Assembly: GCF_027595985.1 (NCBI RefSeq)
Contig: NC_073303.1
Coordinates: forward strand, 327,483,679-327,547,678
Reading direction: 5' to 3'
Source: Sorex araneus
Lineage: Eukaryota; Chordata; Mammalia; Eulipotyphla; Soricidae
Length of the DNA stretch: 64,000 nt
Positions within the stretch are counted from its first letter, which is position 1; each line of letters starts with the position of its first letter. Below are positions 1 to 64,000 of the stretch, piece by piece. The notes under the pieces were generated by a model, which ran no database searches, had not been told where the DNA came from, and worked only from the letters and a program-made list of their open reading frames with translations. The position numbers and the translations under genes were made by a program.

Positions 1-177
1 AAAAACAGTAATAATGATGGATCTCATTCCCCTGACCCTGAAAGAGCCTCCAATGAGACACTGTTGGGAAGGATGAGTAAGAGAGGCTGCTAAAATCTCA
101 GAGTTAGGACTAATGGAGACATTACTGGTGCCCGCTCAAGCAAATCGATGATCAACGGGATGACAGTGATACAGTGA
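1..177 (+). mobile_element. Internally deleted RTE derivative (RTE 5' leader fused to RTE 3' end), cut by window edge
   Basis: The sequence opens inside the block 'aaaaacagtaataa' shared with SINE-R bodies. It then runs on through sequence (…cctgaaagagcctccaatg…aagagaggctg…aaaatctc…) that matches, in the same order, the RTE 5' leader read on the minus strand at about 61140-60830. At 'ggagacattactgg' it jumps to the RTE 3' end (cccgctcaagcaaatcgatg) and finishes in gatacagtga repeats. It lacks the RTE coding region. This is what a non-autonomous, internally deleted RTE would look like, comparable to Bov-A relative to BovB. The start lies outside the window, so a tRNA head cannot be checked. 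Confidence 0.75.
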
Positions 178-1035
178 ATCTCCTAATACTGCTTGTTAGT
201 AAATGTTGTAATCTAAGACCAAGATTTGGGCATTGCTCATTACTTTCTATTTTCTTGCTTCCTCTCTCCATATTCTACAACATGAGTGAGATAATCTTAA
301 AGAGAAACTCGTGTGTCTCCTCCTAATCCTTTACACATCCCAAATTGAAGAAGCAATTACTGCTCCCTCTCTAATGTCCTAAGAGAAGAAAGAGAATTTG
401 GAACATTTGGGGGCTATTGTCAGGTACAAGTATATCTTCTATGTCTGAGATTCTATCATCAGTAGAGCAGAGATGAGGTGATGGGCCATCTTTCTACTTG
501 TCATGTAAATTCTCCCATCTCTGTCCTTTGTGCTTCTTTGCCTCATTTCTTAGCTTTGGGCTCTCAGCCCTTTAGAGAATCCAGAAGAATGAAGAAATAA
601 CCCCCCCCAAGCCCTCCCACCCTAATAACTTAGAATCATCCATGAGCATAGTGAAGATAACACTATTTAACAGGAAAGGTGATGGGGTGGGAAGGCAGTG
701 CTCACATTTGAATGTGAGCTGAATGAGTTCACATTTAGAACTATGGAGTTCAGAATGCTTAGTTATTGCACCATACCTCCCTCTCTCAACTTCCCTAACA
801 CATGGGAGCTTCCAAATTAGGATCTAAATATATAAAGGGGAAAAAAAAAGGCTACCAAGCTTCTGCCACAGAACATACTGGATGCAAAAAAAAAAAAAAA
901 CAGGACAAAACAAAACAAACAGGATGTTGGAAATAAGGTACATGAAAATCCATCATTAACAGTATTATAAGTCACAGAAATATCAATCAGTAGAAAATGT
1001 TAAACATATTTCTCCTCAGTAAAATTCTGTTAGAC
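178..1035. other. Unassigned intergenic DNA
   Basis: No coding frame or family I recognise. It contains a C-run near 601-609 and an A-run at 886-900, perhaps the tail of an eroded retroelement. Confidence 0.5.
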
Positions 1036-1193
1036 TTGAGAAACCATACAGGGATTAAGGCACTTGACTTGCATGCAACTGTCCTCAACTAAAGACCCAG
1101 CACTATGGATGGTCTCCTGAGCACTCCCAAGAGTGACCCTGAATATAGAGCCAGAAATAAGCCCTGAGCACCACTGGGTGTCATACAGTAAAG

Positions 1194-1224
<31 letters not shown>

Positions 1225-1238
1225 TAATAATAAATAAT
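1036..1238 (+). mobile_element. SINE-A copy, diverged, with (TAA)n tail
   Basis: tRNA-like head 'cagggattaaggcacttgacttgcatgcaact' is eroded, but the body keeps the SINE-A order: gtctcctgagcactcc, gagccagaaataagccctgagc and actgggtgtca. The A-rich tail has become a TAA microsatellite at about 1194-1238. Confidence 0.75.
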
Positions 1239-2144
1239 CTGCTGAGGACTGATGGGTTTCTAGAATCTGTTGAAGAGTCTAGAATTTGTTACTTTGGTCT
1301 GAGTCCCTGTAGGCTCGTGTGAAATTGTTACTGCTCCATAAGTATCTAGTCTGATGGGAATTGAAGGTTTTTAACAGAAATAGATTATCTTGGAAACCCA
1401 CCAATAATGAAGCAAAAACACTTGATAATATCTTTGATATATGTGCTATCGTTTCCCCATCATCTGAGTCCCCTCCCTGTCAAGTTCCAGGCTCTTTCTC
1501 AGTCCTTAGATCAGCATATGTACACCTTCCTTTGACCCCACTTACTTATGTAAATATATATTTAAATTTGTTATTTTTTCCCTGCTAATCTGCCTGATGT
1601 AAATTTAATTATGTGATGAGACTGAGAACCCAGTATGGGGAAGTTTCCTTCCTGCACCTATTCTAAGCACTATATTTTTCTAAATCCCTTTACTCAACTC
1701 ATCTAAACAAATGCTAATAAATATTCCATTGACTTCCACCCATTCCTGCCTGAAGTGAGAAGCATAGCTTTGGACATTCTGTGACAGGCCAGGATCAGTA
1801 AGTGAAAGAATATTTAATGAAAACAGTTTAGAGCATGGTTCTCAAAGTCATGCCCAAATCAACAACATCCTCTAGCCTGTAGATCTGCAAACTTCATCTA
1901 TAAGCACCACAGAATAAATATTTGAAGTTTGTGAGCCACAAGGTTAAACGGAGGGCATTGTGTGTTTACTTACAGAACTACAGAAGGAAAAAAAATCCAG
2001 GTTTCCTGCTGAAATTTAAACTATAGTATTGAACTTTAAATTTGTGTAAAGTAGATAATACTTATGAGAAATATGAGGATATTTCACTTGATTGGGTTTC
2101 AAATCTAGTGCTTCCTATCATGAAATAACTTGCAAAAGTTCATC
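1239..2144. other. Intergenic DNA with a possible ancient repeat
   Basis: No supported gene. The part around 1826-1990 (ggttctcaaag, then gcaaacttcatct and gtgagccacaagg) resembles an old DNA-transposon-type mammalian repeat. It is too eroded for me to name. The short frame at 1361-1588 has no recognisable features. Confidence 0.4.
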
Positions 2145-2219
2145 GGTAAGAACCATTATTGGTTTGCAGGGTAAGAACCATCATTAGCTTGCAGGGTAAG
2201 AACCATCATTTGCTTGCAG
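2145..2219 (+). repeat. Three tandem 25-bp units
   Basis: Three head-to-tail copies at 2145-2169, 2170-2194 and 2195-2219 of a unit starting ggtaagaacca and ending ttgcag. They differ at only a few positions. Each copy contains a donor-like ggtaag and an acceptor-like ttgcag, which I take to be coincidence. Confidence 0.9.
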
Positions 2220-2261
2220 GCTTTACAAAAACCAATGGTAACTCAGACTTGACTCTTTCAG

Positions 2262-2345
2262 TCTAGACTTGGGAACTTGTGAGAAATGCAAATGATAAGG
2301 TTCCACTGCAGATCCATGGAACTAGAAAATCTGAGCTGTGTGTTA
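2262..2345 (+). mobile_element. Possible hAT-type MITE fragment (MER5/MER20-like)
   Basis: The string aacttgtgagaaatgcaaat followed by an 'actagaaaatctg' motif resembles the middle of the non-autonomous hAT-Charlie repeats common in all placentals. It is short and diverged. Confidence 0.4.
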
Positions 2346-2579
2346 GAGCATAGGAGAAGGGAAGCAGTTACCCGTGTTCCAACAGCCCTTCATGGAAATT
2401 CTGACACACCTAACATCCGTGAATGTTATATTCTTAAAGTCAGTGTTGCATGATCTGTAAGACAGTGTGTACAGGACAAGGATTAGCACTACTCTCCAAG
2501 GTATTACCATGGTAAGTGATCTCTCCCAGCCCTAATTCCCTTTGTCAATGTTCTATTTTGTTCTATATAATTATTATTG

Positions 2580-3040
2580 TTTTTTTAATCGTTTAAGTAA
2601 TAGGGTTGCAAAAGTGTTCAAGTTTCTGGTATTGATATAAAAAGTCACTGCACCGCCCAACATGAGGTGCCCGTGACCCTCTGCAATCCCATTCCAGTTG
2701 TTATGTACCTCTGCTCTGACCTTCCTTCCTCCCCACTCATCCCCCTGCTATCCGTTAATTGACAGTTATGGGTTTGGGAATGCAAAACCCATGTGCTGCA
2801 GATCTCTCTCCTCATTCCCATGTTACTTCCAGTCAAGCAAGTTTGTAATGCAATGTCCAATGATGTATCATCAACTGATACTATCCACATCCTTCATTTC
2901 TCGATATAGTACAGGTGACTGAGATCATCCATCTGCCTCTGGCTTATTTTGCTCACAAAAATACCCTCCCATTCCTTCCAAGTTGCCAGGAACTCCCATT
3001 GCTAATATATGAATGAGCTTAGGTGTACATTGCTACTTTA
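2580..3040 (-). mobile_element. Old L1 3' fragment
   Basis: The pyrimidine-rich plus strand contains 'gagatcatccatctgcctct' followed by 'ggcttattttgctca', the antisense of the L1 ORF2 end/3' UTR in older mammalian L1s. It is much more diverged than the shrew L1 3' ends elsewhere in the window. The two overlapping short frames here are chance frames. Confidence 0.6.
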
Positions 3041-3049
3041 TTTATGTAG

Positions 3050-3317
3050 AGGTAGGCTCTCAAGCAGTGCTCGGGGGATGCAGAAGTCATTCCTGGCATT
3101 ATCCTAATGATATTCAGCCAATCAGGATGGCCCATTCAGAGTTCAGAGCTATGGGCAAGAACTCTAGGTAGCTCAGCCCCAGGGATGTGGTGCAGTCACC
3201 AAGCCCACACCAGGTAGTACTCAGGGAGCTTCACAGCTGCAACCAAGAATACTGGGGATTCAACTAGAACATGTAGGTAAAGCATGTGCCTCTCACCACT
3301 GAGGAATCTTCTTGACT
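3050..3317 (-). mobile_element. Very old SINE-A-like copy
   Basis: Antisense SINE order is visible: ctctcaagcagtgctcgggg, then tactggggattcaactagaac and 'aaagcatgtgcctctcacc'. There are large internal differences, so this could be an early relative of SINE-A. Confidence 0.5.
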
Positions 3318-4075
3318 CATTATTTATATTTTAAAATATGCTTCTGGGTCTTAGGCAACTCACTTAAGAAACAAGGCATGCTCAGGTCTGCTCCGAGGTG
3401 TCTAAGCAATGTAGCAATAATTTCTCTGGGAAGAGGTTCGAAATTTATGAAGAGAAAGCTTCCAAACTCTACCTGGAAAATAAACTCACGACACTATCTT
3501 CAGGAGGGCACCCTATAGATCACTAATGGAAATTGTGACTTTTCACCTTTTCTATTGCTACCTCTGAACTACCTCTGGCCAGTGAGAAATAAATGAAATT
3601 GCAACATCGGTACTGTTCCTTGATTGAATTGGTGGTATCGGTGCTATAATCATTTCACACAATTTCTAAATGATCTTCTTGTCACAAACCTGGAGTAAAG
3701 AAATATAAAGACTTTTGCCTGGGTTAATTCTCACTCTGACTCATGGTTTTCTCTCAAAAATACTGCCTCAATTTCTCCACGTGTGCCTTGGAAAGAATCA
3801 AACTCCACTGACAAGGTTGTCTTAAAAATAAACTTAGGTTTGTGAAGGTCTCTGCAGCTGACAAATGCTGAGGATTATTATTAGATATTATTGTCCTAAC
3901 AAGCTGACAAGATGATGTTTACGCTGACAAAAAGAGCACAGAGAACCTATTATTCATGCAGTATCTCTCCTGTGGCTAAACGGACCGATTCGTTGCCCAT
4001 CTGGCACCTTTTAGACAGACTGAATTTTCGTTAAAAATTTTCAAATGGAGGGAAAAAAAAAAAACCCACAGGACC
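3318..4075. other. Unassigned intergenic DNA
   Basis: Nothing recognised; the short frame at 3312-3518 has no family features. Confidence 0.5.
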
Positions 4076-4200
4076 AGAGAGCAGGGAGATAACTCAATAG
4101 TCCGGAGCTGTGCATGCCAGAGACCCAGGTTCAATTGTACGCTCTGCAAGGTGCCAGAAGACTACCAGGAGTAACCCCGCCCCATCCACACCACACCGCC
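4076..4200 (+). mobile_element. SINE-A copy, diverged and 3'-eroded
   Basis: Recognised from 'gagagcagggagataactca', agacccaggttcaattg (B-box region) and accaggagtaacccc. It is followed by a C/A-rich stretch. Confidence 0.65.
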
Positions 4201-5231
4201 CCCCCCACCCACGGCAGGGCGCCACAAGGAGCCAAATACTTCCCAAAGGGTCCCTTCCAACCAGGCCCATCACTGCACACTACTCAAAATTCAGATTAGC
4301 TGATTTCCTAAAGGTATTCTCAATCTTTCTCCAGTCATGGTCCCCTTCAGACCTAGTTTCTGTTCTGCAGCCCCTACTGGCTGGCCTCTTATGCTCTGGC
4401 TACCGGACCCCATTTACCAAGTTTCACCCGAAGTTTCCTGGGAGTACCTGAGGACACACAAGAGGTCATGTGGTTGAAAAATACTTAGCCAGAGGATTAG
4501 GTTGGATCAGGAGGAGGAAGAGGAAGATGGTCTCCAGGAGGGTATTGATAAAGATGATGGGAGCAGCTGACCTCAATTCTACCAATGTTAGGTAATTGAC
4601 TGAACTACCTGCTCTTGAAGGCCATGAATGACACATCCTAATGGATTTTTCACTCTATAAAGGTGGGATTTTCATTCTCCTCTTTTAGACCTATGGGAGC
4701 AGATAGAGCCTACTACTAGAAAGAAGATAGTGAAAGAAGATAGTGAAAGAAGATAGTGGTATTCTTTCAACTTTCAGAGCAAGGGACTCAGTGATCTTTG
4801 TTCTCTGAGGGAACTCAGAATCTTTGTCTCAGGCATATTATGTTTCAATTCCACTGTAGTAGCTGCAAAGATAGGGTACCTACACCCTAGTATGAAATGT
4901 TGGTGGGCTCACTGAAGGCACTATTAAAAGAAGAATGAAATGGAGTGAAATAGAGGTGATGATGGAAATAGGAAATGTATCCTGAGGCATTTACTCAGCT
5001 CTGCACTACTACAAAAGTGTCAAAGTCTGAGAGAACGACTCCTTTGATGTAGCTCTGAAACAAAGGAAGGAACAAAATTAAGTGAGGGGGAGGGCAGGAA
5101 ACTTTGATAAGAAGTTTGTAAAAAATATATTTTAAAATAAATGTAAAGTGTAATAGGGATAGATTGATAACTATATCAAAATTTTTACCTTATTAGATAA
5201 CACCACTGATTCAATTCCTATTTAATGTCTG
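4201..5231. other. Unassigned intergenic DNA with a 13-bp tandem repeat
   Basis: No gene is supported; the frame at 4110-4451 reads out of the SINE. Around 4718-4758 there are three tandem copies of gaaagaagatagt. Confidence 0.5.
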
Positions 5232-5245
5232 TACTTGCTAACTAA

Positions 5246-5513
5246 CTACAGCTGGAGCGATAGCAGGACTGGAGCAATAACACAGCGGGTAGGGTGTTTG
5301 CCTTGCATACAGCTGACCTGGGTTCAATTCCTATGTCCCTCTCGGAGAGCCCGGCAAGCTACATAGAGTATCCTGGCCACATGGCAGAGCCTGGCAAGCT
5401 ATCTGTGGCATATTTGATATGCCAAAAACAGTAACAATAAGTCTCATAATGGAGACGTTACTGGTGCTCACTCGAGCAAATCTATGAACAACGGGACAAC
5501 AGTGCTATAGTGC
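5246..5513 (+). mobile_element. SINE-R, full length, with 14-bp target-site duplication
   Basis: Flanked by TACTTGCTAACTAA at 5232-5245 and 5514-5527. The element has a tRNA-type head (A box near taacacagcgggtaggg, B box gggttcaattcc), an RTE-leader-derived body (tctcggagagcccggcaagc … atgccaaaaacagtaaca) and the RTE-derived tail (gttactggtgctcactcgag), ending in agtgctatagtgct. A partial extra head, gctggagcgatagca, precedes the true head at about 5250-5264. That suggests a template jump at the 5' end. Confidence 0.92.
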
Positions 5514-5539
5514 TACTTGCTAACTAAATTTGGCAGGGG

Positions 5540-5695
5540 TGGAACAGGGGGCACACCTGGAAGTGTTCAGGGATTACTTCTGGCTATACACTCAGGGATC
5601 TCTCCTGGCAGAGTTGAGGGACTATATTTAATGCCCATGGCATCAGCTGTATGCAATGCAAGCATCCTACCCACTATAGTACCTTTCCAGCCCAT
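5540..5695 (-). mobile_element. SINE-A copy, old
   Basis: Antisense order: gttcagggattacttctggc, 'cactcagggatctctcctgg' and tatgcaatgcaagcatccta. There is no clear tail. Confidence 0.7.
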
Positions 5696-7090
5696 AGTTT
5701 TTTGTATAGTGCTATTTTAAGAAAATATTCCATCTTATTATTATACTTAAGAGCTTTAAAAGCAACTGTATCTTGGTTTATTCTGGGTGATAATCCAGTG
5801 ACTTTCAGATGCTGAGTTCTCTAATGTGCCCTATGGCGCTGGCAGTCTTCTGGATACACATCTCTTCAAGCTGACTGAACCAAGGCCAATGTGATGTTTT
5901 TGTCTGAACTTGTTTCCAAATCGTGATGGAGGCACTGTATAGAAAAATTCTTTATTTAGAACTTCTGGAATATAAATTCTATTAATAGGGTAAGTAGCTG
6001 TGCTTTGTGCCATTCTTTATATCTCTCCATCCACCCTTTCAACCCAGAAGCCCCAATCTCTTCATTTCTACAAATACGTCCACTTCTCATTTGTAAATAG
6101 GTTAGGAATTTATATAATAGTGTTGGGAAATTCCTTACAAGTGGAGTCAGAGCAGTAATGCATAGCAAGGCATTTCTTTTGCTGCTGAGTCTCATCCCCA
6201 GACCTTTCTTTGTTTCCAGAAGTTGGGGAACCGACTCTTCATCTTGTCTTGCTTTGACGCATGAAATGGTTATATGACACAATTTGGCTTATGAGGTCTA
6301 TGTATAATTCCGCAAAGAATGGTTTCTTCTCTTTTTTATGTTATTAATAAGAGGATACCTCTGCAGCTGGGTATGACATACAACTTGTTTAGAATAGCAA
6401 CACCTGAAGAAGTACCTGTATCCCTGTATCACCTTGAGTCCCTGCATGACGCCCAGATTTGATCCTCAGTCTGGCATTTAAAAAAAAAAAGAAGACAGCA
6501 AATGGGAAATTTAGTAAAAAACATTTTTGCAGCCAACCAGTAGTATCTATCATATGCTTCTATAGATTTCCAAAACACATTTATACTTGAACTTTACATA
6601 CTTAACATGTACTTACTTTCTTTCTGTTTAAAATTCTAGCTTTTTAAAAAATGTCCTATGTCTTGAATATTTTATGTAAAGTTTCATGCGGTTACTCTAG
6701 AGCAAGTCTAAGCAAACCATAATGGGCAGGGTAAAGCCATTCATTCCTGATGTTTGGTGATACAAACTCCATTGAATCAGGTCTCAGTATTAGCTCTCAT
6801 GTGGTATATAACTGCTTTTATGCCACACTAAGTGCTAAGACTGGAGTATTCTCACATAGATGATAGGGCTGGTTGAGTGCTACTCGGTGGTCCTCAAGAG
6901 GACAGGTTTGTCACTCCTAATTCAACAACCTCACTTTAATGGATGCTGATTTTCAACATAATGGAAGGGAAACTCCTACATCCTGTAATCACTTCAATAT
7001 TCAAGTTGTTCCCGTTTCCATTTCCAACATTATTAAGAAAACACCGATGAACACCCATGCATGGAATTTTGTGCATGCTTTTTATAGCAG
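5696..7090. other. Unassigned intergenic DNA
   Basis: No gene recognised; minus-strand frames at 5831-6013 and 5956-6282 show no family motif. A possible SINE remnant ending in an A-run lies near 6425-6491. Confidence 0.45.
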
Positions 7091-7240
7091 GAGAGGTAAT
7101 ATAGTTTAGTAGGAATAGCATATTCTCTGAAGTTTGACTTCTATTTTCAAATTCTGGCTATGGGACTTTGACTAAATTATTTAACCATTATGAACCTCAG
7201 TTTTTTCATCTGCAAAACCTACCTCAGGACTTCTATGAAG
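7091..7240 (+). mobile_element. MIR element
   Basis: Contains the diagnostic MIR core: 'gggactttgactaaattatt', then 'gaacctcagttttttcatct' and gcaaaacctacct. An ancient mammalian SINE. Confidence 0.75.
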
Positions 7241-7430
7241 AATATATTTATGTATGCATGTATGTATGTATATACATAAATAATATATATGTACATATTG
7301 GTGTGGAACTGTTATGAAGATCATATAAATGTTGCATACATGACTGATATCTATATACAATAGGTTTGAGAGGTCATATATGTCTGTATATATATACACA
7401 TGCATATATATATATACACACACCTATAGG
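7241..7430. repeat. (TATG/TATA)n-rich microsatellite
   Basis: Alternating pyrimidine-purine sequence with tatgtatgtatatac and cacatgcatatata runs. It forces the tyrosine/isoleucine-rich chance frame on the minus strand. Confidence 0.85.
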
Positions 7431-7437
7431 TTTGAAG

Positions 7438-7595
7438 GGTAACAGGGCTTACCATGCTTAGGGACTACTACTGGCTGTGTGCTCAGGGATCACTTCTGAC
7501 AGGGCTCAAGGGACTGTATGGGGTGCCAAGGACTGAACCCAGTTGAGCCATGTGCAAGATAAATGCCCATACATTAGAATGCTAGGCATTTGGTA
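7438..7595 (-). mobile_element. SINE-A copy, old
   Basis: Antisense SINE-A: 'gtgctcagggatcacttctg', gggactgtatggggtgcc and gaacccagttgagcc. Confidence 0.7.
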
Positions 7596-7637
7596 AAAGT
7601 ATGCTAATATTTAAGTTGCTAAATTATTTTGGGTAAT

Positions 7638-7723
7638 TATACAGTAACAAGTCTCACAATGGAGATGTTACTGGTGCCCACTTGAGAAATCAATGAACAA
7701 CAGGACGACAGTGCTACAGTGCT
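7638..7723 (+). mobile_element. SINE-R 3' end, 5'-truncated
   Basis: Starts in the body at acagtaacaagtctcacaat and carries the RTE-type tail (gatgttactggtgcccactt) and gtgctacagtgcta end repeats. No head is present. Confidence 0.85.
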
Positions 7724-7955
7724 ACCATTATACATTCTCATCAGTGTTGTACAAGATATCCAGTTTTTCCTTCTCATCATGAATATTTGCTATTACCATT
7801 ATCTTTTTATATTTGAATTTAAAAATTTTTCTAGTAGAAGCTTACCTGGTCTTAAATATATTTTAAAAAATTTAGATCATAGAAGTTGAGCAAAGTATTT
7901 TCAATGTCTTTCCATAGCAATTTTTGTCAGCCATACATAATCTATGGTGAAATAT

Positions 7956-8208
7956 ATCACTGTATCACTGTCATCCTCTTGCTCATCCATTTGCTCAAGC
8001 GGGCACCAGTAACATCTCCATTGTGAGACTTGTTGTTACTGTTTTTGGCATATCGAATATGCTACTGGTAGCTTGCCAGGCTTTGCCATGTGTGGGGGGG
8101 GGATAGTCTCGGTAGCTTGCCGGGCTCTCTGAGAGGGACCAAGGAATTGAACCCAGGTCAGCCGTGCGCAAGGCAAACGCCCTACCTGCTTTGCTATAGT
8201 TCCACCCC
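7956..8208 (-). mobile_element. SINE-R, full length, with 10-bp TSD
   Basis: Target duplication GGTGAAATAT at 7946-7955 and 8209-8218. In sense (minus) orientation it runs from a tRNA-type head through the RTE-leader body to the RTE tail and (tgatacag)n. A run of nine Gs sits in the body at about 8093-8101. Confidence 0.92.
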
Positions 8209-8411
8209 GGTGAAATATGTATGAATAACTATTATCTGTTTTCTCATCAGCTAGTTTGTTTTTGCTATTAATTTATCACTTCTTTAGACTGCACTTTATC
8301 TTTTCATCCTATTATCAACAGTCTAACTTAGAACTAAGGTTTTTCATTTTCATGACAAAACCAGTTTATTAATTTTTAAAAATATGGACTGTGCATGTTT
8401 GCGAACTACTG

Positions 8412-8580
8412 ATATGGAGCAAGTGCAGTAGAGCAGTGATTAGGCACTTTTCTTGCATGAGGCCAACAAAAGTTTGATCCCAAGCACCCCATATGGTCCC
8501 CAGATTCCAGCAGGAATGAACCCTGAGTGAAGAGCCAGGAGGAAGGTCTGAGCACTGCTCTGAGCATCCCCACCAAAAGA
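8412..8580 (+). mobile_element. SINE-A copy, diverged
   Basis: Head tggagcaagtgcagtagagc, body 'gcaccccatatggtccccag' and agagccaggaggaaggtctg. It ends ccccaccaaaag. Confidence 0.75.
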
Positions 8581-8970
8581 ACTATTCATCCCATTCTCCA
8601 ACCTGAACCTCGGCCCCCACAACCAAAGGAAAGCTCCGCCTCCCAGCATCTCACCCGGGAACTGCCCTCCCCTGCCAGCCGCCACCCCCAACCCACCAAT
8701 CTAACTTCTCAAAATAGGTGTGTGGACCCGCAGTGTCCCCCTGTCATACACCTCTCATGCTATACCTTTAAAATCTCTAACCCCAAAACCACAGGGAAGC
8801 GAAGAAGTTATTTCATCTAAACCCTATATTTGAGGGATTAGTTAACTAAGGTCTAACATAAGAATCACTAGAGTCCAAGCAGGACTGTTGAGAGATATTA
8901 ATATTGTTCCCAGTCCACATTTTTATTGCTTCATATTGTTTCATTGTATAGCTGTACTCCGTTTTATGTT
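8581..8970. other. C-rich then AT-rich unassigned DNA
   Basis: A C-rich stretch at about 8580-8720 opens frames on both strands, but I recognise no protein or repeat. Confidence 0.45.
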
Positions 8971-9148
8971 TTGTTTTTTTTTTATTTTTTGGGTCACACC
9001 CGGTGATGCACAGGGCTTACTCCTGGCTCTGCACTCAGGAATTACTCCTGGTGCTGCTTGGAGGGACCATATGGGATGCTGGGAATGGAACCTGGGTTGG
9101 CCACGTGCAGGTCAAACACCCTACCCACTGCGCTATCGCTCCAGCCCC
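8971..9148 (-). mobile_element. SINE-A, well preserved
   Basis: Complete antisense copy from the poly-T end (tttttttttattttttgggt) to the inverted head gcgctatcgctccagcccc. The open frames across it are SINE-derived. Confidence 0.9.
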
Positions 9149-9179
9149 AGATGTCTACGTTTTGACTATCCATTCACAA

Positions 9180-9760
9180 ATTGAGGGGATGGGTCAGTTT
9201 GGGGGGTCCAGAGAGACTAAACATACTTCTGCCGAAAATCATCCAAGAGTAGGGTGTCAGAGAACAAACCAAGTGCAAAATCTTCTACAGAATTTTGCTG
9301 ACAGCTATTCCATTATTGTTAGGAATTACCAGCAGAGATAGTGGGCTGGGAAAGTGGAGAATGATCACTTATGATAAAATCGCAAAACTAGAAATACAGT
9401 AGAGGTGTTTAGATTATATGTTAACTCATCACCTGATTAATGTAGAGAAATACTTCATAAAATGTTTCTTCAAAGATGGATACAAAGTGGATTGAAGCCT
9501 TTCTCTGTATTAAGACAATACCAGCCCCTAGGTACTTGTCCCTTTGAGGATAGTGAGGTTTTGAACACAAATAATCAGATGAGAAATTCCCTTGATAACC
9601 CTAAACCTTTCTGTAAGTTTACTAATGATGAAGAGAAGGGAGTAAACAGTACTCTAACTAATGCTGAGACCAAATTGAAGAAGGCGTCACAGAAGCCCAT
9701 CAGGATAGAGAAAGTACAACAAAGGTTTGCTTGAATAAATAAAATGCTCTAGGAAAAGAA
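9180..9760 (+). pseudogene. Possible unrecognised retrocopy remnant
   Basis: A 90-codon frame at 9462-9734 has mixed composition (KPFCKFTNDEEKGVN) unlike simple or repeat sequence. The same frame continues upstream from about 9180 across stops at 9342 and 9378. Downstream come aataaataaaatg and an A-rich tract (aaaagaaaaaaag), resembling a poly(A) signal and tail. That pattern fits an old processed retrocopy. I do not recognise the parent gene, and chance cannot be excluded. Confidence 0.25.
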
Positions 9761-10019
9761 AAAAAGAGAGAGAGAGATGCAGCTGGGGAAAAGTGCCAAC
9801 TAATACCTCTGGGGTATTGTCCAGAGAAACAAGATAGTTAATGAGCTAGAGAAACCTGAAAAGCAGCGTTGTTGAAAGAGGCCAGAACAGAGACTGAGCA
9901 TAAGAAAGCAGGTAGGTTTCTTATGAGATCCTGAAGATCAATATGCTAAATGGCAGAATCAAATATAATGGCCAGACCTCACATGCTGGGGGAAAGGCAG
10001 CTCAGATAGAGAAGGGAAC

Positions 10020-10360
10020 ACCAAGTAGAGGATGTTGGGAGGACCCATTCGGGTTGGAAGATGCGAACTGAAAGTAGACTATAGACCTAACATGAAGGCC
10101 ACTCAATACCTCTATTGCAAACTAAAACACCCAAAAGGAGAGAGAACAAAAGGGAATGCCCTGACGCAGAGGCAGGGTGGGGTGGTGGGGGATGGGGTGG
10201 GGGTGGTGATAGGGATACTGGGATCATTGGTAGAGGCTAATGGGCACTGGTGGAGGGATGGGTAAATGATCACTGTATGAGTGAAATGCAAACACAAAAG
10301 TTCATAAGTTTGTAACTGTACATCACAGTGATTCTCTAATAAAAAAATAAATTTAAAAAA
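10020..10360 (+). mobile_element. Shrew L1 3' UTR fragment, 5'-truncated
   Basis: Purine/G-rich 3' UTR (ggtggtgggggatggggtgg), the hallmark gggcactggtggagggatgg, then agtttgtaactgtac and an A-rich end at about 10340-10360. Same layout as the L1 ends at 47185-47745 and 62606-63045. Confidence 0.88.
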
Positions 10361-13300
10361 TGGCCAGGGCTAGAGATTCTTCTAATCATCCTGATAGTTA
10401 ATACAATGTTTTTAAAATACCATGTGTTCTTGAAGAATAGTGTTATTCCATAACTAGGTCAAGTTGTTCCATGACTCAAATAAAGGGCAGTGTTCTTTGC
10501 CAATTTTTAGGGAAAAAAAAATATTACCAGACAGGTTTATAGTTTTAAGACATTTTCTCAAAAAGTATTCCTTAAATATTTATGCATGCTATTTTTATTT
10601 CTATGTAACAATCTTCTATGGGTTGTAATTTAATCCAAAATCATAATATGAATTTATTTTAAGTGTGCTATCTCCAAAATTTCCAAGAAGCTCTGAGATT
10701 TATTTTTGAACATACCAATTTTTGAACAATTTTGAGAATCATTAATCCAGGTGAAAACAAGGTACACAGTAGAAAAATATTAAGCCAAATGGATTCTCTG
10801 TTTCAGGACATTTTTTTTGTTTGGTGAAACCTATGTTACAAACCAAAAGTAGACTAAAGCGACCTAATGAACATTATATAAATCACCTTCCATAATTTCC
10901 ATAGCTGTAAGTGAGAATATGAGGCAGGAAAGACAGTCAGCTCTAAAAGCCATATTATACTTTCACCATCACAGCATTCAATACCAACCATTCTACTCTA
11001 TGCATCATTTAAATAGTACATTAATATGTTTTGTGTCCACGAGGTTATGCAATATGCCCTTGCAATTTTTATGGCTGCAAAAGCAAAGAGGGAATCAAAT
11101 GATCTAGTTTGGTTTTCTATATTCTCTATAAATATATATTTCTATAAATAAATAGGACATTTTCAGTCTCCACAGCACCTCCTGAAGTGAATCATCACCC
11201 ATGAAAAAGATACAAAAACGATCATTTTGTTGTGCTTGATAATTCACCTTACACTGAAAGAGAAACACTTGTTGGAATTTTGTTTCTGTATGCCATTAGT
11301 GATGGGCCTGGAGAATCAGAAAAATGGCAACTAGAGACCAAAATCTAGCTGGAGTCCTGAAATCCTATAACTTCTTCCAGTTAAGAAGGTCAATATCTTA
11401 TACCTATCACCTTTCATTTATCTACAGCTTTACCAAACTCCTGGAGAAATTTCTTTATTTCTTAAAAAGGATGAAAATTCTCTCTTCTTTATATGCAAAA
11501 TGTAAGCTTTTAAAATGACTGTTTCAAATTATCTTATCTAACTCTAATTATTATCTTTTCTAATTCTAATTTCAAATTATTATCTTTTATTATGAAATTA
11601 TTATTTTTATTACCATTTATATCTATTTTTACCTTTTATTATTATAAATAATTCAAATTATTATTTTTATTCTTTGGGTAGAAAATTCTTGGGTTTTTAA
11701 CGTAGTGTATTTTATCATAATGTATTTTCTACTGTTAAGTGAGAAAAACCTAATATTCTTGGGAAAGGAGGTACTTATTGGGGGAATGGCAACTAATTCT
11801 CTTGAAAAAAGGTATTTCTTGGCAAAATTAGAAGTATGATATTGGTTGATATTAATTTTTCAGTAAATATAATTTTCCATCATTTCATCAATATTAATGT
11901 CATCAAAACCCAGAACTCATAAGTGATTTGGTGATTGGAAAGAAAATGAAGAAAATCTGTGGCATGATTTCACTTGGTGAGGTGAATATATTAAATTCTG
12001 ACACAATTTACTGTAAATTCTCAGAGCTTCTGGCATCCAGGACTTGATCCTAGAGGAAGTGACTTTGGAAAATATAAAAACTGGAAACATCTTGAACATT
12101 CTCTCTGTGTATTTTGCATATCTTTTTCTAACATAATACTCCAAACTAATATGCAACATTTTACCTCTGTGGAAAAATCTGTAATAGCTTTAGTTAGGCT
12201 ATCAAGGAGAAGTTGGTATCTTATTTGACAGGAAAGAAATATTTGTGATACTTTCTGATATAATGACAACTCAATCTTCTTTGGTATAAAGATGATAGCA
12301 CAGACTGGAGTCACTGTGATTCTATAGAAATTCAAAACTAATTTTAGTGTGAAAAGTATGCACTTTTTATTTCATAAAAAATCAAGATAAATATTATTTG
12401 TGTCCATTTTGTTCATTTAACACACATTTTGTTTCTGAGATCAAAAGAGTTTCAATGGATAAAATGTTCATCTCTGTGCTTATTTATTGATTTATATATT
12501 AGATATAAGAATGCCTTATTATATTAATTTGAGGCAACTTTTCTCCTTTGCTATGACTCTAAGCTTCAAACAATATAAATATATTATGGATGCTATTGTG
12601 GGTGTATCTGAGTGGTGTGTGCAATTAAAATAAAAGTGGATTGCACTGTTTTGAGATGTGAAATTTAATTCCTTATTATAGTCTTATGGCCCCTAATGAT
12701 ATTGTTCTAAACAATAATGTTTTTTACTTACATGTTTCATCAATTAAGGGTTTCAAACCATAGTGAGGATTTGAGAGACCTGTCACCACAATTCCCAAAT
12801 AATGGGAAAATTATAGGACTCATGTGATGGATCAGAGACACCAATGATGTGAGACTAAAATATCTTGAAGTCACAATTACAGCCCAGAAGATGAGAGAGC
12901 AGAGACAAGAAAGCCACTACTGCCTGTTTGGAACTCACCCAGAACTCTACAGCAATTTGAGGAAACTTTCTCTATCTTGAGACTGTGACCAGAACTTCAG
13001 AGGTAGCAGTAGCTTTTGCTTCCATTATATTTCCCGCACCAAGACTAATACCTGAGGAGTACCAAGCAGTCTACATTCACCATCATCATCACAACTGCTA
13101 ACATCTGCTGAACAATGCCCAGGCTCCATGCAGTCCCTACAGTGGCAGCCCCAATATTTCTGTAGAGAATAGACTTAGGGATGGTGAGGTGGAGAAGAGT
13201 TTCCTGGAAACCATTCAGTGTTAGCTCCCAGTTTATCATATAGTGAAGATGATGAATGAGCACTTTGCCTCTTTTGGACAAATTCTCCACCACGATGCTG

Positions 13301-13607
13301 CAACTCTCATCTCTTCCTCATGATTGTTTGGCAAAAGAGAAGTTACACATTATCTTTGATTGACAGCACAGGTATATTCAGACACTCAAGTGACTCTTCA
13401 TTATAACTTGACAATATTTATTACTCAGGTGTAACTGAGCAGAGTTCAAAGAGTAATCCAAGAATAGTGTATGATGGATGCTTTAGAAAGCTGGATGCAG
13501 GTCACAAATCCTCCAAATTCATTTCTTTGATGAATACACAAACCTGCAGTGATCAAGTTTTAAGAGTATTATTCTATTTGAGCTGCAAGATCAAAATCAC
13601 ACCCAAG
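10361..13607. other. AT-rich intergenic DNA, nothing recognised
   Basis: About 3.2 kb without a gene or clear repeat. A strongly AT-rich patch with repeated attattatcttttatt-like words lies at 11520-11665. The short frames, such as minus strand 12021-12335 and 13045-13293, show no family features. Confidence 0.5.
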
Positions 13608-13647
<40 letters not shown>

Positions 13648-13652
13648 ACACA
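13608..13652. repeat. (CA)n microsatellite
   Basis: About 22 CA units with one TA interruption, immediately upstream of a SINE-A. Confidence 0.95.
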
Positions 13653-13661
13653 CCCACCACT

Positions 13662-13800
13662 CACTGGGCCAGAAATAGTACAGGAATAAAGGAGTTTGCC
13701 TTATACAAAGTCAAACCAAGTTCAATACATAGTACCACAGAAGGTCCCTGAGAACCCCAAGAGATGATCCCTGAGCACACCAGGTGTGGCCCCAAAACCT
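13662..13800 (+). mobile_element. SINE-A copy, diverged
   Basis: gggccagaaatagtacagg head, ggtccctgagaaccccaaga and 'atccctgagcacaccaggtg' body. Its 3' tail has been replaced by the GA repeat that follows. Confidence 0.75.
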
Positions 13801-13803
13801 GAG

Positions 13804-13849
<46 letters not shown>

Positions 13850-13862
13850 AAGGAGAGAGAAG
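13801..13862. repeat. (GA)n microsatellite
   Basis: Near-pure GA tract at the SINE 3' end. It forces a serine/leucine repeat frame on the minus strand. Confidence 0.93.
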
Positions 13863-14012
13863 GGGGAAGAGACAGAGAAAGAAACAAACACTGTCACAGA
13901 TATTAAACATTTTAAGTTTTGCTGTTTGAAAGAAATTCTCTCACACACATGCATGCATGCAAAGTATAATTAAGGTAAATTCTTCCCCATCATCCTTGAG
14001 AGCCCTGGAGTA

Positions 14013-14142
14013 CCTGGAGCAATAGTACAGTGGGTAGGATGCTTAACATCCATGAGGCTGACTGGATTGAGATCCCTGAATGCAGACCCAGGAGTAAGCC
14101 TGGGTGTGGTCCCCAAACCAAAAACAACCAATCAATAAAATG
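14013..14142 (+). mobile_element. SINE-A with internal deletion
   Basis: Head tacctggagcaatagtacag is followed by a shortened body (gacccaggagtaagcctggg) and an A-rich end. The 'cccatatggtcccctgagc' block is missing. Confidence 0.78.
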
Positions 14143-14224
14143 AGAGCATAGGACTAAGCAGTGATGAACTGCTTGGATGGACTGATTAGTGATATACGCA
14201 AATCACATTAAGTCTCCTTAAAAT

Positions 14225-14325
14225 GTGTTTTCTGATTCAACATTTGCATTCTGCATTTCTAATAATCCTAGATGATCCTGATGCTGCTGATCTCAGGGCC
14301 ACATGTTGCGAACCAAGAATACTTG
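14225..14325 (-). mobile_element. hAT-Charlie-type MITE fragment
   Basis: The plus strand reads gcatttctaataatcctaga, tgatcctgatgctgctgatc and 'cagggccacatgttgcgaac'. This is the antisense of the widespread MER5-like motif (…agcatcacctggga…tgttagaaatgc). Confidence 0.6.
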
Positions 14326-16165
14326 AAGGTCTCTTTTTGTTCTAAGTGTCTTAACATCTCTGCCAGTGACAGACTTGACTCCTTCCTCCCTAGACCAGAG
14401 CATCTTCCCAGCTGCCCCTGACTCTACAGAGAAGTTATCCATATAACCTCTCACATACCCGGTTCTGTGCCTTCAATTCACCAGTCCAACTCTATTCAGG
14501 TCAAGAGAGGAAACAACTAACCTTTTCTCCTCAGAGATCACTTTCTTCAAAGTCCTCTTTCCTTACATGGATCCTAAATGCTTCTTTTGGTAAATGTATC
14601 TAATACACCAATTAGGCCAGGCCCTTTAATTCTTCCCTTTCCACAAGAATATTTCCAAACAGCTTTTTTCCAGACATCACTCCTCAGTGCACACGTCACT
14701 CATTTCAGAGCCTTCCCAGAATCCTCAGACTCAGCTGTTCTTGTTTGCTGCCCCTCTGAACAATCACGGCATTCTCTTTCAATTCCTTTGTAAGACTTAG
14801 CAAGTTTTAAAATGATCTTACCTAGTAACTTATTTGCTCTCTTCCCATGAGAGATTTCATTGCACTGTGTGCCATTCTATCCTCAGTATCTAAAAAACAC
14901 AGAAAGTATGAAGCACTCATGGAAAGTACAATAGGAAGTACTGACTAAGTAAATAGTGCATTCCATTTATTCCCCAGTTGAAGAAGGGGGCCTCTTCAGA
15001 CATTTCATTTCTTTTCCTCTATGATGAAAGCTTTTGAATCTAAACTCGTTAGTACTTTTCAAAACATGGGAAGTGGTCTTGATCATGAACTTGATACTAG
15101 AATGAGTTTACATGAATGGTCTTGATCATGAACTTGATACTAGAATGAGCTTATGTGAGTTTGCAAACGTAAGTTCTCGAAAGTGATGCTGAGTTCTCTC
15201 TCCCAGAAGCTCATTTGTGGGGCTCTGGAGAGCAGAGAAAGAGGCAAGAACTGTCCCTCTGGTATGCAGAGTCCATGGGGAAGAGCTAGAAGCACAAACT
15301 ACGTAATCTCATCATTGTAAGAAAATCCCAAGGCCAACTGCATCCCAACTGTAGACAACTTTTCTTGGGCTTCTAAGTTCTGTTGTTCCATCCAGATTCT
15401 CTTTCTAGTGTTTGCCCTCTCCCTTACTATACACCAAAAGAAATCAAATGGGGTTTTCATACTTTTGTTTTCTTGGGTTCTTTCATTCTTTACATGAGTC
15501 ACAAAAAATTTGTGAGACTATCAGGTGTGTTGTTGGGAGATTGCAGATGAAAGAGAAGTTGCCTAGTTAAATCTGAATTTCAAATATTCCATTTTAGTAT
15601 ATGTTACATAAATTATTTTTATTTGCTGAGTCTAGCACTTTATTTATCATTACCTCTGTCACATTTTCATATTTTTGTGCTGCTTTAAATGACTGGTTTA
15701 TAAAGAGGTAAAGAAGGAGCAAGGAAAAAAGAGCAAGATGCAGTGCTTCCTAGATTCCACTTTGGCTTCTGGTGTAGGGATGCTCTTGAACTTCCAGTCT
15801 GAACATTCTGTGCTTGCTTGTATTTTGTAAACTGTTAATTTGTCTGTAGAGAGACACGAATTTCAAATGGGGCTTTTTGTAAACCCACTGACACAAAAGG
15901 GCCCTGCAAAGTGAGCAAAGTAGAAAAGAAAAATGTATTTTCTCTCTCCTGGAAACAAACTTTCTTACATGGCATTGGGCGTATGGCAGTTAATAGGTAG
16001 TAGTTCAGTCACAATTACTGATCCTGTAATTCTATTCTAGAGAGTTGTGCAGATACAGTCCCCTGTAGACCCTGGTAAACATGAATAGAATGGGAGAGTG
16101 ATGGTACAGAGTTGGGGCTAGGGGAAGGTGTCAAAATGTCAGAATTAACAAGAACGGGAGCTTAT
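14326..16165. other. Intergenic DNA with a 43-bp tandem duplication
   Basis: No gene recognised. At 15074-15150 a unit starting tggtcttgatcatgaacttg is present twice in tandem, the second copy cut short. Confidence 0.5.
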
Positions 16166-16350
16166 CATGAGCTTATCACCATCATGAGTGCTTACCTGAT
16201 GAAAAACATTAATTTACATAAACTTCTTAAGAAGTACATCAATGAACGGTAGATATGAGGTAGGTGTTGATATCAGTTGGGGAAACTGAGGCAGGTGAGA
16301 TTAAGTCATTTAAATAAATTAAGTAGTAAATGGAAGATACAAGCTAGTTC
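16166..16350 (-). mobile_element. MIR-like element
   Basis: The plus strand carries 'gatatgaggtaggtgttgat', ggggaaactgaggcagg and attaagtcatttaaa. These match the antisense MIR core (…aaactgaggca…). Confidence 0.6.
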
Positions 16351-18600
16351 CAGAACTAATGCTACTAAATTCCCTCTGTTTTCCAGCATTTGATCTATGA
16401 GAACAAGGTTTATGCAGAGGTTGGAGTGTTGAGCTATTGACATAATAAATCCAGAGACTATAGTTAATAATACTGCATGAATATTTAAGGTTCAGGGTAG
16501 ACCTTCAAAGATTTCATCACAAGAAAAAAGTTATTTTTACTGTGAGATGATGGATATGAACTTGATTTATCCTGGTGACCACATCATATTATATACAAAT
16601 ATTATATACAAATATTGTACAATGCACCTAAAACTAATGTCATGTTATATTCAGCAATATGTGAATAATAATAATCATAATAAAAGCCTTTCCTACAGCA
16701 TACCCCTGAAGACCAAGAGGTGTCTAGATGGGTAAGCCACTTAAACTCTGTTTCTTTCTGCACTTCCGCCCCTGTTCTGGGAACATAGGCTGATTGGTAA
16801 ACCAAGCCGAGTTCTATTGATTAAATGATCAGGGGAAGTCAATGGGTTGAGAATAAGTTGTGCTACTGAATATATCACATGAAGTTTATTTTAAAGAAAG
16901 AAGAAGTTCAAGTTTCAGGTGAAAGTTTAATCTCACCAAACTAAGGCTGACCCTTCTCCTCCTCCCCCACGCCCCACCCCTACCCAGGCAATATTAAGAC
17001 TTTAATATCCTTACAAGTTCCCAATGCTGTGCTCCACGTTCCTGAGACACCAGTGAATTATTATGATTAGGTGGCGCTTCGCCCCCAGGCCTCTTCAGGG
17101 TGAAAGGGTACTCCATAACCACAGAAATCATCCAAACTAAAACAGACAGTGAGATTAGGACAATAAGTGCAGAAGGGCCGACAGCATCAATATCCCTTTA
17201 AAAATAACTCACATAACTTGGAAATGTACAGTGTTACTATTACTTAAAGGGAGGAATAAAGGAGTCCAATGCAACAGTTGTGAACTCTTTGATTTCCTCT
17301 GATACCCTAAGCTGAAAACAGGAGAAATTACTGAGGTTAAATAGCACAGTCCCAAGTTTCAGAGACCTGAGCTTGGGAAGAAATCTTTGAATAATAAACC
17401 ATAGATCGTATTGCAGTCATCAACATAAAATAAAGCTAGTTAGGTTACAAGGCCTGTTTTGTCACGCAAGGGTGTTTTGGTTTTTTTCCTTATCCAGATC
17501 CCTCAAGTGATTTTTAAATGCGCAAAGGATGGCTATAATTTATGCAGACATTAGAAACGACTAACAGCTTAATCCACACAAACTCCTAATGAAGTTCTGT
17601 GGCACTATTCCCATTTACACAGCTCAGCAGCCGTCCACACAGGAAGTCCACACAGGGACTTGATTTATATGGTCCCTGGCAGCCAGCTGTGTAATGAAAT
17701 AGGATCTCAGACCCAATCTTTGTACAAAATACCAGATTGCTGCTGGATTCAAAAAATCTCAACGCTCCAACCCAAACAAGACAAACTTAACCGCCCCCCC
17801 GCAAAGACACACACACGGAGACCCTACTAGACCTAGTTATCTCTCCTTTGCATTAATTATTTTAAAAGGAAAGGGTCCTTGGAGGATTTAAAACTTTCCC
17901 TTGTTTCCTAGTGTGCTGAATCCGAATAAGGGAGAGAGACAGGCGGAAGAAGGTGGGTGAGCGCTGCACATCCTAATTGCAGATTCATTATTTGCTTGGA
18001 AAGTGTGACGAGGCCACTTTCGAAGCAGGCGAATGCTGAGTTTCAAGGAAATTCACCCCTTCCAGTACCCTCTCCCTACTATCCCCATACCAATATCTCG
18101 AAACCTGTAATTTTGGTCTTTATGGCTTTGGGGGAGAGCAGATGACCTCGCTTTAAACAGAAGTGGGTGTTGTGCACAGCGACGAACGATCTGGAAGAGG
18201 AATCGGGGGAGGGTGGAGCGGTCAAACCTTCCTGTGTGGGTGCTCGTGGGTCCTTCATGAGCAAACTCAAAATACCCAAGCCCCCCCATTTCTGTCTGGA
18301 CCCCAAGTTCGGAGAGCATCGGTTTCCCCTCCCTCTCGGTGGCGCTCATTCTGAACCCCGGTCGCCTTCTTTCAATAGATAATTGAAAAAATGTTCTTAC
18401 TTTCTCAATACTCCGTGGGGAAATTCCACTTTGAAATTCTCTGTTCCCTGACATTTTTACTTTGCAGTTGAGAGGCCAGGGATGAGCGAAGAAAAGGAAA
18501 AGGCGCTCTCCTAGATCTTCTAAATGACGTAGGGACTTTGGACATCCTCCACCCCACCCCCAGCCCCCGCCGCACCCCTGCCCCCTTGGATTTTAAACCC
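16351..18600. other. Non-coding DNA upstream of the TMEM200C island
   Basis: No SINE or L1 is recognisable across about 2.2 kb, unlike most of the window. Such repeat-poor flanks often hold conserved regulatory DNA, but no specific site can be named from sequence alone. Confidence 0.4.
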
Positions 18601-18906
18601 TGATTCCTGGAGAATCCGACTCCTCCCGGCTGGCTGCCGGTGGCCCCGGGCAGGGGCGGGCGGGAGGCCGGAGGATGAGCCCCGACACCCGCGGGAACCT
18701 GCGCGGAGCCCCGAGCAGCCGGGGTCCGGGGGAGACGCGGGTCTTTGCCTAGCCAGGGTGCGCGGCGGCGCTGGGGACCGCCGGCGGCGGGGCCACAGTC
18801 CCGCGCTGCGTGCGCGCAGCCGCCCGAGTTCGCTAGGGGACAACTTACTGTGCGAGCGGTGCGTCCCCGCCAGCAACTCCCACCCTGCAGGGGGGCCGCG
18901 GGGCCG

Positions 18907-18937
<31 letters not shown>

Positions 18938-18943
18938 TGTGTG
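18907..18943. repeat. (GT)n microsatellite in the CpG island
   Basis: About 18 GT units with one AT interruption, inside the presumed promoter region, so length variation could touch the promoter. Confidence 0.93.
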
Positions 18944-19584
18944 GAGGTGGGGGGACAGCCGAGGCAGCGTCGCGTCCCCGAGTGCCCGCAACAAAAGAGG
19001 AGCGAGAAGTGGGAGGGCGGGCGGCGCGCGGGCGGGAGCGGGGCGCCGCGCGCTCGGTGCAGGTGGGGCGACGCTCGCGGGGGCAGCCGGCTCGGGTGCA
19101 CCCGGCCCGCGGCTCAGACAGGTAGTTGCAGGCGCAGGGACGCGGCTCCCCGCGGGCCAGGCCGCGGCCGGGTGCAGGTGGGGGGCGCTGCGCTTCCTCG
19201 AGGGGACGCACGGCGGCCGGGAGGGGGAGCGGGAGGGGGCGAGCGCCGGGAGGCGGGCGGGGCCGAGCGGGGCGCGGGGAGCCCCCGAGCCCGACGGGGA
19301 CCGATTGCCATCCTGCAGCGATTTCCCTGTGTCATGGCTCCGGTCTCTTAGCAACGGGCGCGAGTCGGGCGGCCCGGAGCCGCCGCCGCCCCAACTCCGC
19401 CCGGCGCGGCCACACAAAGAGGCGCGGGATGCTCCGGACCTGACACTTCCCAGCAAGTCGCGGAGATGGCTCGGGCCGCGGCGCCCCGCGCTCCGCCCGC
19501 GGCCCGGGCTGAAAAGTTTCTCCATGCTGCCTTTGTGTCGCCCGGGCGCGCGGTCGCCGGCCGCCCGCCGCGCCAGCCTCGCCG

Positions 19585-19592
19585 GGTAAGTG
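19585..19592 (+). other. TMEM200C: Candidate splice donor of TMEM200C non-coding exon 1
   Basis: The sequence gccgg|gtaagtgag has a near-consensus donor with the cut after 19585. It sits at the 3' edge of the CpG island. Paired with the acceptor at 22314 it would remove a 2729-bp intron (19586-22314). Both sites are in the 5' UTR, so no reading frame constrains the pairing. Confidence 0.6.
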
Positions 19593-19638
19593 AGCGACGT
19601 CGGCGGCTTCTCTGCTGCCATTTTGAGCGACTCTCCGT

Positions 19639-19664
19639 CCCGCCCGCCCGCCCGCCCGCCCGCC
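19639..19664. repeat. (CCCG)n short tandem repeat
   Basis: Six tandem CCCG units plus a partial, just inside the presumed intron 1. Confidence 0.9.
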
Positions 19665-19720
19665 AGCCCCCGGCCCCGGGCTGGGGCACACCCAGAGTCC
19701 CCTCCATCATTTCTTTTTTT

Positions 19721-22314
19721 TTTTCTTTTTAAATTTTAAGTCCTGGGCGGGCTGCGCGGGGACACGCGGCCCGGGAGGACAGCGAGCTCGGGATTGCCCT
19801 CACTGCGCCCCTGCCCGCCTCTTTCCAGCTGCTGCACTCGTGACTCCTGCGGGATAGAAGCAGACGGGAGAGAAGGGCCAGGGGCTTCGCTGCCCTGTCC
19901 ACCGGGGTGTCCAGCGGGAGGGTCGGGGTAGGAAGAGGGGACGCCGGGGACGGAGGCGCTCTGAGCCTCAGACCCCCGAGCAGCGCTTCCTCCATCCCCA
20001 TCGGAGAACTTGAATGTCTCTCTTGGCAGCAGTTGTATTTTTAGACATCCCTTTCCCCATCCTCCATTCTCTGCCGCGGGCAGACCCGCACCCGGCCGCG
20101 CCTGGCTGCAATCGCTAAGTTTGTTTCCCTTCCTTGGCGGAGAGGGGCAGCCCCCAGCCGGGGCTCGCCTGCGCGGACCTTTGTCAGGATTTCTGGTCCG
20201 GTGGCGATACAGTCGGGAGTTCAGCCTTCAGCAGCGCCGAAGGCGTAATGAACCCGGGAGTTGATGACTAGCTGTTGAACTAATTTTATAGGTCTCCCAC
20301 CCCGATCTTCTTGGCATTCTAACCAGGGCCAGAGCTGCCTCGCCTCGCTTCACGGGTCCCTTCCTTCCTCCGCGGGTGCAGCTTTTCAGTGTCCCGGTGC
20401 ATCATATTAGCACCCAGAGAAAGCTACTCTGCTGAGTCTGGGTTTGCTTCTCAAATGTCTAGCTCCTAAACCCCCCAAATATATCACAGATCTCCAGATT
20501 ATTGCGGGGAAAATGTTGGAGTCTGGGGATTACTTACAACAGCAGTTTCTATGATAGAACTACACAGTAAATGTGCTGGGGCTGAAGGGGGAGTGGTGTT
20601 AATGGGTCAAGTGTAAGCTACTCCTTTAAAAAAATCACACAGATTCTCTACTTAGTGCTGCAGGTGCGCCTTTAAAACAAAATTTAAACGGTTTACAAAT
20701 CTCTTTACTGGCCCTGTTTAACCTTTTGTAGATGGTCTCTTCTTATTGAAAACCAACTAAGTTTCAATGATACACTGAATTGCTGACATTATAAAGAGCT
20801 GATTTCCATTTGTTTTTTCATTGGTGGAGAACAGATCCTGCCTAGACTGATATACTAGAGGAATCCAGAGCCAAAGCTATTTATCCAGGGCCAATTAAAA
20901 GCAAATTCTACCTGAGTGACCCCACATATTAGAAAGGCAGTTTATTATAATTATCCTAAAATATCTCATCACTTGATAAAGAATAAAATGCCAAGTGGTT
21001 ATGAGTGATGCCCAAGCCTTTCAAATTCTTATAATGGCCTTAATGTGGCTGTCTCCATTAGGGGAGGGAACACAACCAGTGGGCAGAGAGGGGTTTACTC
21101 TGGTGATCCAGCAAGATTGAAAAATTTGGAAGCTAGCAGATGTCCACAAATACTCATCTGCGCAATGACCTATCCTGGCTTTATTACAAACAAGGAAAGT
21201 TCCTATAGGATAGTCCATAGACAGCTGCCACCCTCCCTCCTCACCTAAAAAATGACCTCATGAGAATAAGATGAAAACATCTCTCACTCCGGGAAATGCC
21301 ATTCTACAAACCATTATGATTATGTAGTCTGCTGCACCTACTTAATTGCCTACTCATTTGAATATCAGGATCCTGAAGAGTGCTGTTGGCACATTAATAA
21401 GGGGTCAGAAAGCTATTATGGCAGAATAGTTTTAAGATGGTAATTTCCCCACATGAGGAAGATGATCTTTTTCTGGGAGATTTTAGGAGCCTCCTCACAA
21501 TTCCCTGAGAGATGGAGCACAGGCTACCTTTCCGGGAGATCCTTTGCGGAAGAGAGGAGGCCAGGGGAAGGGCTCAGTTACATAACCAGTTACCTCAAAC
21601 TAAATATTCCATCCCAAGAAGCTGTCCAGATGTTGCAGAAAAGAGGGGAGCAAAGGGTTGGGAGAGAGATTGGCTTGCCTTTTAGCAGTAGGAGCAGTAA
21701 TTGGTGGACACAACTTTGTGAAGGGATTTATTGCCCAAGAATCCTCCCTGCCCCCTTTCTGTGTTCTCCCAGCAGCAAATGCTCTATTAAATTTCATGTA
21801 AATAAACCGTCTTCCCACCTGCATGTGACTTTTGCTTCTCATTCAGGAAAGTGCAACCCCACATACTTTTATAAAATAGTAACTTTAGGGGACAGTTTCA
21901 GTGACTTTCACGCCTCTCGGAGTTGAAAGGCTGTTCCCTCATCTGATTCCGGAGGGAGGGTCAAAGGGGGAAGACTTTAGTTACTAAAGTCCCCACCATT
22001 TATTATAATTTTTAAAATTGGTATTAATGGCCAGGACTCCTTTGGCTGTGAGCCAGAAGGGCTTGCCATGGACAGTGCTGGAATATTATCTAGAGTGTCC
22101 GAGGCTGGGGGAGGGCCCCTCGGTTCTAACAACATCCCCCTCCCCTGATACACTAGTCCCCCTGGGACCACCCGACCCCACCCCTGCCAGGGCACTCGGA
22201 TTTGTGGGTGCAAGGCCCCGAGACGGACCGAGGCCACCCACACGGTGGGACCTGGGCGCGGGACAGCTGCTGCAGCCGCGCCAGTGCCTCTGACGGTGTC
22301 GCTCTGCTTTGCAG
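19721..22314 (+). other. TMEM200C: Presumed TMEM200C intron 1
   Basis: Repeat-poor sequence between the CpG-island donor and the acceptor before the coding exon. G+C falls at about 20300 and rises again from about 22130. The pyrimidine-rich gctctgctttgcag ending at 22314 is a good 3' splice site. The open frames here (for example 21453-21926) show no domain. Confidence 0.5.
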
Positions 22315-24124
<1,810 letters not shown>

Positions 24125-24930
24125 GGCCGGGGGGAGGGGGCACGGGGGAGGGCGCAGTGGCAGGAGGCGAGGGCAGGAGGGAGCCCCCTTGGAATCCGCG
24201 GTCTTAGCTGTTCCCTCTCCGCTCGGTGAACTTGGGTGAGGAGAGCGTCCAATTCCCAAAGAGCTGCAGAATGTTATTCTTGAATTGCTTTCTCAAGACT
24301 CCTGTAGATAACTCCAAGCAATTTTTTTTAAAGCAAACTAGTATTTTATGTCCGATGGTGATTGTATGTTCCATGAAAACCAAATGTATTAACGGGTCAG
24401 CGATCTAGTTCGTTAGATAAAAATAATTAATTTTCTTAGGCTCAAAATAATATATTTTTTACAGTAACTGTGCACTTTACTCCTTTGTTTTTTGTTTGTT
24501 TTTCATCCCTAACTCCCTCAACTCTGCCGGTTTTGTCTGTAGCTGCTCCTGAGTGACAAGCTTTTTTTTTTTCCCCCTTCTATACTTTGGCAGAGCATAA
24601 AAGGGTTTGTCTCAGTTCTCCCAGAACTGTTTTTACTAAATGATGTCAAAGCCAAAAGCATGAGTGTGTCATGAAAGAGCACTTTCCTTGCTCCACCCCA
24701 CTCTTTTATCCACCTGCCCTAAAGCCTCTTTTATTTTTTAAAAGGGTGTTTACACTTTGCTACTGGGGTATCTAATGGAGACCTGAGGGGCCAGCATCTA
24801 GAAAGATTGTTACTTCCAAAATTCACTATATCCAGTACATGATACTTTATTGAGTATTATCTATCATACCTGTATTGAAATAGCATTAATATTAAAAATA
24901 TTTTTTAATAAAACAAGTTTCCAGTTAAAC
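24125..24930 (+). other. TMEM200C: Probable TMEM200C 3' UTR
   Basis: G+C drops sharply after the stop codon. AT-rich sequence runs on without repeats as far as the polyadenylation signal at 24907. The real transcript may extend further. Confidence 0.5.
24907..24912 (+). promoter_or_regulatory. TMEM200C: Candidate poly(A) signal AATAAA
   Basis: First canonical AATAAA downstream of the TMEM200C stop, about 780 bases into the presumed 3' UTR. Confidence 0.45.
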
Positions 24931-26462
24931 ATAATATTGCCTCATTTTGCCTTGGAACTAATGCTTCTAAACATGAACAGGTCAGCTGGTAAATTGAAAA
25001 TATTTGCTGGGACACTTCTACTATGATTATCGTTATCTTCTCCTAAAGTGCTCAGTGCTATCACTATTTGAGCAATGTCCAGTAAATATTATTTTGTTTT
25101 CAGTACATATATACAATTGAACATTTGGGAGTTTCCCTTTCAACTTGAATGAAACTGTTAAAAAAAAGTTTCTGTAATACTTCCAGTTACCTCAAAGTAT
25201 TCATTTACTGAAGAAGTTTCTCTTCATTCACTTCATTTTGACTCTTTGGCTTTTGAGTGTCTGATCTTGAATCATGGCCTCTAGTGTAAAAGGTGATGTT
25301 TTAATACTTTAGTAGATTACTGACATGAAAATCAGATAAGTGTCAATACCAGTAGACAGATGTACCATTCTGAGGCCTCTTCCTCTGAGTGGGCGCTGAG
25401 AACCTGGTGGTATGTCTCACCGCCATTTTGCTCTGAATCCTGTAGTCTCAGGCAGCTAAGGATATTGTTGCAGTAGATGAAAATACTTCTTTCAAGGGCA
25501 ATCTTGGGAAAGATGTGGTCACATTGGTCCCCCAGGGGGAAACAGGGAAAGTGCAGTCTCAAGGATGAGACTGGACCCCAGCTTTCTGCATTTGCTACCT
25601 GAAAAGATGTGGACAAATGCCAAATGCCTGTGGGCTGGTCATCTGGTCTGTAACATGCAAATAGCTAAACATATCTCAGAGCTATTAAAGGGGTAGGTAA
25701 GAGATTTTTTGATACGTAGCTGATCAGTCAGTGGCTCAAAACATGTACTCAATAGACAGTATTATTGGGAATATTATATCACTAGAATATAGTTGTCTAA
25801 ATGCATGCCAGAAGAGAATGGACCTTTTCTATTTTGAGATCTAGAAAGCCTGAACTAAAATCTGGAATATTTATTTACGATCTGCACAATTTTTGGCAAA
25901 TCAGTTAATCCCTCTTGGCCTCTGGAGGATGATAAAAATCTCTATGATTGACTTCAGCTCTGAAAACTTTACTTAAATTCAGGGTATTTGTTTTTTCCTG
26001 GATATAATCATATCACATCACTGTATGCAATTTAGAAAATTGAATATATATTTAATAAGCTACCATGTAGTATAACATTCTGTAATCAATTTTTAAAGGA
26101 CCTAAAATATTTCCAGATTAGAACCACATTAAACCAGGAACTCATATTAAAGCTATGGATTAATTTATTTGGCTCTTCTGAGTTTTCCTAGGAAGTGATA
26201 AATGTAACCTCTGGCTGGTGTTAAATTTCAACAGTCCCAGTTGTTTTGTAATACTTCCAACAAAATTATTTTTATCTCTATTTTTTCCTCCATGAATTTT
26301 ATATTGAATAGTTTATGTCCTGGAGTTTGATGTGCTGTTTAGAAGGAAAATCAGATTCTAGTACTCTAAAAATGCCATTTCCATTCCTCAAAATATGTAC
26401 TATAAGACATTTATAAACTAATAAAGCATCTACCTCTCAGTTTAACTAAAGGATAGAATAAT
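24931..26462. other. AT-rich intergenic DNA, faint MIR
   Basis: Nothing coding. A weak MIR-like core lies around 25850-25950 (ggcaaatcagttaatccctc, then ctggaggatgataaaa). The minus-strand frame at 25332-25616 has no recognised domain. Confidence 0.45.
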
Positions 26463-26511
26463 ATTTATCCATTACAAATTTCAAAATGTTTGAAATTTGT
26501 GATGGATAAAT
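26463..26511. repeat. Near-perfect hairpin: 23-bp arms, 3-base loop
   Basis: Arms 26463-26485 and 26489-26511 are reverse complements with one mismatch, around loop atg. It sits just upstream of a SINE-A. Confidence 0.93.
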
Positions 26512-26514
26512 TTG

Positions 26515-26668
26515 AAGTCAGGGCCTCAGAGATAGTCCCACAAGCACTGGACCCAGTGTTTGATCCCTGATACCCCAAATGGTTTCTCAAGGCCTGCCAG
26601 GAATGATTTCTGGGCACCTGTGGGTGTGGTCTGGAAACAACAACAACAACAAAACAAACAAAAAAGTC
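26515..26668 (+). mobile_element. SINE-A copy, old, (CAA)n tail
   Basis: Head agggcctcagagatagtccc, body ccaggaatgatttctgggca and ctgtgggtgtggtctgg, then a CAA-rich tail. The short words tgaagtc on both sides (about 26513 and 26671) may be the target duplication. Confidence 0.75.
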
Positions 26669-27019
26669 TGAAGTCTAACCAATGAACCATATTTAGCAAT
26701 TATTACCTAGCTGTAGTAATTAGATTAAATAAACACTTATAGTTCATATTGATCAAGTACACAGGTCTTTTAAAGTTAAGTAACTTAAGTGAACTAATTT
26801 AGTTCAATATTAAATCATATTTATCTTAATTATTGCACAATTTAGCTGGAATTTTCTTCCTTGGAAGATAAAGAAGAGTTCTGTTTTCCAACTCTTGGGA
26901 AGCGCTGGGCTTCCATCAGATGGTTGGAATCCTCTGCAATGATGATTTCAGTAATTCACAATCTTCCCTCTAAAGCTGCAGAGGCAGTCTGCAATAATAA
27001 GCTAAAATTTTATCTATTT

Positions 27020-27185
27020 ATTGTAAGCCAAGTTCTGTTCTATATACTTTACACTTATTTATCACCTCAATTACTTCTCATACAACTTTGTTGAGTAGGA
27101 TTGTTATCTCTCTTTTTAGTAAGACACTAATATCAGAACAATGGATCTCTTGCTCAGGTCTACACAGCTGGTCATTGATAGAGCC
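27020..27185 (-). mobile_element. MIR element (antisense)
   Basis: The plus strand shows acttctcatacaactttgtt, gagtaggattgttatctct and tctacacagctggtc, which is the reverse of the MIR 3' half. Confidence 0.6.
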
Positions 27186-27509
27186 AAGATAATTTTTAGG
27201 TGAGGGCTGGAGTGCGGGGTGCGGGGAAGATTTCCTCGATTATCTTCCCTAGATTCACTGGCGGATACTGCGCTGAAATGGCCATTTCTGGAGACTAAAA
27301 ATATTTTCCATCTTCTTAACTTTCTGCTAAGATCTTGTTCTAGAAGCCATCCTTAGAGATAAGTATTAGAAAGCGTGGTTAGTTGAAAAGTTGGAGCTTG
27401 TATCTCAGTCTTTACACTGACATTAAAAAGATTTTTCTTGTGACGTTGGAGAGGTTCTTGTGCCAAATCTCTAGGACTATTTGAAGGAATCTTGGACTCC
27501 AACAACTCT

Positions 27510-27595
27510 CTTTATTGATAGAAAAGGTTTCCGAGAATTATAGTGACTTATTTGTTCAAAGTTAAACAGCAGTGGCAGGACTACAATATTGAAAT
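27510..27595 (-). mobile_element. Possible MIR fragment (antisense)
   Basis: gtgacttatttgttcaaagt followed by agcagtggcaggac resembles the antisense MIR core; weak. Confidence 0.35.
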
Positions 27596-27659
27596 AAATT
27601 GCAATAGTTGGTACATTCATTGACCTGACCCTGAGCTTCTATCATGAATTCAATGAGTG

Positions 27660-27778
27660 GTTACAGGCAAGTTACTTAGCCTCCTTCTGTCTCAATTTCC
27701 TTTCCCATAAGATGGGAATAATAAAGGATGGGAGTGAGAATTAAATGAATTAATACCTGTATAGAGTGTTTCCAACAA
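27660..27778 (+). mobile_element. MIR element
   Basis: Clear MIR core: aagttacttagcctccttct, ctcaatttcctttccca, gatgggaataataaa and attaaatgaattaatacctg. Confidence 0.82.
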
Positions 27779-27797
27779 ATTTGGCAAATTAAGTACT

Positions 27798-28043
27798 GCA
27801 CTGTAGCACTGTTGTCCCGTTGTTCATTGATTTGCTCATGTGGGCACCAGTAAGTCTCCATTGTGAGACTTGTTACTGTTTTTGGCATATCGAATACGCC
27901 ACAGGGAGCTTGCCAGGCTCTGTCCTGCGGGCAGGATACTCTCGGTAGCTTGCTGGGCTCTCCGAGGAACAGAGGAATTGAACCCGGGTCAGCTGTGTGC
28001 AAGGCAAACGCCTTACCCTGATGTGCTATAGCTCTAGTCCAAA
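27798..28043 (-). mobile_element. SINE-R, full length
   Basis: Antisense copy with RTE-type tail (ttgttcattgatttgctcat), RTE-leader body (ttttggcatatcgaatacgc … cggtagcttgctgggctctc) and inverted head (ttgaacccgggtcagctg). Short flanking duplications taagtact at 27790-27797 and 28044-28051 sit inside a longer imperfect match. Confidence 0.9.
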
Positions 28044-28051
28044 TAAGTACT

Positions 28052-30220
28052 ATAAAATATTTTTAGTTCTATGCAAGCAAATGGAACCAAGGATATAGCA
28101 CTGAGTGACCCTGAGCACCTTTAAGGCACTGTTGCTGTAGCTTTCCTGGAATCTAACTTATATGTGACATATTTTTCTCCATGTAATTTAATACTTTTCC
28201 TGAATATTTCAATATAGAAATAGTAGTCCAACTAATAAATAAAGTGAATTACTGGCAAAAAAATTAAATAAGGCACTGCTGCTGTCCTGAGGCACCACTG
28301 GGCACCAAGGGCACCACAGTACTGTGTCCTACCATGGAACTTCCTACCACTTGATTGAAACAGCAGCAGTAGTGGGTACAGGGTCCCTGAGAACTGCTTG
28401 GAGAATATCACCAAGAGCAGAATAGTCAACTGCTAAGCAGAATACTTTCATGTGGCCATCCCTTTTATTAACAGTAACTTTAGATTGAAAAGTTAAGACA
28501 ATTTGGCATAGTAGTACAGAACTACTGGAGGATTACAGAAACATTATGTACCTAGGTTCCCACATCTATTATATGCAGATAATAAATAGCATCAGACTCA
28601 CAGAATTAGTTATTCTAACAAGAACTAAATGACCTAATATTCTTAAGGAGCTTTGGAAAACTCCTAGCTCAAGTAAACCTCCAATAAATGGTAACCTCTA
28701 TTATAAAGTACAAAATACAGAACAATAACTAACAGGCTAAATTTACTACTCCGTTGTTAGGGACTGCCATAAAATATATATCATACTGAAAAGTTTTTTT
28801 AACAGAGGTGTACTAGAAAGAAAGAAAAAACCCTTAAAATGAGAATTTAAGCTCCTACGATAGCCCCTAATACAAGAGAGGGCTAAAAGGAGCTGGAAAT
28901 TTGTACCTCCTAGCCCCATCATCTTAATATTCCCTTACAATAAATGAATTTAGCAATGAATAAGTGCTCGACTGATGTGACAATGTTTACCAGAATGAGA
29001 AGTTCCCTTGCCTCAGGTCGATTCCTTTAACAATGCCAGGTAGTCCTGCAGTTTCCAGAGTGAGCAAAGGCAATTCGTGGAAGGCCAATGATTTATTTCA
29101 ATTGTTTAGACAAAAGTTTTTTCTGTATTACATTTTTCTTGATCTATTTGGGGCTCTTTTTAAAGGTACAGTTTTTTGGGGGGAGCTAAGTAACTTAATA
29201 ACTCCAACTTTATAAAATTAAAATAAATTCAGTATAAGAATTTGTATTTTAATCAGAAATTGTTTTTTCCTTAAAAACTGTCAAAGTATAAAAATACCTT
29301 TTGGAGTCAAATAGAAGTAGATTAATATTTGTGAAATTTGCTTTCTATTTAACTAACCTATTTTTTAATTTATTCATTTATTTATTTTTACCTCCCCCCT
29401 GTATTTTTTTTTTTTACTAAAACTCACTAGGTGAATAATTAGACTAATATCTTGAATGATTCTCGGAATAGTGTTCTAAGATTTTTTTTCCTTCCTAAGG
29501 AAATCATTGAAGTTTTTTTCTTTTCAAAACAGAATGAGTTTCTTTATATTAGTGTTAAAATTTTATGGTTATTTTCTTATTCAGTCACTGTAAATGAGAG
29601 AGTCCATTTGCATTAGTGAAGTTAATCAAAGATCTACCTTAATGCTCCAAAGTGCCAATGTATCTTTTATTTTGTGTGCGAGTTATTTCTCTGTGATATC
29701 AGAAAAGCCCGAGTTAATATTATATCCTTCTGGACTTGAACTCCGTAGAAGTTCTAAATGCCTGCTCCACTAGAAAGGTAAGCCTGGAGCCAGGCATCTC
29801 TTAGGGTTTCTGCCGCTTGAGAATATTTTCTCCAATTTTAACCTGACTCCCCCATAAGTAATTCTAGCCTATAATATGACCTTGTAGGTAAGCAGAATAT
29901 TTGCCAGATTCATACTCAGATAATACTTTCTTGTTGTGGCTCATGATGTCAAAAGACTAAGAATTGATGCAGATCCCCCTAGGCTATGAGGAAGTCATGT
30001 CCTGTCTCAAGGCCCTGTATGGCACAGCCTGTGCTCCTGCCCCACACTGGGCTGAAAGTTCCCTGTTAAAGTCACTAGGGAACCCATCAGAGGTGGAAGG
30101 CAAAGAATTCTTGTGGGGGAAAAAAGCAAATAAAGGAAAAAGGAATGTTAGGTTAGAGTCACCAGAAAAGTTTTTTACTTCACAAAGGTTATTTTTGTTT
30201 CGAGGTGGTTTTCTTTCTCT
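28052..30220. other. AT-rich intergenic DNA, faint MIR
   Basis: No gene. A MIR-like stretch lies at about 28555-28700 (acatctattatatgcagata … cctccaataaatggtaac). Confidence 0.45.
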
Positions 30221-30510
<290 letters not shown>

Positions 30511-30571
30511 ATAGACAGTGTCTTTCAAAGAAGCATTACAATGAATTTTATTTCTAAGAAAATACTCAGGG

Positions 30572-30738
30572 TTCCAGAGAAGGCTAGGTACTTGCCTTGT
30601 ATACCTGACTGGCTGGATCCCTAGCAGAGCAGATGGTCCCTGGAGTACCATCAGCGTTCACTCCTACTTACACAGGCAAAAAGTCCCTGGATGCTCCAGA
30701 CACCAGGGGTGGCCTAAATCATCCCACTCCAAAAGAAA
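30572..30738 (+). mobile_element. SINE-A copy, old
   Basis: ccagagaaggctaggtactt head, agcagatggtccctggagta and gacaccaggggtggcc body. Confidence 0.6.
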
Positions 30739-32134
30739 ACATTCAGTAAAATGCTGACTGGTTGGACATTAATTTATATATTTTTCAATATTTGAAAAAA
30801 ATCAACATGGCATTATATTAATAACACAAATCCATAGCATAAACTGTTTAAAAACAGAAAAAGAAACTTAAGAAAGAATTTATAAAGAATGGTTGTTATG
30901 ATCAGAAACATTTTTGAACTATGTGTATGCTTTCAAAGGCAAAGCACACAGATTATTAAGTCATGGTATGTGTATTAGGTCAGTTGAAACTAAGAGACTG
31001 AAAGGACTGTTTTGACCAATACTTTGTTTTATGCAGTCTTATTACTTCACTTGGCATAGATATAACTTTAAGGAAAATAATTGCACTTTGGGAGCAAACA
31101 ATTCCAATATAAATGGTTACTTTTTATAAAATTTTTAATTTATTTTAGATCAATTCAGTATATTTTTAACTACCTGTGATGAGTCAGGGAGACACTAGAC
31201 TAGGCAGGAGAAATGGAAATACAAAAAAGTACAATTGTGGACAACAGGATCTTTCAGTAATGCTATTGATGCAGGTGTCTGATGAATAATTTTAATACCT
31301 GTAAATTTCATGAGAGGTTTATGATAAAAATTTTGCAGTTAAGACTTTAGAAATGAGGAAATTATCAATTATGGGCAAAAAGGTGGGAGAGGTGTGTCAA
31401 ACAGTAAAAAGGTGGGAGAGGTGTGTCAAATAGTAATGAGAGAAAATAATTTAGCAAGCTAAACAATGGTAAGAAAACATATTTTGCCTAATATCCCTAG
31501 AGTTGCAGATAGAGTGAGTTACTTACTTAAAAAAAAAACTAAGCAAAAAAAACTCTATCTATAGATGGATAACTAACTCCTTTTAAAAGTAATTGAAACC
31601 TACTTGGAATTAAGATTAAGGCATTTGGGGCATTACAATTCTCAAAAGATATAAATTCTATCATTCTTATCATTTAATACTCTTAAATGATACTATCATT
31701 TAATACTAACTTCTTAGTGGGCCTTCTTAACCAAATCCATCACTACATGAAACTAACTAAAAATATTCTCATTGGCCTCAAGCTATCTTGATGAGCAAAA
31801 ATCATTTATGTTGACTTATGCGATACCTTAGTTATCAAATTTAAATGTTCAGGCTCTCAAAATAATTTCTCTACATGCGATGCAAAGGAATAAAACCAGG
31901 TGTGGAATCTGCCACTTGGCAATGCTGTTTGTATTACTAGCATGGTGGAAAATTTGAGTTCATCCATGTACTTGAGGAAGGAAACAGGGGACATCTGGGG
32001 GCTATTTTATTTGTCCATAGGGCATTTTCACAGCAACTAGACATTATCACTGAATGTATATCCATAGATTAAGACATCAATTTGAACATCATTTATATGG
32101 GAGAAAAAAAGATTTATCACTGATGATGACAAGG
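30739..32134. other. AT-rich intergenic DNA
   Basis: No gene or named repeat. At 31377-31436 a unit containing aaggtgggagaggtgtgtca is duplicated in tandem. Confidence 0.5.
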
Positions 32135-32246
32135 ATCTTATTGCTATTTTTCTTTCTGTATATGTTCATCCATATCCAATATCCAATATGGATGAATGAA
32201 TGAATGAATAAATGAACATATACAGAAAGAAAAATAGCAATAAGAT
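32135..32246. repeat. Perfect 35-bp inverted repeat abutting a truncated SINE-R
   Basis: Arms 32135-32169 and 32212-32246 are exact reverse complements. The 42-base spacer contains (gaat)n and a small inner palindrome around ccaatatccaatatgg. The right arm lies inside an insertion bounded by ATATGTTCAT duplications, so it is a copied, inverted piece of the left flank. Confidence 0.95.
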
Positions 32247-32341
32247 ATGCCAAAAACAGTAACAATAAGTCTCTCAATGAGAGACGTTACTGGTGCCCGC
32301 TTGAACAAATCAATGAGCAACGGGATGACAATGATACAGTG
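32170..32341 (+). mobile_element. 5'-truncated SINE-R with fold-back 5' end and 10-bp TSD
   Basis: Target duplication ATATGTTCAT at 32160-32169 and 32342-32351. From about 32244 the insertion is SINE-R body (gatatgccaaaaacagtaac) and RTE-type tail ending gatacagtgat. Upstream of that, inside the duplication, lies the inverted copy of the left flank. Confidence 0.85.
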
Positions 32342-32351
32342 ATATGTTCAT

Positions 32352-33303
32352 AGCTAAAAGAGAGATTATTTAAGGCCTAAATGTTCTGTGCAAGCGTGTA
32401 TAAATATGTTTTGTGGAATAGTATTAAATTACTAAGCCTTTAAATTTCTAAATAGTGATTTTAAGATCATCACTGGAAGAAGATTTGGATAGAATAATAG
32501 TTTGACATTATATAAATGGAGACTAAAACTTTATTTAAATTCAGAGCTTAAACTAAAAGGGAAAATGAATAAAAATTACTTCTTGAATAAAAATATTCTA
32601 TTTAAGTTAAAGATAGAATTATTCTGCTTTAAGTCCTTACATTTTGATTGCTTCACTATTTTTTATCATAAATTTGGTCAAGGCAAAAAAAACCCTATTT
32701 TTATGCTGCTAATCCATGATAGAATTTTGCAACAATGCTTTCCATTAAAGATATTATCAGTTGAAATTTTATTGTCAGAGTCACTAAAAATATTTATTGG
32801 TAAGATGTTTAATTTTTAGAAATACTGGTAAATAAAATATTATGGATACTCTAGGATGGTGAATCACTTCAGGGAGCAGTTAGCATTCTTGATAAAGAGC
32901 AAAAAAATCAAGAGACAATTTGGTTGCCTAAATGCTAATCCTTGGGTTAATACTACTACAGATATTAATATGTTTGAAGCAAAACATTACTTCAGTGCTT
33001 GCACATTTGGTTGTGTAGTTTCTTTCACCTGTATTCCTAATTTTATTTCAGCAAATGTCTATGAACATGAATTAAATTATTAGTCTTGCTTAAGAGTACT
33101 ACTTAGGAAAAAGGTGAATACATCTATAATAGTAAGAGTCCTAAATGAAACGAACTATTTTGACTGCTTAACTAATAATTTAGTAATAACTTGTTCGCAG
33201 TTTTTTCTATATTCTCAAATAGAAAGTAAATTGGATAATATATTCTTAAAAAATGTGGTGCCCCAAAAGACAGAGGACAATTAAAGTGTAGGTTTGCAAC
33301 CAC
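32352..33303. other. AT-rich intergenic DNA
   Basis: Lysine/phenylalanine-rich chance frames only (32502-32819, 32856-33083); nothing recognised. Confidence 0.5.
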
Positions 33304-33799
33304 ACTTCATTTCCTTTTTATTTTTTAAAATTTTTTTGTTGAATCGCTGTGATACAATTACAAAACTTTCATGATTGAGTCATACAATCACCAAACACCC
33401 ATCCGTCTACCAGTGTGCATTTCCACCATTATTGTCCCCAGTATCCCCCCCCCCAACACCATAACTCCATCCCACCCTCTGCCTCTGTGGCAGGCATCTT
33501 CCTTTTTACTCTGTCTCTATTTGGGGCATCATGGTTTGCAATACAGGTACTAAGTGGCCATCATGTTCGGTCCTTAGTCTACTTTCAGCACACATCTCCC
33601 ATCCTGAGCGATCCCTTCAACCATCATTCACTTAGTGATCCCTTCTCTATCCCAGCTGACTTCTCCCCCAGCTCATAAGGCAGTCTTCCAACTGTGGAGC
33701 AATCTTTCTGGCCCTTGTATCTAGTGTCCTTTGGTGTCAGTCTCATATTATGTCATTTTATATTCTACAAATGAGTGAAGTTATTCTATGTCTGTCCCT

Positions 33800-36700
33800 C
33801 TCTTTCGGACTCATTTCACTTAAAATGATACTCTCCATGTCCATCCATTAATAAGCAAATTTCATGACTTCATCTTCTATAACAGCTGCATAGTATTCCA
33901 TTGTGTAGATATACCAAAGTTTCTTTAACCAGTCATTTGTTCCTGGGCACTGCACTCAGGTTGTTTCCAGATTCTAGCTATTGTGAACAATGCTGCAGCA
34001 AACATAGAAGCGCAGATGTCATTTCATTTTTTTTTCTGCATCCCAGGCATGTATTCCCAGAAGTGATATTTCTGGGTTATATGGGAGCTCAATTTCTAGT
34101 TTTTGGAGGAATGCTCATATTGTTTTCCTAAAAGGCTGAACCAGTCGGCATTCCCATTAATAATGAATGAGAGTCCCTTTATCCCTTCATCCGTGCCAAC
34201 ACTGGTTGTTCTTGTTCTTGTTGATGTGTGCCAGTTTATGTGGTGTAAGATGATATCTTTCTTGTTTTGATTTTCATCTCTCTGATGATTAGAGATGTAG
34301 AGCATTTTTTTCATGTGTCCTTAGCAATTTGTATTTATTTTTGGAGGAAGTTTCTGTTCATTTCTTCTCCCCATTTGTTATGGGGGTTGGAGGTTTATTT
34401 TTTGTAAAGTTCTAAAAGGATATTAAGCTTCTACCTGACAGATACTGGGTAAACAATTTTTCCTATTCCTTGGGCTCTCTCTGTATTTTGGTCACTTTCT
34501 TTTGATGTGCAGAACTTTGTAGTTTAATTTAGTCCCATTTGTTTATCTTTTTTCCCACTTGCTTGGTCAGTGGTATTTCATTCTTGAAGATTACTTTAGT
34601 TTCAATAGCATGGAGGGTTCTGCCTACATTTTCCTCCATGTACCTTATGGATTCAGGTCTAATACTGAGGTCTTTAATCCACTTTGATCTGACTGTTGTG
34701 CATGGTGTTAAACAGAGGTCTGTGTTCATTTATCAGCATGTAGCTGTCCAGTTTTCTTAGCACCACTTGTTAAAGAGGTTTTCCTTGCTTCACTTCACAT
34801 TTATTGCTCCTTTATCAAAGATTGAGTGATCATATACTTGAGAGTCTGTGTCAGAATATTTAACTCTATTTCATTTGTCTTCGAGTCTGCTACTATTTCA
34901 ATGCCATGCTGTTTTATTTACTACTGCTTTGTGGTACAGTTTGAAGTGGGTAAGGTGATGCTACCCATCTTCTTCTCAAGGATCATTTTAGCTATTTGTG
35001 GGGGTTTATTTCTCCATATGAATTTCAGAAGTGTTTTGTCTATTTCTCTGAAAAATGTCATGGGCATCCTTATAGGGACCACATTGATCTGTATAATGCT
35101 TTGGAGAGTAGTGTCATTTTGACAATGTTAATCCTTATACATGAGCAGATGTGTCTCCATTTCCTGGTGTCCTCTTTTATTTCTTGAAGTAGCATTTTGT
35201 GGTTTTCTTCATATAGGTCCTTCCTATCTTTAGTTAAACTGATTCTAAGCTACTTGATTTTTCTGAGGCACTATTGTGAGCGGGATTTTTTCTTTTAAAT
35301 ATCTCTCTTCTCTTTATTTATTTATAGGAAAACCATGGATTTGGGGGTATTAATTTTATAACCTGCCACTTTACTAATCAAACCAATTATTTCTGGGAGC
35401 TTTTCTGTAGAGTCTTTAGGATTTTCTAAGTATCATATTGGTGTCTGCTCGCTTCTGGAACATGAAGAGCATCAAATGCAGCAGACACCATTGGGCTACA
35501 CTAGCATGCGACAGGGACAGACGGAGATGTTTTCAATGCCCGCTTGAGCAAATCGATGAGCAACGGGATGACAGGTGATACAAGTGATTCAGTATCATGT
35601 TATCTGCAAATAGTGATAGCTTGACTTCTTCCTTTCCTATCTGGATGCTCTTGGTATCTTTTCCTTGCCAAACTGCTATGGCAAGTAATTCCACTACTAC
35701 ATGGAATAGAAGTAGCAAGAGTGGGTAACCTTGTCTTATTCCTGATCTTAGAGGAAATGCTTATAGTTCTTCCCCATTAAGAATAATGCTTTTTGTAGGC
35801 TTGAAGTGAAGTAAATGGCTTAGACTATACTGAGAAAAGTTCCTTCGACTCCCATTTTGTTGTGAGTCTTTATCATAAATGGGTGCTGGATCTTGTCAAA
35901 TGCCTTCTTTGATCTAGTGATATGATCATATGGTTACTATATTTCTTTTTATTGATATGATGTATTGTGTTGTTTGATTTGCAAGTGCTGAACCATCCTT
36001 GCATCCCCAGGATGAATTTTATTTGGTCATGGTGCATGATATGTTTGATAAGTCTTTGGATTCTTTTTGCAAGTATTTTGTTGAGGATTTCTGTGTATGT
36101 GTTCCTCAAGGAAATAGGCCTGTATTTCTCTTTTTTTGTGATGTCTCTTTCTGCTTTTGGTATGAGGATGATATTTGCCTCATAGAAACTGCAAGTGTTT
36201 CTGTTTCTTTAATTTCTTGGAAAAGCTTGAATAGGATTGGGAGTTGGTCCTCTTCAAGGGTTTGGAAAAATTTATTAGTGAACCCATCTGGGCCAAGGCT
36301 TTTGTTTTTTGAGAGACTTTTTATTACTACTTAAATTTCCTTGATGGTAATACATCTGTTCAGGTATTATGAGTCTTCTTGGGTCAGATTTGGGAGAGTA
36401 TAGAAATCCAGGAATTTATCCATTTTTTCAAGATTTTCTTGTTTCGTGGTATAGAGATCCTCAAAGTAATCTCTGATTATTCTTTAAATTTCTGTGGTTT
36501 CTATTGTGAATTCCCCCATTTAGTTTGTGATTCTCTTTATTAAGGGTCTGTCTCTTTCTTTGTGAGTCTTACTAGTGGTTTATACAACTTGTTTACTTTC
36601 TCAAAAAAAAAAAACCAGCTTTTGGTTTCATTGATTCTTTGGATTATTTTTTTGGTTTCCATGTGATTAATTTCTTTCCCCCCTTCCTGGTTTGGGCTCA

Positions 36701-37700
36701 TTTTTTTGGTCATTCTCCAAGATCTTAAGCTGTGAGGTTAAGTTACTTATGTGGGCTCACTCTGCCTCCCTGTGGAATGCTTGTAGAGCTATAAATGTTC
36801 CTCTTAACACTGCTTCTTCCATGTCCCATATGTTCTGGTAACTCGTGTCTTCATTCTCATTTGTTTCCAGGAATCTTTTGATTTCTTCTATAAGCCACTG
36901 GTTGTTCAGTAGTGAGCTGTTTAAGTTCCAGGTGTTTGATTTTAGTTTCTGTTTCTATGTGTTATTCATTTCTATTTTCAGTCACTCATGGTCTGAAAGG
37001 ATTATTGATACAATTTCTATTCTCTTAAATTTTATGGAGGTATGATTTACAGCCCAGCTTGTAATCTATCTTGGAGAATGTCCCATGTGCACTTGAGAAA
37101 AATGTGTATTCAGCGTTTTGGGGACGAAGTGTCATATATCTATGACACTTCATATATATGAAACCCTTGTCTTCCATTTCTTCCCTCAGATAAAGTATAT
37201 TCTTTATGCTGGACTTGAGTCTGGTTTATCTGTTGAGAGTGATAAAGTAGTATTGAAACCTCCAACTATTATTGTGTTCTATCAATGTCTTTCTTCAAGT
37301 CTATAAGCAGTTGTTTTAAGTATTTTGCTGATTCCTCATTAGGTGCATATACATTTAGGAGTGTGAATTCTTCCTGATGTATAGATCCTTTGATCATTAA
37401 GAAATGACCTTCACTATCTCTTGTAACCTTCTTCAGTCTGAAATCTATGTGGTCTCATACTAGTATGGCCACCCCAGGTTTTATGAAGGAGCTGTTTGCT
37501 ACTAGGATTTTTTTTTCAACCTTTGGCTTTGAGTCTGTGTTTGCTATAACTGTTCAGATGTGTTTCTTGCAGGTGGCAGAATGTTGGGTTCAGTTTTTGG
37601 ATCCATCCTATCACTCTGTGTCTTTTAATTGGTGCATTGATGATGAGAGAGATTATTGTTATGGGGATTGTCCCATCTTTCTGTCAAAGTTTGGTGTATT
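33800..37700 (-). pseudogene. L1 ORF2 (endonuclease–reverse transcriptase) remnant
   Basis: Reading the minus strand from 37700, the endonuclease start is visible (INAPIKRHRV, then LQETHL at about 37560). The RT fingers/palm segment follows at 36109-35873 ([25 protein letters not shown]). The catalytic box at about 35630-35610 reads LFADNMIL, so the second aspartate of FADD is Asn, which would inactivate RT. The C-terminal region is antisense to the 'tattccattgtgtagatata' motif at about 33893. Numerous stops and the RTE insertion break it. Confidence 0.88.
35437..35590 (+). mobile_element. Twin-primed RTE 3' fragment inside L1 ORF2
   Basis: Flanked by AGTATCAT at 35429-35436 and 35591-35598. 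The right part, from about 35480 (gcagacaccattgggctaca … gcccgcttgagcaaatcgat), is RTE 3' end in plus sense with tail gatacaagtgattc. The left part (about 35441-35479, tgctcgcttctggaacatga) is adjacent RTE sequence inverted. The two halves meet through the complementary words ggtgtctgct/agcagacacc. An inverted 5' piece joined to a sense 3' piece is the twin-priming signature. Confidence 0.85.
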
Positions 37701-37865
37701 TGAGGGGCTGGTCTTGTCTTAAAGTAGTCCATTTAGTTTTTCTTGTAACCATGGTTTTGAGTTTATGAAGTTTTTGGTGATGCATCATCTCATTGAGTTT
37801 TTTCACTATATCTCACCACTGTCTATGGGCCAAGAGAGTTTTATCAGATAAGTCTACTATAAATA

Positions 37866-38600
37866 TTAATGATGCTCCTTTACAAGCAATTTATTTTTTG
37901 CTCTTTCTGCTTTCATAATTTTATCTCTATTTATGGCTTTCATCTTTCTGATTAGGATGTGTCTTGGAGTATTTCTATTTAGATTTCTTTTAGTCGGTAC
38001 CCTTAGGGCCTCCTGAATCTGGGTGCATGTACCCTTCAGCTCTGGGAATATCTCAGCAATGATGTCTTTGACAGTTGCTTCTTCATCAGGGTTTTCTACC
38101 TGTCCCTCTGGGACTCCAATGATTCTTATGTTATTCCTCCTGGCTTCATCCTGATTTTCTCTTGACATCTGTTGGTTTATTTTGAGAATCTTTTCCACTT
38201 TCTGCTGTTGTCTGGAGAGAATCTTCACCACATCTTGGCACTTGCTGATTCTGTCCTCAGCTGCTGTTACTCTGCTGCTGAGGCCTTCCAATGGTTTTTC
38301 ATTTCACCTACCAAATTTTTTAGGTCTGTCATTTCTGCTTATATTTTCATTTGCATTGTCCTCATTTCTGCTCTCATATCCTCTTGTATTTTATCAGTAG
38401 TGTGTTCATTATTTCTTTGAGTTCCTTATGCATCCTTTACAGTTCCATTCTAAATTCCTTATCTGAGAGATTATATAGTTCATTATTATTGTTTGAGTCA
38501 TCTGAGCTAACAACTTCACTCACTAAGCCTGTTGAGTTTCTGCGTTGTTTACCATTGCGACTTTTGCATTTTGTAGTTTTTTTCCTGTGTGTTGTTGTAT
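37866..38600 (-). pseudogene. L1 ORF1 remnant
   Basis: The 141-codon open part (37866-38291) shows a coiled-coil-like start (RVTAAEDRISK … QQKVEKILKINQQM), then RRNNIRIIGVPEG, the start of the ORF1 RNA-binding domain, and the basic C-terminal part (PTKRNLNRNTPRHILI). Sense sequence further upstream, to about 38600, continues the N-terminus but has several stops. Confidence 0.88.
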
Positions 38601-38887
38601 GTTTTGGCCCCTGCAGTGGGGCTGTCTTTATGCGTTTCTTTGGGTTATGGAGAGGTAAAGAAATGTGAGGCCTGGGTTAACCAATATCTTAAATGTTGGG
38701 TGTAGGTGAAGTAATCTCTTTGTGTATGCGTGGTTTTGGGGTCAGTGATTTTAAAGGTATGCCGTAAGGGGTAGAACCTAGGGTGGTGTTGGAGTCCACA
38801 TATCTGGTTTGAGAAGTTAGATCAGCTGGTTGGGGCAATTGGCAGGGGAGGGCAGTTCCCAGGCAAGATGCTTGGAGGTGGAGCCAT

Positions 38888-39878
38888 ACTTAATTTCTTA
38901 AATCCCAGAGATTTGAATACTAGAGACTTATTTTATTTTCATAGTTTGTTCTGGATAAGTTGAACTAAGAGGGAAATGCTTTTTGAATTTTCTTTTCTTA
39001 TTAACTGAATGAAAAAGAAACTTATTAATGTTATTAACAGCTTGAAAAATAACACGCCAACTTCGGTTAAATCAATGGCAATTAAACATAACACTTCTAA
39101 ATAAATTGAACAGAGCATCTGGCTAGCCTGTAAGTATGAATCATCATCATTGGAGATACCAAATTATAGTAAAATAGAAAAATATAGTGATAGGAAATAA
39201 AAAAAAACTTATTTCCGGCATGATTAGGGCCATAAATGAAAGTAATTCAAGTTGATGTGTGGCAATTTCTAATGCAACATAATTTTAGAAAATTATTTAG
39301 CTATTGTATAAATGTGACATGTCTGAAAAATGTTAATTAAACTGGTTTACACAATGGTTGAAATATATAATTATTTAGCCATGCTTTCACTGTATTTTGG
39401 AAGGAAATTGTAAGTTCCAGTTCTAAAAAGCTGTTTTGGACTTGAACTCCTGGAGCTGATGGTTGAATGGAGAGCCTTTTCTGCCCACTGAAAATGATGA
39501 GTTCCCAGAAATATCACAGAGCTGTCTCATTCTTCTCTGATTTCATTTCTATAGATTAGGAAGAACAACTTTAACAGCACTGAAAATCTAGAAATGCTTT
39601 CCTTTTTGCCCAATATTGTTTAGCAGATGCTTAATTTATGGAAGAAAGGAGTTATAAGATTTGACTAATGCAGGTATCTTACCTATAGACTAGTAAACCC
39701 TCCATCTTAAAGACAGAGAAATAGCTATAGGGTCTCTTAAGGTCTTCAACATTTTTGCCAAAATGTCCTAAAACTGAGATGAGTAGCTGAGATTGATTTC
39801 TAGACCTTGGCCAGCAATTAGAGATTTGGGAATCAGGCAGTTAAAATAACAGTTAAAACTAATGGTTGAAGTTTTATT
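38888..39878. other. AT-rich intergenic DNA
   Basis: Nothing recognised. Confidence 0.5.
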
Positions 39879-40033
39879 TTGCTTTGGTTTGGAGGCCACA
39901 TCTAGCTATGCTCAGGAATCAATTTTGGGGAAATTGACTGGGAGAAGGGTGCTACATGTGGTGCCGAGAATCCAACCCAGGTCATCCATGTGCTAGGCAA
40001 ATGCTTTACCTCCTATGCTGTGTCTCTGACCTT
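39879..40033 (-). mobile_element. SINE-A copy, old
   Basis: Antisense: ttggtttggaggccacatct, 'ctatgctcaggaatcaattt' and aacccaggtcatccatgtgc. Confidence 0.72.
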
Positions 40034-41640
40034 GATGGGAGAAGTATTCAGTGGAAGGATCTGTGGGATTTTGAGTTGCAAAGTTTTCTACTGAAGGAAC
40101 TCTCAGAGATGTGACTTTGTGTGCTTCTTTGCACTGATGGCTGAAGGGGAGAGAAAGGGCATCTCTACTTCTTCCTGATTTATGTTGAGAACCATGAACA
40201 AAACCAGCACCGTCAGGAAACATCACATTGTAAGAATCTCCTTGCTTCATAGGCTGTGACTGTAACTTTAAGAAAATCTACCAAGTTTCCACACTTAATT
40301 TCTACATCATAAAATTCTATCATTCCAGTTGTAGGAACAAACTTGCTCATACTTGTACTAGCAAAGCAGACACATACAACTCAATAAAGAGTGTCGTGGT
40401 CAGTGTTTATATTGTTTTTCATATAAAATAATTTTTATTCTCATTATGATTATTTCAGTCAATATTATGAGTAGAAGTGAAGACCTGCACGCTGGGCTTT
40501 GCCAAGAAGGCTTAATGAGACCAGAAAAAAAAGCCTTGAAAGAGAAGTGAACCAACAAATGTCAATTTTACAGACACTGGAATTGATTTCAAACTAAATT
40601 TGCATAATTAAATTAAAATAGGAATAATTCATTATGCAACTAAATTGCTTGGTTTGAATATACTAGATATATTTTCCTAGTCTCTCACTAGGAAAGTCAG
40701 AGGCATTCAAAATAATTTTAAAAGACTTTGTTTATTCTGTTTTTTTAAGTTAGTTTATTTTTATGTCAGTGGGAATGTCCATAAGGAAATATTTGTTATA
40801 GAAATAAGTTTTTGAGGATTGTGATGGTTTTTATTTCAGTCTAGTCTAATCTAGACTGTACATTTCTTCACAAATTTAAGGCTGAATATAATTCTTGGTC
40901 AAAAACCATGCAAAACACAGCAAGAACATTGCAAAATTTATCTAGTCACCATATATCATGCCTCAGGGAATTCATTTAAATAATATCATTAATACTCGCT
41001 TTTATTTTAGTTGTCTATAGACCACAATAACAGCTTCAAGATTGAGTGTGATTAGCATAAACAAAGTGGGAGTGTAGCCACTGAGGAAAAAAAATAATCA
41101 GTTCATTTAGGTGACAAACTGTCCTGTTTTATCCTTACTAACCAGCTACATTGATCACTGCTGAGAACTGTGCTCTAGAATGCAGGAGCCCTAGTGACAA
41201 AATCCTTCGCAATAAGAGTCCGTATTTAAATTACACTAACACCCCATTTTCAAACTTCTGAGTGTAAAATCATTCTCTCTGCTTTTATCCCTAGATGACT
41301 CAGATATTTTCATTTAGTGTTCCATTCTAAAGTTTTAGATTTCTCTGCATCTTGCTCCCCCTACTGTACAGCAGATGCATATGCTCTTTAGAGAAAAATT
41401 AAATATTATTTTCCAAGGTTTCTGAGTGTTTTTCTATACAATGAATACCTCCCTGAGAGCCCCTTTCTCCTTGATCAAAATGGGAGACAATCTAGATTAC
41501 AGAACATTCTTTCATCATTATTTTAATCATTGTCATAAAGTCATTATGTTTGTTTCTTCTGAACTCTTGTATATAACTAGGCTCATATTCTAGAAATGTG
41601 AAAAAATATCCATCTAAGGCTTGCTTTATTCCTTGATCAA
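40034..41640. other. AT-rich intergenic DNA
   Basis: No gene or repeat recognised across 1.6 kb; the minus frame at 39993-40250 partly reads out of the SINE. Confidence 0.5.
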
Positions 41641-41653
41641 AAAGACAACCACG

Positions 41654-41844
41654 GGGGCTGGAGTGATAGCACAGCGGGTAGGGCATTTGCCTTGCACTCG
41701 GCAGACCCAGGTTCGAATCCCAGCATCCCATATGGTCCCCCGAGCACCGCCAGGAGTAATTCCTGAGTTCATGAGCCAGGAGTAACCCCTGTGCATCGCC
41801 GGGTGTGACCCAAACCAAAAAAAAAAAAAACCAAAAAAAAAAAA
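41654..41844 (+). mobile_element. Young SINE-A with perfect 13-bp TSD
   Basis: AAAGACAACCACG at 41641-41653 and 41845-41857 flank a complete element. The A box is tagcacagcgg, the B box ggttcgaatcc, the body cccatatggtcccccgagca, and the A-rich tail lasts about 30 bases. Head and body match the apparent consensus closely, so this is a recent insertion. Confidence 0.95.
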
Positions 41845-41857
41845 AAAGACAACCACG

Positions 41858-42139
41858 TCTCTCATTGTATTCCTTTATTTATCTGCTTATTTAGCAAACA
41901 TTTATCATAAACCTCATTGCTTTTAGTCATTGAATTTAATACTCAAAATATTAAAAGTTTCTACTTCTTGACCTTGAAATAGCATGTCCCAGTGACAGGC
42001 ACTGATATGTAAACATTCTCAATATATGATATATAGGGAAGATTTATATAAATATATATGTACTGTGTATAGTATATTTATAAATATATAATATATTTAC
42101 CTAGAACATGAATTTTCTGTTCTTAGTTAACCTTAAGCA
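41858..42139. other. AT-rich DNA with TA-rich patch
   Basis: Dense ata/tat words at about 42018-42095; nothing else seen. Confidence 0.5.
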
Positions 42140-42862
42140 GTTTTTTTAATAGAAAGTTTCTTTTTTATGAATCACTGTGAGATGTAGTTACAGACTTACA
42201 AACTTTTGTGATTATGTTTCAGTCATATAATGATGGAGTACCCATCCCTCCACCAGTGTTTATTCTCCATCACAATGTTCCCAGTATCCCTCCTGCCACC
42301 CCAACCTCTTCCCACCCCCTGCCTTTGTGGCAGGTACATTCCCTCTTACTCTCTCTCTCCCTTTGGGCGTTATGGTTTGCAATACAGGTACTATGAGGTC
42401 ATCATGTTTGGTCTATAGTCTACTTTCAGCATGCACCTCTAATCCTGAGTGAGCCCTTATTTACTTAGTGATCCCTTCTTTATCCGAGCTGCCCTTTCTT
42501 TCAGCATGTGAGACTGGCTTCCAAGCTGTGGAACGATCCTCTTGACTCTTATCTCTACTATCCTTATGTGTTAGTCTCCTATTATGTTATTTTATATTCC
42601 ACTAATGAATGCAGTCATTCTATGTCTGTCCCTCTCTTCCTGACTCATTTCACTGAGCATGATACTCTCCATATCCATTCACTTATATGCAAATTTCATG
42701 ATTTCATCTTTTATAACAGCTGCATAGTATTCCATTGTGTAGATATACCAAAATTTCTTTAACCATTAGTCATCTGTTCTTGGGTACTTGGGTTTTTTTT
42801 CCAGATTCTGGCTATTGTAAATAGTGTTGCAATGAACATACAACTGCATATGTCATTTATAC
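42140..42862 (-). mobile_element. L1 3' end, 5'-truncated
   Basis: Antisense shrew L1 3' UTR (acccatccctccaccagtgt) running into the ORF2 end (gcatagtattccattgtgta … gaacatacaactgcatatg). Confidence 0.9.
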
Positions 42863-43621
42863 TACCTTAAATAGTTTTTAACCTATAATTAGGATAGTTG
42901 CATGTATCACAGAAGTCTTTTATGGAATCATTTATATGAGGTATATAAGGCCCTGTGTCTGGAATATAGCAGGCATCCAATAAATGTAAACTATCATGTT
43001 ATTATTCTATAATAGTCCTATAATATCCGCAATATATAGGTTTCCTGGAGGATGCAGACTTCCATAATCACTTGTGACTTGGAAATTCTTCTGATTTGAA
43101 ACAGCATTCTAAATCATTGGGACTTAATTAAAAAGGAAAACCACTGAATCAAGGGAATGAGATTTAGTCTAGGGAGGTATGGATGCACAATTATAGGAAA
43201 AACTCAGGAAAATGAGATCTAGGCAGGAATTTGGAGTATCAGAGAAGGAATTACTAACCAGAGAATCCAAGCACATCTAGCAATGCAACCAAAATTTTCA
43301 GACTCCAGGGGAGATGGAAGAAAGCTAGAGCTTTGTAGCCCTGTGGCTACTACCAAACATCTAGGGGAAAGCTGGCAGTTGCTGTTATTCCAAATGTTGA
43401 TCATTCAGGAAGAGAAGCTGGACATGTGGTGAAGAAGAGCAAAGGCCATCTGGATCCCTCCGTTCTGCTATAAACTCCTCCAGTCTTCTGATATTTTTTT
43501 ACTGAGTTTGCCTCCCCCTTCTGCAAGTTGGTCCTTTGATCAATTCTAATTTAGAACCATGTAGGGAAGCATGTATATACTAAGAAAAACAGATCCAGTC
43601 TAACCAGCACACTAAAAACCA
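42863..43621. other. Intergenic DNA with MIR 3' end
   Basis: A MIR-like end at about 42925-43005 (ctggaatatagcaggcatcc, aataaatgtaaac). Nothing coding. Confidence 0.5.
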
Positions 43622-43672
43622 AACACACACACACACACACACACACAGAGTCACACACACACACACAGCCAC
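43622..43672. repeat. (CA)n microsatellite, interrupted
   Basis: CA units with gagt and gc interruptions, extending loosely to about 43697. Confidence 0.93.
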
Positions 43673-43967
43673 ACAGCCCTTCCCCCTCACACACAGATTC
43701 CCACCAGTTGACATTCATATAAACATCTTTGCCGTACATTTGAGACATTTAATTTCAAGCATGTAAAAAATCATATTTCTCTCTATTGGTTATTTCGTAC
43801 AGTTAAAATTACTACTATACTATACTGCAAAAGAAAATAAAAATTTAAAGTAAACTCAAGTTCTACTTGGAACCAAGTTCGTTCTTCTATAGCTAAGTCA
43901 TATCGAGTCCTCTGTTATTCCATAGCTGAAATTTAGAGCTATAATAATGTTAAGCATGATTCACAAT

Positions 43968-44126
43968 ATTTTTTCTGTTTTAGGAGCACACCCGAATGTG
44001 CACAGGGCTTACTTCTTGTTCTGCACTCATGGATTATGCCTGAAGTGGATCAGGGAACCATATGGGTACCAGGGATCAAACCCAGGTCAACTGCATACAC
44101 CCACTGTACTGGTACTCCAGCCCAGA
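43968..44126 (-). mobile_element. SINE-A copy
   Basis: Antisense: gagcacacccgaatgtgcac, gggcttacttcttgttctgc, 'accatatgggtaccagggat' and tactggtactccagccc. Confidence 0.82.
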
Positions 44127-44849
44127 TGATTCACAAATCTTACATTTGGCCAAAGAAGAATTGAAGTGGGGAAAAAAGAAATACTTTTCATGTTTCATAT
44201 TCCTGTCACATCAGTTGATTGCATTTACCTTCTTGTTAGTGTCTCAAATCCATTCTTGATTCTTGAAAGGTCTGTGACAGAGCATTTTCCTCATGTCAGT
44301 TTATCATAATTCCCATCATAAATTGTGGTAATTCTAACAGCAATAATCAGGATATCCTGCATCCTAGTTAACTTTCTTTCTGTAGTAGCCAACCAATTTC
44401 CCTTGACAATCAGAATTAGTAACATCATCTAGTACAGTAATTCCCTTTATCTATACACTCACTGCCACAAATAGCCCTATGAGGCCACATAGAAATATCA
44501 ACTTCTAGTTTATTGGAACCAAAACTATTTTCCTTGGTACAATCATTCTTCCTTGGGGAAAAAAGATCTTAGACAATTAGAGACCAAAGTTGCATTATTG
44601 AGAACAAAAAAAAATCACTGGTAAGTCATTAAAGACAACGGTAAGAGTAACCATAGCATTTCCCAACCTTGATTACTTGTGCACATGAATCATGGCTATG
44701 CTAAGAGCAATAATTGAATGGCTACTGAACCAGAGACTATTCAAGATTCTGGGGAATATTTTCCTAGCTCTGCAGAGTGTTGCTATACAACTGGTACTGT
44801 GACTTAGCCTTCAAAAAGTCATTCCATTGATCTATTCACCCAGCTGTCT
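44127..44849. other. Unassigned intergenic DNA
   Basis: Nothing recognised with confidence. Confidence 0.45.
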
Positions 44850-45300
44850 ATTATCTAAGCTTTAGATCACTTAAACTGGTGGCTTATGTGTTCATGAGCC
44901 CACTGGCACACTCTGCTGCTATCAAATTAATGATATTGTCCAAATCAAAAGTGACTGGAATACCATGATGGTGAAAAAATGCATTGTGAAGTCCACAGAT
45001 GGTAGTTTTGGCAGAAGCACTTTCAGCGATGAGTCCAATCTATATCCAGGGTAAGCATCAGTTGGATGAGAATAAAGCGCTGCTTCACCCATGATGAAGT
45101 AATCTACCAATTTGGGGACTGCCAATTTGGAAGCTCATTATTGTCTCTGCTGCCATGGCCATTTTGTTCATGAATTCATTGGACAACAATAGAGGTACGT
45201 TGGGGGAAAGAGTCGACTGAAATGTACAAAATGGTTCATCTCTTCTACCTGATGATTAAAACTCTTCTTTCCTGAGACTGCTTTGATGAATATTAATATT
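44850..45300 (-). pseudogene. Degraded endogenous retrovirus pol (integrase-like) remnant
   Basis: Read on the minus strand across several frames, a fragment around 45080-44900 has the retroviral integrase order. There is a GP-type segment near YPGYRLDS, then a TTI-GLHN helix, a HHHGIP motif and a DN-x5-AAE-type stretch ending near a W/G-A-like position. Stops and frameshifts abound and the catalytic context is eroded, so no protein is made. The ERV class is unclear, and no LTRs are recognised nearby. Confidence 0.42.
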
Positions 45301-45564
45301 GGACACAAATTTTTTTCAAACCCTGTGCTTATTCAAATAGGCCAATTCACATACCACTTTCCCAAGTCCCACTTGTCAGAAATTTTCCAATTGTGTTCCC
45401 TCTAGGTACTAATAGTTATACTCTGAATAAATGAGGAGCTGAACCATTAGGCATTCCTTCTCCCAAGTAAAATGAAGACCCAAATATTGAAGTTCTTCCT
45501 ACAAGAGATTTTGTTCAGCAGTATTTTTTAAGAATACTGTGAAAGGGCTATATTTCTATTCCTA

Positions 45565-46410
45565 TTGATTTGTTTTTTTTTTATTGTAATATAGTACCCA
45601 TTACATAAAACTTGCTATCTTAACCATGTTAAGTATATAGTTCAGTGGCATTACATATGTTCACATTGTTTTGCAAATAGCGTTACCATCCATATTCTTA
45701 ACTCTCTCATCTTGTAAAGTTGAAACTCTACACCCATTAAATAATGAAACGGTCCCTATTTTCTCTCCTGTCAGCTCTATCAACCAACTCTTCCTTATAT
45801 CAGTGTAACTTTGACTACTTTTAAATACTTCACATGAATGCAATCATACAGTCCTTGTCTTATTATGCTTGTACTTACTTGTTTAACTTGGCCTTATGTT
45901 CTCAAGAATTAACTATATTCTAGGCTATAAAAAGATTTTTTTCTTCTTAAGGCTGAACAACATTTTGTTGTGTGCATATTTCACATCTTTCTTATAAAAC
46001 TTTGTATAAGTGCTGGTCATTCAATGTTCATTAATTAATTTTTAGGAATTACCTTACTGCTTTTCCATTGTTTTGATATTTTTAAAATGCTTTTCCTCAT
46101 TTGCTATAATCATATACTATAATCATGCAAGATTTTTTCTTCATTCCATTGATGAGGTTTATTAAATTGATTTGCATATATTAGATAATTCTTACATTTA
46201 AGAAAAATCCACATAGTCTAGGAATCCCTATTATATACTGCTAAATTTAGGGCTAGAATTTTGTTCAAGATCTTTGTATCAGGTTCCTAAGGGATATTGA
46301 TCTGACTTTTAAAAATTGTTTTAGAGTCTTGGTTTTAGTTTCAGGGTAACACTAGCACCAGAATGAGTTAGGGAATATCCTCTTAGTTTGGGGTAAACTT
46401 TTTTTCTAGC
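45565..46410 (-). mobile_element. Ancient L1M-type 3' end
   Basis: The plus strand shows the classic antisense L1M 3' UTR (cttgctatcttaaccatgtt, gttcagtggcattacatatg). It continues into antisense ORF2 (gatgaggtttattaaattga, gatttgcatatattagataa), with internal deletions. Confidence 0.75.
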
Positions 46411-46439
46411 AGAAGAAAGAGTCCAAAATTTTAAGAGCA

Positions 46440-46781
46440 TTTTTTAAATTAATTTTTTAATAGAATCACCGTGAGATACAGTTACAAAGCTTTCATGATT
46501 GAGTTTCAGTCATACAATGATTGAATATCTATCCCTCCACCCAGCGTGCATTTTCCACCACCAATGTCCCCAGTATCCCCCACTCTATCCCACCCCCTGC
46601 CTCTGTGGCACACACCTTTTTTCTTACTTTGTCTCTACTTTGGGCATTATGGTTTGCAGTACAGATACTGAGAGTCCGTCATGTTTGGTCCTTAGACTAC
46701 TTTTAGCACACATCTCCCACCCTGAGCTATCCCTCTAACCATCATTCACTTAGTGATCCCCTTTCTATCCCAGCTTCCTTC
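46440..46781 (-). mobile_element. Short L1 3' end with 10-bp TSD
   Basis: TTTAAGAGCA at 46430-46439 and 46782-46791 flank an antisense L1 3' UTR (tatccctccacccagcgtgc, cagtatcccccactctatcc). It inserted next to the older L1M. Confidence 0.9.
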
Positions 46782-46959
46782 TTTAAGAGCAATTTTGAAG
46801 GCACTGGAAAGAACTCTCCTTCCTCCATTATATAATTTTAAGTGAGACAATAAACAGTTTGAAATTTCTCTTAAAAATTTCTTTTACTGGGGGAGAAACT
46901 CCAAATCAATAATAGTGAATTTTTTTTTGTTTAAATATTGGATGTAATCAAAGTAAAGT

Positions 46960-47160
46960 GAAAGTAAAATGAAATTTACCAGTTACACATGCGGGGTGGG
47001 TGGCTGGGGAGGTGGGGGGAAGGGGAGAGGTATATCGTGATTCTTGGTGGTGGAATATGTGCACTGGTGAAGGGATGGGTGTTTGAGCATTGTATGACTG
47101 AGACTTTAACCTGAAAGCTTTGTAACTTTCCACATGGTTAATCAATAAAAGAATTTAAAA
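46960..47160 (+). mobile_element. Short L1 3' end
   Basis: G-rich 3' UTR (gggtggctggggaggtgggg), gtgcactggtgaagggatgg and agctttgtaactttcc, ending in caataaaagaattt. Confidence 0.85.
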
Positions 47161-47184
47161 AATTCTTTTACTTAAAAAATTTAA

Positions 47185-47745
47185 AGCAAATGTATAGACA
47201 TGGAGACTATCATGCTAAGTGAAATGAGTCAGAAAGAGAGGGACAGATATAGAAGGACTGCACTAATTTGTGGAGTATAGAATAACATCACATGAGGCTG
47301 ACACCGAAGGACAGTAGATACAAGGGCCAGGAGGATTGCCCCATAGCTGGAAGACTGGTTCATGAATGGAGGGGAGAAGGCAGATGGAATAGAGAAGACA
47401 TCACTAAGAAAATGATGGCTGGAGGAATCAGTCAGGATGGGAGATGCATGCCAAAAGTAGATAATTGACCAAACAGGATGACCTCTCGGTGTCTGTGTTG
47501 CAAGCTATGATGCCCGAAAGTAAAGAGAGAGTATGGGGAATATAGTCAGCCTTGGAGGTAGTGGGAGGGTGGGAAAGGGGGGTATACCGGGGATATTGGT
47601 GGTGGGGGATGTGCACTGGTGGAGGGATGGGTGTTTGATCATTGTGTGATTGTAACCCAAACATGAAAGCTTGTAACTATCTCAGTGATCAATAAAATTA
47701 AAAATAAACAAATAAAAACTTAAAAAATAAAAAATTTAAATCATT
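47185..47745 (+). mobile_element. L1 3' end, 5'-truncated
   Basis: ORF2 end (actatcatgctaagtgaaat, gagtcagaaagagaggga), 3' UTR with gtgcactggtggagggatgg, then gaaagcttgtaactatctca and an A-rich tail. Confidence 0.92.
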
Positions 47746-48114
47746 TAGATAAGATGTAATAAAGGAGAAGTTGGGTAGGTTAGAATTACATATTAAGAAA
47801 ATTGTGATGTATTCTCAAAGGAAAGTACAAATTCTTAGATGAAAATCTTTCCAGGGAACTTGATATTGTTAAATGTCTTATCTCCTTGTATCATGATTAT
47901 TGTAACTTACATCAGACTATAGTGAAAGCAGTTGTGTTATATTTTGTTCATTCAAAGTTATAGAAGTGAGTCTATGCAGAATTACCCAATTTAAAGAGAT
48001 AAGATAGAGTGGGCGTGATATTATTTGATAGCAAGGCATGTTTAATTCTATAATTCCCTGAATTTGTACTGAAAAAATCACAAGTAGCTATTATTTTCTT
48101 TGGCTTAATAATAT
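47746..48114. other. AT-rich intergenic DNA
   Basis: Nothing recognised. Confidence 0.5.
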
Positions 48115-48262
48115 GAAATACTTATAAGTTGAGCATATACACATGTTCAGAGCAGTATTTTTCTAAAAGGTGGAAGAAACTCAAGTGTCTACACATAAGT
48201 GGATAAGCAAACTGTGGATTATAGACACACTAGAATATTATCAGTCTCTGAAGGAAAGGAAG

Positions 48263-48425
48263 TTCTGAGGCTAGGGAGCTTGAGAGCATTGAGAGCATTT
48301 CTTACTAGAGGCCCAGGTTTTATCGCTCATGCCATATGATCTCCTGAGCACTACAAAAGAGCAACTTCAAGCACAGAGCCAGGAGTAGGCCCTGAGCACT
48401 GACTATGACCCAAACAAACAAAGCC
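48263..48425 (+). mobile_element. SINE-A copy inside the L1M
   Basis: Body 'atgatctcctgagcacta', agagccaggagtaggccctg and tatgacccaaacaaaca; head eroded. Confidence 0.75.
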
Positions 48426-48674
48426 CAAATATCAGGAATTTTAGGTCTATCCTCAACATGGATGACTCTTGAGGACAGCATGCTAAGAGTAGTATAAGCC
48501 AACTATAAAAGAACAAAAACCTCTGATTCCACTTATATAAGTAACCTAAATAAATCAAATTTATACAGACAGAAAGTAGATTATAGATTTCTATGGAGTG
48601 TTGGAAATAAGTTATCATGTAATGGATAAGAGAATTTCAATAAAGGACTTGAGTATAATGAAAAAATTCTGGAG

Positions 48675-48850
48675 GGGCTGGAGCAATAGCACAGTGGGTA
48701 TAGGACATTTGCCTTGCATGTGTCTGGCCCGGGTTCGAGTCCCAGCATCCCATATGGTCCCCTGAGCACCGGCAGGAGTAATTCCTGAGTGCAGAGCCAG
48801 GAGTAACCCCTGTGCATCGCTGGGTGTGACAAACACACACACAAAAAAAA
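48675..48850 (+). mobile_element. Young SINE-A inside the L1M, imperfect long TSD
   Basis: Complete head and body (gcaatagcacagtgggta, gggttcgagtcccagcatcc), tail (ca)n plus A-run. aatgaaaaaattctggag before and aatgaaaaaagttctggag after (48851-48869) differ by one base. Confidence 0.93.
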
Positions 48851-49234
48851 AATGAAAAAAGTTCTGGAGATGGTTGGTGGTGACGGCTGCCTAAAAGTGT
48901 ATTTTTTTCCAGTTCTTTTTATTAAAGCATCATTCTTTACAGTATCTTTATATTACTGTTTGATATTTGCAATTCCCTGAGTGCGGTTCAATAACCCACA
49001 CCACTGTCTTAAATATTTTCACCCCCACCCGTGCAGTCTCAATTCACTGTTTTGTTGGAAATGTCTTAGGATTTGTTTCCACTGGAGGTTGTCTGTTCCC
49101 TTGGTGTTATTTTTTTTTGTATTCTTAAAACAAGTGATATCATCTGGTATGAATGTATTTAATGTCATAGAATTGTATACTTAGGAATGGTAGAATGTTT
49201 TAAAAGTTATACATAACTTTCACCACAATTTAAT

Positions 49235-49393
49235 GTTGGGGGTGCCACATCCATTGATGATCAAGACCCTTATTCCTGGCTTTTTGCTCAAGGATCACTA
49301 CCAGTGGTGCTTGAGGGACTTAATGAGATGCCAACAGTCAAATCTGGGTCATCTGCAGCCAAGGAAAATGTCCTGCTGCTGTACTCTTCACCC
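49235..49393 (-). mobile_element. SINE-A copy, old
   Basis: Antisense: cttattcctggctttttgct, 'caaggatcactaccagtgg' and aatctgggtcatctgcagcc. Confidence 0.7.
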
Positions 49394-49421
49394 TTTGTCA
49401 AAATTAAACGTATATATGTAT

Positions 49422-49549
49422 CTCTGTCACTGTCACTGTCATCCTGTTGCTTATCGATTTGCTCGAGCAAGCACCAGTAACATCTCCATTGTGAGACTTC
49501 TTGTTATTGAATACACCAAGGGGAGCTTGCCAGGTTCTTCCGTGGAGGG
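49422..49549 (-). mobile_element. SINE-R, 5'-truncated
   Basis: (ctgtcactgtcactgtcat) end repeats, RTE-type tail (gatttgctcgagcaagcacc) and a shortened body (ggggagcttgccaggttctt). No head. Confidence 0.85.
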
Positions 49550-49690
49550 TTTATATGTATATATGCGCATATATACATTTATATATATGTATACAATATA
49601 TATTGCACATATATCACATACATATCTGTGTATACAATATACGTATATATTGTATACATATATACATGTATGCAACATGTATATAACTCT
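49550..49690. repeat. (TA/TG)n-rich microsatellite
   Basis: Alternating tatatgtata/catatata words directly following the SINE-R. It forces the Y/I-rich chance frames. Confidence 0.88.
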
Positions 49691-50559
49691 TTGTTTAGAT
49701 AATTTAACAGAATTATTTCAGTTCCTCCCCCTCCCCTGTCTATCACCCTTTCCTCCCTTTTCTTTCTTTTTACTTGTTAGCTCCAGTTAACTATTGTGCT
49801 GAAAACCATTAGACCGTCAACATAGGGCGGTGCCTCCCTGGGACCCCCTGGGTCAGCAGCCTCTTCCTTCAGTCTGTGCTCCTCACATCTCGGTGTGAGG
49901 ATGGCCAGTACTGCTGCAGTTAGTGGATGCAGCTCCCATCACAATAATTTTTGACAAATTAATACCACTCATTCTTAGAGTAAATATTTTTATTAATCTG
50001 CTAACTTAGCAATATATTAAGTATTTCCCCCAAATGTTCAGTTATTAACAGACAAACAACTTTTAAAACAAAATATTGAGCAGATCTCCAATTTTGCTGT
50101 GGTTAAACTATGTAATTGACTGTGTAGTTCAATGTAAGTTCAGTATTTATAATTGAGTACTAGCTACTGTATACCAATGTGATTATAATAATTAGCTTAT
50201 AGATCACTCTAGTAGATACATGATTTCTTTCCTTTAATATTTTATGCTCTTTCATAAAGAAAAGTAAATAAGATTCAAATAGCTTATCTATTGCTCATTT
50301 GCCTCAATGAGAAACTTACTAAATGAGATATCAGAATGTTTTCACATTGGGTAACACAGGCCTGCGCAGTAACTTTATTTAAAGAAAACATAATCACAGC
50401 GAAAATCTTTTGACTGATACTCTCTAAGATAGCATCGATCTCAACAGAGATCCCATGTAAAATGCAAGAATCACATTGGAATATAAAGTCTATCATATCT
50501 GTGTAGTGAGCAAAGTGGGTAGATGTTATACTTGGTACAAATAAGAGTCAATGATTTTC
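49691..50559. other. Unassigned intergenic DNA
   Basis: A GC-richer patch at 49815-49940 (ggcggtgcctccctgggacc) could be an old repeat I cannot name; the rest is AT-rich. Confidence 0.4.
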
Positions 50560-50737
50560 CTTGGAGAATGGGGTATCCTGGGACCACATTCAGTGGTGTT
50601 TCAGAACACACCCCAGTGTCTATGCTCACTGGTCACTCTTGGAGTTATTTGGAGGACTCTATGCAGTACTAGGACCAGGGGTCAGCTACGTGAATGGCAA
50701 GCACTTTGATCCTTGTATTTTCTCCCTGGCATCAAGA
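50560..50737 (-). mobile_element. SINE-A copy, old
   Basis: Antisense: gggaccacattcagtggtgt, gctcactggtcactcttgga and ggaccaggggtcagctacg. Confidence 0.68.
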
Positions 50738-50779
50738 TTTGTTCCTTTTTGTTTTCTAATAAATGAATCTGAATTTTCA

Positions 50780-50975
50780 GGTCTGTGCCAGGAGCAGCAG
50801 CACAAGCATAAACTTATAAATGCAAGTTCTCAAGCCCCAAGTTCTCAGATCTCTAGAACTACTGAATCAGAAACAACGGAGGTGGGACCAGCAATCTGTT
50901 TTCAGCAATTTTAACAATCTTTCCAGGAAATTTTGTTTCTTACTTATGTTTGAGAATAACTGCCTTGAGCCTTTC
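50780..50975 (+). mobile_element. hAT-Charlie-type MITE (MER5-like)
   Basis: gtgccaggagcagcagcaca, aaatgcaagttctcaagccc, actactgaatcagaaacaac, gaggtgggaccagcaatctg and a final gtttgagaataactg. The order and words fit the pan-mammalian non-autonomous hAT repeats. Confidence 0.68.
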
Positions 50976-51935
50976 AAATATGTCATCCTTGGTTCTAAGG
51001 TGGCTCAGAGAAGAAAGTGTACATAAATGAGGGAATAGTTCAAGCAATAGGGCAACAATATTAGCAATAAAAGAAGGTATGTTTACCTTCGGGGAGAGGG
51101 CAATGAACTGAACTGGAAGGGAAGCAAAGAATGTGAATGGGGTAAGTGTTTTTGTCATTAAAGTCATTTAAATTCTAAGGATCATTATTTGCATCTATAT
51201 TATTCAAGGGAAACCCGAGGCCAAAATATCAAAGGCATTTAGGATTTTGTAGTTCACATCTGCTATCTTATTCCAAGGTTAAGACCATGACTTCAGTGAA
51301 GGGCTTTGAGGAGATTCTTGAACCCAGACCGTGCTGGTCCAAGCAGTGAAGTGATAAAGGAAGTTACCGAGAGTGAGATAGTTTAAGCAAGAGGAAAGCA
51401 AATTTATGGAAAAGAGACAGTACACTGTTTTGAGTGACTCAGTGGAGGCCTCCAAAGAAAGACAACTCTAGGGCATTCTTAGGCGCTATATTTTTTTGAC
51501 ATAATTTTTGGTGGTTTTTCATAGAAAAATTCTGCTTTTCATAGATTAGTTCTGGGAAGAGGGAGAAAGAATAAATTGTTCATAAAATATTCTAAGCCCA
51601 TAAAAGAAAGAATAAGAAATACATATGATAATTTAGATCAACTGTACAATGTTTTGAGCCAATCACATAAAGATGACAACATAATTTTAGCCTATTCCAA
51701 GAATGGAGAAATCTGGCCAATCAGAAGAATTTAGGAGGCAGAGACATGGAATGTATATGTTGGTGGACCAGATTGCTAAGGCGGGGTGCCTAGGTCAGCT
51801 CAGAGTGAAGCTATGGTGGGGTCTCTGGAGCCCTCTGGACAGATCTGCTTACTTCAGCATGGAGGGTCTCAGTCTGACAGGCCTATGGCAGGGAGACTTA
51901 AGGCATCAGTTGAGGGGGCTTTTGCTAGATCCCTT
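50976..51935. other. Unassigned intergenic DNA
   Basis: Short frames only (51703-51948); nothing recognised. Confidence 0.45.
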
Positions 51936-52122
51936 CATTCGGGTCTGAAGAGATAGTACAGTGAGTAGGGCACTTGCCTTGCTTAACGGTTGATTCAGTC
52001 TGATCCCAGGCACACAATATGGATCCCCTGATTCCTGACTGGAGTGATCTCTGAGTGAAGAACCAGGAGTAAGCCCTGAGCACAGCTAGGTTTGACCAAA
52101 TTTCACCCCCACCAAAAAGAAC
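51936..52122 (+). mobile_element. SINE-A copy, diverged
   Basis: gggtctgaagagatagtaca head, gatcccctgattcctgac and aaccaggagtaagccctgag body. Confidence 0.8.
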
Positions 52123-52194
52123 ATCATTTCATCACAATTCCTCCAGGTGCCTTTCTTCCGTCTCCCTGACTGCGCACATGTGAAGTTTACTATA

Positions 52195-52720
52195 ACCTGT
52201 TATGAGTTTGTTCGGGCTGCTGTAAAAACACCCACAGGCTGCCTCGCATAAACAACAAGCTCATTTTATCAAGGTTCTGGTGCTGGAGCAATAGTACAGC
52301 AAGTAGGGTGTTTGCCTTGCACGTGGCCTACCTGGGTTCGATTCCCAGCATCCCATATGGTCCCCTGAGCACCACCAGGAGTGATTCCTGAGTACAAAGC
52401 CAGGAGTAACTCCTGTGCATTGCCAGGTGTGACCCAAAAAAGTAAAAAAAAAAAAAAGGTTCTGGAGTCTGGAAGTCCAAGGCCATGATGCCAGCAGGCT
52501 TGGTTTCCTCTCTTTGGCTTGGAGATGGCAGTGACCGTGAGTTTCCGCACGCTTTCCCAGCTCCACTGCTCTGTCAGAGGGGATTAGGATCTACCCAAAT
52601 GGCTGGGTCTGAACTTAACCACCTGTTCAGAAGACACATTCAAAAGCACTGGAGATGAGGACTGCTGAGTTGATGATGAGTTTTTGGGATAATACCACAC
52701 AGTTCATAAATCTTAGAGAG
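52195..52720 (+). mobile_element. Ancient mammalian interspersed repeat split by a SINE-A
   Basis: gagtttgttcgggctgctgt, gcataaacaacaagctcat, then after the SINE ggttctggagtctggaagtc and tttggcttggagatggc, ending with atgagtttttgggataatac. This is a well-known old repeat layout in placentals, but I cannot assign the family name. Confidence 0.6.
52281..52455 (+). mobile_element. Young SINE-A with 10-bp TSD
   Basis: AAGGTTCTGG at 52271-52280 and 52456-52465. Full head, B box gggttcgattcc, body and A-tail. Confidence 0.93.
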
Positions 52721-53276
52721 AAATAAGTTCTAACTGAATAATTTCAGTTACTGATTTTCCTAACTTTGTCACTGCAAACACCAAAAAGATTTTTGGCCAA
52801 GTCATGCAATTTTCTATAGATAATTAAAGAAGATTAATTTCATCCAATTTAATCAGAATTAAACAGACTTTCATAGTACATAGTAGTACTCCTGCTCACA
52901 TGGAGAAGAGGCATAAAGACTCAGATAACACAATCAAATAAATATAATTGATAAATTTTTAAACTGTGCAAAATTGTTTTTTTCTATGGACTTTTTTTTC
53001 ATCATCAAGTATAATGTCTACTTCTCATTGTCTGCTCTTTGGGGCTTTTTTTTTTGTCCAAAAAAATAAAATTGCAAAACGCCTTGCTGCTGCAAGTGTC
53101 ATTGTTCTGAAGACAGAATCTAAATCTCTCATCCTCCCTAGGGCTAGAAAACTGGTTTTCCAGGATCCTATTTCTCCCAGCAAACAGAACACAAAGAACC
53201 ACTATCAGTTATTTTGCAGGCAGGTGCCTCTATCTGTGTGGGTAAACATCTAAATTTTTGTTGTTGTTGTTATTAT
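52721..53276. other. Unassigned intergenic DNA
   Basis: AT-rich; a short (TTG)n run at about 53258-53271. The frame at 52966-53253 shows no domain. Confidence 0.45.
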
Positions 53277-53283
53277 GCTTGAG

Positions 53284-53535
53284 GGGACTGGAGCAATAAC
53301 ACAGTGGGTAGGGTGTTTGCCTTGCACGCCGCCGACCCAGGTTTGATTCCTCCGTTCCTCTCAGACAGCCGGGCAAGCTCCCCAGAGTATTCCACCTGCA
53401 TGCCAGAGCCTGGCAAGCTCCCCGTGGCGTATTCAATATGCCAAAAACAGTAACAACAAGTCTCACAATGGAGATGTTACTGGTGCCCGCTTGAGCAAAT
53501 CGATGAACAATAGGACGACAGTGCTACAGAAAGTA
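53284..53535 (+). mobile_element. SINE-R, full length, 7-bp TSD
   Basis: GCTTGAG at 53277-53283 and 53536-53542. Head gcaataacacagtgggta, body (agccgggcaagctccccaga … atgccaaaaacagtaacaac), RTE-type tail (cgcttgagcaaatcgatgaa) ending gacagtgctacag. Confidence 0.93.
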
Positions 53536-53542
53536 GCTTGAG

Positions 53543-53902
53543 AAATGGGAGTTAGGGTGGCAGAATGACTCTCTAGCTTTACTAGGCAGTTGAGAGCAGA
53601 GCTGGGATCATGACTTTGCATTCAGAGCCTTCCTGGCTTGGTGAGGGGACCTGGTGTTCTGAATGACTGAATGCGCAGGTCCTGGCGAAATGGTTTCACA
53701 AGCGAAAGTTTTGGCTTCTTAACCATGAAAAAAAGAAAGAAATTCAAAACTGAAGTCCACAATGTGCTTCAAGATGAGGGCCACAACTGTGCCTGGAGAT
53801 CTTGAAATGCTAAATTATAGATCCTTGGTACCAAGTCTCCAGTTGATTATCCAAGTGTTAGAGGAAGCATGTGCCATTCAAGGAGCCAGCATTAGTCCAT
53901 TT
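53543..53902. other. Unassigned intergenic DNA
   Basis: Nothing recognised. Confidence 0.45.
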
Positions 53903-53941
53903 AACACACACACACACACACATACACACACACACACACAC
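53903..53941. repeat. (CA)n microsatellite
   Basis: About 19 CA units with one TA interruption. Confidence 0.95.
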
Positions 53942-54079
53942 TATATTCCATACAGATTGCCAATGTATATTATATATATATAAAAGACCTAAAGTAGTGC
54001 CTGGTCCCAAGAGTTTGTGTTGGGGTGAATGACATATGAGCATAATAAACTCCCCTTAGGAAGGTGAAGAATGCCAATT

Positions 54080-54240
54080 TGGGGTCTGGAGAGATGAGGT
54101 ACACACCCTGTATGTCTTTGACCCTGACTGTCCTCCTGGCACTGCATATTGTTACCCAGGTACTGTCAAGGGTCAACTTGGACTAGCCTCTGAGTACCAC
54201 TGGGCATATCCCTAACACCATCCTGCCACCAGCAAAAAAA
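54080..54240 (+). mobile_element. SINE-A-like copy, very old
   Basis: ggggtctggagagatgaggt head, 'actagcctctgagtaccact' and tgggcatatccctaacacc body, A-run at the end. Confidence 0.5.
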
Positions 54241-55336
54241 TGAAAGTTTGTTTAAAGATTATCTAGAATTAAATATAGCTAAGGAATTTAAAACTGAGGT
54301 GAACATGACCATAGTCCAATACTGACAAAAATCAGAAGTGAGAATATAATGCACAGACAGAAATACAAATTTCCTTTAGAAGAGGATCCTGGTTAGAAGG
54401 GAGCAGGGATATATACCAATAGAAACAGTTGGTGAGGCTTGAGGAAAAAGACAAAAAGAAAAGAAAAAAGGACTTTTCTGTTTTCCAAAGGAAGTTCTTA
54501 TTTGCTGTAACTATTTCTATAGCTGCTACATTTCCGCTGTGCTGTGATTATTTATAGACAGTGGAAAGAGGCTTCTTTTTCATGTGTAGGTTCCAATTAA
54601 AATCTGGCAGCAGTTCTCAGACCTGTGAAGGCGGTGCTATAACCATGTTAGCGTCACTGAGAACTCATGCAACCTGACTTTAGCGTCCAGAAATCATTTC
54701 TTTTCCAATGAAAAATAAATATCTGGAGCCCTGTATTTATTAGGTAAGCAGTGAAAGGGCTTGACACAGGACAGATGCAATATCTTGGAAGAGTTTTCAT
54801 GGTGGGTTTTCACTGCTGACCCCAGCAGGTGTCCAGTTTTCTGAACAGAAAGGTTCTACCCCAATATTAGGGTCCTTATTTATTGAGCAGAAATATATTT
54901 TCTGAAGAATATGACGACTTCTCAGTTTTTCACAGTTCAACATTTCCTAGCAATATCAAAGAACTGAGATGACAAAATGGGATGCTTTCTGAAGATAAAG
55001 ATGCTGGGTCTTTCTGTGTCTTTCAAGAGACAATGGTGTCAGAAGCACCTCTCAGCTAAGGTAATCATCATCACAAACAGCACTGATAGACTGGGGGGAA
55101 ACTGAGGTGTTAGATGATGAGCATGTATGACTTTTCAACCCCCAGATCATTTATTGCTAAAAGATAGTAAGCAAAAACATAAATTTGTCACTTCTTTATA
55201 ACATATACTAAGACTTATTTCAGAATAATGAAAGGTTTAAACACAAGGTTGTCATAAACTAGATGGAGGAGGATATCAGAGTATACTTATTTCATCACAA
55301 AGGGGTAAATTTCTCTAAGTAGGAAAGGAAAAAGGA
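54241..55336. other. Unassigned intergenic DNA
   Basis: No gene; repeat-poor for about 1.1 kb. Confidence 0.45.
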
Positions 55337-55348
55337 AGAAACCATTTT

Positions 55349-55989
55349 TTCTATAAATTTTATTTTATTTTTTATAAAGTTGTTCACAATAGTTCACTAC
55401 ATTTAAAAAAATTATTGTATATCCGTAAGATAGTTACAAGCCTTCATGTTTGGGTTACAATCACACAATGATCAAACACCCATCCCTCCACCAGTGCACA
55501 TCCCCCACCACCAATATTCCGGGTATACCCCCACTTCCCCACCCTCCCCCTGCCTCTATGGCAGACAATATTTCCCATACTCTCTCCCTACTTTTGGGCA
55601 TTATGGCTTGCAACACAGACACTGAAAGGACATCATGTTTGGTCCATTATCTACTTTTGGCACGCATCTCCCATCCCGACTGATTCCTCCAGCCATCATT
55701 TTCTAAGTGATCCCTTCTCTATTCCATCTGCCTTCTCCCCTCCGCTCATGAAGCAGGCTTCCAGCTATAGGGCAATCCCCTTGGCCCTTGTATTTATTGT
55801 CCTTGGGTGTCGGCCTCATGTGATGTTATTCTATAATCCACAAATGAGTGCAGTCCTTCTATGTCTGTCCCTCTCTCTCTGACTCATTTCACTTAGCCTG
55901 ATACTCTCCATGTCTATCCATTTATAAGCAAATTTCATGACTTTGACTCTCCTAACAGTTGCATAGAATTCCATTGTGTAGATATACCA
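55349..55989 (-). mobile_element. L1 3' end, 5'-truncated, with TSD
   Basis: Imperfect duplications agaaaccatttt (about 55337) and agaaaccgtttt (about 55991) flank an antisense 3' UTR (acccatccctccaccagtgc) and ORF2 end (ttgcatagaattccattgtg). Confidence 0.9.
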
Positions 55990-56734
55990 AAGAAACCGTT
56001 TTAAATGGTTGTTCTAATTGTGAATTTCTAAATGCTTCTTGTTGTAAACAAAAGTAAAATAAAACTTATTAGGAAATATATTTACAACATAAGATATGAC
56101 AAAAAGTTAACATATATCATTTCTATGTACATATTTCCTCTATAAGTGATATATACACATATTTTAACATATTCCATCTCTATATCTATATATATTTATT
56201 TCTATTTATACCTAAGTATCAATATCTCTTCATATGTTATAGACTCACACACAAAATATGAATGTCCCCAAAGAAAGTTAATGAAAGGTAGGTGTAACAT
56301 AAATACAATCACTAATAACCAGCCACAGTAGGAAGACAGATTAAAATTCACTAATAACCATGAAACAAGTTTAAATTAAGACAAGGTGGTGCCATGTATT
56401 ATCGAAGAAGCTGGAAAAGTTTTTTCAATGTTTCCTCCTATTTTATGTGGTTACTGCAGCTCTGTGGTATTTGGGGGATGGGAACAAAGAAAATAAAAAT
56501 CATTTTTCCCCTATAAATGAAGAATTGCTTAAGGAAAAAGTATTTAAATAAAGAGCACTTAAATATGATACTACAATAATTCTACCCCAAGCACTGTGAC
56601 TTTGAAATACTGCAAATGATAGATTTTCTTTTTCCATATATGAAAAAATTTGATACAAGTCAAGTATCAACAATTTATAAAATGCTACTTTAATTTTCAT
56701 CCACGTGCTGTATTCCTCCCCTCTCCCTTGTGTG
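55990..56734. other. AT-rich intergenic DNA
   Basis: A TA-rich patch at 56125-56235; otherwise nothing recognised. Confidence 0.5.
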
Positions 56735-56892
56735 TTTGGGCCACGCTCAGTGGTGCTCAGGGTTTACTCCTGGCTCTGCTCAGAAATCATTCCTGGCAGA
56801 CTTGGGGGACTATACAGGGAAATGTGGATTGAACCCAGGTCAGCCATATGCAAGGCTAGTGCCCCACCTGCTTTACTATTGCTCAGACCCTT
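56735..56892 (-). mobile_element. SINE-A copy
   Basis: Antisense: gtttgggccacgctcagtgg, gggtttactcctggctctgc and gaacccaggtcagccatatg. Confidence 0.82.
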
Positions 56893-57078
56893 CCTTTTCT
56901 TTTAAATGACCTTATAGTTTCATTCACTGCATACGTTGGTGCATACTGTGGGGAACAGAAGGAATAAAGCTAGTTGCTTCCTAGTGCTTGGGTTTGCATA
57001 CAATCAAATACTTCATTTTGTACACAAAAATGTTATGTTATAGACACACAAAAAGATAAATGTTCTCAAAAAAAGTTA
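56893..57078. other. Unassigned spacer before RTE copy 1
   Basis: Short AT-rich spacer; its end carries the probable RTE target word (aaaaagttat). Confidence 0.4.
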
Positions 57079-58277
57079 TCACTTGTATCACTTGTCATCC
57101 CATTGATCTTTGATTTGCTCGAGCGGGTGCCAGTTATGTCTCCGTTTGTCCCTGTAGCATGCTAGTGTAGCCCAATCGTATCTGCTCATTCCAGAAACAG
57201 GAAGAGCCTCAAGCTGTTCGTTCAGGGTTTTGACAAAGAAGTCTGGCCGTCTTTTCGGTGGGCAGCCACTCAGTCTTTTTACATTCGGTAGAATCCAGTC
57301 GGCAACAGCTCTAGTCCAGCGGTCTTCTCTGAACTGCATTATGTGTCCGGCCCATCTGATTTTTGACGCCTTGGCAAACGAGACAGCATCCCTGATTCTT
57401 GATCCTTGACAGAGGTCAGGACTCTGGATTCCTTCTCTCACTTGAGTGAAACGTGATACTCCAACCATAGCTCTTTTGATTCCTCTTTGTGACACCGGAA
57501 TAGCATTCTCATCCTATTTGCTTAGGGTCCAGATCTCTGAGGCATATGTTAGTGCAGGAAGAACGGTGGAATCAAAAAGATGTGCCCAGACCCAAAGGTT
57601 CTTTGTCCTCTTAACCACTTTTTCAACGCTCTTAAAGGCGTTCCATGCTGCTCTCTTCCTCCTGTGCAGTTCTGGCGCCAAGTTGTTCCTCATGTTGTGT
57701 TCTCGACCCAGGTACACATACCTGCTGCATTGTTTGCTGAGATGTTCATTTCATTAAGAGCAAATGGAATGTCAGGGAGTAGTTCATTTTTCATGAACAT
57801 TGTTTTGGTGAGATTCAGCTGCAGTCTGACCTTTCCACACTTGCGGTCGAAGTCGGCCAGCATTTGTGCCGGTTGGCTAATGTTTAGTGTTATTAGAATG
57901 ATGTCATCAGCGAAGCTTAGGTGGTGTAGTTGCTGATTGTCTATCTTCACTCTTATTCCTTCCCATTCCAGTCCTCACATGACGTTCTCGAGGGTGGCAC
58001 TGAAGCTTTTTCTTGATGGTGGCACTGAAGCGTTTTGGTGAAATGGTATCACCCTGCTGAACTCCTCTCTTTATGTCAATGATCACTTCCTTGTAGAATG
58101 GTGAGATCCTGGTGGTGAATCCATAATACAGCTCGCAGAGAATCTTGATGTACTGAGTTTGAATGCCCTGTTTGGCTAGGGCTTAGATGACCACTTCAGT
58201 CTCAATATAATCAAAGGCTTTCTTTAAATCGTGAACGTTAGACAAAGCGGCATCTTGAACTCTCGTGAAACTTCAAT
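57079..58277 (-). mobile_element. RTE-clade LINE copy 1, 5'-truncated
   Basis: In sense (minus) direction it starts in the middle of the RT domain and runs to the 3' end, finishing gatacaagtgataac-type repeats instead of poly(A). Similar words aaaaagttat (left) and agaaagttaat (right, about 58284) may be the target duplication. A 24-bp stretch (ggtggcactgaagc…) is tandemly repeated at about 57993-58031. Confidence 0.88.
57088..58268 (-). pseudogene. RTE reverse transcriptase C-terminal half, broken
   Basis: In sense order the parts are: AFDYIE (RT motif A) near 58225; RELYYGFTTRISPFYK and RGVQQGDTIS near 58120-58050; the catalytic SFADDIILIT near 57920; KTMFMKN; YLGRE; RRKRAAWNAFKSVE; HLFDSTVLPALTYASE; RQ/SKIRWAGHIM; RWTRAV; and the final NWHPLEQIKDQ. 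The product would be the polymerase half of the RTE endonuclease–RT protein, which copies element RNA at a nicked target. It is broken by an amber stop after TLSK (about 57516), a frameshift near 57735, stops near 58180, and the 24-bp duplication. The FADD box is intact. Confidence 0.88.
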
Positions 58278-58344
58278 TAAGAAAGTTAATAAAAGAGTAA
58301 ATCCATGAATTGGAATAGAAACTCATTTTGACTGTGGGCCTGAG

Positions 58345-58775
58345 AGACATTTCAATGGGCACAGTGCATTCTTTGCATGCAGGAGACCTGGGTTCATTTC
58401 TTGGCACTACCTGGTACCGTAGGGCTGGAGTGATAGCACATTGGTTGGGCTTTCGCCTTTCATGTGGCCAACCCATGTTCGATTCCTCCGCCCCTCTCAG
58501 AGAGCCCGGCAAGCTACCAAGAGTATGGAGCTCGCATGGCAGAGCCTGGCAAGCTACCCGTGTGTATTGGATATGCCAAAAACAGTAACAATAAGTCTCT
58601 CAATGAGAGATGTTACTGGTGCCTGCTCGAACAAATCGATGAGCAACGGGATGACAGTGACAGTGACAGTGACCTGGTACCCTAGACACCACTGGGAGCA
58701 ATCCCACAAACTTGATCCCAGAGCAGTCCCTGGACACTATCAGGTGTGGCCCTCAGCCCCCATAAAACAAAAATG
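58345..58775 (+). mobile_element. Old SINE-A-like element, split by a SINE-R
   Basis: The left part (58345-58418) has gcatgcaggagacctgggtt. The right part (58682-58775) has ccactgggagcaatcccac and 'ccctggacactatcaggtgt'. They read as one element once the SINE-R and its duplication are ignored. Confidence 0.75.
58419..58672 (+). mobile_element. Young SINE-R nested in a SINE-A, 9-bp TSD
   Basis: CCTGGTACC at 58410-58418 and 58673-58681. Complete head, RTE-leader body (cagagagcccggcaagctac), tail (gcctgctcgaacaaatcgat) and pure (gacagt)n end repeats. Confidence 0.95.
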
Positions 58776-58797
58776 TAGTCCAGATGGGGGTATTAAT

Positions 58798-58836
58798 ATA
58801 TACAAATAGGGGTATTAATATATACAAATACCTTTA
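58798..58836. repeat. Short tandem duplication
   Basis: ggggtattaatatatacaaa occurs twice, back to back, at about 58787 and 58808. Confidence 0.85.
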
Positions 58837-58935
58837 AGTTAGAGTTGCTGTGGGAAAAACATATAAGTGCTTATACTAAGTACCAGAAAACTCATCCCAA
58901 TCAAATCAACATCTCTTTTAGAGTAGTGTTGTCAT

Positions 58936-59055
58936 TGTTGGGGACAATTGGCAGTGTCTGGGAATAGGTCTTTTGCAACAGGCATGTGTGAGCTAGTGAC
59001 ATCTAGTGGACGGAGGCCAGGGATGCTGCTAAATAGCCTTTAAAGCACAGGTAAA
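58936..59055 (+). mobile_element. MER5A-like hAT MITE
   Basis: ttggggacaattggcagtgt, agctagtgacatctagtgg, ggaggccagggatgctgcta and aaagcacag follow the MER5A consensus order. Its age shows that 58280-59658 is ancestral host DNA rather than part of an RTE. Confidence 0.78.
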
Positions 59056-59062
59056 CCCACGT

Positions 59063-59658
59063 TCCCATTATTATACTAATAATTAATTTACTCCTCAGAC
59101 AATTTGTGTACAGCATAAGAAATGTTTTGATATAAAAAATATGGTCCACAAATATTTGCTTCTTCTTTCATTGATATATTGGTCTGTTCTCCTTGTGGGT
59201 GCCTTGAGTAATTAAATACATGAAGGAAATGTTTATATTCCAGATTGATGGTCTTCATAGATGTTTTGGCTCCTGCCAGTGCTCCCTGGGACCATTTACT
59301 AGGTTCTTTGGGATGCTTCCCTGAGTCTATCACGAACTCCATGAGGCCATATAAAGTAGACAGGAAGGCCCAGCAATCTTAGCTGTACCCACAAAATTAG
59401 CACCTTCCTCAGCAGAGTGAGAAATAGCGAGTGGCTATTTTAAGTCACGAGTATTTGGGCTGGCACATACTTCAACAATAGACATTGAAGCTATGGAGAG
59501 AGCTTACCTTCCCTCTGTGTTTTCTAAACTAGGGTCCACTTGATCTTCGGAAAGGTCAGCGGTCAGCGTTGAAAGCAATTGCTTTGTCTGCAGTGACATT
59601 CTTTAACTCAGTAGCAATTGTGTATGTTTAAGGAAAGATAATAGGAAAAAGAAACAGT
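59063..59658. other. Unassigned host DNA between RTE copies
   Basis: No gene recognised; the minus frame at 59088-59342 has no domain. Confidence 0.45.
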
Positions 59659-59671
59659 ATATCATTTGTGG

Positions 59672-60815
59672 CTTTCTCACTCTCGGCATTCTTCGCACAG
59701 ACATGGAGGTGCTGAACCAGTCGATCGTATTCCTCGTCGTCAATATTGTCAAGGACGGCATCTTCCCACGTTGCTGCAATAGTGCCAAAGAGCTCCCAGT
59801 TGGTGGTCATTCTGGGAGTTGTCTTCTTAGACTTAAATTTTGCAGACTTTTCTCCCCGCTCTGTGAAGTAGAATTTCGCACGAAGGAGATGTTGGTCTGA
59901 TCCTGTTTGGAATTTTGGGACGACAGCGATATCAGGCAAAGCCTTCGATTGCAAAAAAAAAAAGGGGGGGGGGGCTGGAGAGATAGCACATCGGGTAGGG
60001 CGTTTGCCTTGCACGTGGCCGACCTGGGTTCAAATCCCAGCATCCCATATGGTCCCCTGAGCACGGGCAGGGGTAATTCCTGAGTGCATGAGCCAGGAAT
60101 AACCCCTGTGCATCGCCAGGTGTGACCCAAAAAGCAAACAAACAAACAAACAAACAAAAAACCTTCGATTGAATATGATGTGGTCAATTTCATTGTGGAA
60201 CTGTCCACTGGAAGGCTCCTATGTCCAGCATTTAGATTCGGCCTTCTGAAACTGTGAGTTACCATGGATGGTCTTGGTCAACATGATGAATTCAGACAGT
60301 CTCTCACCCTGGTTGTTCCATTCTCGGCCCTGTGTCCCAATGTGGAGTTCTTCGGGTGACCTTCTCGGACCTATCTTGGCATTAAAATCACCAACAATGA
60401 TCTTGTAGAAGGTGTGGTCTTCTTTATAGATCTTCTCCAGTTCCATGTAGAACCTCTCAATTTCTTCTTCATCGTAGTTGGAAGTTGGTGCGTAGACGAT
60501 GAAGATAGAAACTGCAGGCAGTGAGCCACATCTATTCAAGCGTAATCGTCCAATTTGGGTTGTTAGGCATTTGAATGAATCGATGCTCATGGCCAAGTTT
60601 GTATGGACAAGGACACCAACGCCACCAACACCTCTGTTGTCACATGTTCCGAGGAACAATTCTTCTCCAGTGTTGAAAATGGCATGATATGATTGATGTC
60701 TCCTTGTTTCGATCAGTCCAATGATGTCGTGCTTGATCTTCTGTGCTTGTACCATCAGATCCTCGATGGATGCTTCTGATGCCACTGTCCATGTGTTGAA
60801 AGTACAAACAATCAT
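59672..60815 (-). pseudogene. RTE endonuclease (APE-type) domain, inverted 5' part
   Basis: Start codon at 60815. Residues 1-198 read MIVCTFNTWTV (conserved Asn of the APE fold), IIGLIETR (catalytic Glu), GVGGVGVLVH, FIVYAPTSNYDEEE and KIIVGDFNAKIG (catalytic Asp/Asn). After the SINE at 59971-60161 the frame resumes with VPKFQTGSDQHLLRAKF and continues to AKNAESEKAT, where the inverted segment ends. The role is nicking target DNA to prime reverse transcription. The usual SDH motif reads SDQH here, so the catalytic His appears displaced. The run of motifs strongly resembles nematode RTE proteins as I remember them. Confidence 0.88.
59971..60161 (+). mobile_element. SINE-A inserted in the RTE endonuclease, 10-bp TSD
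   Basis: CCTTCGATTG at 59942-59951 and 60162-60171. Full head, B box gggttcaaatccc, body and (caaa)n tail. An unusual c-A11-G run fills 59952-59970 between the left duplication and the element. Confidence 0.93.
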
Positions 60816-61648
60816 TTTAGTCTTTCTTCATTTTGGCAGTCTAGTTTGTCCCCGAGATTTTTTCAGCCTCTCTTTTCTCATCTATTTTTTTTTCTTTGTG
60901 CATCACACCCAGTGATACACAGGATTACTCCTGGCTCATGCACTCAGGAATTACCCCTGGTGGTGCTTGGGGGATCATATGGGATGCTGGGAATTGAACC
61001 TGGGTCGGCCGAGTGCAAGGCAAACGCCCTACCCGATGGGCTATTGCTCCAGCCCCTGCTCATCTTTCTTAATGCTGCCGTATTGGGGGCTCTTTCCGTG
61101 ACAGGTGAATGAGGCCAATTGTTGTTACTGTTGTTGGCATATTGAATACATGACGGGTAGCTTGCTAGGCTCTGTCGTGTGGGCACAATACTCTCGGTAG
61201 CTTGCCGGGCTCTCCGAGAGGGATGAAGGCATTTAGGCCGGCCTCCAATCGCCCTTAGAGGTGTTACCATGGTTCACACCAAATTTGAACCCTATCAAAT
61301 ATGATGCGGGAATAATAGGTATTAAAGTGTGTTATGGTGTATTGTGTGGCCGCAAATCGGCCTCGCGGTCCGGAGAGCAATCTGGAGGGTGGCGGTGGCT
61401 GGGTAGTGGATGTAGTGGGGGTTGGCCAGTGAAGTATTTATCTTGGGTAGGGTGGGGCGTCTGGGTTGGACCCCTCCCTCAGATGCCGGAGATTGGAGGA
61501 GGCAGACAAAGGATCTTGTTTCCAGGTCTCATTGAACCTAGAGCTAAGGTCGCAAAGTTCTGCTTACCTGGCTTTTCGGGGCATCACTGGAGCGTGAGGT
61601 TTGGCCCAAGTGTCCGGAGAGCAAGCTGGAGGTGGCGGTGGCTGGATA
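60816..61648 (-). mobile_element. RTE 5' leader (inverted part of copy 2), source of the SINE-R body
   Basis: Sense (minus) sequence upstream of the RTE start codon. From about 61223 to 61120 it matches the SINE-R body almost base for base (ctctcggagagcccggcaag … aatatgccaacaacagtaac). From about 61115 to 60830, skipping the SINE-A, it matches the element at 1-177. Further upstream a GC-rich word set (gtccggagagcaa…ggtggcggtggctgg on plus) occurs twice, at 61368-61407 and 61612-61650, about 244 bp apart, suggesting tandem leader units that could hold the promoter. Confidence 0.68.
60884..61056 (-). mobile_element. SINE-A inserted in the RTE 5' leader
   Basis: Antisense copy from T-rich end to ctattgctccagcccc. 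CTCATCT at 60877-60883 and 61059-61065 is the likely target duplication. Confidence 0.9.
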
Positions 61649-61649
61649 G

Positions 61650-62572
61650 TTGATACCATTTCACTGAAACTCTTCAGTGCCGCCCTTGAAAACATCATGC
61701 GATGACTGGAATGGGAAGGAATGGGAGTGAAGATAGACGGTCGGCAATTACACCACCTCCACTTCACTGATGACATCGTTCTCATAACACCAAACATTAG
61801 CCAAGTGGCACAAATGCTGGCCAACTTCAACCACGAGCGTGAAAAGGTTGGATTGCAGCTGAATCTCAACAAGACGATGTTCATGAAAAACAAACTCGTC
61901 CCTGAAGCTCCATTTGCTCTCAATGGAACAAACATCTCCAAATGCAGCAGCTATGTGTACCTGGGTCGAGAAATCAACATGAGGAACAACTTGGTGCCAG
62001 AACTGCTCAGGAGGAAGAGAGCAGCATGGAATGCATTCAAGAGTGTCGAAGAGGTGGTTAAGAGAACGAAGAACCTCCAACTCCAGGCACATCTTTTTGA
62101 TTCCACTGTTCTTCCTGCACTAACATATGCCTCAGAGACCTGGACCCTACGCAAACAGGATGAGAATGCCATTAGGGTATCCCAAAGAGGAATTGAAAGA
62201 GCTATGCTGGGAATATCATGTCTCACTCAAGTGAGAGAAGGAATCCAGAGTTCTGACCTCCGTCAACGGTCAAAAATCAGGGATGCTGTCTCGTTTGCCA
62301 AGGCATCGAAAATCAGATGGGCTGGTCATGTAATGCGATTCAGAGACGACCGCTGGACTAGAGCTGTTACTGACTGGATTCCACAGGACGTCAGAAAACC
62401 TTGTGGCCATCCACCAACTAGATGGTCAGATTTCTTCATCAAATCCCTTAATGAACAATTTGAGGCTCTTCCTGTTCCTGGAGCGAGCAGATATCATTGG
62501 GCTGCACTAGCTCACGATAAGGACAAATGGATACGTTACTGGCTCCCGCTCGAGCAAATCAAAGATCAATGA
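61650..62572 (+). pseudogene. RTE reverse transcriptase C-terminal half, sense part of copy 2
   Basis: Begins in DTISLKLFSAALEN (RT motif B region). A TGA at about 61703 interrupts it, then 283 codons stay open from the ATG at 61721. They include the catalytic box as FTDDI (Thr for the usual Ala), MLANFNHE, LQLNLNKTMFMKN, YVYLGREINMRNN, RRKRAAWNAFKSVEEVV, HLFDSTVLPALTYASETW, RGIERAMLGIS, SKIRWAGHVMRF, RWTRAVTDWIP, and the natural end YWLPLEQIKDQ-stop. The last codons are the ones shared in frame with SINE-R tails. So long an open frame suggests a fairly recent copy. Confidence 0.92.
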
Positions 62573-62605
62573 GACTACAAGTGATACAAGTGATATCATT
62601 TGTGG

Positions 62606-63045
62606 AGTATAGAATAACATCACATGAGGCTGACACACAAGGACAGTAGATAACAAGGACCAGAAGGATTGCCCCATAGCTGCAAGCCTGCTTCATGAGC
62701 GGAGGAGAGAAGGCAGATGGAATAGAGAATGGATCACTAAGAAAATGATGGCTGGAGGACTCAGTCGGGATTGGAGATTCGTGCCAAAAGTGGATAATGG
62801 ACCAAACAGGATGACCTCTCAGTGTCTGTGTTGCAAGCCGTAATGCCCAAAAGTAGGAAGAGAGTATGGGGATATTGTCTGCCATGGAGGCAGGGGGAGG
62901 GTGGGAGAGGGGAATATACCAGGGATATTGGTGGTGGGGAATGTGCAGTGATGGAGGGATGGGTGTTTTATCATTGTGTGATTTTAACCCAAACATGAAA
63001 GCTTGTAACTATCTCATGGTGATTCAATAAAATTTAAAAAATAAC
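62606..63045 (+). mobile_element. L1 3' end flanking the RTE insertion
   Basis: agtatagaataacatcacat, then the G-rich 3' UTR (gaggcagggggagggtggga), gtgcagtgatggagggatgg, gaaagcttgtaactatctca and an A-rich tail. The RTE copy 2 target lies at or near its truncated 5' end. Confidence 0.9.
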
Positions 63046-63049
63046 AGTG

Positions 63050-63225
63050 TAGAGGAGTCAGAGCAATAGTACAGTGGGTAGGGTGTTTGCCTTGAACACT
63101 GCTAACCTGGTTCCATTTCTGGCACCCTATGGGGTTTCCTGAGTCTGTCAGGAGTGATCCCTGAGTGCAGGGCCAGAAGTAAGCCCTGAGCTACATCAAA
63201 TGTGGCAAAAATACAAACAAAAAAA
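63050..63225 (+). mobile_element. SINE-A copy
   Basis: gtcagagcaatagtacagtg head, 'gtgatccctgagtgcagggc' and agaagtaagccctgagc body, A-rich tail. Confidence 0.82.
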
Positions 63226-64000
63226 TGGTATGGAAATGGGACTCTGGCCTATGCTATTATGCGGTCCTATTCTTCTTGCATTCCACATTCAATCCTCTGG
63301 AAATCCTTGGAGGAGATTGCTTCTCTAGCCACAGCAAGCACTGGGAGAAGGTCGGGGTTCCATCCTTAGAATGTTTGCATCCTGATCTTACTTCAGGTCA
63401 GTAAGATGTTGAGCACCAACAGGAATGTGGCATGAGGCCCACAGTGAATGAAGGGCACAGATCCGAGGCAGCAATCTTGGAAGCTGATGTTCTTAATCTT
63501 TTCTCCCTCCTCAAAGTTGTGCAGCTCGAGAAATCAGATGGCAGGCTCCCTTCTCCCCAGCCTAACCTCCAGGAGCCATTCTCTGGTGCACACAATAGAG
63601 CTGGTTGGGAGCTCCCTGCAGTGAAGTCTGCAGGTAAGAAGCTTCCTCACCAGCTTTTTGCAGGCTTCGGTCTAGGTGCAATAAGCGATCTGCACTCAGT
63701 GGGGATCATGCAGAACATCTCGGGGGAGGGTTGGCTGTGGTCTGAGTGGTCTGACGGGGGTCAGACTCCTGGATCCTAGCCCTCCTGCGCTCTCGGGGAT
63801 GCAAGAGGAGACTCTGCACCCTGGTCTTTCCCGGAGAAGATTCTAAGGGCAGGAGGGAAGGGGCTCACCCAGGCAGTGTCCAGGGCTCCTGAGATCCCAC
63901 CAAGGAACAGACCATGTTTTTGAGGAAATGAGACAACAGGCGTTTCTTCTCCCGATCCTGCATGGCACCTGGGGCCAGCGGTGTTCAGTTTCTGAGTATG
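63226..64000. other. Unassigned GC-richer DNA at window end
   Basis: A 115-codon frame at 63432-63779 and a donor-like gcag|gtaaga at about 63632 were seen, but no protein family is recognised. The composition would also suit an LTR. Left unassigned. Confidence 0.3.

Follow-up and report, generated by a model that had tools for sequence, protein, structure and literature searches.

SINE-R, a shrew repeat combining a Sor head with both ends of an RTE retrotransposon, as a probable non-autonomous partner of that RTE

The window, that is the whole stretch of 64,000 nucleotides of Sorex araneus DNA that was analysed, carries RTE retrotransposon sequences together with copies of a short repeat, SINE-R. 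Its segment 57079-62605 had been described in the initial annotation as holding two RTE copies, with 3' ends at 57093-57142 (minus strand) and 62530-62579 (plus strand). Both 3' ends are found there, and 57079-58280 (minus) stands apart as the remaining 3' part of a 5'-truncated copy from an older RTE subfamily, for which a convincing target-site duplication (TSD) was looked for and not found. The simple two-copy reading is ruled out by the remainder: 59672-62592 is a single 5'-inverted RTE insertion, as defined by the orientation of its parts and by the paired ATATCATTTGTGG duplications that flank it on the left (59659-59671, plus) and on the right (62593-62605, plus; the leading AT is possibly shared with the tail). 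Its inverted part, formed by the endonuclease region and the 5'UTR, covers 59672-61655 on the minus strand, while its 3' part, at 61650-62592 on the plus strand, comprises the end of the reverse transcriptase frame, the stop and the tail repeats. The inverted segment with the endonuclease region (59672-60882, minus) is broken by a Sor-type poly-A SINE (59975-60160, plus). A second Sor-type poly-A SINE (60886-61055, minus) sits between the endonuclease region and the inverted 5'UTR of about 600 bp (61058-61655, minus), which includes the piece homologous to the body of SINE-R (61119-61241, minus). A further RTE 3' fragment, at 35488-35589 (plus), combines the SINE-R-type change CGATGAGCAAC with an RTE tail.

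The domain scan characterizes the RTE as an element with an endonuclease and a reverse transcriptase of the non-LTR type: Exo_endo_phos (2.9e-8) and RVT_1 (4.2e-15) were recognized in two of the four pieces scanned, and LINE-1 ORF2 and R2 chains are among its 10 PDB matches. The reverse transcriptase piece had no match in viral contigs, and the pattern search of genome contigs gave 17 pattern matches with none confirmed. The 5'UTR of the window RTE was retrieved at 39 other scored places with 87-90% identity over at least 540 of its 603 bases, and it runs unbroken into the endonuclease region in loci L059-L062. The consensus ORF reaches almost to the 3' end of the element, ending in YWRPLEQIEDQRDYK followed by the stop; this 3' end is short and has a tandem tail that is not poly-A. 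The first look at the genome yielded 11718 RTE candidates. Host and abundance indicate that this RTE is probably RTE1_Sar, which is likewise an abundant RTE of a shrew. According to the available part of PMC6542046, RTE1_Sar was exchanged with nematodes, its full-length consensus has 80.1% identity with the nematode one, and the direction of transfer is favoured, not proven, by the authors; no SINE is named for RTE1_Sar in the available main text.

SINE-R is present in the window as seven copies that span the junction between its 5'UTR and 3'-end parts, including all five named initially, and as three further tail-only stretches, one of which (at 35523) belongs to an RTE fragment and not to SINE-R. 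The youngest subfamily seen is found at 58419-58672 (plus; TSD ACCTGGTACC[G/C]TAG) and the older type at 5265-5513 and 53284-53535 (both plus). The copy at 7956-8208 (minus) has tail GATGACAGTGATACAGTGAT and TSD ATATTTCACC, that at 27798-28043 (minus) has TSD AGTACTTA, imperfect beyond, and those at 32244-32334 (plus) and 49421-49509 (minus) are 5'-truncated. The 14-residue tail translation attributed to them is recognizable in all seven junction-spanning copies at 11-13 of the 14 residues, one copy having a stop.

SINE-R is a very common repeat of this shrew genome and, judged by its sequence, a hybrid of an older repeat, Sor, with both RTE ends. It joins a Sor head (63 bp) to about 110 bp of RTE 5'UTR and to the RTE's final ~57-69 bp. 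The head is identical at 62 of 63 positions to that of Sor, the shrew SINE covered by the accessible portions of PMC11240701 and PMC8608897, which differs from SINE-R by its poly-A tail, its A-rich target sites and its lack of RTE parts. Pol III A and B boxes were detected in 24 and 23 of 27 young SINE-R copies (best hits) and in 9 and 7 of 17 older ones, by a search expression that missed 7/27 young and 13/17 older copies. An Rfam search of one SINE-R stretch (window 53270-53545) gave no tRNA match. The 5'UTR piece of the body occurs without Sor head or SINE tail in L059-L062 and in the window RTE, and also, with a gap, in L048. This block matches the young RTE at 103/109 positions and RTE-N, an internally deleted RTE family whose 5'UTR is joined to the 3' end, at 101/106, values so near that they do not tell its donor. 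A filler of random sequence where the two RTE-derived parts adjoin was rejected, as GTCTCA of SINE-R aligns to GCCTCA of the RTE.

The consensus 3' ends of SINE-R (26 copies) and RTE (30 loci) are identical in 53 of 59 columns. Their local alignment scores 50, the maximum of 2000 dinucleotide-Markov shuffles being 19, so that the comparison proposed initially as a check gives agreement far beyond chance. In the comparison that gave 64/69 and 62/69, the tail variant of window copy 7956-8208 was used. The initial annotation had placed the shared end in frame with the RTE C-terminus. This frame is present in the LINE; since the ORF runs nearly to the 3' end, any common 3' end codes in the LINE and the frame is uninformative for the SINE. 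The end repeats were likewise said to be shared, which holds for the 3' end, whereas the tail units mostly differ, being mostly ACAAGTGAT in the RTE and ACAGTGA or CTACAGTG in SINE-R. ACAGTG was found in one tail unit of a single RTE end (L080) among 51 examined. The RTE 3' block folds no better than its shuffles (z -0.07 and 0.05) and that of SINE-R modestly better (z -1.69).

Divergences are 0.037-0.109 for SINE-R (n=17) and 0.005-0.026 for its young subfamily (n=27), against 0.011-0.151 (n=21, about 100 bp each) and 0.015-0.028 (n=29) for the RTE. The SINE-R range lies within that of the RTE and their activities overlap in time, on age ranges that are biased because most RTE, most RTE-N and many SINE-R copies are best hits. 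Among RTE pieces not picked as hits, L042 (distance 0.067) is the sole clear blast case besides L061 (distance 0.030), which was picked through its 5'UTR. Non-alignable 3' ends, or SINE-R copies older than any RTE copy, had been named beforehand as findings that would speak against a partnership; the 3' ends align beyond chance and the SINE-R divergences fall within the RTE range.

The proposal that SINE-R is the non-autonomous partner of the RTE is thus supported by the 3'-end alignment, the overlap of divergences and RTE-like insertion sites (see below). It was incomplete, and the RTE 5'UTR piece, the Sor head, the intermediates and the probable RTE1_Sar identity are to be added. In this completed form, to which a probability of about 0.9 is assigned from sequence comparison, SINE-R would be a retrotransposon that is non-autonomous and is mobilized in trans by the RTE of the shrew (probably RTE1_Sar), and would have arisen stepwise via RTE-N. 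Pol III transcription would start from the Sor head, the RTE protein would recognize the common 3' end, and target-primed reverse transcription would be primed on the short tail repeat.

A variant that comes somewhat short of even odds is that SINE-R is mainly moved by a poorly sampled RTE subfamily that has CGATGA(A/G)C in its 3' block and whose tail is perhaps ACAGTG. The T and G typical of the SINE do occur at the 3' end of RTE fragments (6 of 8 examined, and window 35488-35589), and the sampled RTE subfamilies, young and older, carry CGAAGATC in this block. The tails of those fragments speak against it, being ACAAGTG or ACAGGTG, not ACAGTG. Partners may differ in tail unit, as do Bov-B and Sauria SINE in the available part of PMC13295347. 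This variant is a refinement of the trans-mobilization of SINE-R by the RTE and not its opposite.

The target sites of SINE-R resemble those of the RTE and are unlike those of Sor, which has the same head. TSDs were found for 30 of 46 SINE-R copies (7/230 in mismatched pairings), 18 of 38 Sor copies (9/190) and 14 of 29 RTE loci, the latter scored differently and without the mismatched-pair control. The SINE-R set includes one overlap of adjacent SINEs (L004 near 1748), and the RTE set of 15 sites leaves out two TSDs (one with an empty tail, L083) and includes that of the window RTE. An A-rich TSD start, with at least three A among the four leading bases, is seen in 2/30 SINE-R, 1/15 RTE and 15/18 Sor sites (SINE-R versus Sor, p=8e-8), and a T precedes the TSD in 21/30, 12/15 and 6/18 (p=0.018), respectively. 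The components of the published Tn-TA signature do not set SINE-R apart from Sor in these 30 versus 18 TSDs: T at the nick followed by A (T|A) is found in 16/30 SINE-R and 6/18 Sor sites (p=0.24; RTE 9/15) and upstream TTT in 14/30 and 3/18 (p=0.06, weak; RTE 4/15). Mobilization by L1, which would move SINE-R as it does Sor with the RTE parts as mere passengers, draws on the identity of the heads and on the poly-A tails and A-rich target sites of Sor itself. It is rejected as very improbable on the target-site comparison, the A-rich TSD start being rare in SINE-R, which also has no poly-A tail.

The stepwise origin of SINE-R from the RTE is suggested by the intermediates. RTE-N was found at 39 other places with 85-89% identity over at least 159 of 165 bp and has TSDs in 3 of 9 copies examined; its 3' block has the change CGATGAAC and an ACAGTG tail, both of which are also seen in older SINE-R. 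Sor-headed RTE-N gave 7 exact matches (L112 and 6 others), compared with 4466 for SINE-R and none for the reversed-pattern control, and the Sor head joins RTE-N at the very same base as in SINE-R. A sister family carries the same RTE-derived tail under a VAV3-like exon head. RTE RNA would have lost its middle to give the short RTE-N, one RTE-N would have acquired the Sor head, and a second internal loss would have generated SINE-R, followed by its amplification; this order, RTE to RTE-N to Sor-headed RTE-N to SINE-R, is deduced from few copies. The fuller scenario, in which RTE1_Sar came from a parasitic nematode and lost its middle, the shared tail took the VAV3-like first exon or the Sor head, and a second loss led to the abundant SINE-R, is given slightly better than even chances. 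The reverse passage of the ends from SINE to RTE, which the two blocks common to both elements would allow, is the least probable of all and is rejected since the 3' block encodes the C-terminal end of the RTE reverse transcriptase, the 5'UTR block is found without Sor head or SINE tail, headless and longer intermediates are present, and full-length RTE1_Sar resembles a nematode element (80.1%; PMC6542046, available part).

In the literature search, six SINE-R sequence words were found in no paper, no relevant paper used a name of the type SINE1_Sar, and no description of a passage from RTE1_Sar through RTE-N to VAV3- or Sor-headed elements was found. If this scenario is true, all stages of SINE-R origin would still be readable in one genome. 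Should the RTE indeed be RTE1_Sar, both SINE-R and the forms that preceded it are necessarily younger than the transfer between nematode and shrew. Scoring matching sites in other shrews for the presence or absence of these elements would therefore date that transfer independently of the RTE tree. The three heads on the same tail and two tails under the same head in one genome suggest that the promoter role is separable from that of the tail.

Bov-tA and Bov-A2 are composed of a head, a 5'UTR piece and the 3' end of BovB. The recurrence of this layout in SINEs of AviRTE and BovB and in SINE-R suggests that the RTE RNA or protein needs something at both ends. The SINE-R architecture matches this known kind, represented by ManaSINE1/AviRTE and Bov-tA/BovB. 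In the accessible part of PMC4844689, ManaSINE1 and other AviRTE SINEs have a promoter head and a bipartite tail (5'UTR part and 3' end), with several heads on one tail as found here, and AviRTE is shared with nematodes by horizontal transfer, like the RTE to which ours is likened. They differ in being from birds and in their heads, the shrew having the whole resident Sor head or a VAV3-like exon. Bov-tA/Bov-A2 with BovB, and AfroSINE/RTE1_LA and SINE2-1_EC/RTE-1_EC, are covered in the portion available of PMC3747384. The former is a tRNA SINE of mammals paired with a LINE of the RTE clade, as SINE-R probably is, but RTE, head and tail are all other; the latter, from other hosts, are mammalian tRNA SINEs with an RTE tail. 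Sauria SINE and Bov-B, from reptiles, share 3' end and insertion signature with differing tail units (PMC13295347, in part); SINE-R and the RTE likewise have a common 3' end, similar target sites and different tail units. The VAV3-headed sister family seems similar to SVA_F1, which is non-autonomous and has a gene's first exon (MAST2 exon 1) as head but is human and moved by L1 (PMC6928650, from the part available). If true, the staged shrew scenario would give ManaSINE1 and SVA_F1 alike an RTE-based counterpart in a mammal.

SINE-R is a composite and very probably RTE-driven SINE of a known kind, and the stages of its making can still be read in the genome. The initial annotation proposed that SINE-R is the non-autonomous partner of RTE through a shared 3' end; this pairing is correct, but the real picture is richer, with intermediates that survive. 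The 3' ends are indeed common to both elements: their consensuses (26 SINE-R copies, 30 RTE loci) are identical in 53 of 59 columns, and the local alignment score is 50, against a maximum of 19 in 2000 shuffles. The RTE subfamily of the fragment at 57079-58280, which is separate from the inverted insertion at 59672-62592, terminates in ...CAACGGGATGACAAGTGATACAAGTGAT (20 ends fetched). With the tail variant of window 7956-8208, SINE-R agrees with this subfamily at 64 of the 69 columns, and with the younger RTE subfamily at 62 of them. SINE-R tail units are of at least three kinds, CAGTGA, ATACAGTG and CTACAGTG (window 7956-8208 and 27798-28043; fetched loci L014, L055, L089 and L091), which are perhaps successive subfamilies. 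Where the 5'UTR piece meets the 3' end, copies of the youngest SINE-R subfamily (window 58590-58640; L083-L102) have GTCTCTCAATGAGAGAC, a longer perfect hairpin than the GTCTCACAATGGAGAC of older copies.

The other parts of SINE-R have distinct sources. Sor, the poly-A SINE of shrews (PMC11240701), has the consensus GATTCCCAGCATCCCATATG in the window and its neighbours. A published primer for a shrew SINE has this same sequence (PMC8608897), so the host is a shrew, likely Sorex araneus. When a Sor consensus (37 copies) is set against a SINE-R consensus (17 copies, none of them a query hit), 62 of 63 head positions are identical, from CTGGAG to GATTCC, and the two diverge beyond; the SINE-R head is Sor. 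SINE-R positions ~64-176 align to the minus strand of the window at 61232-61119. The source of this SINE-R-like piece, an RTE 5'UTR unit of ~600 bp, is found at 39 other scored places (87-90%), five of which adjoin an endonuclease match in the correct order. In each of the four fetched (L059-L062) the 5'UTR runs unbroken into the endonuclease with the SINE-like piece inside it, and both the Sor head and the SINE tail are absent from these four loci. The piece is also present, with a gap, in L048. The SINE-R body is RTE-derived as well. A direct repeat of ~44 bp lies inside the RTE 5'UTR (window 61340-61655, minus strand; also L059-L062).

Intermediates take several forms. The first is an RTE 3' fragment at window 35488-35589, with RTE coding sequence upstream, that bears the SINE-type CGATGAGCAAC. 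Among 57 distinct RTE-like 3' ends examined, 51 have the common CGAAGATC, and the two SINE-type changes occur together in this fragment only; the remaining five differ otherwise, two of them not being RTE proper (L049 is an RTE-N, L042 a SINE-R). It has 39 other places in the genome (84-89%). The eight fetched have tail units ACAAGTG or ACAGGTG; six carry both changes, L120 one and L121 none. The second type is RTE-N, an RTE with an internal deletion found via L049, in which the 5'UTR up to GAAAGAGCCCCCAATATGCCATC is followed by GGGCTACACTAGC and then by the RTE 3' end with CGATGAACAACGGGATGACAGTGATACAGTGAT. It has 39 other scored places (85-89% over at least 159 of 165 bases) and 4178 candidates. 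Its CGATGAAC, ACAGTG tail and CCAAAAACAG are those of older SINE-R, unlike RTE, while the whole 5'UTR block does not discriminate between RTE-N and RTE as the source of SINE-R. In L112 a Sor head precedes the RTE-N, and the joint lies at the very base where SINE-R has it; the pattern for this form matches exactly at seven places, L112 among them, and its reversed control at 0.

The insertion pattern of SINE-R sides with RTE, not with Sor. Direct repeats flank 30 of 46 SINE-R copies, against 7 of 230 mismatched pairings; for Sor the figures are 18 of 38 and 9 of 190. For RTE they flank 14 of 29 loci plus the window RTE, under another scoring and without a mismatched-pairing control. Three or more A in the first four bases of the repeat are found in 2/30 SINE-R, 15/18 Sor (p=8e-8) and 1/15 RTE. 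A T immediately 5' of the repeat is found in 21/30, 6/18 (p=0.018) and 12/15, respectively, for a background T of 0.36. Neither the T|A step (16/30 and 6/18, p=0.24; RTE 9/15) nor an upstream TTT (14/30 and 3/18, p=0.06; RTE 4/15) separates SINE-R from Sor. From these counts Sor and SINE-R, which have one head and different tails, therefore insert differently in one genome.

Age was measured as non-CpG Kimura distance to the consensus. SINE-R copies not chosen as hits span 0.037-0.109 (median 0.070, n=17) and the best hits of young SINE-R 0.005-0.026 (median 0.015, n=27). The corresponding values are 0.015-0.028 (median 0.023, n=29) for best hits of young RTE, 0.011-0.151 (median 0.047, n=21) for older RTE ends of about 100 bp each, and 0.021-0.073 (n=12) for best hits of RTE-N. 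The divergence comparison proposed in the initial annotation is consistent with the pairing: the ranges overlap, most samples being best hits. First-look candidates in the 2.4 Gb searched (65 contigs) number at least 5369 for SINE-R and at least 11718, 6898 and 6798 for the RTE 3' part, 5'UTR and endonuclease part. The exact 15 + 15 base head/body pattern of SINE-R has 4466 matches (reversed control, 0). Junction-spanning SINE-R copies occur 7 times per 64 kb of window and 15 times per 116 kb around RTEs; their straight extrapolation gives a rough genome total of some 260,000-310,000.

The window RTE is a single insertion whose 5' part is inverted. The endonuclease and 5'UTR segment (59672-61655, minus strand) is followed by a segment with the end of RT (61650-62592, plus strand), and the direct repeat ATATCATTTGTGG borders them at 59659 and 62593. 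It is without ~1 kb of its middle (L048 coordinates) and has two Sor SINEs inside. Other 5'-inverted (twin-primed) copies are L059, L060 and L062, three of the four loci fetched for a 5'UTR beside the endonuclease, and L047 and L053 (at least 2 of the 20 in L039-L058). An older repeat with an A-rich end directly follows the window RTE (62606-63045); pieces of it match eight other fetched loci at 67-78%.

Three of the 12 RTE-N copies fetched (L103-L114) carry a VAV3-like stretch 5' of the 5'UTR (L105, L108, L111); L110 has the end of this stretch and L107 only sequence beyond it. The translation of L111 matches human Vav-3 over 64 residues (PDB 2d86, E 1.2e-28), and CH-type domains are detected in L108 and L111. 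The match terminates ...QMSQ at CAG|GT, as expected of a first exon and intron start, and the head is probably VAV3 exon 1 with intron. Its 298 bases are found at 39 other places (90-94% over at least 290 bases), with 2899 candidates.

The RTE of the window is probably RTE1_Sar of Sorex araneus, which is reported to have passed horizontally between strongylid nematodes and the lineage of shrews once this had separated from hedgehogs; the authors favour the direction from nematode to shrew and call it uncertain (PMC6542046). The words SINE, tRNA and non-autonomous are absent from the main text of that paper, and no shrew pair is seen in the accessible part of the Ohshima 2013 table (PMC3747384). 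The accessible parts of the papers searched hold no description of SINE-R, RTE-N or the VAV3-headed repeat; families as abundant as these are probably listed in Repbase, Dfam or SINEBase under some name. Comparable systems are known. Bov-B and its SINE insert at T|A with a T stretch upstream, and tail units differ between the partners (Nakatsuka and Ohshima, PMC13295347). The SINEs of AviRTE have the same design as SINE-R (PMC4844689), and the VAV3-headed RTE-N has a parallel in SVA_F1, which carries MAST2 exon 1 (PMC6928650).
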